Positions 1 through 38,387 of a stretch of DNA of 38,387 nucleotides are shown here, piece by piece. The notes beneath the pieces are model-generated. The model was not told the origin of the DNA. It ran no database searches and saw nothing but the letters and a program-made list of their open reading frames with translations. Positions within the stretch are counted from its first letter, which is position 1. Each line of letters begins with the position of its first letter. Source of the stretch: a virus; the IMG/VR virus record IMGVR_UViG_3300035195_000275, positions 1-38,387 of that record; one strand, written 5' to 3'. Both the position numbers and the translations under genes were made by a program.

Positions 1-146
1 AGAGTTTGAAAGAGAAAGAGATGGAGAGTTTCAAATGCTTAGTGAATTAGCAGTTAGAAATATTATAACAGCACATAGAATTACACCAGCTTTAGCAGGT
101 TTAGAAACTTCAGGAAAACTAGGAAGTAATGAGCAGATAAAACTAG
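1..146. repeat. Contig-end overlap, copy 1 (matches 38242-38387)
   Basis: Bases 1-146 match 38242-38387 at 143 of 146 positions. The differences are at 127 (T vs C), 133 (G vs A) and 136 (G vs A). The repeat lies inside the portal coding sequence and has no gene boundary at its ends. It is best read as the redundant overlap of a circular assembly, giving a circle of about 38,241 bp, rather than a physical terminal repeat. Confidence 0.9.
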
Positions 147-451
147 AGTATGACAAGTTTATGAACTCAGTTATAATACCTGATTTCCAAGAACCAATAT
201 TAAGAGCATTAAACAATATTATAAAAAGAGAAACTAAGTTCGGTGATTACACTTTAAGTATTTTAAATGTTTCTCCAGTTGGTAATTCTGATAGAGTAGA
301 ACTTAATGCAGTAACTACAGTAAATGAAGGTAGATTTATGATAGGTTTACAACCATTTGAGGAAGGAGATATTAGAGGTGAATTATTTATTAATCAAAAC
401 GCTGTAGCAAATATTGAAACAGAAGAAACTAAAGAAGAAATAGAAGAGTAA
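1..451 (+). CDS. Phage portal protein, C-terminal part (gene cut by contig end)
   Basis: This is the carboxyl end of the portal gene whose amino part is at 37346-38387. The frame is open from base 2 and the first 146 bases repeat the end of the window, so on the circle the two pieces join in frame into about 448 residues, a normal portal length. The portal forms the dodecameric ring at the capsid vertex through which DNA passes. The tail of the protein (last about 20 residues) is very acidic, rich in Glu. The TAA stop overlaps the ATG of the next gene by one base (TAATG), indicating translational coupling to the connector-like gene. The joining is seen directly; the function comes from motifs in the N-terminal piece. 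Confidence 0.85.
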   Translation, partial: EFERERDGEFQMLSELAVRNIITAHRITPALAGLETSGKLGSNEQIKLEYDKFMNSVIIPDFQEPILRALNNIIKRETKFGDYTLSILNVSPVGNSDRVELNAVTTVNEGRFMIGLQPFEEGDIRGELFINQNAVANIETEETKEEIEE

Positions 452-957
452 TGGCTTTAAATACAGAAATAATAACAGATGTACAGGTAGCATCCTTAGC
501 AGTTAATGATGTTGCTTTTGATGAAGCATACTTTACAAATTACATTTTAACTACTCAAAGAAAATATATTAAGCCTGTTTTAGGTGAAAAGTTTTTTAAT
601 GAGATTTTAACACAGATTGAAACAGCTACTATAACAGCAGACAATGCAGTTTTATTAGATAGTTTTATTAATTCTATGTTAGCTCATTATGTGGTTTATG
701 TTTGTTATTCTAAAGTTCATATACAGGTAACTAATCAGGGTTCTATGCTTAATGATAGTGAGTTTGGAACACAGGCTAAAAGTGGAGATTATGCACAAAG
801 TAGGGACTTTTATATATCACTAGCTGATGATATAAAGGTAACTATGATTGATTACATTTTAGAAGTTAAGAAAGAAGACAGTACTAAATATCCTTTATTT
901 AAAGACTGTGGAGAGATACCACAAGTTAATAAAAGAGGTATAATATTTTATGATTAA
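451..957 (+). CDS. Putative head-tail connector / neck protein (DUF6712-like)
   Basis: A 168-residue, mostly helical protein directly after the portal, overlapping it by one base and overlapping the next gene by one base. It contains a pattern near residues 26-47 (YFTNYILTTQRKYIKPVLG) followed by a helical segment with many Tyr and Val around residues 75-85. This resembles small Bacteroidetes phage proteins of the DUF6712 type that sit just behind portals and are thought to be adaptor or connector proteins. The position after the portal is the best support. I cannot see a catalytic motif. It could also be another neck component; the exact role is inference. Confidence 0.5.
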   Translation: MALNTEIITDVQVASLAVNDVAFDEAYFTNYILTTQRKYIKPVLGEKFFNEILTQIETATITADNAVLLDSFINSMLAHYVVYVCYSKVHIQVTNQGSMLNDSEFGTQAKSGDYAQSRDFYISLADDIKVTMIDYILEVKKEDSTKYPLFKDCGEIPQVNKRGIIFYD

Positions 958-2186
958 TGAGTTGGAGGCATAGAGATATATTAGAAGGAGAATTACACGA
1001 GGCTAAAGGATTTACAACTGCTAACAATGGTGATAGCATTTGGAGAAATGAAGAAGGTTTAAGTGAATGGACAGATAGAGAAGTTCTACCTGCTGCACTT
1101 AACTTTGTAGATGCAAGCGTAGCACCACCAACTACAGCAAATGGTGATATTTACGTTCTTTCTTTAGGTGCTTCTATTCATGCAAATTGGGGTACTGTAG
1201 CTTTAAAGGATTGGGTACGTTATGATGGTTCTTCATGGAATGTTATAACACCTAGTAAATCTATTCTATGTTATGATAAGACTTTAGATGTTTTAATGTC
1301 TTATGATGGTTCTGTATGGGCTTCTATCGGTGGTGGTGGTGGTGAGGTTAATACGTCTTCTAATAGTGGTGCAGGTGAAGGATTAGCATTATCTAAAGTA
1401 GGTTCTGATTTACCATTTAAAAGTATTACAGCAGGAACAGGAATTACTTTAACATCTAGTGCTAGTGAATTAGAAATAAGTTCTGCTGGTGGATCAAATA
1501 CAAATTTAGCTACTAACGATTTAACACAAACTGATTTAGTAAGAACTTATACAAGGTCTTCTGCTTCAGGTACTTCAAAATTGAGATTTAAAGGGGCAAG
1601 TAGTTCTTACCAATTTGAAGATGCAGGACCAATAAGTCTTTATACGGGTAACGCTGACGCGAATCCATATCCTGGTATTTCACTTTCTTCGGGGGGAGGT
1701 AATACGGGCGAAATTTCTTTTAGAGGTGGTAAAGCTACAATACAAGGTGCATCAAGCAGTTTATTTTTAAGGGGTATCGCTGATAATTCAACTTTTGTTT
1801 CTTTAATACAATTAGGGACGGATATATTAATCAATCCTAATAACAACAGAACACTAACAATTGCTAGTGACAATACAGTTTTTAAAAATAGTGCTGAAAA
1901 CACTTTTTATGGAAATATAGATAGTGATGTTTTTATATGGTCTTCACAGTCTACATTGCCAGCAGCTATAGGAAGTGAAAAATTTAGTATTCAAGAAGAC
2001 ACTTTAGTTAAAGGATCTGACACTTCAGCAAGTACGACGGGTTTTAAGGTTACAGACTCGACCAATGATAGCTTATTAGAAGTAAAGAACAACGGAGTAA
2101 TTAATGCGTCTAATTTGCCTACATCTTCAGCAGGTTTATCTAGTGGTGATATTTGGAATAATTCAGGGGTTTTAAACATAGTATAA
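957..2186 (+). CDS. Fibre/appendage-like structural protein with DUF2793-like N-terminus
   Basis: A 409-residue protein. Residues about 40-125 resemble the DUF2793 region of phage fibre proteins: alternating Asp/Gly/Trp strands such as WVRYDGSSWNVITP and a second VLMSYDGSVWASI. A five-glycine hinge follows at about 126-130. The remainder is a low-complexity, Ser/Thr/Asn/Gly-rich beta-strand repeat region typical of trimeric fibres. The C-terminal tip (GDIWNNSGVLNIV) is a pattern often seen at the end of marine flavobacterial phage fibres. It is co-transcribed with portal and connector genes and precedes the lysis genes. A role in adsorption, or as a head fibre given the head-gene neighbours, is inference. 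Confidence 0.6.
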   Translation: MSWRHRDILEGELHEAKGFTTANNGDSIWRNEEGLSEWTDREVLPAALNFVDASVAPPTTANGDIYVLSLGASIHANWGTVALKDWVRYDGSSWNVITPSKSILCYDKTLDVLMSYDGSVWASIGGGGGEVNTSSNSGAGEGLALSKVGSDLPFKSITAGTGITLTSSASELEISSAGGSNTNLATNDLTQTDLVRTYTRSSASGTSKLRFKGASSSYQFEDAGPISLYTGNADANPYPGISLSSGGGNTGEISFRGGKATIQGASSSLFLRGIADNSTFVSLIQLGTDILINPNNNRTLTIASDNTVFKNSAENTFYGNIDSDVFIWSSQSTLPAAIGSEKFSIQEDTLVKGSDTSASTTGFKVTDSTNDSLLEVKNNGVINASNLPTSSAGLSSGDIWNNSGVLNIV

Positions 2187-2196
2187 AAATAAAGAT

Positions 2197-2571
2197 ATGA
2201 TTACAATAACATTAAATGAAGAAAGTGCAATAACAGTAGGTGAACTATCTGTATATCCATCTAAAGAAAAGATAACAGGTTTTGTAGATGTTAAAACTAA
2301 TGGAGTTAGTTGGTACTTTTCTAGCATTTGGAAATATGGAACTTCTGAAGAGTTTAAAGATGAAAAAGCTGTTACTTTTGATAATTTGCCTTTTGGTTTA
2401 GATAGGTTTATATTAAATGAAGAAGGAGAAGAAAACTACCCTACAACAGATGGTGGTTATACAGATTATAGAGTAATGATTTATAGAGCTTGTGATATGT
2501 ATAAACAAGTTTTAGAAAAAGAATACCCTAATTTAGAAGGACAAATAGAAGTAACTGGAATGCCTAAATAA
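2197..2571 (+). CDS. Hypothetical protein, 124 aa
   Basis: I do not recognise this gene. It encodes a mixed alpha/beta acidic protein with an N-terminal strand-rich half (MITITLNEESAITVGEL) and a C-terminal helix rich in Tyr, Lys and Glu (RACDMYKQVLEKEYPNL). No signal peptide or membrane segment is visible. It starts 10 bases after the fibre-like gene, with an A-rich leader (aaaaataaagatATG) and no Shine-Dalgarno site, as is usual in Bacteroidetes. Its position between a fibre gene and DUF1353 suggests a small virion, fibre-accessory or assembly protein. Confidence 0.5.
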   Translation: MITITLNEESAITVGELSVYPSKEKITGFVDVKTNGVSWYFSSIWKYGTSEEFKDEKAVTFDNLPFGLDRFILNEEGEENYPTTDGGYTDYRVMIYRACDMYKQVLEKEYPNLEGQIEVTGMPK

Positions 2572-2577
2572 TATACT

Positions 2578-2730
2578 ATGAAAAAAGAAAACACACAAGA
2601 AGAAAACAAGGTTAAAAATGAAGCTTTAACCGTTATAAAACAAGCTTTAGATATAGCACTTAAAAACGGGGCTTACTCTTCATTAGAAGAAGTTAACGCT
2701 ATTTTAAATGCTTTTAAAAATATTCAGTAA
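2578..2730 (+). CDS. Small hypothetical protein, 50 aa
   Basis: A short open frame that starts 6 bases after the previous stop and ends immediately before the ATG of the DUF1353 gene, so it fits the operon exactly. The product is a charged amphipathic helical peptide (KNEALTVIKQALDIALKNG at residues 13-31, then a second helix SSLEEVNAILNAFKNI). No domain is recognised. The tight packing and helical character favour a real gene; function is unknown. Confidence 0.55.
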   Translation: MKKENTQEENKVKNEALTVIKQALDIALKNGAYSSLEEVNAILNAFKNIQ

Positions 2731-3150
2731 ATGAGTAATTTAATATTTTGCAGTCATACTAGGGTTTTTCCTATTTCTTTTGTATTAGGTAAAAAAAAGA
2801 AGCCTTATAGAATAACTAAAGAAGTTAGATACATACTTAGCAATGGCAAAGAATATATAATAGAAAAAGGCTTTAGATTAGATGGTACTAGTGTTCCTAG
2901 ACTTCTTAGATCTTTAATGCCTAGAATTAATAATAAAATAATAGGTTCTACGCTTCATGATCATATGTATATAAATGATTATTTAAGAAATGAGTTAGGA
3001 GATAAAGAAGCTAGAAAATTTGCAGACAAAGAAATGCTTTTATTTTGGAATAAATACGATCCTAAAAACAAAACAGAAAACAAAATTATGTATTTCCTAG
3101 TAAGAACTTTTGGAAAAAGAACATTTAATAAATATAAAAAAACTAATTAA
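2731..3150 (+). CDS. DUF1353 family phage protein
   Basis: A 139-residue protein with the DUF1353 signature: a beta-rich N-terminal half ending in DGTSVPR (residues 51-57), then a helical half with LHDHMY (residues 75-80, conserved His-Asp and Tyr) and a positively charged C-terminus (RTFGKRTFNKYKK). DUF1353 proteins are widespread in tailed phages, usually among tail, fibre or lysis genes, with no established biochemical role. The conserved Asp, His-Asp and Tyr resemble an active-site or metal-binding arrangement, which is inference. The ATG abuts the previous stop. Confidence 0.75.
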   Translation: MSNLIFCSHTRVFPISFVLGKKKKPYRITKEVRYILSNGKEYIIEKGFRLDGTSVPRLLRSLMPRINNKIIGSTLHDHMYINDYLRNELGDKEARKFADKEMLLFWNKYDPKNKTENKIMYFLVRTFGKRTFNKYKKTN

Positions 3151-3251
3151 ACGTATTTTTGTGTTGTTTAATGCAGTAAATATAGCCATTGGTATAATAA
3201 AAAAATGTTTTATTAAATAAAAGCTAATTTTTACTAAAAAGTATTAAATTT

Positions 3252-3689
3252 ATGCAACTAACAGACTTCTGTAATAAAATGGAAATTGAAAATGTTTTAG
3301 CTATATTGATACCTTTAATAGCAGTTCCTGTAATTGCTTTAATAGGCTTCTTTTTAAAAGGCTTATTAAAAACTATTAAAGATGATTTAGATAATCAAGG
3401 TGTAAACATTAAAAAGTTATCTGATAGGTTTAGCGATTTTCAGCTAAGTATTCAAAAAGTAGGATCAACATTAACAGCAGTAGAAAAAGATTTAGATAGG
3501 GCAAATATTAATCTAAATAAAACAAATTCACTAGCAGAAGGAAATAGTGAAAAGATAAGAGATATACAACATAGTTTATTAAATACACAGGCTAACATTC
3601 AGTTAATAAATGAAAGCACTAAAGAACATTCTGAGAAAATAGATTCTTTAGAAAAAAAAGTATTTGTTTTAAATCAAAAACTAAAATAA
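3252..3689 (+). CDS. Membrane-anchored coiled-coil protein, lysis-cassette candidate
   Basis: A 145-residue protein with one strongly hydrophobic helix (about residues 15-38, VLAILIPLIAVPVIALIGFF) and then a long coiled coil to the end, with heptads of Leu/Ile spaced by Asn/Lys/Glu. A second ATG at 3279 (residue 10) is an equally good start because it puts the membrane helix at the extreme N-terminus. The gene ends one base before the endolysin ATG. This architecture recalls XhlA-type or spanin-like lysis accessory proteins, but it could instead be a structural membrane-contact protein. The family is not certain; position beside the peptidase is the main evidence. Confidence 0.55.
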   Translation: MQLTDFCNKMEIENVLAILIPLIAVPVIALIGFFLKGLLKTIKDDLDNQGVNIKKLSDRFSDFQLSIQKVGSTLTAVEKDLDRANINLNKTNSLAEGNSEKIRDIQHSLLNTQANIQLINESTKEHSEKIDSLEKKVFVLNQKLK

Positions 3690-4088
3690 ATGTATAAGCT
3701 AGGTAGAAGATCATTAAAAAATTTAACAGGTGTTAACCCAATTTTAATAGAAATACTTAATAGAGCTTTAGAAATTAGTTCTAATAGAAAAGATGGTGTA
3801 GATTTTACTATAATAAGTACTGCAGGAATAAGAACAGCAGAACAACAAAATGAACTATTTAGAAGGGGAGTATCTAAAGCAGATGGATATAAAAAATTAT
3901 CTTACCATCAATCAGGAAATGCTTTAGATGTTGTTCCCTATGTTAATGGTGGTGCTTCCTGGGATGAAAAAGAACTTTTAAAAGTTGCTGTATGTATGCT
4001 TCAGGCTGCAAACGATTTAAACTATAAATTAGAATGGGGTGGATTTTGGAAAACATTTAAGGATTTACCACATTATCAAATTAAATAA
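3690..4088 (+). CDS. Endolysin: M15 family peptidase (D-Ala-D-Ala / L-Ala-D-Glu carboxypeptidase-like)
   Basis: A 132-residue zinc peptidase of the M15 type that cleaves peptide cross-links of the cell wall at lysis. The metal-site motif SYHQSGNALD lies at residues 71-80 (His73 and Asp80 as zinc ligands), and the second half LEWGGFWKTFKDLPHYQ at 114-130 supplies Glu115 and His128 (third zinc ligand). The upstream GIRTAEQQNELF segment (46-57) is also typical of M15C endolysins. The length is that of a stand-alone catalytic domain with no wall-binding module or signal peptide, so export should need a holin. Flanked by two membrane proteins, it forms the core of the lysis cassette. Confidence 0.9.
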   Translation: MYKLGRRSLKNLTGVNPILIEILNRALEISSNRKDGVDFTIISTAGIRTAEQQNELFRRGVSKADGYKKLSYHQSGNALDVVPYVNGGASWDEKELLKVAVCMLQAANDLNYKLEWGGFWKTFKDLPHYQIK

Positions 4089-4090
4089 CC

Positions 4091-4342
4091 ATGAAGAAAG
4101 TATTAAATATATTAGGAAGAGTTTTAAAAGGTGCTGGTGATGCTTCTACTGGTGGTGTAGTATCTGCAGTTTTAAATGCTAAAAATAGTTCTGATGGTGG
4201 AGAAGGTAAACACGATCTAGCGAAAATTTCAGGGTATTTAATAATGGGGTTTATAATATTTGGTGTTATATTCAAGGGTTTAGAAGCTGAAACTGCTGAA
4301 AGCTTAATGAAGTTAATCGTTAAATTAGGCTTTTGGGCTTAA
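4091..4342 (+). CDS. Small membrane protein, holin candidate
   Basis: An 83-residue protein starting 2 bases after the endolysin stop. The N-terminal half is polar with Gly/Ser-rich stretches. A single clear hydrophobic helix follows at about residues 46-64 (ISGYLIMGFIIFGVIFKGL), with a more amphipathic C-terminal helix (SLMKLIVKLGFWA). Size, membrane segment and location at the end of the lysis module make it a holin candidate, but the sequence is not recognised as a named holin family. It is the last gene before a terminator and the start of the early region. Confidence 0.55.
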   Translation: MKKVLNILGRVLKGAGDASTGGVVSAVLNAKNSSDGGEGKHDLAKISGYLIMGFIIFGVIFKGLEAETAESLMKLIVKLGFWA

Positions 4343-4369
4343 ATTAATTTTTTTATTTTATTGTTTATA

Positions 4370-4394
4370 CCTCGTTAACCTAGTGTTTACGGGG
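4370..4394 (+). terminator. Intrinsic terminator after lysis cassette
   Basis: The arms CCTCGTTAA (4370-4378) and TTTACGGGG (4386-4394) pair with one G-T wobble and one mismatch around a short loop, followed by CTTTCTTATTT. It separates the late transcript (portal to lysis) from the first early operon. Confidence 0.6.
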
Positions 4395-4401
4395 CTTTCT
4401 T

Positions 4402-4420
4402 ATTTAGAATCATTCTAAAT
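4402..4420. promoter_or_regulatory. Palindromic operator copy 1 (perfect 9-1-9)
   Basis: ATTTAGAAT-C-ATTCTAAAT is a perfect inverted repeat with a 1-base centre, immediately after a terminator tract and 46 nt upstream of the TATATTTG -7 element at 4467. One of six copies in this genome; the shape resembles operators of the Fur family. Confidence 0.75.
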
Positions 4421-4466
4421 AGCATAAAATGGTAGTTCATATGAATGTTTTTGATAATATAATTAC

Positions 4467-4498
4467 TATATTTGTATCACACACTAAAACAAAACAAG
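4467..4498 (+). promoter_or_regulatory. Promoter -7 element and CACTAAAACAAAAC leader
   Basis: TATATTTG (4467-4474) matches the Bacteroidetes -7 consensus TAnnTTTG. The transcript would then carry the leader CACTAAAACAAAAC (4482-4495) ending 3 nt before the ATG at 4499. The same leader recurs before other early genes. No good -33 TTTG at normal spacing is visible. Confidence 0.6.
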
Positions 4499-4777
4499 AT
4501 GAATATTTTAGAAAGTTATTACATAAGCGAAGCAGAAACATTATTAGTTAATAATAAAAACATTTCTTACTTAGTAAATTACAATGTAATTAAAGAAGTA
4601 GAAGAAGGTTTAGGATATGTTGACCATGATACTCCTTTTGATTGTGATGAAAATACTACAGAAATAGAAATAATAGAATGTTTTATCTGTAATGAAGATT
4701 TAGAAAATACTGCAGAAGTTTCTGAAAAAGATTTAGAAATTATAAAAGATTATTTATTAACTATTAACGAGCATTAA
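4499..4777 (+). CDS. Very acidic 92-aa protein, first early gene
   Basis: I do not recognise a family. The frame is open further upstream to a TTG at 4472, but that lies inside the promoter -7 element, so ATG 4499, placed 3 nt after the shared leader, is the start. The product has about 23 Asp/Glu against 4 Lys and no Arg, a net charge near -19 in 92 residues. Acidic residues are spread over the whole length. Three Cys (DCD, ECFIC) fall at the middle. As the first gene of the first early operon and a strongly acidic small protein, it is a candidate inhibitor of a host DNA-binding or defence protein by DNA mimicry; that is inference only. Confidence 0.65.
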   Translation: MNILESYYISEAETLLVNNKNISYLVNYNVIKEVEEGLGYVDHDTPFDCDENTTEIEIIECFICNEDLENTAEVSEKDLEIIKDYLLTINEH

Positions 4778-4778
4778 G

Positions 4779-5084
4779 ATGAATTTAGAAACACAAATAG
4801 AAGGATTAATTAAGGAATATAAAGACTATGGTAAAGATAGTCTTCCTTATGATATTCTTAGAGCTAAAGCAGTAGTAGAAATAGTAGAACTAATTCAAAA
4901 GAATATAGAAGTACTTAAAGAAAGAATTTACTTTCATAAATGGCACGATAAAAAAAGAATTTACATTTTAAATAAATCTATGGATAGACTAGAACAAAGA
5001 AAACAAAACGCAATTAATAATTTACTAAAACCAAATAAAAATGAAACAGTACAAGCAAAAAGATTTTATTCATCTTATAGCTAA
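4779..5084 (+). CDS. Hypothetical helical protein, 101 aa
   Basis: Unrecognised. An all-helical, charged protein with two amphipathic helices (about residues 25-48 and 55-88) separated by a basic HKWHDKKR turn, and a C-terminal tail ending FYSSYS. It begins one base after the acidic protein's stop, and its last 44 bases overlap the start of the HTH-like gene in another frame, so the three are one operon. The last 15 residues are therefore constrained by overlap. A regulatory or adaptor role in early infection is possible but unsupported. Confidence 0.55.
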   Translation: MNLETQIEGLIKEYKDYGKDSLPYDILRAKAVVEIVELIQKNIEVLKERIYFHKWHDKKRIYILNKSMDRLEQRKQNAINNLLKPNKNETVQAKRFYSSYS

Positions 5085-5367
5085 GTCTAAAGATGCAACT
5101 TTAACAGAATTAGCTGGAGTTCTAAATTTAGAATTAAGCTCATTTAGAGTAACATTAGAACGTAGCAATTTAATGCTACACCAGTTCCTAACAATTTATA
5201 AATACTTATATGGTGAAGAGTACAAAACAGATAGTTATTTCTTAGATATAATGAGAGAACTATACAACTTCACTTTAAAACAATATGTAGAAGCTATGGC
5301 AGTAGATGAAGATCAAAAAGTTATAGTAAAGCTTTACAGAAAAACTAAGATTCAATTAATAAACTAA
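5041..5367 (+). CDS. HTH-like putative DNA-binding protein, 108 aa
   Basis: Residues 10-52 look like a Cro/CI-type helix-turn-helix: HLIAKSKDATLTELAGVLNL followed by a helix ELSSFRVTLERSNL, i.e. the usual T/S-x-x-x-L-A-x-x-L spacing with a second recognition helix. The C-terminal half is helical (YFLDIMRELYNFTLKQYVEAM). The ATG at 5041 lies within the previous gene, 44 bases before its stop, implying coupling. The stop codon overlaps operator copy 2 by a base. Lying between operator copies 1 and 2, it is a natural candidate for a phage regulator of those sites. HTH assignment is by pattern only. Confidence 0.5.
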   Translation: MKQYKQKDFIHLIAKSKDATLTELAGVLNLELSSFRVTLERSNLMLHQFLTIYKYLYGEEYKTDSYFLDIMRELYNFTLKQYVEAMAVDEDQKVIVKLYRKTKIQLIN

Positions 5368-5385
5368 TTTAGAACCATTATAAAT
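5367..5385. promoter_or_regulatory. Palindromic operator copy 2 (imperfect)
   Basis: ATTTAGAAC-C-ATTATAAAT, two departures from the perfect palindrome at 4402-4420. It begins on the last base of the preceding stop codon and lies 45 nt upstream of the -7 element at 5431. Unlike the others it is not preceded by a terminator. Confidence 0.55.
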
Positions 5386-5395
5386 AAGGTTTAAT

Positions 5396-5460
5396 TAAAC
5401 TTTTTTTAAATTATAACACAAATAAATAACTAATTTCACTAAACACTAAAACAAATAAAA
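5396..5460 (+). promoter_or_regulatory. Promoter region of modification operon
   Basis: TAAACTTTTTTTAAA (5396-5410) is followed after exactly 20 nt by TAATTTCA (5431-5438), a weak TAnnTTTG-like -7, then the shared leader CACTAAAACAAAT ending 4 nt before ATG 5461. The same T-run block and 20-nt spacing occur at 10385-10427. Confidence 0.5.
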
Positions 5461-6849
5461 ATGAAACAAATTAAATTATTTAATCAAAAAGTTGAAATGA
5501 TTAGCGTAGAATCTGTAATAGGATCAGGCTATGAAGAAGAAGTAGCTAAATTAGCTATTGAAGATAAAATAGCTTACAGGGCTGCTAGAAAAAATATGCA
5601 AATACATTCAGCTATTATATTAAAAGTTGATGATGAGTTTGCAGGGTTTTTTACTTTTGAAATAAACCACGATGCTAAAGAATATTGTTTATTACAATCT
5701 GCAATGTATCCTAAATTTAAAGATGTAGAAATTTATCAAAGCATGGTAAATAAAATAATTGAAGGTAATACATATGGTTATCCTATGATAATGACAGTTT
5801 CAAAAAAACACGATTTAGAAAAGCCTTCTGTATTTGAAGAAATAGGATTTAAAGTAAACTTAGATAAAAATGATTTTAAATATATTTATTATGGAGAAGC
5901 TGAACAGGTTAGAATGAAACTTTTAGCACATACTGCAATGACTAATCTTTGGAGGTCTACATCGGGTTTATGGCTTAAAAATAAAAGATCATGGAACGCT
6001 AGAATAGATGAAGCTGGAGATAAAAACAAAGTAGCTAATCCTAGATTTGCTAGTCGTGAGGGATGTTGGCAAGGTTCTAAAGGTTTTTCAAATGTTGTAT
6101 TATCTAAAAATAAAATAATTAAAGGTAAAATAGTTCATGATGATAAAAAAACATTAAACGGTAACGCATCTGTTTTAGACCCTACTGCTTGTGAAATAAT
6201 AGCACGTTTCTTTATGCCTAAAAATGGTTCTCATGTTTATAATCCATTTGGTGGTGGTGTTCAAATGGGTTTTGTTGCTGGTGGTTGTGGTTTTAGCTAT
6301 GAATCTTCAGAAATAAGACAAAACCAATGTGATACTAATAATGATATTTGTAAAGATTTTGATAATGTTAAATGGCACTTATCAGATACTAGTAAATATA
6401 TTCCTAAAGTAAAAAGTGATTTAACTTTTAGCTGCCCACCTTATTATAGAGTTGAAAAATATATAGATTATGATGGTTTACCACCTGAAGGAGAAATAAA
6501 TCATTTAGGAAGCTATGAAGAATTTAGAGATACTTTATTTAAAGGATATAAAAACGCAATAAAAGCAATGAAAGATAATACTTTTTTTGTCGTAATGACA
6601 GGTGATAGTAGAGATAAAAACGGTGCTTATTATGGTTGTGAAGCTGAACATGAATTATTTTTTAAAGAACAAGGGTTACATATTTATAATAAAGTTATTT
6701 ATTTAGAAAGTGAGTTTACAAGGTTTTCACAAGCTAAAAAAACATTACACAGTAGAAAATACCCTAAAGCAGATCAAAAAATATATATGTTTTATAAAGG
6801 AGATATGACTAAAATTAAAGAGTTATATCCTAATATTGGAAGATTATAA
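5461..6849 (+). CDS. GNAT-like domain fused to DNA methyltransferase-like domain
   Basis: A 462-residue two-domain protein. Residues about 48-135 follow the GNAT strand order: an IHSAIILKVDDEFAGFF hairpin, a core strand YCLLQSAMYP, a helix, YPMIMTVSK, and the typical closing VFEEIGFKV at 124-132. The usual acetyl-CoA loop (Q/RxxGxG/A) is not evident. Residues about 235-450 are an AdoMet-dependent MTase of the phage DPTxCEI type: LDPTACEIIARFF at 239-251, motif I NPFGGG at 261-266, and the catalytic SCPPYY at 324-329, the form used by amino-methylating (N6A/N4C) enzymes. Many phage relatives have a ParB-like N-terminus instead. The next gene overlaps by one base (TAATG). Likely modifies phage DNA; base and group added are unknown. 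Confidence 0.7.
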   Translation: MKQIKLFNQKVEMISVESVIGSGYEEEVAKLAIEDKIAYRAARKNMQIHSAIILKVDDEFAGFFTFEINHDAKEYCLLQSAMYPKFKDVEIYQSMVNKIIEGNTYGYPMIMTVSKKHDLEKPSVFEEIGFKVNLDKNDFKYIYYGEAEQVRMKLLAHTAMTNLWRSTSGLWLKNKRSWNARIDEAGDKNKVANPRFASREGCWQGSKGFSNVVLSKNKIIKGKIVHDDKKTLNGNASVLDPTACEIIARFFMPKNGSHVYNPFGGGVQMGFVAGGCGFSYESSEIRQNQCDTNNDICKDFDNVKWHLSDTSKYIPKVKSDLTFSCPPYYRVEKYIDYDGLPPEGEINHLGSYEEFRDTLFKGYKNAIKAMKDNTFFVVMTGDSRDKNGAYYGCEAEHELFFKEQGLHIYNKVIYLESEFTRFSQAKKTLHSRKYPKADQKIYMFYKGDMTKIKELYPNIGRL

Positions 6850-7616
6850 TGAGAAGTTATAGCAAGAAAATTACCCTTACCAAAAATGGTAGGGGTATTT
6901 GGACAATAGACCCTATAATGGGCTGTAAGTCTGGAGTTGAAAAAGATAAAAAAGGTTGTTTTTCTGATTGTTATGCTGCAAGAAATGCTAGAATATATGG
7001 ATATGACTTTACAGAAAACATATTAAGAGATTTTGAAGATGAAAAACATTTAAAATCTATAATTACAAAAGCTAATAAATTAAAATTTGAATTTATAAGA
7101 ATGGGTAACTCAGGTGATCCTAGTGAAAATTGGGATCATACAATAAAAATATTAGAAAAACTTAAACCAATAAATAAAGAATTTGTAATTATTACAAGGC
7201 ATTGGAATAAATTAAATTTAGAGCAGTTAAAAAGAATTAGTAAATTAAAAGTTTGTATTAATACTTCTATATCTCCTATTGATGATGATTTACATGGTAA
7301 TATTGAGCAATATGAAATATTAAAAAATTATTGTAAATCTGTTTTAAGGTGTGTATCATTTAATTTTAACACAGATAATAAAAAAGGTATGGATTATGAT
7401 CTTATACAAAATTGGATTTTTCATAAATATGATGTTTTAGATACCGTTTTTAGATGTAGTAAATCTAATCCTTTATATAAAGAAGGAATTATAAAAATAA
7501 AAGAAACTAAATTTTTAGGTAAAAAATGTTATGTTTCTAAAAATAATCCTAAGACATATTTTGGTAACTGTGAAAATTGTTTAGAAAAATGTGGTGTTAA
7601 AATGAAAGAAACATAA
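6849..7616 (+). CDS. Three-Cys-motif protein (DUF5131 / Gp37-Gp68-like, radical-SAM-like)
   Basis: A 255-residue protein with WTIDPIMGCKSGVEKDKKG then CFSDCYAARNA, giving Cys26, Cys37 and Cys41. This is the layout of the phage DUF5131 (Gp37/Gp68) family, whose three clustered Cys and downstream strands (IRMGNSGDP, EFVIITRHWNKL, VCINTSIS) resemble a radical-SAM TIM barrel. A second Cys cluster lies near the C-terminus (Cys227, 241, 244, 248), which could hold another metal or FeS centre. It overlaps the fusion methyltransferase by one base and the MazG-like gene by one base, so the three proteins should be made together. Enzymatic activity is not established for this family. Confidence 0.65.
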   Translation: MRSYSKKITLTKNGRGIWTIDPIMGCKSGVEKDKKGCFSDCYAARNARIYGYDFTENILRDFEDEKHLKSIITKANKLKFEFIRMGNSGDPSENWDHTIKILEKLKPINKEFVIITRHWNKLNLEQLKRISKLKVCINTSISPIDDDLHGNIEQYEILKNYCKSVLRCVSFNFNTDNKKGMDYDLIQNWIFHKYDVLDTVFRCSKSNPLYKEGIIKIKETKFLGKKCYVSKNNPKTYFGNCENCLEKCGVKMKET

Positions 7617-7921
7617 TGAAAGAGTTAATAGAAGATAATTATAAAACTATAGTAGATAGAGGGTATATAAAGCCCTCTACTACTTATATAGAGTTTATAG
7701 ATAAACTAGATGAAGAAGTAAAAGAATTTAAAACTGCTTTAGACTGGTGGACTAGAAAAGATAGCTTAGGTTTTAAGCCTATGCACATTTCAGTATGTGA
7801 AGAAGTTGCTGATGTTATAATGGTATGTTTAAATTTTGCTAAACATTATAATATAGATATTGAGCAGGAAATAAAAAACAAAATTAAAATAAACGAACAA
7901 AGAGCAAAAGATGGAAAATAA
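7616..7921 (+). CDS. MazG-like nucleotide pyrophosphohydrolase (first of two)
   Basis: A 101-residue all-helical protein with the MazG/dUTPase-superfamily metal site: KLDEEVKEF (Glu33/34 and Glu37) and, 25 residues on, CEEVADVIMV (Glu63, Asp66), i.e. ExxE then ExxD. Such enzymes hydrolyse NTPs or dNTPs to the monophosphate. Its start overlaps the stop of the three-Cys gene and its end overlaps the next gene by 11 bases. In a DNA-modification operon it may clear an unwanted canonical nucleotide or lower an alarmone; both are inference. A second MazG-like gene is at 24637. Confidence 0.7.
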   Translation: MKELIEDNYKTIVDRGYIKPSTTYIEFIDKLDEEVKEFKTALDWWTRKDSLGFKPMHISVCEEVADVIMVCLNFAKHYNIDIEQEIKNKIKINEQRAKDGK

Positions 7922-8162
7922 AAAAATAGTTTTAGAAAGTAATATAATGTTAGCTTTAATGAAAGCAACTATAGAACAGTCAGAGCATTTAAGAGGTGAA
8001 TTAAAACAAAAGCCTAAACAAGTTTTTAATAGATGGAATAATATGGGTAATTGTTTATTAGATGAATTAGAAAAAAGAAATATAGTTAATGAAGAATATT
8101 TAGATCAATTAACTGATATAATACACGATGTTTTACATGAAGTAAGAAAAAACAGTATTTAG
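7911..8162 (+). CDS. Hypothetical helical protein, 83 aa
   Basis: Unrecognised. An all-helical charged protein with a central RWNNMGNCLLDELEKR segment and a C-terminal helix rich in His and Val (DIIHDVLHEVRK). Its start overlaps the MazG-like gene by 11 bases, so it is the last member of the modification operon. No motif points to a function. Confidence 0.5.
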   Translation: MENKKIVLESNIMLALMKATIEQSEHLRGELKQKPKQVFNRWNNMGNCLLDELEKRNIVNEEYLDQLTDIIHDVLHEVRKNSI

Positions 8163-8173
8163 TTAATTACTTT

Positions 8174-8243
8174 AAAAAAAGTTCAAATGGTATTATTTTA
8201 AATACTAAATAACTATATTTACCAAACACTAAAACAAAACATT
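8174..8243 (+). promoter_or_regulatory. Promoter region of recombination operon
   Basis: An inverted copy of the T-run element (AAAAAAAGTTCA, 8174-8185) lies 28 nt upstream of a TATATTTA -7 (8214-8221), followed by the shared leader CACTAAAACAAAAC, 3 nt before ATG 8244. There is no palindromic operator here, unlike other early promoters. Confidence 0.55.
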
Positions 8244-8798
8244 ATGAAAAATTTATTTAAAGCATTAGCAGGATTTCAGCAAGAAGTACCAGCTATTCAT
8301 CAAGGAACTAAAGGATATGGATATACATATTCAGATTTAAAAACCATTTTTAAAGTTATCAATCCAATATTAAAAAAGCATGATTTAGGATTTACACAAC
8401 TAATAGAAGGAACTAGTATTAAAACTATTATTTTCCATACTGAAAGTGGAGAAAGTATTGAAAGTATTACAGAAATACCACAAGGAATAACTTTAAAAGG
8501 TATGAATACTTTTCAAGTTAACGGATCAGGAATAACATACTACAGAAGATATTCACTTTCTAGTGCTTTAGGATTAGTAACAGATGTTGATTCAGATGCA
8601 GATGGTACTGAGGTTAAAAAAACAGATAGCGAAATAGCAATAGAATACAATGCTTTAATTAAAACTGCTAAATCTAATTTAAAAGCTTGTAAAGATATTG
8701 ATTCACTTGTTACTGCATGGAAATCATTACAATCTAACCAGCAAAGTAATAAAGAAGTAATGGCTTTAAAAGATACATTAAAAACAAAACTATCTTAA
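8244..8798 (+). CDS. erf: ERF family single-strand annealing recombinase
   Basis: A 184-residue protein with the ERF signature: KALAGFQQEVPAIHQ (6-20), GYGYTYSDLKTIFKVINPIL (24-43), a central beta sheet, and GSGITYYRRYSLSSALGL (residues 93-110), the most conserved block of the family. ERF proteins coat ssDNA and anneal homologous strands in phage recombination and repair. The neighbours, a YqaJ exonuclease and an SSB, complete a standard Red-like pair. The C-terminal 60 residues are Lys-rich and helical. Start chosen because the conserved leader ends 3 nt upstream. Confidence 0.88.
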   Translation: MKNLFKALAGFQQEVPAIHQGTKGYGYTYSDLKTIFKVINPILKKHDLGFTQLIEGTSIKTIIFHTESGESIESITEIPQGITLKGMNTFQVNGSGITYYRRYSLSSALGLVTDVDSDADGTEVKKTDSEIAIEYNALIKTAKSNLKACKDIDSLVTAWKSLQSNQQSNKEVMALKDTLKTKLS

Positions 8799-8799
8799 T

Positions 8800-9474
8800 A
8801 TGATGTATATAGATTACGATTTAAAACAAGGTTCTGAAGAATGGCATGAATTAAAAAACGCTAAAATTGGAGGAACTAGAGCTAAAGCTGTACAAGTTAA
8901 AAAATCAATTAATGAAGCTGTAATATTTGATGAGGTAATGAGTGAAAGAAACACCTTCTTTAATTATGAGGAGGGCTTTACTTCTGAAGCTATGCAACGT
9001 GGAATTGATTTAGAACCTTTAGCTATTGAAGAAGTAACTAAAGAAACTGGTGTAATATTTAAAGATGCTGGTTGGATTAGTAGAAATAATTATCATGGTC
9101 ATTCTCCTGATGGTATATCATTATGTGAAAAGATAGGACTAGAAATTAAATGCCCATCAGCTAAAGTACACAACAGTTATGTAAGAGATAATAAATTACC
9201 TTTAGAGTATGTATGGCAAATAGTTAATTTTTTTGCAATGGATGAAAGCATAGAAAGATTATACTTTGCTTCCTTCAATCCTGATTACCTTCTAATGCCT
9301 TTATTCTTATTGGAAGTAACAAGGGAAAGCATTATATTTACATCTAAAAAAGATAGTGCTATAGTATCTGAATTAGCAGCAGACTTAAATAAAAATGTTG
9401 ATGATCTAATACTAAAGATTAAGCAAGAAGAAAAAGTAATAATACAAAGGATTTCAAATAAATTAAAATTTTAA
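8800..9474 (+). CDS. YqaJ/lambda-Exo-like recombination exonuclease
   Basis: A 224-residue PD-(D/E)XK nuclease. The N-terminal QGSEEWHELKNAKIGGTRA (10-28) is the YqaJ start motif (x-S-x-W-x-x-x-R/K-x-x-x-I-G-G-S/T). RGIDLEPLA (68-76) follows, then the catalytic block HSPDG (101-105, Asp104) and EIKCP (115-119, Glu115 and Lys117), and later YVWQIVNFF (137-145). It should resect dsDNA ends to give ssDNA for the ERF annealase encoded one base upstream. Two consecutive ATGs are available; either start changes only one residue. Confidence 0.88.
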   Translation: MMYIDYDLKQGSEEWHELKNAKIGGTRAKAVQVKKSINEAVIFDEVMSERNTFFNYEEGFTSEAMQRGIDLEPLAIEEVTKETGVIFKDAGWISRNNYHGHSPDGISLCEKIGLEIKCPSAKVHNSYVRDNKLPLEYVWQIVNFFAMDESIERLYFASFNPDYLLMPLFLLEVTRESIIFTSKKDSAIVSELAADLNKNVDDLILKIKQEEKVIIQRISNKLKF

Positions 9475-9493
9475 CAACTAAACATTTACAATT

Positions 9494-9838
9494 ATGAGTA
9501 ATTTAACATTTACAGGAACAGTTAACAAATTAAAAGAAGTACAAGTAATTTCTGATAAGTTCAGAAAGCAGGAAATTATTTTAACTGATAATCATGTAAA
9601 CTATCCTAAGTTTATAAACTTTGAAGCAACTAATGATAACTGTGATTTATTAGCAGGAATTAAAGAAGGGCAGGAAGTAGAAGTTAATTTTAACTTAGAA
9701 GGTAGATTATGGACTAATCCAAAAACAAACGAAGAAAGATGCTTTAATACTTTAAGAATTTGGAGAATAAGTGTCAAAGGATCTAATTCAGCACCTGAAG
9801 AAAGTAAGCCTAATGTAACTTCTGATTTACCATTTTAA
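9494..9838 (+). CDS. SSB-like protein (DUF3127 family)
   Basis: A 114-residue OB-fold protein matching DUF3127, a single-strand DNA-binding family typical of Bacteroidetes and their phages: LTFTGTVNKLKEVQVISDKF at the start, a strand KQEIILTD, then FEATNDNCDLL and EVEVNFNLEGRLW. The last residues, SDLPF, form a shortened version of the acidic SSB C-terminal tail (consensus DDDIPF) that recruits replication and repair proteins. It is in the recombination operon after ERF and YqaJ. The helicase encoded at 13482 ends in a longer form of the same tail. Confidence 0.82.
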   Translation: MSNLTFTGTVNKLKEVQVISDKFRKQEIILTDNHVNYPKFINFEATNDNCDLLAGIKEGQEVEVNFNLEGRLWTNPKTNEERCFNTLRIWRISVKGSNSAPEESKPNVTSDLPF

Positions 9839-9847
9839 TTAAAAGCT

Positions 9848-10282
9848 ATGATAGAAAACAATTTTTTTAAACTAAAAGTTAAGTACTTAGTACAAGATCC
9901 TGATAAAGGAAGTATTAGTAAAAAGACTAGTGAATATGTTTTAAAAGCTGTTAGCTTTACAGATGCAGAAGCAAGTCTATTAGAGTGCTTAAAAGATGAT
10001 TTTGAATATAACTTAGTTAGTTGTTCAAAGTTCAATATTCAAGATGTTAGAATAGATGAAACTAAAGATGACTATTTTAAAGTTAAGATAGTTTCTACTT
10101 CTTCAGATGTTGATAATGGCAAAACTAGTAAGATCATTGATAATTATATAATTCAAGGAAATACAGTAGAAGATGCTAATAAATCAATTAAAGAACTTCT
10201 TTCAGGTTCTGTTATGGATTATGAAATAGAAAACATTCAAAAAACTAAAATAGAAAAAGTATTTTATGAAGTAAACAAATAA
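9848..10282 (+). CDS. DUF4494 family protein
   Basis: A 144-residue protein made of two related halves: KLKVKYLVQDPDKGSISKKTSEYVLKA..SFTDAEA at 8-43 and VKIVSTSSDVDNGKTSKIIDNYIIQG..TVEDANK at 75-117. It ends DYEIENIQKTKIEKVFYEV. This matches DUF4494, a family of unknown function carried by many Bacteroidetes phages next to recombination and SSB genes. The internal duplication is visible directly. It is the last gene of the recombination operon, before a hairpin and a strong terminator. Confidence 0.75.
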   Translation: MIENNFFKLKVKYLVQDPDKGSISKKTSEYVLKAVSFTDAEASLLECLKDDFEYNLVSCSKFNIQDVRIDETKDDYFKVKIVSTSSDVDNGKTSKIIDNYIIQGNTVEDANKSIKELLSGSVMDYEIENIQKTKIEKVFYEVNK

Positions 10283-10289
10283 TAAAAGT

Positions 10290-10315
10290 ATTGTAATATG
10301 TGCAGTTATTACAAT
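10290..10315. repeat. Inverted repeat after DUF4494 gene
   Basis: ATTGTAAT (10290-10297) and ATTACAAT (10308-10315) are perfect 8-base arms around a 10-nt loop, just after the stop codon and upstream of the terminator. It may be an RNA hairpin that stabilises the transcript end or an additional protein site. Confidence 0.45.
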
Positions 10316-10323
10316 TATAAAGC

Positions 10324-10349
10324 CCTGTTAGATTAAGTTTTAACAGGGT
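10324..10349 (+). terminator. Strong intrinsic terminator of recombination operon
   Basis: Perfect arms CCCTGTTA (10324-10331) and TAACAGGG (10342-10349) with a 10-nt loop, followed by TTTTCTTATTT, which runs into operator copy 3. Confidence 0.85.
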
Positions 10350-10356
10350 TTTCTTA

Positions 10357-10375
10357 TTTAGAATGATTATAAATA
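10357..10375. promoter_or_regulatory. Palindromic operator copy 3
   Basis: ATTTAGAAT-G-ATTATAAAT, one mismatch from a perfect palindrome and identical to copies 4 and 6. Flanking TTA and AA extend the inverted repeat. It lies 44 nt upstream of the -7 element. Confidence 0.75.
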
Positions 10376-10384
10376 ACTATCGTA

Positions 10385-10450
10385 TGAACTTTTTTTAAAC
10401 GTAGTTAGAAATAAATAGCTATATTTACATACACACTAAAACAAAACGAT
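10385..10450 (+). promoter_or_regulatory. Promoter region of accessory operon
   Basis: TGAACTTTTTTTAAA (10385-10399), 20 nt spacer, TATATTTA -7 (10420-10427), then the leader ACACACTAAAACAAAAC and, 3 nt on, ATG 10451. This is the clearest full example of the early promoter layout. Confidence 0.6.
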
Positions 10451-10750
10451 ATGAAAAGCAAGTTATTTAAAGCAGCATGGAACTTAGTAAGAACATTAGG
10501 TATCTCAATTTCTGAAGCATTAAAAAAATCATGGAAAGCTTATAAGCTTAAATTGAAATTAGAAGCTGGAAAGGTTAACTTTACATTTAAGAAGAAATCA
10601 GGAGAGCTTAGAAAAGCAACAGGAACATTAAAAGCTGAATTAATCAATTACGATTTTAAAGGAAGCACAAAAGATAATTTTTCTGTTATTGCTTATTGGG
10701 ATTTAGAAGCTGAAGGATTCAGAAGTTTTAAAATAGAAAATTTAGTATAA
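10451..10750 (+). CDS. Small basic protein with SH3-like C-terminal domain (DUF2693-like)
   Basis: A 99-residue, strongly basic protein. Residues 1-38 form a Lys-rich amphipathic helix (ALKKSWKAYKLKLKLEAGK). Residues 40-99 contain VNFTFKKKSGELRKATGTL, then YWDLEAEGFRSFKIENLV, a pattern seen in small Bacteroidetes beta-barrel proteins of the DUF2693 type. It starts 3 nt after the conserved leader and is followed immediately by a TTCG hairpin, so much of the transcription may stop after it and the protein may be abundant. A nucleic-acid-binding role fits the charge but is inference. Confidence 0.55.
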   Translation: MKSKLFKAAWNLVRTLGISISEALKKSWKAYKLKLKLEAGKVNFTFKKKSGELRKATGTLKAELINYDFKGSTKDNFSVIAYWDLEAEGFRSFKIENLV

Positions 10751-10756
10751 ACTAAT

Positions 10757-10768
10757 GCCCTTCGGGGC
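10757..10768 (+). terminator. GCCC-TTCG-GGGC tetraloop hairpin (terminator or attenuator)
   Basis: GCCC (10757-10760), the stable UUCG loop and GGGC (10765-10768), followed by TTTT. It is very short, so probably a partial terminator that lowers expression of the downstream genes. It overlaps the apparent ATG at 10755, arguing against that start. Confidence 0.6.
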
Positions 10769-10784
10769 TTTTAAAATTAACATT

Positions 10785-10988
10785 ATGGAAAAGTACAGAA
10801 ACGAAAAAAGAAAATATTTAAGTTTTTCAGATCAAGTTCAGGATTTAACAACTGAATATTTAATTTATATGATTCCTATAACAATTCTTTTTAAAAATCA
10901 AATGATTATAATAAAAGAAATTGAAAATAGAAACGAATTAGAATATGTAAAAATTTGTAATTTACTTGAAAATTGTAACGGAATATGA
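10785..10988 (+). CDS. Hypothetical protein, 67 aa
   Basis: Unrecognised. The frame is open from an ATG at 10755, but those first ten codons are the TTCG hairpin; ATG 10785 after an A-rich leader (aaaattaacatt) is preferred. The product has a charged N-terminus (EKYRNEKRKYLSF), a hydrophobic central helix (YLIYMIPITILFKNQMIII) that could be a membrane or buried helix, and a Cys/Asn tail. It overlaps the next gene by four bases (ATGA). Confidence 0.5.
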   Translation: MEKYRNEKRKYLSFSDQVQDLTTEYLIYMIPITILFKNQMIIIKEIENRNELEYVKICNLLENCNGI

Positions 10989-11212
10989 TAAAACTATTTA
11001 GATATATGTTTAGGTGGCAATTAAGCACTCCAATACTAGCAGTAATACCATTTGTATTATTAAAATACAATATAGATAACTTTTGGATAACAGCATTTAT
11101 AGCTAACTTAATAGGATCATTAATTTTCTTTAAAGTAGATGAATATATATTCTCTAAAAAACTATCAAGATTTCAAAGATTAAGAAAAAAAGTAATTAAA
11201 AGAAAAAAATAA
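10985..11212 (+). CDS. Small two-helix membrane protein, 75 aa
   Basis: Two hydrophobic helices, about residues 15-27 (TPILAVIPFVLL) and 33-52 (FWITAFIANLIGSLIFF), lie between a basic N-terminus and a very basic C-terminal tail (RFQRLRKKVIKRKK), predicting a small inner-membrane protein with both ends in the cytoplasm. It is coupled to the previous gene by an ATGA overlap. In the early region such proteins may act in superinfection exclusion or as membrane anchors; no family is recognised. Confidence 0.55.
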   Translation: MIKLFRYMFRWQLSTPILAVIPFVLLKYNIDNFWITAFIANLIGSLIFFKVDEYIFSKKLSRFQRLRKKVIKRKK

Positions 11213-11217
11213 AAGAT

Positions 11218-11700
11218 ATGGATGATTTAAAAAAAGTATGCCCTTGTTGTAATGATATATTTGAAACTACTAAAAGCAATAAAAAGTATTGTAATTCAAC
11301 TTGTAAAATAAAACATAATGGAATGTTAGCTAAACTTAATAGAGGTTATATACCAAAAAAGGAAAACTTTGTACATCACAATATTATAAACAATACACAA
11401 CCTTTAGCAGGTGATATAGTTAGGCTAAGTAATAATTATAATAATATTAAAAAAAATACTTTAGGAGTTATTACTGGTGTTATATCTGAAAAGCAAGAAA
11501 AATATGAAATAGTATTTAATCCAATATTACCAGCTTACATATCATTAGATAAAACAATCTCCTGTGAAGGTGGTATAAAAATAGTTTTAGAAACTAAAAA
11601 CCTTTGCCATTCAAAAATTACTAATATGTTATATTGTTATCCTGATAGAAAAAAGGCTGATGATTTATTTTTGGTTAATGAGTACAAAACAATTTTATGA
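11218..11700 (+). CDS. Zinc-finger-containing hypothetical protein, 160 aa
   Basis: The N-terminus carries a treble-clef-like zinc site: CPCC at residues 8-11, then YCNSTCK with Cys29 and Cys33, a pattern often seen in phage proteins related to HNH or ribosome-associated zinc ribbons. The rest (residues 50-160) is a mixed domain with LAGDIVRLSNNYNNIKKNTLGVI, which looks like a small SH3-like barrel. No catalytic residues are seen. It overlaps the next gene by four bases (ATGA). Confidence 0.55.
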   Translation: MDDLKKVCPCCNDIFETTKSNKKYCNSTCKIKHNGMLAKLNRGYIPKKENFVHHNIINNTQPLAGDIVRLSNNYNNIKKNTLGVITGVISEKQEKYEIVFNPILPAYISLDKTISCEGGIKIVLETKNLCHSKITNMLYCYPDRKKADDLFLVNEYKTIL

Positions 11701-11984
11701 TAATAACACGAGAAAGTTTAGAAACTGCAGATAGTGAATTAGTAGAAGATGTTTTAAGACTTTATTTAATATTTGATAAAAAAGATCCTAACTTTATAAG
11801 ATCAAAAAAAGATAAAGATTTTTATTGTAGTTTAGATTATTTTATAATAGAAAATAAAACTATAAAATTAAAAGTATCTTTTTATACTTACTCAAAATGG
11901 TTAGGCTGGTTTTGGACTGAAAACAAAAGATATACTTTAAGAGCTAAAAATATTATTGAAAAAGTTAACTACATTTTAAATTGA
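11697..11984 (+). CDS. Hypothetical protein, 95 aa
   Basis: Unrecognised. A charged protein with a helical N-terminal segment (LVEDVLRLYLIFDKKD) and a beta-rich C-terminal half containing aromatic residues (SFYTYSKWLGWFWTENKRYTLRAKNI). No membrane helix or Cys cluster. ATGA overlap with the zinc-finger gene places it in the same operon. Confidence 0.5.
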   Translation: MIITRESLETADSELVEDVLRLYLIFDKKDPNFIRSKKDKDFYCSLDYFIIENKTIKLKVSFYTYSKWLGWFWTENKRYTLRAKNIIEKVNYILN

Positions 11985-11993
11985 ATTAAAAAA

Positions 11994-12113
11994 ATGACAA
12001 AAGATAAATTTATATTATCAAAAAAGATTAGTGAATTAGTTGAAAAACTAGAATTAAATAAAGATCAACTAATAAAATACTATGAAATATTAAAACTAAT
12101 AGATAGATTGTAA
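11994..12113 (+). CDS. Small helical protein, 39 aa
   Basis: A short open frame 9 bases after the previous stop, with an A-rich leader (ttgaattaaaaaa). The peptide is a pair of amphipathic helices (LSKKISELVEKLELNKDQLI and YYEILKLIDRL) with leucine-zipper-like spacing. It ends 4 bases before a terminator hairpin, which fits the last gene of an operon. Function unknown. Confidence 0.45.
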   Translation: MTKDKFILSKKISELVEKLELNKDQLIKYYEILKLIDRL

Positions 12114-12117
12114 ACAT

Positions 12118-12139
12118 AAAGCAAGTTAAAATGCTTTTT
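12118..12139 (+). terminator. Intrinsic terminator of accessory operon
   Basis: AAAGCA (12118-12123) and TGCTTT (12132-12137) pair around an 8-nt loop, followed by TT and then A. A second weaker hairpin follows at 12144. Confidence 0.55.
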
Positions 12140-12143
12140 AATA

Positions 12144-12165
12144 CCCTTTAGACTTAATTTAAGGG
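12144..12165 (+). terminator. Second, weaker terminator hairpin
   Basis: CCCTT (12144-12148) and AAGGG (12161-12165), 5 bp, followed by CTTTTATTGTTT. Together with the first hairpin it should isolate the accessory operon from the replication region. Confidence 0.5.
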
Positions 12166-12248
12166 CTTTTATTGTTTAATCTATATATTGTATTGACTTA
12201 GTATTTTAAAGTTGCTTAAATCTAAAGTTTTTATTCTTGTTATTTTTT

Positions 12249-12320
12249 CAACGTTTGTTAAATTCGTTGCAACGTTTTTAACGTTTGTTAAATTCGTTAA
12301 ATTTTTTTCAACGTTTTTAA
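12249..12320. repeat. Iteron-like repeats (AACGTTTGTTAAATTCGTT and shorter copies)
   Basis: AACGTTTGTTAAATTCGTT occurs at 12250-12268 and again at 12280-12298, exactly 30 bp apart. Shorter copies CAACGTTTTTAA lie at 12270-12281 and 12309-12320. AACGTT itself is palindromic, so each unit could bind a dimer. Confidence 0.75.
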
Positions 12321-12430
12321 CTGTTATATGTTATTGTTATTGTTATTGTTATTGTAATATGTAATTGTAATATAATATATTTATAATACTGTCGCATTTT
12401 TCAAATGCTAAATATTTTTTTAAAAATCTA

Positions 12431-12460
12431 TTGAAGTTCTAAACTAAAAACTTATATTCA
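12431..12460 (+). promoter_or_regulatory. Promoter of replication operon
   Basis: TTG (12431-12433), 19-nt spacer, TATATTCA (12453-12460), close to the Bacteroidetes TTTG / TAnnTTTG promoter. It is followed by an A-rich leader (caaaaaaaacatt) and ATG 12474. Confidence 0.55.
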
Positions 12461-12473
12461 CAAAAAAAACATT

Positions 12474-12614
12474 ATGGAAAATTTAGTAAAGGTTTCAACC
12501 TACGCAAAACAGATAGATAAATCGGTTACATGGGTGTATAGATTAGCAACAAATAACGAAATTAAAATAGTAGTTATTGATGGAGTTAAATTTGTTCAAT
12601 TAGAAAAATTATAA
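12474..12614 (+). CDS. Small HTH DNA-binding protein, 46 aa (excisionase/MerR-like fold)
   Basis: A 46-residue protein with VSTYAKQIDKSVTWVYRLAT (residues 7-26), matching the winged-helix pattern of small excisionase/MerR-like proteins (a short helix, turn S/K-V-T-x-x-x-V-Y-R), then two strands EIKIVVIDGVKFVQL forming the wing with the characteristic IDG turn. Such peptides bind DNA as dimers or along repeats. It is encoded directly beside the iteron region and ahead of the replication initiator-like gene, so it may bind the iterons, repress its own operon, or both. It was too short for routine ORF calling but is convincing. Confidence 0.7.
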   Translation: MENLVKVSTYAKQIDKSVTWVYRLATNNEIKIVVIDGVKFVQLEKL

Positions 12615-12667
12615 CTTTTTTTTAGTTAAAAAATTTAAAGTATAAAACAATAAACTAATAGTTAAAA

Positions 12668-13462
12668 ATGGCAGAAAACAAAAAAAGCTTTTTACTTTAT
12701 GCAAATATAATTGAAGTAGTATCTAAGCTTCCTGATGACAAGGCAGGGCAACTATTTAAACACATTTTAGAATACGTAAATGATCTAAATCCTAAAACAG
12801 AAGATCTAATGATAGAGCTAGTTTTTCTACCCATTAAACAAAGGTTAAAAGCTGATTTGGATATATGGGAGAAAAAGAAAATAGGATTTTCTAAAGCTGG
12901 TAAAGCAAGTGCAGAAGCTAGAAAAAATAAAAAACAATCTCCTGAAGAAAACAACAGTTTAAAAACTGAAAAATTTAATAAGTTTTGGGATATTTACAAT
13001 AAAAAACAAGGCAAAAAAAAGTGCTTAGCAAGGTTCTTAAAATTAAAAGATAATGATATTTTAAAGATTGCTGAAACTATAGAAAACTATATTAAATCAA
13101 CTCCTGATATTAAATTTAGAAAAGATCCATATACATATTTAAACGGTGAACATTGGAATGATGAAATAAAAAAAGAAACTAAATTAATTAGCTACAGAAG
13201 TAAGTTTACAACCATAGATAAAGTAATTGATTTATTTAATGAAACGGACTTTACAAAAACAATAAAAAAATACAAAAGTAGTGAAGAAAGAGTTAAAGAA
13301 AGATTAGATGAGTTCTTAGAAAAAGAAGTATTCAAAGCAGATTTCAAGAATAGACAAACAGATGAGGTACTAAGTCATTTTATTAATTCATTACAATTTA
13401 ACCCACCTAAAAAAGTAATTATAATAGATGAGAATCCTACAGTACCATGGCTAAGTAAATAA
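12668..13462 (+). CDS. Replication initiator / helicase-loader-like protein (DUF6291-like N-terminus)
   Basis: A 264-residue protein. The N-terminal segment SFLLYANIIEVVSKLPDDKA followed by GQLFKHILEYVND (6-39) matches the DUF6291-type domain found at the start of Bacteroidetes phage replication proteins. A linker rich in Lys/Ala follows, then a C-terminal domain with FNKFWDIYNKKQGKKKCLARF (103-123) and FRKDPYTYLNGEHWNDEI (151-168), a motif common to phage replication proteins that load or recruit a DnaB-type helicase. The next gene is that helicase. No primase or nuclease motif is present. Role as initiator or loader is inferred from this combination. Confidence 0.65.
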   Translation: MAENKKSFLLYANIIEVVSKLPDDKAGQLFKHILEYVNDLNPKTEDLMIELVFLPIKQRLKADLDIWEKKKIGFSKAGKASAEARKNKKQSPEENNSLKTEKFNKFWDIYNKKQGKKKCLARFLKLKDNDILKIAETIENYIKSTPDIKFRKDPYTYLNGEHWNDEIKKETKLISYRSKFTTIDKVIDLFNETDFTKTIKKYKSSEERVKERLDEFLEKEVFKADFKNRQTDEVLSHFINSLQFNPPKKVIIIDENPTVPWLSK

Positions 13463-13481
13463 CATTAAAACACAAAACTAA

Positions 13482-14477
13482 ATGAATGATATAATAAATC
13501 CAATGTTAACTCCTTCAGATGCTATACTAGAACTGGATCAAATTAGGCTAGATAAAATTGAAAAAGGATATGGCATAGGTAATGAAAAATGGGATAGTCA
13601 TATTCTATTTAAAAGAAAGGAATTTAACATGATCAACGGTCATGATAATGTAGGTAAAACAGATGTTCTTTTATGGTACTTTGTATGTTTAGCTAAAAAG
13701 CATAACATGAAATTTAATATTTATAGTTCAGAGAATACCCATAGAAGCCAAGTATTTAAACTATTTAACTTTTGGACTGGTAAAAGATTAGATAAGGACT
13801 TTACAAAAGATACTAAAGGTTTTCATAGTACACTAAATGAAATGACTGACTGTTTTAATTTTATTAGATCAGATAAAAGATATAATTCTAACCAAATATT
13901 AGACATAGCAGATAAGCACCCTGCAGATGGTTTATTAATTGATCCTTTTAATTCATTAGTAACTGAATCAACTAATAAGCATCAAGAGGATTATGATACG
14001 TGCGCTAATATTAGAATATTTTGCGATAATACAAATACAACTACTTTTGTAAATACCCATTTAGTAACACAAGCAGCAAGAAATGTATACCCTAAAGATA
14101 GTGAATACGAGAACCACCTCAAACCTCCAGAAAAGAGCGACACAGAAGGGGGACAGAAGTTTGCCAATCGATGCGATAATTTTTGGACTATTCACAGAAT
14201 GACACAACACCCTCAATTATGGTCTACTGCTGAAGTTCATGTAAGAAAGATAAAAGAAACTATTACAGGTGGTTCATGTACTTTAAGAGATAGCCCTATT
14301 TTAATGAAATGGAATAACCATTGTAAATATACCATAAACGGTAAAAACCCATTAGATAATTCATATAGTGATGTAGGAGATAAAGACCTATCAAATTTAA
14401 ATAAACTTTCTCCTGAACACAAAGCAATGCAAAAAATGAGCTATCAGGAAGAAGAAGATGATGATTTACCATTTTAA
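13482..14477 (+). CDS. RecA/DnaB-type replicative helicase with SSB-like acidic tail
   Basis: A 331-residue P-loop ATPase of the phage RepA/DnaB-like type. Walker A is GHDNVGKT (53-60), Walker B is DGLLID (149-154), and the strand NIYSSENT (79-86) carries the Glu expected as catalytic base. There is no N-terminal primase domain and no signal peptide; the length is that of a single RecA core plus tail. It likely unwinds DNA at the fork. Oddly, the C-terminus reads EEEDDDLPF, close to the bacterial SSB tail DDDIPF and to the end of the phage SSB at 9494. It is preceded by the loader-like gene and the leader cattaaaacacaaaactaa. Confidence 0.75.
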   Translation: MNDIINPMLTPSDAILELDQIRLDKIEKGYGIGNEKWDSHILFKRKEFNMINGHDNVGKTDVLLWYFVCLAKKHNMKFNIYSSENTHRSQVFKLFNFWTGKRLDKDFTKDTKGFHSTLNEMTDCFNFIRSDKRYNSNQILDIADKHPADGLLIDPFNSLVTESTNKHQEDYDTCANIRIFCDNTNTTTFVNTHLVTQAARNVYPKDSEYENHLKPPEKSDTEGGQKFANRCDNFWTIHRMTQHPQLWSTAEVHVRKIKETITGGSCTLRDSPILMKWNNHCKYTINGKNPLDNSYSDVGDKDLSNLNKLSPEHKAMQKMSYQEEEDDDLPF

Positions 14478-14487
14478 AAACTAAACC

Positions 14488-14841
14488 ATGAAAACACACG
14501 AGAAAAAAATTACACCAGTATTAAAAGCATGGAAGCAATCTAAAGACGCTTTATGTGATGATGTAGTAAACTGCTTCAAAACAGATTTATATTCAATTCA
14601 TGCAGCTTTAATATACTTAGATCAACTATTTAAAAAGAAAGGTTTAAAAAATGATGCAAGTAAATTAGTAGAAAAAGGTTTAGAAGATTTTGATAGTTGG
14701 AGGCACTACTACGATATTCTAAGATTTGAGTTAATAGGACATAGACAGGCTAAAGAAAGATATGATGATGAGATCCAAAAGCTAAGAGAAGAAATAATAC
14801 TATTAAGACAGGATAATGAAATTAACAAATTTGGGGCTTAG
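14488..14841 (+). CDS. Hypothetical protein with C-terminal coiled coil, 117 aa
   Basis: Unrecognised. An all-helical protein in the replication operon, 10 bases after the helicase. Residues 1-75 contain two or three helices with conserved-looking Trp and Cys; residues 85-112 form a coiled coil (RYDDEIQKLREEIILLRQDN). It could be a helicase or polymerase accessory factor by position. The HNH gene frame reads back into its end, but the preferred HNH start is 4 bases after this stop. Confidence 0.5.
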   Translation: MKTHEKKITPVLKAWKQSKDALCDDVVNCFKTDLYSIHAALIYLDQLFKKKGLKNDASKLVEKGLEDFDSWRHYYDILRFELIGHRQAKERYDDEIQKLREEIILLRQDNEINKFGA

Positions 14842-14845
14842 AAAT

Positions 14846-15334
14846 ATGGAAATTTGGAAACAATTAAAAAATTATCCTGATTATGAAGTAAGTAATTTAG
14901 GAAATGTAAAGAGCTTAAAATTTAATAAAGAAAGGATTTTAAAAGCGTTAAATGATGGTAATGGATATTTAACAGTTTCTTTATCAAAAAATGGAAAAGA
15001 AAAAAGAAAGAAAATTCATCAACTTGTAGCAATGGCTTTTCTAAATCATATTCCAAATTATAATAGTATTGTAGTAGATCATGTTAATAATATACCTACA
15101 GATAATAGATTAGAAAATTTACAGTTAATTAGCTATAGAGAAAACTCTAGTAAAGATAGAAAAAATGGAACATCTAAATATATAGGTGTTGCATGGCGTA
15201 AAGACGTAAAAAAATGGAGGTCAGCAATTTATATTAAAGGTAAACATAAACATTTAGGAGTTTTTAATTCTGAAATAGAAGCATCTAAAGCATATCAGGA
15301 AGCATTAAAAAAACATTTGAATGATTCATTATAG
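14846..15334 (+). CDS. HNH homing endonuclease (NUMOD4 - HNH - AP2)
   Basis: A 162-residue protein with three modules. NUMOD4 is at 1-24 (MEIWKQLKNYPDYEVSNLGN). The HNH nuclease spans about 55-97: the VVDHVNNIPTDNRLENL stretch carries His79 and Asn87, with a leading HQLVAMAF. A C-terminal AP2 DNA-binding domain is at 112-155, with YIGVAWRKDVKKWRSAIYI and then LGVFNSEIEASKAY. The open frame extends to 14816, but NUMOD4 begins at ATG 14846, 4 bases after the previous stop. It is a free-standing mobile endonuclease inserted into the replication operon; no disrupted target gene is visible at its edges. Confidence 0.88.
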   Translation: MEIWKQLKNYPDYEVSNLGNVKSLKFNKERILKALNDGNGYLTVSLSKNGKEKRKKIHQLVAMAFLNHIPNYNSIVVDHVNNIPTDNRLENLQLISYRENSSKDRKNGTSKYIGVAWRKDVKKWRSAIYIKGKHKHLGVFNSEIEASKAYQEALKKHLNDSL

Positions 15335-15470
15335 TTTATTTCCTAATGAAAGCTGTGTAATTTGTGGTGTTAAAGTGTTAAATAATGCTCTGCACTGTGA
15401 AAAATGTTATAAAAAATGGCTGGAATTAAATGAAAAAAAAGCCGTTTTTAAACCTTATAGTGTTTTTTAA
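15321..15470 (+). CDS. Small zinc-ribbon protein, 49 aa
   Basis: A short frame overlapping the end of the HNH gene by 14 bases. It contains CVICG and, after an 11-residue gap, CEKC, i.e. two CxxC pairs making a zinc-ribbon knuckle, then a KKWLELNEKK helix. No other domain. It may be a small nucleic-acid or protein-binding factor. The two CxxC pairs support a real gene despite its size. Confidence 0.5.
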   Translation: MIHYSLFPNESCVICGVKVLNNALHCEKCYKKWLELNEKKAVFKPYSVF

Positions 15471-15486
15471 AATTAGTAAAAGCTTA

Positions 15487-15509
15487 AAAGCCCTTTATTC
15501 ATTGGGTTT
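15487..15509 (+). terminator. Weak terminator-like hairpin
   Basis: AAA-G-CCC (15487-15493) pairs with GGGTTT (15504-15509) with one bulged G, followed by ATATCATTTTC. It occupies the position where the other five palindrome cassettes mostly have a stronger terminator. Confidence 0.35.
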
Positions 15510-15523
15510 ATATCATTTTCATT

Positions 15524-15542
15524 ATTTAGAATGATTATAAAT
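15524..15542. promoter_or_regulatory. Palindromic operator copy 4
   Basis: ATTTAGAAT-G-ATTATAAAT, identical to copies 3 and 6 and flanked, like copy 3, by TTA and AA. It is 55 nt upstream of the -7 element. Confidence 0.75.
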
Positions 15543-15552
15543 AACATTCAAA

Positions 15553-15629
15553 TGAACTTTTTTTGTTTTTAAATTAGATTTTTAACAAGTGTTGATGTAT
15601 CTTTGAAGAGAACGCAAAAACAAAACACT
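15553..15629 (+). promoter_or_regulatory. Promoter region of small-gene operon
   Basis: TGAACTTTTTTT (15553-15564) precedes TATCTTTG (15598-15605), a perfect TAnnTTTG -7. The leader GCAAAAACAAAACACT follows and ends right at ATG 15630. The spacing between the T-run and -7 is longer here (33 nt) than in copies 2 and 3. Confidence 0.6.
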
Positions 15630-15881
15630 ATGGAAAACATTTTAAATAATAAAACAGCAATAAGTAAAGGAATTGTAAAAACTGAAACATCAGTAAGTAT
15701 AGGAGATTTAGAAAACAGATGGGTAGCTAGTGTTAATGAAAAAAACGAATACATTATATTAAAATTTTCTAATTCTTTAGGAACTAGGTATTTTAAAAAT
15801 GAAACAGATTTTATACTTCACTTAGAAGGCAATCACACTTTAGGAATATTTAAAGCTAATCCTTCACATTGGAGTTATTAA
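15630..15881 (+). CDS. Hypothetical protein, 83 aa
   Basis: Unrecognised. The frame is open from a TTG at 15603, but this is the last part of the -7 element, so ATG 15630 after the shared A-rich leader is the start. The product is small and beta-rich, with RWVASVNEKNEYIILKF and SLGTRYFKNETDFILHLEGN and aromatic residues at the end (HWSY), suggestive of a small compact fold. It is the first gene of an operon of very small proteins between the replication and methyltransferase genes. Confidence 0.55.
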   Translation: MENILNNKTAISKGIVKTETSVSIGDLENRWVASVNEKNEYIILKFSNSLGTRYFKNETDFILHLEGNHTLGIFKANPSHWSY

Positions 15882-15913
15882 TAAATAAATATTAACTTTC
15901 AAAACAAAACACT

Positions 15914-16015
15914 ATGAAAACTACAGAAGATCAAGAAAAACAAGAAATGCACAACAGGATAGCAAAACTTTTATTTGCTATGATGATAATGTATTTTATC
16001 TTTAGCAATATTTAA
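15914..16015 (+). CDS. Tiny membrane protein, 33 aa
   Basis: A 33-residue open frame with its own conserved leader (CAAAACAAAACACT then ATG), the same as that of the upstream gene. A charged N-terminus (TTEDQEKQEMHNR) is followed by one hydrophobic helix (IAKLLFAMMIMYFIFSNI). The preserved leader is the main evidence that this is translated. A terminator follows. Function unknown; a small membrane effector is possible. Confidence 0.5.
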   Translation: MKTTEDQEKQEMHNRIAKLLFAMMIMYFIFSNI

Positions 16016-16055
16016 AACCGTTCTTTAAAACTGGTTTATAAATAAGATTTTGCTA

Positions 16056-16081
16056 GGGTAAGTTTGAAGCCAGTCTTACCC
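16056..16081 (+). terminator. Strong intrinsic terminator
   Basis: Perfect arms GGGTAAG (16056-16062) and CTTACCC (16075-16081) with a 12-nt loop, followed by GTTTTTTAAA. A weaker AACC/GGTT hairpin lies just before it at about 16017-16036. Confidence 0.85.
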
Positions 16082-16107
16082 GTTTTTTAAATATAAAAAT
16101 ACATTAC

Positions 16108-16251
16108 ATGAATGATAAAATAAAAGAAATGCAATCTTACATCCAGCACCTAGAAAAGATGATAATAGGATATAAAGAAGTTTGTAAAAAAAAAGATAAT
16201 ACTATAGACTATTATAAAAAAGAATTAGATAATTTAACTTGTAAAAAATAA
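16108..16251 (+). CDS. Small coiled-coil protein, 47 aa
   Basis: A 47-residue charged helical peptide (KIKEMQSYIQHLEKMIIGYK and DNTIDYYKKELDNL) with heptad-like spacing, resembling the protein encoded next in composition and in the D-x-T-I-x-x-Y pattern. The leader is atataaaaatacattac. The stop is 4 bases before the next ATG. Function unknown. Confidence 0.45.
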   Translation: MNDKIKEMQSYIQHLEKMIIGYKEVCKKKDNTIDYYKKELDNLTCKK

Positions 16252-16255
16252 ACAC

Positions 16256-16453
16256 ATGGAAGAAGAACAAGAACCAATAGACATTTTTATAAAAAGTAAA
16301 ATAGAAGGTTTAGAATATCACATTAAAACACAAGATGATACTATAAAACAATACAGAAGTATTATAGATCAAAAAGATGTTTTAATAGATCAGCTTTTAG
16401 AAGAACTAAGAAATTTATCTGATGACATGACAGATATAATAAAAAAGCTATGA
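16256..16453 (+). CDS. Coiled-coil protein, 65 aa
   Basis: A 65-residue acidic coiled coil from about residue 15 to the end (EYHIKTQDDTIKQYRSIID, DQLLEELRNLSDDMTDIIKK). It shares the DDTIKQY / DNTIDYY pattern with the 47-residue protein just upstream, so the two may be divergent duplicates or form a hetero-coiled coil. ATGA overlap with the next gene. Confidence 0.5.
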   Translation: MEEEQEPIDIFIKSKIEGLEYHIKTQDDTIKQYRSIIDQKDVLIDQLLEELRNLSDDMTDIIKKL

Positions 16454-16611
16454 AAGATAAATTAAACTCCTGTGATAATTTAACTAATAAACAATTTCTA
16501 ATAGTTTTTTTTTGGTTTATTTTTAGAAGAAGAAAGTGGAAACGCTATGATATGCTGGTAGAAAGTTATTACTTTGAAAATGTAGCTTATAGAATGGCTA
16601 AAGACTATTGA
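16450..16611 (+). CDS. Small membrane protein, 53 aa
   Basis: A 53-residue protein coupled to the previous gene by an ATGA overlap. One hydrophobic aromatic helix at about residues 15-25 (FLIVFFWFIF) is followed by a strongly basic stop-transfer segment (RRRKWKRY) and a polar tail. It predicts a single-pass inner-membrane protein with a cytoplasmic C-terminus. With the coiled-coil protein upstream it resembles paired small lysis or exclusion proteins, but no family is recognised. Confidence 0.5.
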   Translation: MKDKLNSCDNLTNKQFLIVFFWFIFRRRKWKRYDMLVESYYFENVAYRMAKDY

Positions 16612-16626
16612 TTATAACACCAAAGT

Positions 16627-16649
16627 AAAAGCCCGTTTTAATGGCTTTT
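16627..16649 (+). terminator. Intrinsic terminator before methyltransferase gene
   Basis: AAAAGCC (16627-16633) and GGCTTTT (16643-16649) form a perfect 7-bp stem with the T-tract built into the 3' arm. Confidence 0.7.
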
Positions 16650-16679
16650 AAAGACTGTTAAAATTAAAAATATATAACT

Positions 16680-17336
16680 ATGAAGATATTAAACCTTTAC
16701 GCTTGTTTAGGTGGTAACAGATACAAGTGGAATGAAGTAAAAGAAGATATAGAAGTAACTGCAATTGAGTTAGACCCAGAGTTAGCTAAATTATATCAAG
16801 AAAGGTTTCCTAATGATAAAGTAATAGTTGCAGATGCACATCAATATTTGTTAGATTTGAAAAATAATGGAGAGTTAGATTCTTATTCCTTTGTGTGGAG
16901 TTCTCCACCATGCCCTACGCATAGTAAATCACGTTTTGCTAGAAGAAACACAACAGAAGCTAAATTTCCTGACTTAAAACTATATGAAGAAATTATTTTT
17001 TTAGATAAGTGGTTTAAAGGTAAATATGTAATTGAAAATGTAATACCATATTATGAACCTTTAATAACTGCACAAAAACGAGGAAGGCATTTATACTGGA
17101 GTAATATAAAACTACCTAATATTTTAAGTGAAAGGAAAAATAGTTTTATGGAAAGTAAAGATGAAGTTTCTAAGTGGTGTGATTTTCACGATTATAATTT
17201 TAGACAATACAAAGGAAAACAAAGAACAGATAAAATAGCACGGAATTTAGTAGACTATGAAGCAGGTAAAACTATTTTTGAAACTGCATTAGGAATTATT
17301 AAACAAAAAGATACTAAACAAACTGAACTATTTTAA
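16680..17336 (+). CDS. C5 cytosine-specific DNA methyltransferase
   Basis: A 218-residue, short version of the C5-MTase fold. Motif I is ILNLYACLGGNRYKW (3-17), AdoMet-binding acidic residues follow in TAIELDPE (27-34), the catalytic loop is SSPPCPTHS (74-82, Cys78 as nucleophile), and motif VI is IENV (118-121, Glu119). A long variable target-recognition domain is absent, so specificity is probably short or degenerate, as in other small phage enzymes. No partner restriction enzyme is adjacent. It probably protects phage DNA from host restriction. It is a separate unit between two terminators. Confidence 0.82.
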   Translation: MKILNLYACLGGNRYKWNEVKEDIEVTAIELDPELAKLYQERFPNDKVIVADAHQYLLDLKNNGELDSYSFVWSSPPCPTHSKSRFARRNTTEAKFPDLKLYEEIIFLDKWFKGKYVIENVIPYYEPLITAQKRGRHLYWSNIKLPNILSERKNSFMESKDEVSKWCDFHDYNFRQYKGKQRTDKIARNLVDYEAGKTIFETALGIIKQKDTKQTELF

Positions 17337-17367
17337 AAGTATTAAAAATGCAAGTTAAACCTGAAGG

Positions 17368-17391
17368 GCATCATTCTGAAAAGAGTGGTGC
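17368..17391 (+). terminator. Strong intrinsic terminator between early and packaging regions
   Basis: Nine-base arms GCATCATTC (17368-17376) and GAGTGGTGC (17383-17391) with two G-T pairs and a 6-nt loop, followed by TTTTCTTTTTTG. Confidence 0.8.
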
Positions 17392-17453
17392 TTTTCTTTT
17401 TTGTTTATAGGCTTTTTTTTGTTATATTACAAGCAAATTTTAAACTTTATAGA

Positions 17454-17522
17454 ATGAGCCTTTTAGATGACTACATTAATGATTTAGCAACTGAATCAAT
17501 AATAGATAGCAGTCTTATATGA
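17454..17522 (+). CDS. 22-aa leader-type peptide ahead of nuclease gene
   Basis: A 22-codon acidic frame (SLLDDYINDLATESIIDSSL) whose stop overlaps the ATG of the nuclease gene in ATGA form (17519-17522). Translation of this short frame would deliver ribosomes directly to the nuclease start, which has no other obvious leader. It may be a coupling peptide or a real small protein; evidence is the overlap only. Confidence 0.4.
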   Translation: MSLLDDYINDLATESIIDSSLI

Positions 17523-17923
17523 GAAAACCTAAAATGCTTAAAAAGAGTAAGCAAAAGAAATATACATCTACTAAGTTAAAACCTAAAAGGAAGCCTAAAA
17601 ACAGTCTTATTAACGCTGATATACTAAAAGCCTTAATACTTCAGGACTTCAATTTAAATTGTATCTTAGAGCATAAGTTTCATGATACTAGAAAATGGCG
17701 TATAGATTTGTTTATACCTGCTATAAAAGTAGCTATTGAGTTAGAAGGTGGTGTTTATACTGGTGGAAGGCATACAAGACCTGAAGGATTTTTAAATGAT
17801 ATTGAAAAGTATAACAACATAACAATATTAGGTTTAAAGCTTCTTAGATATGCTCACGTTAAGCACTTGTATAGTGATATTTTAAAAGATTTAAAAGAAC
17901 TAATTGATAATGAAAAAGAATAA
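17519..17923 (+). CDS. PD-(D/E)XK-type endonuclease (VSR/DUF559-like)
   Basis: A 134-residue protein with a very basic N-terminal tail (about 28 residues, one third Lys/Arg), then a compact nuclease core. WRIDLFIP (residues 61-68, catalytic Asp) follows a short strand, then VAIELEGG (72-79, E-x-E), GGRHTRPEGF and DIEKYNNITILGLKLLRY, a layout shared with very-short-patch-repair/DUF559-like nucleases and phage junction-cleaving relatives. It lies directly upstream of the terminase genes and overlaps the small terminase start. It may resolve branched DNA before packaging or act as a nicking enzyme; this is inference. Confidence 0.65.
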   Translation: MRKPKMLKKSKQKKYTSTKLKPKRKPKNSLINADILKALILQDFNLNCILEHKFHDTRKWRIDLFIPAIKVAIELEGGVYTGGRHTRPEGFLNDIEKYNNITILGLKLLRYAHVKHLYSDILKDLKELIDNEKE

Positions 17924-18356
17924 AACAAGTTTTAAGGCTGGTAATTTAGCAGCTGAAAAATGGACAGAAGAAAACGCTTTAGATCTAGCTAATGAGTTAA
18001 TAGCATGGATGAAAAAAGAAGATGCTAATATATTTTATGAAGATTTCTTATATATAGAAAAAGATTTATATAAAGAATTAACTTCTTATCTTTCTAATAA
18101 ATTTCCTAAAAGCTTTGCATTAAAAATAAAACGTGCTAAGAAAATACAAGAAATTAAACTAAAAAAATTAGGTGTATTAGATCAATTAAATTCTGCTATG
18201 ACTAGATTTACTTTAATTAATAATCATGGCTGGAAAGATAGAATAGAAAGTAATGTAGAACAAACAGTAAAAACAGAAATAGATTACTCAAAACTAGATG
18301 CAGGAACAATTAAGAGTATTATTGAGCAGCTTAAACTTAACGAGCCTAAAGGCTGA
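17910..18356 (+). CDS. terS: Terminase small subunit
   Basis: A 148-residue helical protein starting at ATG 17910, which overlaps the nuclease stop by 14 bases; the open frame reaches a TTG at 17904 but ATG is preferred. The N-terminus FKAGNLAAEKWTEENALDLA and the C-terminal block AMTRFTLINNHGWKDRIESN (residues about 107-126) followed by a short acidic linker are typical of Bacteroidetes phage small terminases, which recognise pac/cos DNA and feed it to TerL. Its end overlaps the TerL start by 59 bases in another frame. Confidence 0.75.
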   Translation: MKKNKTSFKAGNLAAEKWTEENALDLANELIAWMKKEDANIFYEDFLYIEKDLYKELTSYLSNKFPKSFALKIKRAKKIQEIKLKKLGVLDQLNSAMTRFTLINNHGWKDRIESNVEQTVKTEIDYSKLDAGTIKSIIEQLKLNEPKG

Positions 18357-19761
18357 GTTATACCGTAAATCTTTTTATGAATTTAGTTTAGAAGCTTTTA
18401 AAACATTACATAATGGACAAGAGCTAACATATAACTGGCACATAGAATACTTATGTAATAAACTACAGAAGGAAGCTGAACGGATTGTAAGAGGTGAAAA
18501 AAGAGATAAGCACATATTAATAAACGTACCACCTAGAACATTAAAGAGTGAATTAGTTAATGTTTTTTTTAGTGTTTACTGTTGGATCTTAGATGATTCT
18601 ATGCAGTTTATTAGCTCATCTTATTCTAGTAGTTTATCTATTACACTATCAACTCAATCAAGAAGGATTATAGAAAGTGATTGGTTTAAAATACATTTTC
18701 CTGAAGTTATACTTTCTAAAGATGAAAATACTAAATCAAGGTTTACAACTCCTAAAGGTGGTCTAAGGTATTCTACTTCTACAGGTGGAACTGTTACAGG
18801 AATGGGTGCAGATGTTATAGTTATTGATGATCCACAAAACCCACAACTAGCACGATCAGAAGTAGAAAGAGAAAACGCTAATAGGTTCTTCAATGAAACT
18901 TTAAGAAGTAGGCTTAACAATCCTGAAGTAGGTGTTTTTATTGTAGTTATGCAAAGATTACATGAAAATGATTTAACAGGAATGTTATTAGATAAAGAGC
19001 GTAATGAATGGGATTATACATGTCTACCTGCTGAAGCTTCTAATAATATATCTCCACTTGAATTAATAGATAATTACGTAGATGGTTTACTATTTCCTAA
19101 AAGATTATCATTAAAGGTATTAAACAGCTTTAAAATTGGTTTAGGTGCTTATGGTTATTCAGGTCAATATGCACAGCTTCCTGCTCCTAGTGATGGTGGT
19201 ATAATTAAAGGTGAATGGTTTAATATCATAAAACAATTACCTAGAGATCCAAATAATAAGCTGGTTAACCTTAAATGGGATTTCTATTTAGATACTGCAT
19301 ATACTAATAAACAAGAAAATGATGCAACTGCTCTAATGTGTGCAGCTTTTTATAATAATGAACTTTATATAAAAGAAGTTAAAGCAGTTAGGTTAGAATT
19401 TCCTGAACTGATAAAAGAAATACAGCACTTTGCTTCTGTTAACGGTTATTCTAATTCCAGTAGAATATATGTAGAGCCTAAAGCAAGTGGTAAAAGTATA
19501 GTTCAAATGCTTAAAAAGTCTACAGGTTTAAATATAATGGAAGATAAACCACCAACACAAGACAAAGTTAGTAGAGTTTCTGCTGTATCTCCATTCATAG
19601 AATCAAGAAGAGTTAATTTATTAGATGGTAGGTACATTAATGATTTTTTAAATGAACTAAAAGCTTTTCCTAATGGCTCTCATGATGATCAAGTAGATGT
19701 TTTAGTTATGGCTATTGATAGGAATATAACAAGAAGAAAAAAAGTTCGTGCTATTGCTTAA
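18298..19761 (+). CDS. terL: Terminase large subunit
   Basis: A 487-residue packaging motor. The ATPase domain has a Walker A variant NVPPRTLKSEL (76-86) and Walker B VIVIDDP (173-179). The nuclease domain has Asp332 in FYLDTAYT, Glu393 in YVEPKASGKS, and the closing GSHDDQVDVLV (460-470) with Asp463/464 and Asp467. The start at ATG 18298 lies inside terS; no later ATG occurs before the conserved ELYRKSFYEFSLEAF segment (20-34), so the overlap is real or translation begins at a non-ATG codon near it. It cuts and translocates DNA into proheads. Clear match to phage large terminases. Confidence 0.95.
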   Translation: MQEQLRVLLSSLNLTSLKAELYRKSFYEFSLEAFKTLHNGQELTYNWHIEYLCNKLQKEAERIVRGEKRDKHILINVPPRTLKSELVNVFFSVYCWILDDSMQFISSSYSSSLSITLSTQSRRIIESDWFKIHFPEVILSKDENTKSRFTTPKGGLRYSTSTGGTVTGMGADVIVIDDPQNPQLARSEVERENANRFFNETLRSRLNNPEVGVFIVVMQRLHENDLTGMLLDKERNEWDYTCLPAEASNNISPLELIDNYVDGLLFPKRLSLKVLNSFKIGLGAYGYSGQYAQLPAPSDGGIIKGEWFNIIKQLPRDPNNKLVNLKWDFYLDTAYTNKQENDATALMCAAFYNNELYIKEVKAVRLEFPELIKEIQHFASVNGYSNSSRIYVEPKASGKSIVQMLKKSTGLNIMEDKPPTQDKVSRVSAVSPFIESRRVNLLDGRYINDFLNELKAFPNGSHDDQVDVLVMAIDRNITRRKKVRAIA

Positions 19762-19768
19762 TTTGTAT

Positions 19769-19776
19769 TATATTTA
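19769..19776 (+). promoter_or_regulatory. -7-like element right before GTG start
   Basis: TATATTTA ends 3 nt before the GTG at 19780. A transcript from it would start at or after the start codon, i.e. be leaderless. No good -33 is seen, so this may be a fortuitous AT-rich match. Confidence 0.35.
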
Positions 19777-19779
19777 GTC

Positions 19780-20937
19780 GTGAAAAAAACTTTAAAGCAT
19801 TTTGAAAAGATAATTTTAGAACTAAATAAAGAGGGTAAAAGTTCTTATTATATACAGAAAGCATTACATAGAGATTATGGATTTAAAACATATTCAGGTA
19901 ATGTTAGAACATTTCTAAGAAAAAGAGGATTAGGAAAATATACTATAGATACTTTTGAAAAAACCTTAGAAAAAAACAACTTTCAAGCACCTGAAAACTG
20001 GTCTTATGGATGGCTAAAAGGTAAAGATGCTTCTGTATTTGTTAGGAATACAACAGGAATAATACCTTATGATGAAATGAGAAAGGAATTTAAGGAAGAA
20101 ATGAGTAAATATTCTCCTAAATACCTAAAGATAGATAGAGAACCAATAAAGGATAAACATTTATTAGTAGTTGATATAGCAGATTTACACGTAGGAAAAC
20201 TATCAGAAGCTTCTGAAACAGGAGATAAATATAATTCTAAGATAGCTAAGAAAAGAGCCATTAGAGGTATTGAAGGAATACTAAAAAAAGCTTCAGGTTT
20301 TGAGATTGAAAAGATACTTTTTATAATTGGAAATGATGTTTTACACGTAGATAACGCTAATAAATCAACTACTTCAGGAACACCACAAGATATAGATGGA
20401 TCATGGCATAAGAATTATATAATAGCTAGAGATGTTTATATAGAGGCTATTAATATGCTTTTAGAAGTTGCAGATGTTCATATAGTTCATAATCCTTCTA
20501 ATCATGATTTTATAAGTGGTTTTATGTTAGCAGATTCTATTTACTGCTGGTTTAGAAAGAGTGAAAATGTTACGTTTAATGTTACGAATAAACATAGAAA
20601 GTATTACAAATATGGAAGGAATTTAATTAGTTCTAGTCATGGAGATGGTGCAAAGATGGCTGATATGCCTTTATTAATGGCAAATGAGGCTAAACAAGAA
20701 TGGGCAGAAACAGATTATAGATATGTTTACCTTCACCATATACATCATAAAGATGTTACTAAATTCAAAAGTGGTAAAGATTATCAAGGTGTAACAGTAG
20801 AATATATTAGAAGCCCTTCAGGTACTGATGCATGGCACGATAAAAAAGGGTACTGTCATGCACCTAAAGCTATTGAAGCTTTTATACACCATAAAGAGTA
20901 TGGGCAGTGTGCTAGGTTAACCCACTTATTTAAATAA
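19780..20937 (+). CDS. Calcineurin-like metallophosphoesterase with N-terminal HTH-like region
   Basis: A 385-residue protein with a GTG start. Residues 1-55 look like a small helix-turn-helix (GKSSYYIQKALHRDYGFKTY, then VRTFLRKRG). The phosphoesterase core has the five metal-binding blocks: DLH (135-137), GND (184-186), SNHD (240-243), HGDG (287-290) and HIHH (320-323). Such proteins lie next to TerL in many Bacteroidetes phages and could be nucleases or phosphatases acting on DNA ends. Whether it works on nucleic acid is inference, supported by the DNA-binding-like N-terminus and packaging neighbours. Confidence 0.78.
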   Translation: MKKTLKHFEKIILELNKEGKSSYYIQKALHRDYGFKTYSGNVRTFLRKRGLGKYTIDTFEKTLEKNNFQAPENWSYGWLKGKDASVFVRNTTGIIPYDEMRKEFKEEMSKYSPKYLKIDREPIKDKHLLVVDIADLHVGKLSEASETGDKYNSKIAKKRAIRGIEGILKKASGFEIEKILFIIGNDVLHVDNANKSTTSGTPQDIDGSWHKNYIIARDVYIEAINMLLEVADVHIVHNPSNHDFISGFMLADSIYCWFRKSENVTFNVTNKHRKYYKYGRNLISSSHGDGAKMADMPLLMANEAKQEWAETDYRYVYLHHIHHKDVTKFKSGKDYQGVTVEYIRSPSGTDAWHDKKGYCHAPKAIEAFIHHKEYGQCARLTHLFK

Positions 20938-20944
20938 TAATTAT

Positions 20945-20952
20945 TATATTTA
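20945..20952 (+). promoter_or_regulatory. -7-like element right before ATG 20957
   Basis: TATATTTA ends 4 nt before the ATG. The pattern is the same as before 19780, 26045 and 33753, where a near-leaderless mRNA is implied. Confidence 0.4.
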
Positions 20953-20956
20953 CAAC

Positions 20957-21166
20957 ATGGAAAAGAAAAAAGAAACACCGAAAAAAATTAAAAAAGTAGT
21001 TAAAGCTCCAGTTAAAAAAAGTATCTCTGAAAAGATAGATTCTTTAGTTTTAGAAATGCAGGATGTAATTAAGAATGACAGAAAAGAATTAAATACTTCT
21101 TCATGTGCTTCTATTAATAAAGCTATTTCAGACTTAACTAGGATCTCTAAAAACTTAAAGCGTTAA
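20957..21166 (+). CDS. Lys-rich helical protein, 69 aa
   Basis: Unrecognised. The first 24 residues are almost entirely Lys, Pro, Val and Glu, as in an extended histone-tail-like segment. The rest is amphipathic helix (SEKIDSLVLEMQDVIKND, then SINKAISDLTRISKNL). Its stop overlaps the ATG of the frameshift gene by one base, so the two are coupled. A DNA- or terminase-associated role is possible from the charge. Confidence 0.5.
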   Translation: MEKKKETPKKIKKVVKAPVKKSISEKIDSLVLEMQDVIKNDRKELNTSSCASINKAISDLTRISKNLKR

Positions 21167-21951
21167 TGATAAAAGTAACCATATTAGAAAAAGAATATAA
21201 GGTTAGGAATGATTGGGAAGATAACACTATAAACCAACTAGAAAAACCACAGGAATATATTAATAACCTTCCTAAATGGTTAGAAAGTTATATTTATAAA
21301 GGTTCTAATACTCCAGTTTCAGAATCTAAGTTATTAGATTTCTATATTGATTGGATAGAACTATTTTCTGATATTCCTAGAAATCTTTTAGAAGAAGTTT
21401 TAGCTGTTAAAGATGAAGATAACTCTATAGTATTTTTATTTGATTCTGTATCTAAGTTTTTAGGAGAACCAACACAAGAAGAAATAGAACCAAATGATAC
21501 TATCACTTTAAGAGGTACTAAATATACTTTAATAGAATCTGTTAAAACTGCTGGAGGTATTGAAAAACTTTTAGGAGGTGCTACGTATAAACACTTTTCA
21601 GAAGCAAATGCTTTAGCTCATTTATTTCAAAATAAGAACTATAGAAAGTGGGAATACATAGCAAGAATAACAGCAATACTTTTTAGAGCAAATGCAAATG
21701 AGCAGTACAATGAAGACACAATAGAAAGAAGGGCTAAAGAGTTTGGAAAATTAACTATTTCAGAAGCTTACAAAGGTTATTTTTTTTTGTCAAATTCTTT
21801 GAACAACTTACAAAAATCTACTCTAATATCTTTTCAGGCAAATCAGGTAAACCAGTTAACAGTTTATCAGAAACTATTGTTAAAAGTGTCTACTATCAAA
21901 TTAAGGCTTATGAACTGGCTGAGAAAGGTATTTACAACAAAGAAGGCTTAA
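21166..21951 (+). CDS. Unshifted 261-aa product of the frameshift gene
   Basis: The 0-frame product of the same start, sharing residues 1-208 with the 306-residue fusion. The common part is mixed alpha/beta: KVTILEKEYKVRNDWEDNTI, a helical LLDFYIDWIELFSDIPRNLL, an internal beta segment DTITLRGTKYTLIESV, then a helical HFSEANALAHLFQNKNYRKW and ITAILFRANANEQYNEDTIE. The unique 53-residue tail (SNSLNNLQKSTLISFQANQV onward) is basic and low in acidic residues, and probably reflects translation opposite the real -1 coding frame. I do not recognise the domain. Whether this form is functional depends on the frameshift being programmed. Confidence 0.5.
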   Translation: MIKVTILEKEYKVRNDWEDNTINQLEKPQEYINNLPKWLESYIYKGSNTPVSESKLLDFYIDWIELFSDIPRNLLEEVLAVKDEDNSIVFLFDSVSKFLGEPTQEEIEPNDTITLRGTKYTLIESVKTAGGIEKLLGGATYKHFSEANALAHLFQNKNYRKWEYIARITAILFRANANEQYNEDTIERRAKEFGKLTISEAYKGYFFLSNSLNNLQKSTLISFQANQVNQLTVYQKLLLKVSTIKLRLMNWLRKVFTTKKA

Positions 21952-22085
21952 CACCTTTAGAAAGTGTTTACAATACCAATGTATGGCAGGTATTCCAATT
22001 TATAAGTATTGAAACAGCACAAGATACTTTAAAGGCTGAGATGCAAGAAATGGCACACAAAGATGCTAAAAGAGGAAGGAAGTAA
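21166..22085 (+). CDS. Frameshifted gene: 306-aa product via -1 frameshift (tail-assembly-chaperone-like arrangement)
   Basis: The 0 frame runs 21166-21951 (261 aa). At 21783-21789 the heptamer T TTT TTG fits the X XXY YYZ slip rule within a run of nine T, and the -1 frame is then open to TAA 22083-22085. Slippage gives 208 + 98 = 306 residues. The -1 extension reads like a normal protein (SVYYQIKAYELAEKGIYNKE, NTNVWQVFQFISIETAQDTL), while the last 0-frame stretch is basic and unusual. Two products from one start with a -1 site is the hallmark of tail assembly chaperones (G/GT), but this gene sits 8 kb before the tape measure, so that role is uncertain. A sequencing error in the T run is the alternative. 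Confidence 0.65.
21780..21789 (+). promoter_or_regulatory. Putative -1 ribosomal frameshift site (T9-G)
   Basis: Nine T followed by G. Zero-frame codons are TAT TTT TTT TTG TCA; the slip T TTT TTG to TTT TTT puts the ribosome into GTC AAA TTC. I did not find a strong stem directly 3' of it, but secondary structure cannot be judged by eye. Confidence 0.6.
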
Positions 22086-22103
22086 TAATTAAAACAAAAC
22101 AAA

Positions 22104-22826
22104 ATGAAAAAAGTACTAATTTCATGCCCTACAGCACAGGCTAAAGATTATTGCGTAGATGAATTTATAGAGCAAATTAAAAGCTTTACATATCCTTTAT
22201 ATGATATTTTTATATTAGATAATTCACCTGATAAAAACCACGTTTATAAGTTTTGGAACAATGGAATAAAAGCAGTTCATGAACCTTTTAATGGTAACTT
22301 TAAAACCTTTTCAGGAAGAGAAGAACTAGCAAGGCATCAAAACATTATTAGAAACTACTTTTTAAATGGTGATTACGATTATCTTTTAATGATTGAAAGT
22401 GATGTTTTTACTGGTGAAAGTATAATAGAAAACTTAGTATCTTATGCAGATGTTTATAAAGTTGGAGCTGTTACTGTTACTTATGAGATAAGAAAAGAAG
22501 AAGAAGAAGTTTTATGCTTAACCTCAACAGTAGATCAATTAGGAGTAAGAAGTGAAAAAATATTAAACCGTTCTGCAGGATACGATATAATGGGGAAGGG
22601 TACATTATCTATATACCATTTGTTAAATGATACACAGGCAAAGATAACAGCAACTGGAATAGGCTGTACTTTATTTACTAGAGATGTAATGGAAAACATA
22701 GAATTTAGAGTAGATAAAAAACTTTCACAAACTGCTTATAGTGATACTTATATATTCACAGATATAAAAAAAGCAGGTTATGAAGTTTTAATAAATAGTA
22801 ATTTAATTTGTACACATAAAAAATAA
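22104..22826 (+). CDS. GT-A-like glycosyltransferase
   Basis: A 240-residue protein with the outline of a GT-A fold: N-terminal strand KVLISCPTAQ (3-12), FILDNSPD (36-43), a helix, then YDYLLMIESDV (91-101) with an ExD (98-100) in place of the usual DxD metal motif, and a C-terminal half with YEIRKEEEE and GIGCTLFTRDV. Such enzymes transfer sugars from nucleotide sugars. No membrane segment or signal is present. Its place between packaging and fibre genes suggests glycosylation of a virion protein, or of phage DNA if a modified base is present. It starts after the shared leader (taattaaaacaaaacaaa). Family assignment by pattern only. Confidence 0.6.
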   Translation: MKKVLISCPTAQAKDYCVDEFIEQIKSFTYPLYDIFILDNSPDKNHVYKFWNNGIKAVHEPFNGNFKTFSGREELARHQNIIRNYFLNGDYDYLLMIESDVFTGESIIENLVSYADVYKVGAVTVTYEIRKEEEEVLCLTSTVDQLGVRSEKILNRSAGYDIMGKGTLSIYHLLNDTQAKITATGIGCTLFTRDVMENIEFRVDKKLSQTAYSDTYIFTDIKKAGYEVLINSNLICTHKK

Positions 22827-22830
22827 TAAC

Positions 22831-23331
22831 ATGAGCAGTTTAGCAACAAAAGAAGTATTAGAAAAAGAGTTAGTAAGATTTACAGAAAGAGTTAATTTCT
22901 TAACTGATTACATTAAAGATTTATCTAAGGATAAAAACAACTTTGAAGCACTTGATAAGGCTTATAAATTAGATATTGAAAAGGAATTTAAAGAGCATTT
23001 AATTAAGCAAAGAAATTCACAAATAGATCAGATTAATAAGCAAGATGAATTAAAAGCAAATGCAATTAAAGAGATTCCAGCAATGTTAGAAGACTGTAAA
23101 AAGGTTGTTTTACATATTGCAAAAGATATTGAAGAGCTTAGAAAATCTAACAAACTAAAAGGAGAAGCAAAGAAGCAAAGAAGTGAAGCTATTAAAAACC
23201 TATTAGGAACTAAAGAACAAGTTGAAACTATCTTAAAAGCCATTACAACTAAGTTTAAAGAAGATCCAAACAATACAGGAATATTAGCAGACTTTAGGCA
23301 ATTAAACGAGATTAAAAAAATAGTTAAGTAA
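22831..23331 (+). CDS. Long helical coiled-coil protein, 166 aa
   Basis: Almost entirely helical and highly charged, with coiled-coil stretches over about residues 5-65 and 75-140 (KEVLEKELVRFTERVNFLTD, KKVVLHIAKDIEELRKSNKL). Lys and Glu dominate. It resembles a scaffold-like or assembly factor in composition, but another scaffold candidate is fused to the protease at 34350. No recognised family. The stop overlaps the next start by one base (TAATG). Confidence 0.5.
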   Translation: MSSLATKEVLEKELVRFTERVNFLTDYIKDLSKDKNNFEALDKAYKLDIEKEFKEHLIKQRNSQIDQINKQDELKANAIKEIPAMLEDCKKVVLHIAKDIEELRKSNKLKGEAKKQRSEAIKNLLGTKEQVETILKAITTKFKEDPNNTGILADFRQLNEIKKIVK

Positions 23332-23420
23332 TGAGTTTTTTAGGTTTATTACTGTCTTTATGTATAATTAGAATACTTTGTAAATTAGTATTTAACTTTT
23401 TAAAAGATATTGACCTATAA
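23331..23420 (+). CDS. Tiny membrane protein, 29 aa
   Basis: A 29-residue frame coupled by TAATG to the previous gene. It is mainly one hydrophobic helix (FLGLLLSLCIIRILCKLVF) with a short polar tail. It is followed by a terminator. It could be a small membrane effector or a translational end piece; evidence is the overlap and the membrane helix. Confidence 0.4.
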   Translation: MSFLGLLLSLCIIRILCKLVFNFLKDIDL

Positions 23421-23446
23421 ACAAAAAAATATAATTAATGAAATTT

Positions 23447-23473
23447 AGCATGGTTTTTATCATGCTTTTTTTT
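23447..23473 (+). terminator. Intrinsic terminator of packaging operon
   Basis: AGCATG (23447-23452) and CATGCT (23461-23466) with an 8-nt loop, followed by seven more T. It lies inside an apparent upstream extension of the next gene, which argues that this extension is not coding. Confidence 0.75.
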
Positions 23474-23480
23474 ATATTAG
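23473..23480 (+). promoter_or_regulatory. -7-like element of fibre operon
   Basis: TATATTAG, the same octamer as at 37183-37190, follows the terminator T-run directly and lies 20 nt upstream of ATG 23501. Confidence 0.45.
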
Positions 23481-23500
23481 CAACTAATAGATTAAATAAT

Positions 23501-23737
23501 ATGGCTACAATTACAAATAAAACTGATGGTATAGAAATATTAGATTCACATGGAGATACTTACTTTATTAAGTATGCAAATTGTAAACTAATTAAAAGAG
23601 ATATTTTAAACATATACGATAACTCAGAAAGAAGAATAGGAGCAGCACCAATTAGATTAACATTTGCTGAAGTTACAAGCCCATCTACTGCTAATTTAGA
23701 TGCTTTATATACAACAGTTAGAAATTACATAGATTAA
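23501..23737 (+). CDS. Small structural-type protein, 78 aa (paralogue of next gene's N-terminus)
   Basis: ATG 23501 is chosen because the DNA around it (attaaataat then ATGGCTACnATTACAAATAA) is nearly the same as around the next gene's ATG; the frame upstream to 23438 is a terminator plus promoter. The protein matches the first 86 residues of the next gene: MATITNKT at the start, LNIYD in the middle, and EVTSPSTANLDALYTTVRNY at the end. A short beta-rich module ending in a helix, without the Gly hinge and fibre part of its neighbour. Likely a duplicated attachment or capping module. Confidence 0.65.
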   Translation: MATITNKTDGIEILDSHGDTYFIKYANCKLIKRDILNIYDNSERRIGAAPIRLTFAEVTSPSTANLDALYTTVRNYID

Positions 23738-23742
23738 ATAAT

Positions 23743-24627
23743 ATGGCTACGATTACAAATAAGACAAGTGGATTAGAAATAGTTTTTGCAGGTGCAACAA
23801 CATATATTAAGCATGGAAATGTTAAGTTATTGAAAAGAGGTGTTAACCTTAATATATATGATGATTCAGATGGTGATGGTAACCAAAGAGGGCAGGTCTT
23901 TATGACTATTGCATATAGTGAAGTTACAAGTCCTGCTACTGCTAATATAGATGCACTTTATGATACTGTTAGAGGTTATATAGATGTTTCTTCAGGTGGT
24001 GGAGGTGGTACAGATGCTGATGCAGTTCATGTTAATGTAGCTTCTGAAATCTCAGCAATTACTTCTAAAGCAACACCAACTACAAGCGATATTTTATTAA
24101 TAGAAGATGCTGCAGATAGTAATAATAAGAAAAAAATTACTATTGGAGATATTCCAGCTAGTACAGATGCTACTGCTATTCATAACAATGTAGCAAATGA
24201 GATAACTGCAATAACTGAAAAAACAACAGTAGCTAATATTGATGAATTTATTATAGAAGATAGTGGAGCTTCATTTGTAAAGAAAAGTATAACTAGAAAG
24301 AATATTGTAAAGCCTATTAGTAATAGTATAGCAACTGCAACTACTTTAACTCCTAACATAGATGAAAACGAGCAAGAAATAGTAACAGATTTAGCTACAG
24401 CTTTAACAATAGCAGCTCCAACTGGTACACCATCAACAGGTATGAAGTTAGTTATTAGATTAACTGATAATGGAACAAATAGAGCTTTAACATGGAATGT
24501 AATTTATAGAGCAATAGGAGTAACACTACCAACTACAACAACAGCTAATAAAATATTATATATTGGTTGTATTTATGATGAAGCTGGTTCTAAATGGGAT
24601 GCAGTAGCAATTAAAGAAGAAGTTTAA
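23743..24627 (+). CDS. Fibre-like structural protein, 294 aa, with two internal repeats
   Basis: Residues 1-86 are the module shared with the previous gene. A SSGGGGG hinge follows at about 88-94. Then two repeats of about 45 residues begin DADAVHVNVASEISAITSKA and DATAIHNNVANEITAITEKT and contain ILLIED / EFIIED. A C-terminal domain has beta strands (MKLVIRLTDNGTNRALTWN, ILYIGCIYDEAGSKWDAVAI) like those that cap phage fibre proteins. It is likely a virion appendage. Gene starts 5 bases after its paralogue. Confidence 0.6.
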   Translation: MATITNKTSGLEIVFAGATTYIKHGNVKLLKRGVNLNIYDDSDGDGNQRGQVFMTIAYSEVTSPATANIDALYDTVRGYIDVSSGGGGGTDADAVHVNVASEISAITSKATPTTSDILLIEDAADSNNKKKITIGDIPASTDATAIHNNVANEITAITEKTTVANIDEFIIEDSGASFVKKSITRKNIVKPISNSIATATTLTPNIDENEQEIVTDLATALTIAAPTGTPSTGMKLVIRLTDNGTNRALTWNVIYRAIGVTLPTTTTANKILYIGCIYDEAGSKWDAVAIKEEV

Positions 24628-24636
24628 AACAATAAT

Positions 24637-24999
24637 ATGAGCGACTTAATAAAACTTGTTAATCTAACTTCTAAATGGGCTGAAGATAGAAACTTAATTA
24701 AAGGAAGTACAGCAAAAGATCAAACTTTAAAACTTATTCAAGAAGTAGGTGAGTTATCGGATAGTATTTGCAAAGGTAAAAATCCTGTAGATGACATAGG
24801 AGATTGTTTAGTAGTTTTAAATAATTTGGCTTTACAACATGGCTTAACATTATCTGAATGCTTAGAACACGCTTACAATGATATTAAGGACAGAAAAGGA
24901 ATTATGAAAGATGGTATTTTTATAAAAGAAAATGATTTGTCTTTAGAAGAACTTTTAGAATCTAGTTGTGATTTTAAAAAAAATATTAAAACATTATGA
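24637..24999 (+). CDS. MazG-like nucleotide pyrophosphohydrolase (second of two)
   Basis: A 120-residue all-alpha NTP pyrophosphatase: TLKLIQEVGELSDSI (30-44) supplies ExxE (Glu36, Glu39), and VDDIGDCLVVL (51-61) supplies DxxD (Asp53, Asp56), followed by a helix (LTLSECLEHAYNDIKDRKG) conserved in MazG. It is distinct from the copy at 7616 in sequence and length and is surrounded by structural genes, an odd location for a nucleotide enzyme. It may hydrolyse (p)ppGpp-related or damaged nucleotides during late infection; this is inference. Confidence 0.8.
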   Translation: MSDLIKLVNLTSKWAEDRNLIKGSTAKDQTLKLIQEVGELSDSICKGKNPVDDIGDCLVVLNNLALQHGLTLSECLEHAYNDIKDRKGIMKDGIFIKENDLSLEELLESSCDFKKNIKTL

Positions 25000-25277
25000 T
25001 AACAATAATTAGTAAAATAGAAATAGAAGGAACTGATAATTTAAAATATTCAGATGTTGGATATACTACTGATGTTTCTGTAATTAATGAAATAAATGAG
25101 CAGTATGATTTTACTTTAGGAGCTTTTTTAGGAGAAAATAGAACTAAATTAGAAATAGGTGAAGTTAGTATAAGTACTTTTTTTGCTAATACTTCTTATG
25201 TTAATGAGGCTAGAACACAAGTGGAAAATGTTGATACTTTAGCATTAGTTGAAATAAATGATATAAACGACTTATAA
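24996..25277 (+). CDS. Hypothetical protein, 93 aa
   Basis: Unrecognised. An acidic beta-rich protein (TIISKIEIEGTDNLKYSDVG, TTDVSVINEINEQYDFTL) overlapping the MazG gene by four bases (ATGA) and ending one base before the next start. It is likely a small structural or fibre-associated protein by location. Confidence 0.5.
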   Translation: MITIISKIEIEGTDNLKYSDVGYTTDVSVINEINEQYDFTLGAFLGENRTKLEIGEVSISTFFANTSYVNEARTQVENVDTLALVEINDINDL

Positions 25278-25278
25278 A

Positions 25279-25944
25279 ATGGCAGTACCAACTAAAGGAA
25301 ATGTTACAAGTGCTAATCCAACTCCAGGAGCAAATTTTAAAACACAAAACCATACTCAAAATACGGGTAATGATGGTTTAATTATTGCTCAATTTACTAT
25401 GAGTAATTCTAGAACTTATTCAAGTTGTACTTATGGTGGTGTTGCTATGACTCAATTATACCAAATTAATAGAAATGGTTTATCTCAAAGAATGGCTTTT
25501 TTCTATTTAGAGAATCCACCAACTGGGAACAATCAATTAAGAGTTAATTTTAACAATTCACAGTGGAATCCGATTAGTATGCACATTAGAAGCTTTACTA
25601 ATTCAGGTGGTGTAGGTGCATCAACTAGAGTAGGTGGACAATCTACACCAAACAACGGAAGCTTAACAGTAGAAGATGATTCTTTAATAATGATTACTTC
25701 ATGCTCTATAAACGCTATTACAAGCCAACAAATACCAACAGGAACAAATAGAACTTTTACAACTCATAACACTAATAGACAAGTTGCAACAGGTGCTATA
25801 TCTGCAGATGTTGGTCATAGTGCTGGTAGTATTACTTTACGATCTACTTCAACATTTGGAAGTATAACCTTAGATAGAACAGAGATAAAAGGTTTAGGTG
25901 GTTCTGTTGATACTTCAGGTGGTGATTTCTTTGCAATGATGTAA
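25279..25944 (+). CDS. Beta-sandwich surface protein, 221 aa
   Basis: A Ser/Thr/Asn-rich, beta-strand protein: NHTQNTGNDGLIIAQFTMSN, CTYGGVAMTQLYQ, RMAFFYLENPPTGNNQLRVNF, and SLIMITSCSINAITSQQIPT, ending GGDFFAMM. This strand pattern (YGGVAMTQL, FYLENPPTG) recurs in marine phage and bacterial surface proteins with jelly-roll domains. It lacks catalytic motifs. Most likely a virion surface or receptor-binding accessory protein. It is the last gene before a terminator. Confidence 0.5.
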   Translation: MAVPTKGNVTSANPTPGANFKTQNHTQNTGNDGLIIAQFTMSNSRTYSSCTYGGVAMTQLYQINRNGLSQRMAFFYLENPPTGNNQLRVNFNNSQWNPISMHIRSFTNSGGVGASTRVGGQSTPNNGSLTVEDDSLIMITSCSINAITSQQIPTGTNRTFTTHNTNRQVATGAISADVGHSAGSITLRSTSTFGSITLDRTEIKGLGGSVDTSGGDFFAMM

Positions 25945-25968
25945 TAAATACATAAAAATGATTAATTA

Positions 25969-25990
25969 AAGAGGGTTTAAAAGCCTTCTT
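25969..25990 (+). terminator. Intrinsic terminator of fibre operon
   Basis: AAGAGGG (25969-25975) pairs with CCTTCTT (25984-25990), one G-T pair, followed by TTTTTCTTATTT that leads into operator copy 5. Confidence 0.7.
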
Positions 25991-25998
25991 TTTTTCTT

Positions 25999-26017
25999 AT
26001 TTAGAATCGTTCTAAAT
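25999..26017. promoter_or_regulatory. Palindromic operator copy 5, over the -33 region
   Basis: ATTTAGAAT-C-GTTCTAAAT (8-base arms around TCG). It ends only 14 nt before the -7 element, so bound protein would cover the -33 region of the tail promoter. Confidence 0.75.
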
Positions 26018-26031
26018 ATCATTTTTTTTTG

Positions 26032-26039
26032 TATATTTA
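26032..26039 (+). promoter_or_regulatory. -7 element of tail operon
   Basis: TATATTTA, following a T10-G tract and 5 nt before ATG 26045. A transcript from it would be nearly leaderless. Confidence 0.5.
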
Positions 26040-26044
26040 AAAAC

Positions 26045-26527
26045 ATGGCAGATTACAGTGATATAATAGATGAACTTAAAGCAGTTTCAGATGCTTTTAC
26101 GTCTATTAATTATTTTAAATATAATAAAGTTAGTGATATTAATGGTAGCTTACAGGATAAAGCCTATCCTTTAATACTTGTTAAAAGTTCACCAAATACA
26201 AGTAGAGGAGATGTTAATAATTTGGGTTTACCAACTAATAAAAAATATACCTTTGATATATTTTGTTATAATATATACAATGCGAAGGTACAAAAGACTA
26301 AGAGCTTACAGGATGCACAAGCAGAAGTTGATTTATACATAGATCAGTATATAGCAAAGTTTTTTGAAAGGAACATAGATGCTAGTAGAGGTTTTTTCGT
26401 AGTAGATAGAGAACAAATAAATGGTTTTTTAGCTCATGATGTTCATAATGATAAGTTAGTAGCAGCAAAATATTCTATTTCAATAGGTTTAAATAGTTCA
26501 TGTGATCAAGGTACATTTGTATTTTAA
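26045..26527 (+). CDS. Putative tail terminator / completion protein
   Basis: A 160-residue alpha/beta protein. The N-terminal helix (SDIIDELKAVSDAFTSINYF), the strand YPLILVKSSPNT, the KYTFDIFCYNIY strand and a helix (SLQDAQAEVDLYIDQYIAKF) have the order seen in tail-terminator-like proteins, with the C-terminal strands (KYSISIGLNSS). It is the first tail gene, overlapping the gp10-like gene by one base. Sequence similarity is not strong; the role is from fold-like pattern and position. Confidence 0.5.
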   Translation: MADYSDIIDELKAVSDAFTSINYFKYNKVSDINGSLQDKAYPLILVKSSPNTSRGDVNNLGLPTNKKYTFDIFCYNIYNAKVQKTKSLQDAQAEVDLYIDQYIAKFFERNIDASRGFFVVDREQINGFLAHDVHNDKLVAAKYSISIGLNSSCDQGTFVF

Positions 26528-27018
26528 TGGCTAAATATTCAAACATATTAAAGCTAATTATAAGTGAATTACAAGCTGAGTTAATAGGGCAAGGTCATAA
26601 AGCTACTGGAAGTCTTGTTAATTCTTTTGAGGGTTCTGTTTTAACTTTACCTAAATCTATAGTTATTCAAGTTTTAATGAATGATTACGGAATATACGTA
26701 AATGAAGGAAGGAGAGAAGGAGTTAAAAGAGTTCCTTTACAAGTTCTTATGAATTGGGTAGAACAAAGAGCAATAGCTTCAGGTAATAAAGAAGTTAAAA
26801 ATGTTGCTTTTGCTATTCAACAAAAGATATTTCAAGAAGGAAGCCCTACAAAAGGAAGTTTTAAATTTGCTCCTAATGGAAGAAGAAAAGGCTTTATAGA
26901 TTTTGTAATAGATAATAAAATAGATCCAATATTAAGCTTATTAGGAGATGATGTATTTAAAGAATTTGATACTTTAGTAAGTGAAATTACAAAGGATTTT
27001 AATAAAAAGAATAATTAA
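26527..27018 (+). CDS. HK97 gp10-like tail completion / neck protein
   Basis: A 163-residue protein with the pattern of the HK97 gp10 family: an N-terminal helix, GHKATGSLVNSFEGSVLTLP (residues 23-42), a central YGIYVNEGRREGVKRVP (residues 57-73), and LMNWVEQRAIASGNK. Family members sit at the head-tail joint and help tail attachment. The start overlaps the previous stop by one base (TAATGG). Confidence 0.65.
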   Translation: MAKYSNILKLIISELQAELIGQGHKATGSLVNSFEGSVLTLPKSIVIQVLMNDYGIYVNEGRREGVKRVPLQVLMNWVEQRAIASGNKEVKNVAFAIQQKIFQEGSPTKGSFKFAPNGRRKGFIDFVIDNKIDPILSLLGDDVFKEFDTLVSEITKDFNKKNN

Positions 27019-27020
27019 AA

Positions 27021-28238
27021 ATGGCAATAACAGAAATAACAGCACCTTCTTCACCTACTTTAGCATATCAGCCTATTATATTTAAGTTAGAAAGTGATGA
27101 TACAACAATAGTTAATTTAATTATAGAGGTTGCAATTTCAGAAGATGCTACAACATTTAATAGAGTAGCAGCTATAAGTATATCTCCTGATTTAGGTACT
27201 GTTGATGAATTTACTTTTGATATTCAAGAAGTAATTAAAAAAAATGTTTCTTTTAAATTAAAAACAATAGGATCAAGTGCGGTAATTAATGATATTGATA
27301 ATATACAATTTAAAATAAAAGCTTATGAAGTAGTTTTAACTGCTGGTGCTATAGTTACTTCTTATGATCCTGATAATGCTAATAATAGTTCTTTTGATTA
27401 TGAATCAACTGTATTACCTTCTTTTAATTGGAGAGAATCTCAGTTTAGTTTAGCCACTTTTGATAAAAGTAATTATAGGTTAGTAGGAACTGATAAAAAG
27501 TTTTTAAGTGAAGCACCAACTACTAAAGATATAGAATTAGGTGCTAATGAGTTTCTAGGTATGGCATGGGTTGATTCTTTTAGCGTTATTAGAAATTTTA
27601 AAATTACTATTTTAACATATAATAGTTTAGGTGCTTTATTAAATACTGATAACTTAATAGTTCCTGAATGGAATATAATAGTAGTTACTGCTCTTATTAA
27701 TCCTTATTTAGATGTGCCAGTAGGAACTGCTAATTTAATAGCTATGGGTGTTAGCTTAACAAATGTATCTAAATATACTATTCAATTATTTAATGATTCA
27801 GGAGCTAGAAGTGAATTAAAAACATATAACATAGTTGAAAGTTGTGAAACAGATGTTAGAATACATTTTATTAATAAGTTTGGAAAACAGGATAGTATTA
27901 CTTTAAAGGGTAATGAAACAGAAACTATAGAATATAAATCTACTAACTATACTAAAGCTTTAAGTACTACTTATTCATCTAGTGATTATGGTAATGCAGT
28001 AATTCAAAATGAAACATCTAAAAGCTTTTCAGCATATTCTAAAAGCATAGGAAGAGATGTTATAAATTTTGCTAGTTCAATGCTAATTACTAAAATAGCA
28101 TGGATAGAAGTAGGTGGTAAATACTTTTCTATTTTAATAGAAGATGGTTCTAAATTAATTAGGAATAATAAAAACATGCCTATACAATTTGTTTTAAATT
28201 ATAGTTTAGCTAATACTGAAAAAGGGCATAGAGGATAA
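27021..28238 (+). CDS. Tail structural protein, 405 aa
   Basis: A beta-rich protein. It opens with an Ig-like pattern (TAPSSPTLAYQPIIFKLESD), continues with long Ser/Thr/Asn-rich strands, and has a C-terminal domain (ESCETDVRIHFINKFGKQDS, KSFSAYSKSIGRDVINFASS) often seen in Bacteroidetes phage tail proteins encoded before the tape measure. Possibly a distal-tail or tail-tip component. Last base overlaps the first base of the next gene. Confidence 0.55.
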   Translation: MAITEITAPSSPTLAYQPIIFKLESDDTTIVNLIIEVAISEDATTFNRVAAISISPDLGTVDEFTFDIQEVIKKNVSFKLKTIGSSAVINDIDNIQFKIKAYEVVLTAGAIVTSYDPDNANNSSFDYESTVLPSFNWRESQFSLATFDKSNYRLVGTDKKFLSEAPTTKDIELGANEFLGMAWVDSFSVIRNFKITILTYNSLGALLNTDNLIVPEWNIIVVTALINPYLDVPVGTANLIAMGVSLTNVSKYTIQLFNDSGARSELKTYNIVESCETDVRIHFINKFGKQDSITLKGNETETIEYKSTNYTKALSTTYSSSDYGNAVIQNETSKSFSAYSKSIGRDVINFASSMLITKIAWIEVGGKYFSILIEDGSKLIRNNKNMPIQFVLNYSLANTEKGHRG

Positions 28239-30481
28239 TGGGAGTAGTTATAAGAATATTAGATAATACTAATAATGTTTTAGGTGATTTAGATTTAGCT
28301 AATTTTAAAGATTTTCCTTTAGCATTAACTAAGGGTATAGTAAACTTAGATAATTTAAAAGCTAGAACTGGTACTTATTCTAAAACTTTTAAAGTACCTA
28401 ACACTAAGAACAATTCTAAACTACTTTCTAATGTAGATAATATAAACAGTAAGAAAGATTATAGAGATGCTTTAAATAGAAAACCATGTGTTATTATAGT
28501 TAATAATAATCAAAATGATTCAGGTTTTCTACAAGTAAGTAAATCTATTAATAAAGATTATTTTGAATTAATATTTTTTGGAAATAATATTGATTGGGTA
28601 AAAAGTGCTAGTGAATTAAAATTAAATACTATAGCCTGGAGAAATAATAGTCAAGTTTATAATCAAGCAGGAGTTACTAGTGCATGGTTATCTAATTCAA
28701 ATAGTGATGATCATGCCTACCCTTATATATCTAGAGGTGGTAATAAATCTAATGTAACTGCAAGTGTAGAAGACTTTTACCCTTGTTTTTATATTAGAAG
28801 TATTTTAGAACGTGGATTAAATCAGTTAGGATGGAATGTTAGTAGTAATTTTTTAGTAAGTAATGAAATTAAACTATTAGTAGGTGATCTTAGTAATAGT
28901 ATGACAGTAGCCGATAGTGTTGTAGATCAATCTAGAACTAGAGCTAGTAGATCGTCTGATGTTACTAATTACGGTGGAGATACAAAGCTAGTTTTTAATG
29001 ATGATGCAACACCACCTAATGAAGATGTTGAGGATAACTATAATACATCTACAGGGTTTTATGTAGTGCCTACAGATGGAACATATAATATTAATGTTTC
29101 ATTAACTACTGATGATTGGCATATAACAGGAACACAAAATATAAATTTAAAAGTAAAACTAGCTGCAGGTAATAGTACTTTTTTTGGTTTTGGTCTTAAT
29201 GAAAGAGATAATCAAACTGTTTCAATTCCTACTAACGGATCATTTACTAGTACATATACTTTAACAGCAGATTTAAAACAAGGAGAAAATGTAGCTATTT
29301 TTACTAAGTGGATTGCTAACCCATTTAGTAGTTTTCCTGAAAGTGTTAAATTTAAAGCAGGTACATTTTTTGATATACAAAGAAGCCCTAAACTAGCTGA
29401 AGGTGATTCTTTTCTTTTAAGTGAAATAATACCTGATAGTGTTAAATTAATAGATGTTATTAATGATTTTACAAGAATGTTTAATATTTACTATTGGACT
29501 GATGTAAAAACTAAAACTATATACTTTGAGCCTAGAAACTCATTTTTTAAACCTATAACAGAAGCTTTAGATTGGACTGATAAAATAGATTTTAATAAGA
29601 ATTACGAAATAGACTATATTAATACATATAAAAGAAATGTAGAGTTTAAATATAAAGAGCTTAATAATGATGAATGGCTAAAAGGATGGCAAGACGTAAA
29701 TAAAAGAACTTTTGCAAGGTATAACCATATTTTACCTGATAGATTTGCAGAAGGAACTAACACTATAGAACTAGGTTTATTTAGTGCTTCTTATGGTCAT
29801 GCTGCTTATGAAATATCTACAACTAATAGTGCAGATACATCTCCTTCTACTTTAAAAATATGGAATAATTACCAAACTGAAGTACCAACAGAAAGAATTA
29901 ACTCTTATAATCCTAAAATATTCTTTAATAGATACTTTACACAAGAAGATACTAATGGAGTTAATAGAAAAGCTGTAATATTTAATAACACTAGTACATT
30001 TATACCTTATGGTATTTTTCAAACATATAATAATGTAACTACTCCAATGAATTTAAGCTTTACTGGTGCAGATGGTTTATTTTCTACCTACTATGCTAAT
30101 ATGTTTAAAAATATAGAAGATGGTGGAAGGCTTACAGCTTATTTAAGATTAGATGATGTTGATATAAATAATTTAGATTTTAGAAATTTAGTTTATATAT
30201 CTACTCCTTCAGAAATTACAGGTTATTATATAGTTGAAAAAGTACAAGATTATAAACCTTTAAGCGATGGAACAACAAAAGTAAATCTTTTTAAGTTTGA
30301 GGATTTAGGAAATGTTGCAATAGATGCTAGTCAAAAGGGTAATAATGGTAATGAAAATAATGAAAATAACACACCTTCAGAAAATACTGTCTATGTTGTA
30401 AATAATGGGCAGATAATAAATGTATGTGTACTTAATCAATCAAGTTGGTACAATTTTAATTTTGAAAGAGTAATATTATAG
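28238..30481 (+). CDS. Large tail protein, 747 aa (tail-tip/hub candidate)
   Basis: A long beta-rich protein. The N-terminus (VVIRILDNTNNVLGDLDLAN, then NLKARTGTYSKTFKVPNTKN) is characteristic of a large Bacteroidetes phage tail protein family. A central beta-sandwich region has the appearance of a carbohydrate-binding module at about 255-380 (GFYVVPTDGTYNINVSLTTD), and a later SVKLIDVINDFTRMFNIYYW resembles baseplate hub domains. An Asn/Glu-rich linker (NGNENNENNTPSENT) precedes the last 25 residues. It likely forms part of the tail tip. It is encoded before the tape measure, not after it as in most siphoviruses. Confidence 0.6.
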   Translation: MGVVIRILDNTNNVLGDLDLANFKDFPLALTKGIVNLDNLKARTGTYSKTFKVPNTKNNSKLLSNVDNINSKKDYRDALNRKPCVIIVNNNQNDSGFLQVSKSINKDYFELIFFGNNIDWVKSASELKLNTIAWRNNSQVYNQAGVTSAWLSNSNSDDHAYPYISRGGNKSNVTASVEDFYPCFYIRSILERGLNQLGWNVSSNFLVSNEIKLLVGDLSNSMTVADSVVDQSRTRASRSSDVTNYGGDTKLVFNDDATPPNEDVEDNYNTSTGFYVVPTDGTYNINVSLTTDDWHITGTQNINLKVKLAAGNSTFFGFGLNERDNQTVSIPTNGSFTSTYTLTADLKQGENVAIFTKWIANPFSSFPESVKFKAGTFFDIQRSPKLAEGDSFLLSEIIPDSVKLIDVINDFTRMFNIYYWTDVKTKTIYFEPRNSFFKPITEALDWTDKIDFNKNYEIDYINTYKRNVEFKYKELNNDEWLKGWQDVNKRTFARYNHILPDRFAEGTNTIELGLFSASYGHAAYEISTTNSADTSPSTLKIWNNYQTEVPTERINSYNPKIFFNRYFTQEDTNGVNRKAVIFNNTSTFIPYGIFQTYNNVTTPMNLSFTGADGLFSTYYANMFKNIEDGGRLTAYLRLDDVDINNLDFRNLVYISTPSEITGYYIVEKVQDYKPLSDGTTKVNLFKFEDLGNVAIDASQKGNNGNENNENNTPSENTVYVVNNGQIINVCVLNQSSWYNFNFERVIL

Positions 30482-30483
30482 AT

Positions 30484-33474
30484 ATGGCTGAAAAGGTAAT
30501 AGCAATAAAAATAGATGTACAAGGTACAGCAGACCAAAAAAAGAAAATAGTAGGTTTAGAATTAAACTTAAAAAAGTTAACAGATCAGCAGAAGAAACTT
30601 AAAAAACAAGTTAAAGATGGTGTTATAACTAATGAGCAATATGCTAAAAGTATAGCTAAGGTTAATTTAGGTTTAAAAGGTACTAGAAGACAGTTATTAG
30701 TTACTAGACAAGCCATGTTAGGTATTGATGGTTTTACTACTAGATTAGGAAAGTCTTTTAAAAAGTTTGGTACTTCTGTTAGTGGTGCTTTTGTTGGTTT
30801 ATTTGCAGCTCAGAAACTCTTTCAAATAATGAGTGATGGAGTAAAAACTATTAAAGATTTTGAGCAACAAATGGCAACTGTAAAAGCTATTACAGGTGCT
30901 ACTGGTGAAGAGTTTTTAAAATTAGAAAAGTCTGCAAAGGATTTAGGTTCTAGTACTCAATTTACAGCCTCACAAGTTGGAAAACTTCAAGAAGAGTTTG
31001 CTAAACTAGGTTTTAGTACTCAGGAAATTTTAGATGCTTCAGAAGCTACTTTAGATTTAGCAACTGCTACAGGATCAGATTTAGCACAAGCTGCAGAAGT
31101 TGCTGCTTCTACTCTTAATGGTTTTGGTTTAGAAGCTAAAGACACTAAAAAAGTAGTTGATTTAATGGCTGAAAGTTTTAGCTCCACACCTTTAGATATA
31201 AATAAATTTCAAGAATCAATGAAATTAGTAGCACCTACAGCTAAAGCAGTTGGTGAAAGTATTCAAGATACTACTGCTAAATTAGGTTTACTTGCTAAAA
31301 ATGGTTTAAGTGGTAGTATAGCAGGTACTCAATTAAGTAGGGTTTTTATAGAGTTAAATAAAAAAGGAATAAGTTTAGATGAAGCAATGGAACGAGTATC
31401 TAGTTCTACAAATAAACTAGGAACAGCTACAGAGTTAGTAAAAGATAGAGGTGCAAAAGCCTTATTAATATTTGCAGATCAATCTAAGGAATTAAAAAAA
31501 TTAACTAATAATTTTCAAGATTCAGCAGGTGCTGCTAAACAAATGGCTGCAGTAGTAGGAGATACTTTAGAAGGAGATTTAAAAAGGCTTTCTAGTGCTT
31601 TTGAGGGTTTAATTTTAGGTTCTGCAGGTACTGAGTTCTTTAGAGATTTAACACAAGGAGCTACGGAATTAATAAGTACATTATCAGACCTTACAACTAA
31701 CACACATGAAGAAAGTGATGCTTTAGAAGATCAAAGAATTAAAACTAATTTATTAGTACAAAGAATATTAAGACTAAATGAAGGAAGTGAAGAAAGAGCA
31801 AAATTAGTAAATGAATTAAACGTATTAAATAAAGATTTTCTTAAAAACTTAGATCAAGAAAACCTAAGTAATGAAGTTTTAGCTAAAAGATTAAAAGAAG
31901 TTAATAAACAGTTAGTTAGTCAAATTTTAATAAAACGTGAAGATGAAAAACTAAGCGAAAAAGCAGAAGATCAAGCTGATGCAGAAATAGATAGATTAGA
32001 AGCAGAAGCAGATTTAGAAAAACAATTATTAACTATTAGAGAAAGTAAATTTAAGGGTATTAGTGAAGAGGTTGCAATAGGTAAAACACAACTAGAACAA
32101 GCTCAGGAATTACTAAAAGTTTTAGATGAACAATCTATAAGATCAAGAACACAAACAAGTTTTGGAGGTTCTGTAGAATCTACTAACTTACAAGCAGATG
32201 CTGCTGATAAACTTAGAGGTATTATTAACTCTTTATCTGTAGCTAACAGAGAAGTAAATGAGCAAAATGAAGAAGCCAATAGATTAGCAGAAAACAGAGA
32301 AAAGCTACTTAAAAAATTAGGTATTGAAGAAAATACTAATTTAGAAGGTAAAAAGAAAAATATATTAGTAAATACTAATTTAATAGAAAGTGAAAAAGAA
32401 CTAATAACAGTAAAAGCAAAAAAACTAACAAAAGCAGAAAAGGAAGCAGAAAAAGAAGCTAAAAGATTAGAAGCTGAAAATAAAAGAAGGTTAAAAGCTG
32501 AAGAAAGATTTTTAGCAAAAGTTGATAAACTTAAAAAAAGTTCTTCTTTATTAGCTATTGAAGATGAAAAAAAATTACAATTAGAAAAGCTAAGATTACA
32601 AAAAGAAGGATTAGAAGCAGAAGCTAAATTAAAAATACAGGATAAAGGAAAGTTAGATAATACTCTTTTAAGCTTAACAAATAGTTTTAAACTTAAAGAA
32701 GAAGAAATAAATAGTAGTTTTGATAAAAAAGATAAAGAAAAATCAACAGAAAAAAAGCAAAAAAAGATTGATGATATAATAGAAGTAGGTCAATTTGCTT
32801 TAAATTCATCAAGTGTATTAATTGATTCAATAGCTAATATAGAATTACAAAAAGAAAAAGAAAAACTAGATAATAAATTAATAACTGAGAAAGAATTTGC
32901 TGTATTAAAATACAACATAGAAAAAAAGGCTTTTGAAAGACAGAAAAAAGTTGATATAATACAAGCTATAATGAATGGCGCACTAGGTGTTACAAAAGCT
33001 TTTGCCCAATCAGGTATATTAGGAGCTATAACAGGTGCTATAGTAGCTTCTTCAACTGCTGTACAAATAGCTTCAATAAGTAAACAAAAATACCCTGCAG
33101 CATCTTTTGCAGATGGTGGGTTTACTGGTGGTGGATCAGGAATAGCAGATGAAACAGGTTTTAAACAAGCTGGTATAGTTCATGAAGGTGAATACGTAGT
33201 ACCTAAACACGTTCTAGGAACTTCTGAAGGTTCTAGTTTAGTTGGTGCTTTAGAAAACATGAGAACTAATCAACCAATGCCTAATTTAAATATAGGATAT
33301 GCTAACGGTGGAATGGTATCAGGTGGAAATATAGACTTACAAGGTTTAGAAAACAGAATGAGTAAAGCAATAACTAATAGCCTTTCTAGTATTCAAGTTA
33401 CCAATGTAGCAACAGAAACTACATCACAAGCTATTAAGGTTAACAATATAGAACAGGAAGCTAGTTTTGGATAA
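30484..33474 (+). CDS. Tail tape measure protein (TP901 type)
   Basis: A 996-residue protein that sets tail length and exits with DNA. The TP901-type core is at about 130-340: FEQQMATVKAITGATGEEF, then LGSSTQFTASQVGKLQEEF, STLNGFGLEAKDTKKVVDLM and GLSGSIAGTQLSRVFIELNK. Long coiled coil follows (about 460-800, rich in Lys/Glu/Ala). Hydrophobic Gly/Ala segments near residues 100-112 and 838-862 could span membranes. The C-terminus has the typical FADGGFTGGGSG and GIVHEGEYVVPKH. At about 1 kb per 330 residues this implies a tail of roughly 150 nm by the usual 1.5 Angstrom per residue rule. Confidence 0.92.
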   Translation: MAEKVIAIKIDVQGTADQKKKIVGLELNLKKLTDQQKKLKKQVKDGVITNEQYAKSIAKVNLGLKGTRRQLLVTRQAMLGIDGFTTRLGKSFKKFGTSVSGAFVGLFAAQKLFQIMSDGVKTIKDFEQQMATVKAITGATGEEFLKLEKSAKDLGSSTQFTASQVGKLQEEFAKLGFSTQEILDASEATLDLATATGSDLAQAAEVAASTLNGFGLEAKDTKKVVDLMAESFSSTPLDINKFQESMKLVAPTAKAVGESIQDTTAKLGLLAKNGLSGSIAGTQLSRVFIELNKKGISLDEAMERVSSSTNKLGTATELVKDRGAKALLIFADQSKELKKLTNNFQDSAGAAKQMAAVVGDTLEGDLKRLSSAFEGLILGSAGTEFFRDLTQGATELISTLSDLTTNTHEESDALEDQRIKTNLLVQRILRLNEGSEERAKLVNELNVLNKDFLKNLDQENLSNEVLAKRLKEVNKQLVSQILIKREDEKLSEKAEDQADAEIDRLEAEADLEKQLLTIRESKFKGISEEVAIGKTQLEQAQELLKVLDEQSIRSRTQTSFGGSVESTNLQADAADKLRGIINSLSVANREVNEQNEEANRLAENREKLLKKLGIEENTNLEGKKKNILVNTNLIESEKELITVKAKKLTKAEKEAEKEAKRLEAENKRRLKAEERFLAKVDKLKKSSSLLAIEDEKKLQLEKLRLQKEGLEAEAKLKIQDKGKLDNTLLSLTNSFKLKEEEINSSFDKKDKEKSTEKKQKKIDDIIEVGQFALNSSSVLIDSIANIELQKEKEKLDNKLITEKEFAVLKYNIEKKAFERQKKVDIIQAIMNGALGVTKAFAQSGILGAITGAIVASSTAVQIASISKQKYPAASFADGGFTGGGSGIADETGFKQAGIVHEGEYVVPKHVLGTSEGSSLVGALENMRTNQPMPNLNIGYANGGMVSGGNIDLQGLENRMSKAITNSLSSIQVTNVATETTSQAIKVNNIEQEASFG

Positions 33475-33491
33475 AAAAATACATTTAATAT

Positions 33492-33725
33492 ATGTTAGGT
33501 AGATTATTTGGAAGTATTAAAAACTTAGAATATTCAGATATTTTAAGCACTAAAGAAAAACAAAAACGGTTATATATTTGTGGTTCTTGTGTTTATTTTA
33601 GAAAGGATTTTAGATACTTGTTTTTTTTTAAAAAGAAAGGTATTTCACAATGTGGAATTTGTAAGTGTTCAATAAATGATAAGGTACTATTTCAAAATGA
33701 AAAATGCCCTAAGAACAAATGGTAA
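33492..33725 (+). CDS. Small Cys-rich zinc-binding protein (DUF6171-like), 77 aa
   Basis: Contains CGSC (30-33), CGICKC (54-59) and a final CPKNKW, i.e. six Cys arranged as a zinc-binding unit: C-x2-C then C-x2-C-x-C and C-P-x-x-K-W. Similar small proteins (DUF6171 type) are frequent near tail and head genes of Bacteroidetes phages. A basic aromatic stretch (KDFRYLFFFKKKG) lies between the Cys pairs. Role unknown; perhaps a tail assembly factor. Confidence 0.6.
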   Translation: MLGRLFGSIKNLEYSDILSTKEKQKRLYICGSCVYFRKDFRYLFFFKKKGISQCGICKCSINDKVLFQNEKCPKNKW

Positions 33726-33740
33726 TCAAATGTTTTTTGT

Positions 33741-33748
33741 TATATTTA
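33741..33748 (+). promoter_or_regulatory. -7-like element right before ATG 33753
   Basis: TATATTTA ends 4 nt before the ATG, after a TTTTTTG tract; same near-leaderless layout as before 20957 and 26045. Confidence 0.4.
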
Positions 33749-33752
33749 TAGC

Positions 33753-33992
33753 ATGTTACAATTTGATGTAAACGAAAATTTAAAGAACTTAACAGAAGAT
33801 GAGAAAGTAGAAATATTAAAAGCCTTTAATAAGGTATCTAATAAAATGTTTCCTGATTCTAAAAGTTTAAATTATTTATATAGTCTATTTACTAAAATAA
33901 TAGATCCAACTTTTACAGGGAAATGTTCAAGATGCAAAAGAAGAATACTGTCTTATTGGCAACAGAGATTAAAGAATTGGAAGATGATTTAA
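33753..33992 (+). CDS. Small hypothetical protein with CxxC, 79 aa
   Basis: A helical protein (ENLKNLTEDEKVEILKAFNK, SLNYLYSLFTKIID) ending with GKCSRCKRRILSYWQQRLKNW, a single CxxC followed by a basic aromatic helix. The last 61 bases overlap the next gene in the -1 frame. Unrecognised family; the pattern C-S-R-C-x-R-R-I-x-x-Y-W looks like a small metal-binding adaptor. Confidence 0.5.
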   Translation: MLQFDVNENLKNLTEDEKVEILKAFNKVSNKMFPDSKSLNYLYSLFTKIIDPTFTGKCSRCKRRILSYWQQRLKNWKMI

Positions 33993-34237
33993 TTAATACG
34001 CTTTATTTAATTACTAAAGATTCTGTAGATGTTAACCATTCTTGTTTAAAGTTATTAGAATCAGGTTTAATTAATATAAATGAATTAAGAAACTTTTCAG
34101 TATTAAGAGATTATGACATAATGAATAGAAATCCTTTAGAAAGACAAATGAGTATTTATTACAATCTATCTGCTAAGTATGATCTATCTGTAAACCATAT
34201 TAGAAAAATTATAAAAGATACAAGATATAAGAGTTAA
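33932..34237 (+). CDS. Small HTH-like protein, 101 aa
   Basis: Two in-frame ATGs (33923 and 33932) lie inside the previous gene; both lack a distinctive leader, and the second is taken as the start with low certainty. The product is all-helical. Its C-terminus LSAKYDLSVNHIRKIIKDTR has the shape of a helix-turn-helix recognition unit (Y-x-L-S-x-x-x-I-x-K-I-I). Last gene before a strong terminator, ahead of the capsid genes; it could regulate late transcription. Pattern evidence only. Confidence 0.5.
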   Translation: MQKKNTVLLATEIKELEDDLINTLYLITKDSVDVNHSCLKLLESGLININELRNFSVLRDYDIMNRNPLERQMSIYYNLSAKYDLSVNHIRKIIKDTRYKS

Positions 34238-34266
34238 ATTTGTTTTGTGTGTGTGTTTTGTTTTGG

Positions 34267-34292
34267 GGGTAATGGTTTAAAAGCTGTTACCC
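34267..34292 (+). terminator. Strong intrinsic terminator ahead of capsid operon
   Basis: GGGTAA (34267-34272) pairs with TTACCC (34287-34292), followed by seven T and G. The T-tract also provides the -33 TTTG of the next promoter. Confidence 0.8.
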
Positions 34293-34296
34293 TTTT

Positions 34297-34329
34297 TTTG
34301 TTTAAAAAATAAACACATAGATAAATTTG
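34297..34329 (+). promoter_or_regulatory. Consensus Bacteroidetes promoter of capsid operon
   Basis: TTTG (34297-34300), 21-nt spacer, TAAATTTG (34322-34329): a full match to the -33 TTTG / -7 TAnnTTTG consensus. It is 20 nt before ATG 34350. This is the best sigma-factor promoter in the window and lies before the most highly needed gene products. Confidence 0.75.
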
Positions 34330-34349
34330 TAGTTGTTATTATTGTTTAT

Positions 34350-35411
34350 ATGAACTGGTATAATATAAATAATTCAATCAATAACGCTCTTTCTATTTCA
34401 ATAGATGAAGAAATAGGTGCTTTTGGTGTTAATGCTAAAGACTTTATAGAAGAGGTTAAAAGTTCAAAATCTAAAGAAATAAACTTAACTATTAATAGTG
34501 GTGGTGGTTCTATATTTGAAGCATTTGCTATTTACGATTTTCTAAAAACTTCTAATATAAAAGTTAATGTAGAAATAATTGGTATTGCTGCTAGTGCTGC
34601 ATCTGTATTAGCTTATTCAGGTGATGGATTACCTACAATGACTGAAAATAGTGTTATCATGATTCATAACTCATGGATTCCTATAATATCTATGGAAGGC
34701 ATGAACTCAGACGAAATAAGAAAATATAGAGAAGAACTAGCTAAACAGGCTGATCTAATGGATTCTATTAATTTAAAGATTGCAAAGATTTATACTAATG
34801 CAACTGGTTTAGGTTTAGAAGAAGTTCAGGATATGATGGATAATGAAACATGGATATTCTCAGAAGAAGCAAGTGAGAAAGGTTTTGTTAGTTCAGTAAA
34901 AGAGGGTATGAAGGTAGCAGCATTTACATCTACTGAAAAACTAAAAGAATTGGGATATAGAAATATTCCTAAAGATTATGTAAATCAATTAAATAAATCA
35001 AATATGTCTGAAAAGAAAGATTCAATATTGGATCAAATCAAGGCTTTATTAGGTGGAGAAGCAAAAGCAGAAGCACCTGTAGAAGTTAAGAAAGAAGAAG
35101 CTATTGATATTGAAGCTTTAAAAGCTGAAATCAAGGCAAGTATTGAAGCAGAAGCTTCAGTAGAATTAAAAGAAGCAAATGCAAAGCTAGTAGAACTAGA
35201 AGAAGCAAATGCTAAAAAAGATGCTGAAGTTAAAGCAAGTGCTGAAAACTTAGAAGCAACTAAAAAAGAACTTGAAAAAGTATCTGCAAATAGGGAAGTA
35301 ATTCCAGCTAAAGAAGATGTTTTAGAAAGTAAAAAAGAATTAATTAAAGATGAATTAGGAGAAGCTATTTTAGCAACTTTTGAAATGTCAGGATTAAGAA
35401 ATAAAAAGTAA
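34350..35411 (+). CDS. ClpP-like prohead protease fused to scaffold domain
   Basis: A 353-residue protein. Residues 1-195 are a ClpP/S14 serine protease: INSGGGSIFEAFAIYDFL (48-65), GIAASAASVLAYSGD (78-92) with Ser82, MIHNSW (104-109) with His106, and DNETWIFSEEASEKGFV (164-180) with Asp164 as likely third residue. From about 219 onward it is a Lys/Glu/Ala coiled coil, the scaffold part, ending near EAILATFEMSGLRNKK. The protease should cut scaffold during capsid maturation. The major capsid protein follows 23 bases later. An internal ATG at 35004 could give scaffold alone. Confidence 0.9.
   Translation: MNWYNINNSINNALSISIDEEIGAFGVNAKDFIEEVKSSKSKEINLTINSGGGSIFEAFAIYDFLKTSNIKVNVEIIGIAASAASVLAYSGDGLPTMTENSVIMIHNSWIPIISMEGMNSDEIRKYREELAKQADLMDSINLKIAKIYTNATGLGLEEVQDMMDNETWIFSEEASEKGFVSSVKEGMKVAAFTSTEKLKELGYRNIPKDYVNQLNKSNMSEKKDSILDQIKALLGGEAKAEAPVEVKKEEAIDIEALKAEIKASIEAEASVELKEANAKLVELEEANAKKDAEVKASAENLEATKKELEKVSANREVIPAKEDVLESKKELIKDELGEAILATFEMSGLRNKK
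35004..35411 (+). CDS. Possible internally initiated scaffold protein, 135 aa
   Basis: ATG at codon 219 of the protease gene, in frame, after an A/T-rich run resembling other leaders (aattaaataaatcaaat). It starts MSEKKDSILDQIKALLGG and covers exactly the coiled-coil scaffold region. This arrangement parallels lambda C/Nu3. There is no experimental evidence in the sequence; the leader and domain boundary agree. Confidence 0.45.
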   Translation: MSEKKDSILDQIKALLGGEAKAEAPVEVKKEEAIDIEALKAEIKASIEAEASVELKEANAKLVELEEANAKKDAEVKASAENLEATKKELEKVSANREVIPAKEDVLESKKELIKDELGEAILATFEMSGLRNKK

Positions 35412-35434
35412 ATTAAAAATCTAAATTAAAAAAA

Positions 35435-36457
35435 ATGGCAAATTTTATTACAAAATCACTTAGTACTACTTACCAAGGTTCAGATGTACAAGGATTATTT
35501 TTTGAGCCTTCAGAAGGTTCTGATGACTTAAAAGGAATAAGAGTTATTCCAAATGTAAAGGTAAAAACTAATATGTATTTATCTTCTCCACTTACTAAAA
35601 TAGTAAGAGCTTATTCTAGTTGTGGTTTTTCTGCTACTGGTGGTATTGTTAATGTTTCAGATAGAACTTTAGAAGTATCTAAATTGAAAGTAAACTTAGA
35701 GCAATGTGGAGATACTTTCTATGGTACTGTATTTGAAGAAGCTTATGGTTCAGGAACTGCAATAGATGATTTATTACCTACTGTAGTTGGTGAGATTGCT
35801 AGAAAGTCAGTTGGTGAAGCTATTGCTGATGATAATGGTCGTATTGCATGGTTCGCTGCATCTACTGCCGCAAGTGCTGATTATGCACAGTTTAATGGAT
35901 TCGTTCAAAACTTTGTAGATGATTCTGCAGAGTTAGGAAAGTACATTGAAATGAGTACTATTGCAAGTGTTGAAGATACTAATGGAGATCTAGTAGCTGA
36001 TGGAGCTTATGAGCTTTTAAAGTCAGTTTATGAAAACCAAACTAAAGTATTAAGACAAGTTCCAAATAACAAGAAATCTATTAAAGTTACTTGTACTATT
36101 GAGGATAACTTAACTACTACTTATGAGCAGTTAGGAACAGGAAATGCTTTAGGTTTATCAAGATTGATTGATGGACAAGGTAATTCTCAATTAACTTTTA
36201 GAGGTATTCCAATAATTACTATTACTGGATGGGACACTCAATTAGCAGATGCTACTAATCCTAATGGTAACATTGGAAAAAATATGTTAGTTTATACTGC
36301 AGATGAAAACCTAGTAATTGGTTCTGATGTTAATGATCCTGAAGCTCAATTGAAATTTAGATCAAATGATGATGATGATGAATTGTTAAAAATCATTGCT
36401 AAGTATAAAATGGGTGTACAGTTTGTTTTCGGTGAACTAATCTCTTTCTACTGGTAG
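35435..36457 (+). CDS. Major capsid protein (HK97-fold)
   Basis: A 340-residue protein, the usual size for an HK97-fold subunit after a separate protease-scaffold gene. It is strand-rich with a long helical stretch in the middle (LPTVVGEIARKSVGEAIADD) and a C-terminal segment (KIIAKYKMGVQFVFGELISF) matching Bacteroidetes phage capsid proteins. Position directly after the protease-scaffold gene, a promoter of consensus quality, and an immediately following terminator-like hairpin all fit the most abundant virion protein. It forms the icosahedral shell. The identification relies on context and general pattern, since the family is divergent. Confidence 0.8.
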   Translation: MANFITKSLSTTYQGSDVQGLFFEPSEGSDDLKGIRVIPNVKVKTNMYLSSPLTKIVRAYSSCGFSATGGIVNVSDRTLEVSKLKVNLEQCGDTFYGTVFEEAYGSGTAIDDLLPTVVGEIARKSVGEAIADDNGRIAWFAASTAASADYAQFNGFVQNFVDDSAELGKYIEMSTIASVEDTNGDLVADGAYELLKSVYENQTKVLRQVPNNKKSIKVTCTIEDNLTTTYEQLGTGNALGLSRLIDGQGNSQLTFRGIPIITITGWDTQLADATNPNGNIGKNMLVYTADENLVIGSDVNDPEAQLKFRSNDDDDELLKIIAKYKMGVQFVFGELISFYW

Positions 36458-36467
36458 AATATAAAAG

Positions 36468-36487
36468 CCCTCACTAATATGTGAGGG
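36468..36487 (+). terminator. Intrinsic terminator or attenuator after major capsid gene
   Basis: Perfect arms CCCTCAC (36468-36474) and GTGAGGG (36481-36487), 6-nt loop, followed by TATTTTTT. Confidence 0.8.
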
Positions 36488-36515
36488 TATTTTTTAACTT
36501 ATAATAAATAAAAAA

Positions 36516-37085
36516 ATGGCAGAAATTACAACAGACGTTTTAATCAGTTGTGCTGATGAGAACAGAAGAGGAGGTATAAAAGCAGTTTATGTTATCAATA
36601 AAGATGATATAGTTTCTTTTACACCTAATGCAACAAATCAATCCTACACAGCAGTAACATTATCAACTACTAATGATGTATTTTACGAAATTGAAGGAGA
36701 ATTAGAAACTAAGGTTTATAGTTCAGAAGGTTCTAGAGAAAATGGATCTATTTCTTATGAAACATCTTTAGAAGTTTTTACTCCAAAAATGGAAAAAGTA
36801 AAAGCTTTTGGAATCAATGAGTATGTTGAATCATGTGGGCTAGTAATTATTTTTGAAACTTACAACAAAGCAACTAATGAAAATATAGCTTTTGTTTTAG
36901 GATATGATGAAATAATGGGTACAGATGCTTCAGTAAATGCAGTTACTAATGAAGTATTAGAAGGTGAGTTACAAGGGCAAAATGGTTATACTGTTACTTT
37001 TGCAGGTAAACAAGCTCAATTACTTAGAGAATTTGTAGGAAGTATTACTGTTAACGGTGGTGCTACTAAGAGTTTTGGTGCATAA
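36516..37085 (+). CDS. Major tail (tube) protein candidate
   Basis: A 189-residue beta-rich protein with an N-terminal TTDVLISCADENRRGGIKAV, a central domain with FYEIEGELETKVYSSEGSRE, and a C-terminal EGELQGQNGYTVTFAGKQAQ then LLREFVG. Proteins of this kind, with the GQNGYTVTFAGK segment, are often annotated as tail tube or virion proteins in Bacteroidetes phages. It is separated from the capsid gene by a hairpin that would let it be made at its own level. The start follows an A-rich leader (ataataaataaaaaa). It could also be a head decoration protein. Confidence 0.55.
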   Translation: MAEITTDVLISCADENRRGGIKAVYVINKDDIVSFTPNATNQSYTAVTLSTTNDVFYEIEGELETKVYSSEGSRENGSISYETSLEVFTPKMEKVKAFGINEYVESCGLVIIFETYNKATNENIAFVLGYDEIMGTDASVNAVTNEVLEGELQGQNGYTVTFAGKQAQLLREFVGSITVNGGATKSFGA

Positions 37086-37111
37086 TCAAAACTTTAATTA
37101 ATAATAATAAG

Positions 37112-37138
37112 AAAGGATGGTTTAAAAAGCTATCCTTT
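37112..37138 (+). terminator. Intrinsic terminator of capsid operon
   Basis: AAAGGAT (37112-37118) and ATCCTTT (37132-37138) form the stem, extended by G-C inside, followed by TTTTTTG and operator copy 6. Confidence 0.8.
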
Positions 37139-37147
37139 TTTTTTGTT

Positions 37148-37166
37148 ATTTAGAATGATTATAAAT
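37148..37166. promoter_or_regulatory. Palindromic operator copy 6, over the -33 region
   Basis: ATTTAGAAT-G-ATTATAAAT, identical to copies 3 and 4, ending 16 nt before the -7 element at 37183. As in copy 5, it occupies the -33 position of a late promoter. Confidence 0.75.
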
Positions 37167-37182
37167 AGTGATTTTTTTTTAG

Positions 37183-37190
37183 TATATTAG
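37183..37190 (+). promoter_or_regulatory. -7 element of portal-to-lysis operon
   Basis: TATATTAG after a long T-run, 4 nt before ATG 37195; near-leaderless layout. Confidence 0.5.
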
Positions 37191-37194
37191 GCAT

Positions 37195-37365
37195 ATGAAA
37201 AAGTTTATAATAAAAGCTGAGTTTCTAGGTAAAAAAGTAATGGGTTCTGTTGGTGTTATATCTTTAACAGAAAAAACTACACAGAAAGATTTAAGTAAGC
37301 TATATAAAGCAGGTTTTGGTAATATTGTTGAAATAGTAGAAAAGGATGCAGAAAAAGAAGACTAA
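37195..37365 (+). CDS. Small protein ahead of portal, 56 aa
   Basis: A 56-residue protein starting 4 nt after the -7 element. It has KKFIIKAEFLGKKVMGSVGV at the N-terminus and a charged KAGFGNIVEIVEKDAEKED end. It overlaps the portal start by 20 bases, so it is translationally coupled to the portal. Unrecognised; similar small genes precede portals in related phages. Short, but its start, promoter and overlap fit well. Confidence 0.6.
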   Translation: MKKFIIKAEFLGKKVMGSVGVISLTEKTTQKDLSKLYKAGFGNIVEIVEKDAEKED

Positions 37366-38387
37366 AGGAATTAATAATATAGTTAAAAAAAATAGTATTA
37401 AAGCCAGTACTGTAAAAGATCCAATAACTACTCCAATAATTAAAAAGGAGAAGAAAATAAATAAGGATATTGAGCAGAAGTATGTACCATTTTTTCAAGA
37501 TTCTAGTAATATTTATCCAAATGATTTAGCTAAACGTGCTAGGAGATCAAGTACACATAGTTCTATTATTAATCAAAAAATAACTTTTACTATTGGTAAA
37601 TGTTTTTTATATTCTAAAGATGGTGAAGATGTAGATTTTAAAGATTTACCTTCAGACTTTCAAGATTGGTTAAATGAAGTTAACCCTGAAAATGATAATA
37701 TATATACTTTATTTAAGCAGTTAGTACAAAACTATGTTATAACTGGTCAATGCTATCCACACGTTAAAAAGGCAGGTAATTATACTGCTATATTTAGTGA
37801 AGATGCTACGACAGTTAGAAAAGGAAAAGATAAAAAACGTGCTTACATTTCTAATTTTTGGAGAGATATTTTGCTTAACTACGCTCCAATTAGTGACTAT
37901 CCAATAAATAGCAGTCTTACATTTTGGGATGGTACACCAAAGAATGAGTATTTAGTTCATGTAATGCGTAAATACCCTGAGTTTAGTTACTATGGTTTAC
38001 CTGATTATGTTGGTGCTTTAGATTGGATTGATATTGAATATAGAATATCTAAATACAACATAGATAAATTTGATAATGGTTTTTTTCCTAGTGTATTAAT
38101 GCAGATGTTTGGTGAAGTTCCTGATGGAATGAATGCACAAGCTTATGTACAGGAAATTAAAAAAAGATACACAGGAGAAGGGAATAATGATAAGTTTTTA
38201 GTTGAGCTTTTAGATAGTCCTGAACAAGCTGCAAAGGTAATAGAGTTTGAAAGAGAAAGAGATGGAGAGTTTCAAATGCTTAGTGAATTAGCAGTTAGAA
38301 ATATTATAACAGCACATAGAATTACACCAGCTTTAGCAGGTTTAGAAACTTCAGGAAAACTAGGAAGCAATGAACAAATAAAACTAG
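37346..38387 (+). CDS. Phage portal protein, N-terminal part (gene cut by contig end)
   Basis: The amino part of the portal gene, running off the window; it continues at 1-451 on the circle. The first 347 codons include the basic N-terminal KKKTKGINNIVKKNSIKAST, a region with FGEVPDG, a Trp-rich strand segment (FWRDILLNYAPISDYPINSS), and the strong portal signature YPEFSYYGLPDYVGALDWI in the second half, as in PBSX/HK97-type portals of Bacteroidetes phages. The start ATG 37346 lies inside the preceding small gene by 20 bases. The portal is far from terL (about 18 kb apart), which is unusual. On the circle the full protein is about 448 residues. Confidence 0.85.
   Translation, partial: MQKKKTKGINNIVKKNSIKASTVKDPITTPIIKKEKKINKDIEQKYVPFFQDSSNIYPNDLAKRARRSSTHSSIINQKITFTIGKCFLYSKDGEDVDFKDLPSDFQDWLNEVNPENDNIYTLFKQLVQNYVITGQCYPHVKKAGNYTAIFSEDATTVRKGKDKKRAYISNFWRDILLNYAPISDYPINSSLTFWDGTPKNEYLVHVMRKYPEFSYYGLPDYVGALDWIDIEYRISKYNIDKFDNGFFPSVLMQMFGEVPDGMNAQAYVQEIKKRYTGEGNNDKFLVELLDSPEQAAKVIEFERERDGEFQMLSELAVRNIITAHRITPALAGLETSGKLGSNEQIKL
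38242..38387. repeat. Contig-end overlap, copy 2 (matches 1-146)
   Basis: Repeats bases 1-146 with three substitutions at 38368, 38374 and 38377. All are third codon positions in the portal frame and leave the protein unchanged (Ser, Glu, Gln). Confidence 0.9.

Follow-up and report, generated by a model that had tools for sequence, protein, structure and literature searches.

The window analysed here, meaning the whole stretch of 38,387 nucleotides in the IMG/VR virus record IMGVR_UViG_3300035195_000275, comes from a phage of the tailed type, in which terminase, minor tail protein, ERF and YqaJ genes are present. Amid its replication and recombination genes lie three consecutive ORFs, referred to below as g1, g2 and g3 (Table 1). 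A previous sequence-only reading had described three ORFs overlapping by single bases, which is correct: both the g1/g2 and the g2/g3 junctions read TAATG, with one base in common. Elsewhere in the window, a short ORF at 16680-17336 resembles C5-cytosine DNA methylases (PF00145, 25 bits), and the phage may thus have a second DNA modifier.

Table 1. Coordinates of g1, its two domains, g2 and g3 in the window.
Feature	Position	Strand	Properties
g1, GNAT-MTase fusion	5461..6849	+	462 aa; 92 distinct full-length relatives, 55-100% identical
g1 GNAT-fold domain, residues 9-147	5485..5901	+	without Q/RxxGxG/A acetyl-CoA loop
g1 Rossmann MTase domain, residues 149-447	5905..6801	+	NPFGGG 261-266 (motif I-like), SCPPYY 324-329 (motif IV)
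g2, radical-SAM-fold enzyme	6849..7616	+	255 aa; Cys26/37/41 (N-terminal) and Cys241/244/248 (C-terminal)
g3, MazG-like protein	7616..7921	+	101 aa; neighbour, probably outside the module

Scans of IMG/VR, one of which returned 217 candidate loci, yielded, at the DNA level, 91 distinct g1 genes of 58-100% identity; g2 is located directly 3' of g1 in 86 of them, a linkage far above chance. A g2 locus devoid of g1 was never encountered, a result limited to this sample because the loci were found through g1 or g2. Of the 82 g1-g2 junctions measured, 77 overlap by one base (48) or by four (29). Leaving aside g1 and the ORFs antisense to the cassette, no near-universal third gene family surrounds g1 in 92 neighbourhoods, the next commonest family being found at 45 of the 92 loci. 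The unit is formed by two genes, g1 and g2, not three. g3 resembles MazG weakly (PF12643, 25.1 bits versus a cut-off of 27), and we rejected MazG as a module component since a MazG-like gene follows the cassette on its 3' side in only 6 of the 76 g1 loci with room for one, a linkage that does not rise far above chance. Thus, the three-gene cassette of the earlier reading is retained for g1 and g2, which do co-occur in other phages, and is abandoned for the MazG-like gene.

The module is widespread among many uncultured tailed phages and has so far gone without a name. Our search of open-access PMC returned nothing on the g1-g2 gene pair, and neither the GNAT part of g1 nor g2 was detected in the isolated phages of the collection searched. 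Against the known defence systems in PADLOC, g1 gave a generic MTase match only and g2 gave none. At one locus (L096:3704-5004) g1 is split, reflecting either decay or an assembly error.

The AlphaFold2 model of g1 (pLDDT 81, pTM 0.82) places a GNAT fold in the N-terminal region, where residues 9-147 superpose on NatC (7rb3; VIA Z 14.7 over 132 residues) and Naa50 (4x5k; 14.3). The acetyl-CoA loop, [QRK]xxGx[GA], is present in none of 92 g1 proteins. A second GNAT-MTase gene that stands in tandem with g1 at another locus (L155:5254-5871, cut by the contig end) keeps this loop, as KWKGNGLAKV. This paralogue matches EctA/GNAT models (TIGR02406, 3.8e-9, 36.7 bits versus a cut-off of 120.6) and is 30% identical to the GNAT domain of g1 over 181 residues; a relative that both carries the loop and matches EctA makes the GNAT ancestry of the g1 domain firm. 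EctA is the diaminobutyrate acetyltransferase, from which the g1 domain differs in its missing CoA loop and in being part of a fusion. A single-sequence scan of IMG/VR yielded no further tandem paralogues of this kind, and neither the paralogue nor g2 was found among annotated phages. Within g1, mean conservation is 0.77 for the GNAT residues and 0.83 for the MTase domain; the GNAT domain may be structural only.

The C-terminal region of g1 (residues 149-447) adopts a Rossmann MTase fold with a VIA Z of 18.1 to Trm11 (5e71), and its nearest solved folds are the tRNA m2G MTases (Trm11/TrmN, Z 16-18) and METTL5. Its motif IV reads SCPPY, with a Cys preceding PPY, as compared with the (D/N/S)PP(Y/F) of the amino-MTase type. 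The model and the missing loop support what had been proposed from the letters alone: a GNAT-like N-terminus that lacks the acetyl-CoA loop and, joined to it, a domain with SCPPYY that is probably of the amino-MTase type. Among sequence families, phrog_498 DNA methyltransferases match this domain at 1.5e-36, and PF01555 matches below its cut-off (2.7e-5, 24.7 bits versus 26.7). The closest annotated relatives, at approximately 30% identity, are what we call ParB-MTases, found in Croceibacter phage P2559S, Pseudomonas phage ZRG1 and Mycobacterium phage Vincenzo (gp1), belonging to phrog_498 and carrying the annotation DNA methyltransferase or ParB protein. Their C-terminal MTase domain, with (S/T/G)CPPY, is homologous to that of g1, whereas their N-terminal region is of the ParB type instead of GNAT (PF02195 was detected in ZRG1 and at locus L218), and their usual partner is an AdoMet decarboxylase or a PLP enzyme instead of the radical-SAM-fold g2.

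The genes that accompany the ParB-MTases bear on the group that this MTase family might transfer. AdoMet decarboxylase is the next gene in P2559S, in which it overlaps the ParB-MTase gene, and in ZRG1, an ACC-deaminase-type PLP enzyme gene adjoins the MTase gene in Vincenzo (L177:1406-2275), and a PLP-enzyme (PALP) domain is inserted between the MTase motifs in Pam4 (L178:2012-4501) and ZS04 (L184:1093-3531); no such neighbour is annotated in phiFL3A, B054, Funu2, HCTV-2 or prophiGD43A-5. Of 80 IMG/VR relatives of the P2559S ParB-MTase (L186-L265), 55 have an AdoMet decarboxylase gene, nearly always directly behind (0.6-0.9 kb away in two, L191 and L253), a rate inflated by seeding the survey with P2559S and hence biasing it to P2559S relatives. 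The gene is found at 37 of the 40 highest-ranked loci and at 18 of the 40 lower-ranked ones. In the whole phage collection, a P2559S-like AdoMet decarboxylase occurs in only 131 of 50,697 records, mostly cyanophages. The P2559S enzyme has been demonstrated to be an active AdoMet decarboxylase (PMC9992855), and homologues from other phages are reported as ornithine or arginine decarboxylases (PMC10407285). Because these MTase relatives adjoin an AdoMet decarboxylase or carry PLP-enzyme inserts, we suggest that the MTase family of g1 may transfer SAM-derived groups bigger than methyl.

The ParB-MTase and AdoMet decarboxylase pair may itself be a DNA-modification operon, and our search of open-access PMC found nothing on it. 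A radical-SAM gene stands beside the ParB-MTase at 1 of the 80 loci only (L218:1730-4153), where radical-SAM gene, ParB-MTase and AdoMet decarboxylase are consecutive and overlapping. We considered AdoMet decarboxylase as the usual partner of g1 and rejected it, since it lies near a single g1 locus (L121), adjoining a separate MTase. At that locus the MTase and AdoMet decarboxylase pair (1053-2298, minus strand) and the g1-g2 cassette (5001 onwards) are approximately 2.7 kb apart.

The model of g2 (pLDDT 93) shows a radical-SAM partial barrel fold; the 15 structural neighbours of highest Z are all chains of radical-SAM enzymes, headed by spore photoproduct lyase (SPL; Z 12.3, 215 residues), and the best E-value obtained by Foldseek against the PDB is only 1.3e-3. 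The N-terminal C-X10-11-C-X3-C and C-terminal CxxCxxxC patterns are kept in all 84 full-length relatives. The canonical CX3CX2C motif is absent from g2 and all of its relatives; g2 matches no Pfam family, no radical-SAM sequence model and no NCBIfam model, that for SPL (TIGR04070) included, and it has no sequence relatives in the PDB. For these reasons we term g2 radical-SAM-like, on the basis of its fold and of the partner exchange described below, and not canonical. The cysteine pattern with its second cluster and the likeness to radical-SAM enzymes had both been recognized in the sequence-only reading, and both hold, the latter through the fold and through the canonical radical-SAM gene that takes the place of g2 elsewhere. 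Membership in DUF5131, also proposed there, is rejected: g2 has no PF07505 match, and a profile comparison gave a probability of 0.9%, with a DUF5131 alignment of three sequences only.

At four loci (L015, L139, L162 and L166), the position of g2 is occupied by a canonical radical-SAM gene with CX3CX2C or a close form of it, beginning at or overlapping the g1 stop. This alternative partner matches Pfam Radical_SAM or the PA0069, mobile-pair and Rv2578c radical-SAM models of NCBIfam (run on L015, L139 and L162; L166 was assigned by similarity to these). The fifth g1 gene without g2 is that at L155, which carries the second GNAT-MTase gene. At L166 the radical-SAM gene is in two ORFs (6389-7245), and at a locus from a bacterial genome only its C-terminal part is present, truncated and without the Cys motif (L169:7569-7835); the second enzyme may be dispensable and decaying there, or these may be assembly errors. 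When 92 g1 proteins were placed on a quickly built maximum-likelihood tree, at least four switches of partner type were required, the truncated gene of L169 being counted in, and well-supported branches force four. Profiles of g2 and of the canonical partner give a weak but collinear alignment (E 0.0014, probability 17%). That two proteins without clear sequence similarity interchange beside g1 suggests equivalent roles, and since one of them is a canonical radical-SAM protein, a radical-SAM role of g2 is supported. A gene of the same radical-SAM type, 63% to that of L139, is found in the gut phage MT835521 (L270:3315-4837) near a DNA cytosine MTase-like gene, as judged by eye; the portion of sequence read there contains no g1.

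At four further loci (L170-L173), from MAGs or assemblies of Thermodesulfobacteriota and Spirochaetota, g2 is upstream of g1 and the two form one stop-free frame of 731-747 codons, as measured from the aligned g2 start to the g1 end. Short g2-g1 linkers could be open by chance, which is unlikely to explain four of four in frame. At L172 and L173, a ribosome-binding-site-like sequence and an ATG are present at the g1 start, so that g1 might also be translated separately there.

The folds, linkage, partner exchange, in-frame fusion, Cys conservation and CoA-loop loss described above incline us, by somewhat more than an even chance, to the view that g1 and g2 constitute a mobile module of phages, composed of two genes that are sometimes fused, for the enzymatic hypermodification of DNA bases. 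We infer DNA as the substrate by homology; the chemistry, the order of steps and the protective role set out here are proposals. First, the MTase domain of g1 would move a group from SAM or a SAM derivative onto the exocyclic amine of an adenine or a cytosine of the phage genome; g2 would then act by radical chemistry on this modified base or on the newly attached group; and the GNAT-derived domain, without a standard acetyl-CoA loop, would bind or process this group. The group placed on the phage's own bases is probably larger than methyl, and the resulting bulky base could shield the phage genome from host nucleases, possibly as camouflage from bacterial defences. A more specific and only tentative version is that the MTase-fold domain would transfer an aminoalkyl group to the exocyclic amine, either aminopropyl supplied by decarboxylated SAM or 3-amino-3-carboxypropyl supplied by SAM; the resulting amine-bearing arm would be handled by the GNAT-derived domain and functionalized on DNA by the SPL-like radical-SAM enzyme.

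By analogy, the nearest precedents of such a module are CmoX (PMC12783734) and Mom (PMC7824862). CmoX uses carboxy-SAM to put a handle on DNA, and the CmoA/CmoX/CmoY carboxymethylcytosine system resembles our proposal in that a phage MTase homologue employs a SAM derivative and provides a handle for hypermodification (PMC12783734). CmoX is a C5-cytosine MTase and hence of a family distinct from that of g1, which is probably of the amino-MTase type and has a radical-SAM-fold partner; neither CmoA nor a ligase is encoded by any gene family recurrent around g1. Mom of phage Mu is a DNA modifier with a GNAT fold (PMC7824862), to which we liken g1 by description only: the fold is common to both and base modification is proposed for g1, where, unlike in Mom, the GNAT fold is joined to an MTase and a radical-SAM-fold enzyme accompanies it. 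The MTase relatives suggest SAM-derived groups rather than Mom chemistry specifically.

The fold of g2 is closest to that of SPL, which acts on DNA, and the sequence kin of the alternative partner are PA0069/Rv2578c-type radical-SAM proteins; g2 is distinguished from both by its two Cys patterns and by matching no radical-SAM sequence model. A rival account takes g1 for an orphan DNA methyltransferase of the ordinary sort (N6-adenine or N4-cytosine), with an N-terminal GNAT relic that only binds DNA, and g2 for an SPL-like lesion repair enzyme or demodifier travelling along: the top PDB fold for g2 is SPL, the alternative partner matches SPL-type families, and the C-terminus of g1 matches DNA methyltransferase families. 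We consider this unlikely, since the near-obligate pairing, the four or more exchanges between radical-SAM types and the in-frame fusion are hard to square with independent repair, and the GNAT residues are conserved to nearly the level of the MTase domain.

Slightly more doubtful is that the pair acts on tRNA, rRNA or a host protein and not on DNA. The nearest solved folds lean in that direction, being tRNA m2G MTases and METTL5 for the MTase domain and protein N-acetyltransferases for the GNAT domain, and radical-SAM enzymes acting on tRNA or peptides are numerous; however, the g1 MTase sequence groups with the phage ParB-MTases and phrog_498 DNA methyltransferases, SCPPYY resembles the motifs of DNA amino-MTases, and the module is located amid replication and recombination genes. 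The least probable alternative, that g2 acts on the cofactor and makes a SAM derivative for the g1 MTase to transfer, as CmoA supplies carboxy-SAM to CmoX (PMC12783734), has in its favour that precedent, the AdoMet decarboxylase (at 55 of 80 loci) or PLP enzymes that accompany MTase relatives and the activity of the P2559S decarboxylase (PMC9992855), but the nearest fold to g2 belongs to a DNA-acting enzyme, and L218 holds a radical-SAM gene and an AdoMet decarboxylase together, so that the radical-SAM step there is not simply a substitute for AdoMet decarboxylase.

We therefore return to base hypermodification by g1 and g2, two genes that remain linked even where the partner is exchanged, the order reversed or the frames fused. 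Should DNA be their substrate, radical chemistry and a GNAT-MTase fusion would join the repertoire of phage DNA hypermodification, together with an MTase family tied to AdoMet decarboxylase, and certain AdoMet decarboxylases of phages, that of P2559S among them, would have a reason to be present other than polyamine synthesis. If an aminoalkyl group is indeed what is transferred, the module would represent a class of DNA hypermodification in which radical-SAM chemistry takes place on DNA itself, and the ParB-MTase/AdoMet decarboxylase operons would be its simpler sisters.
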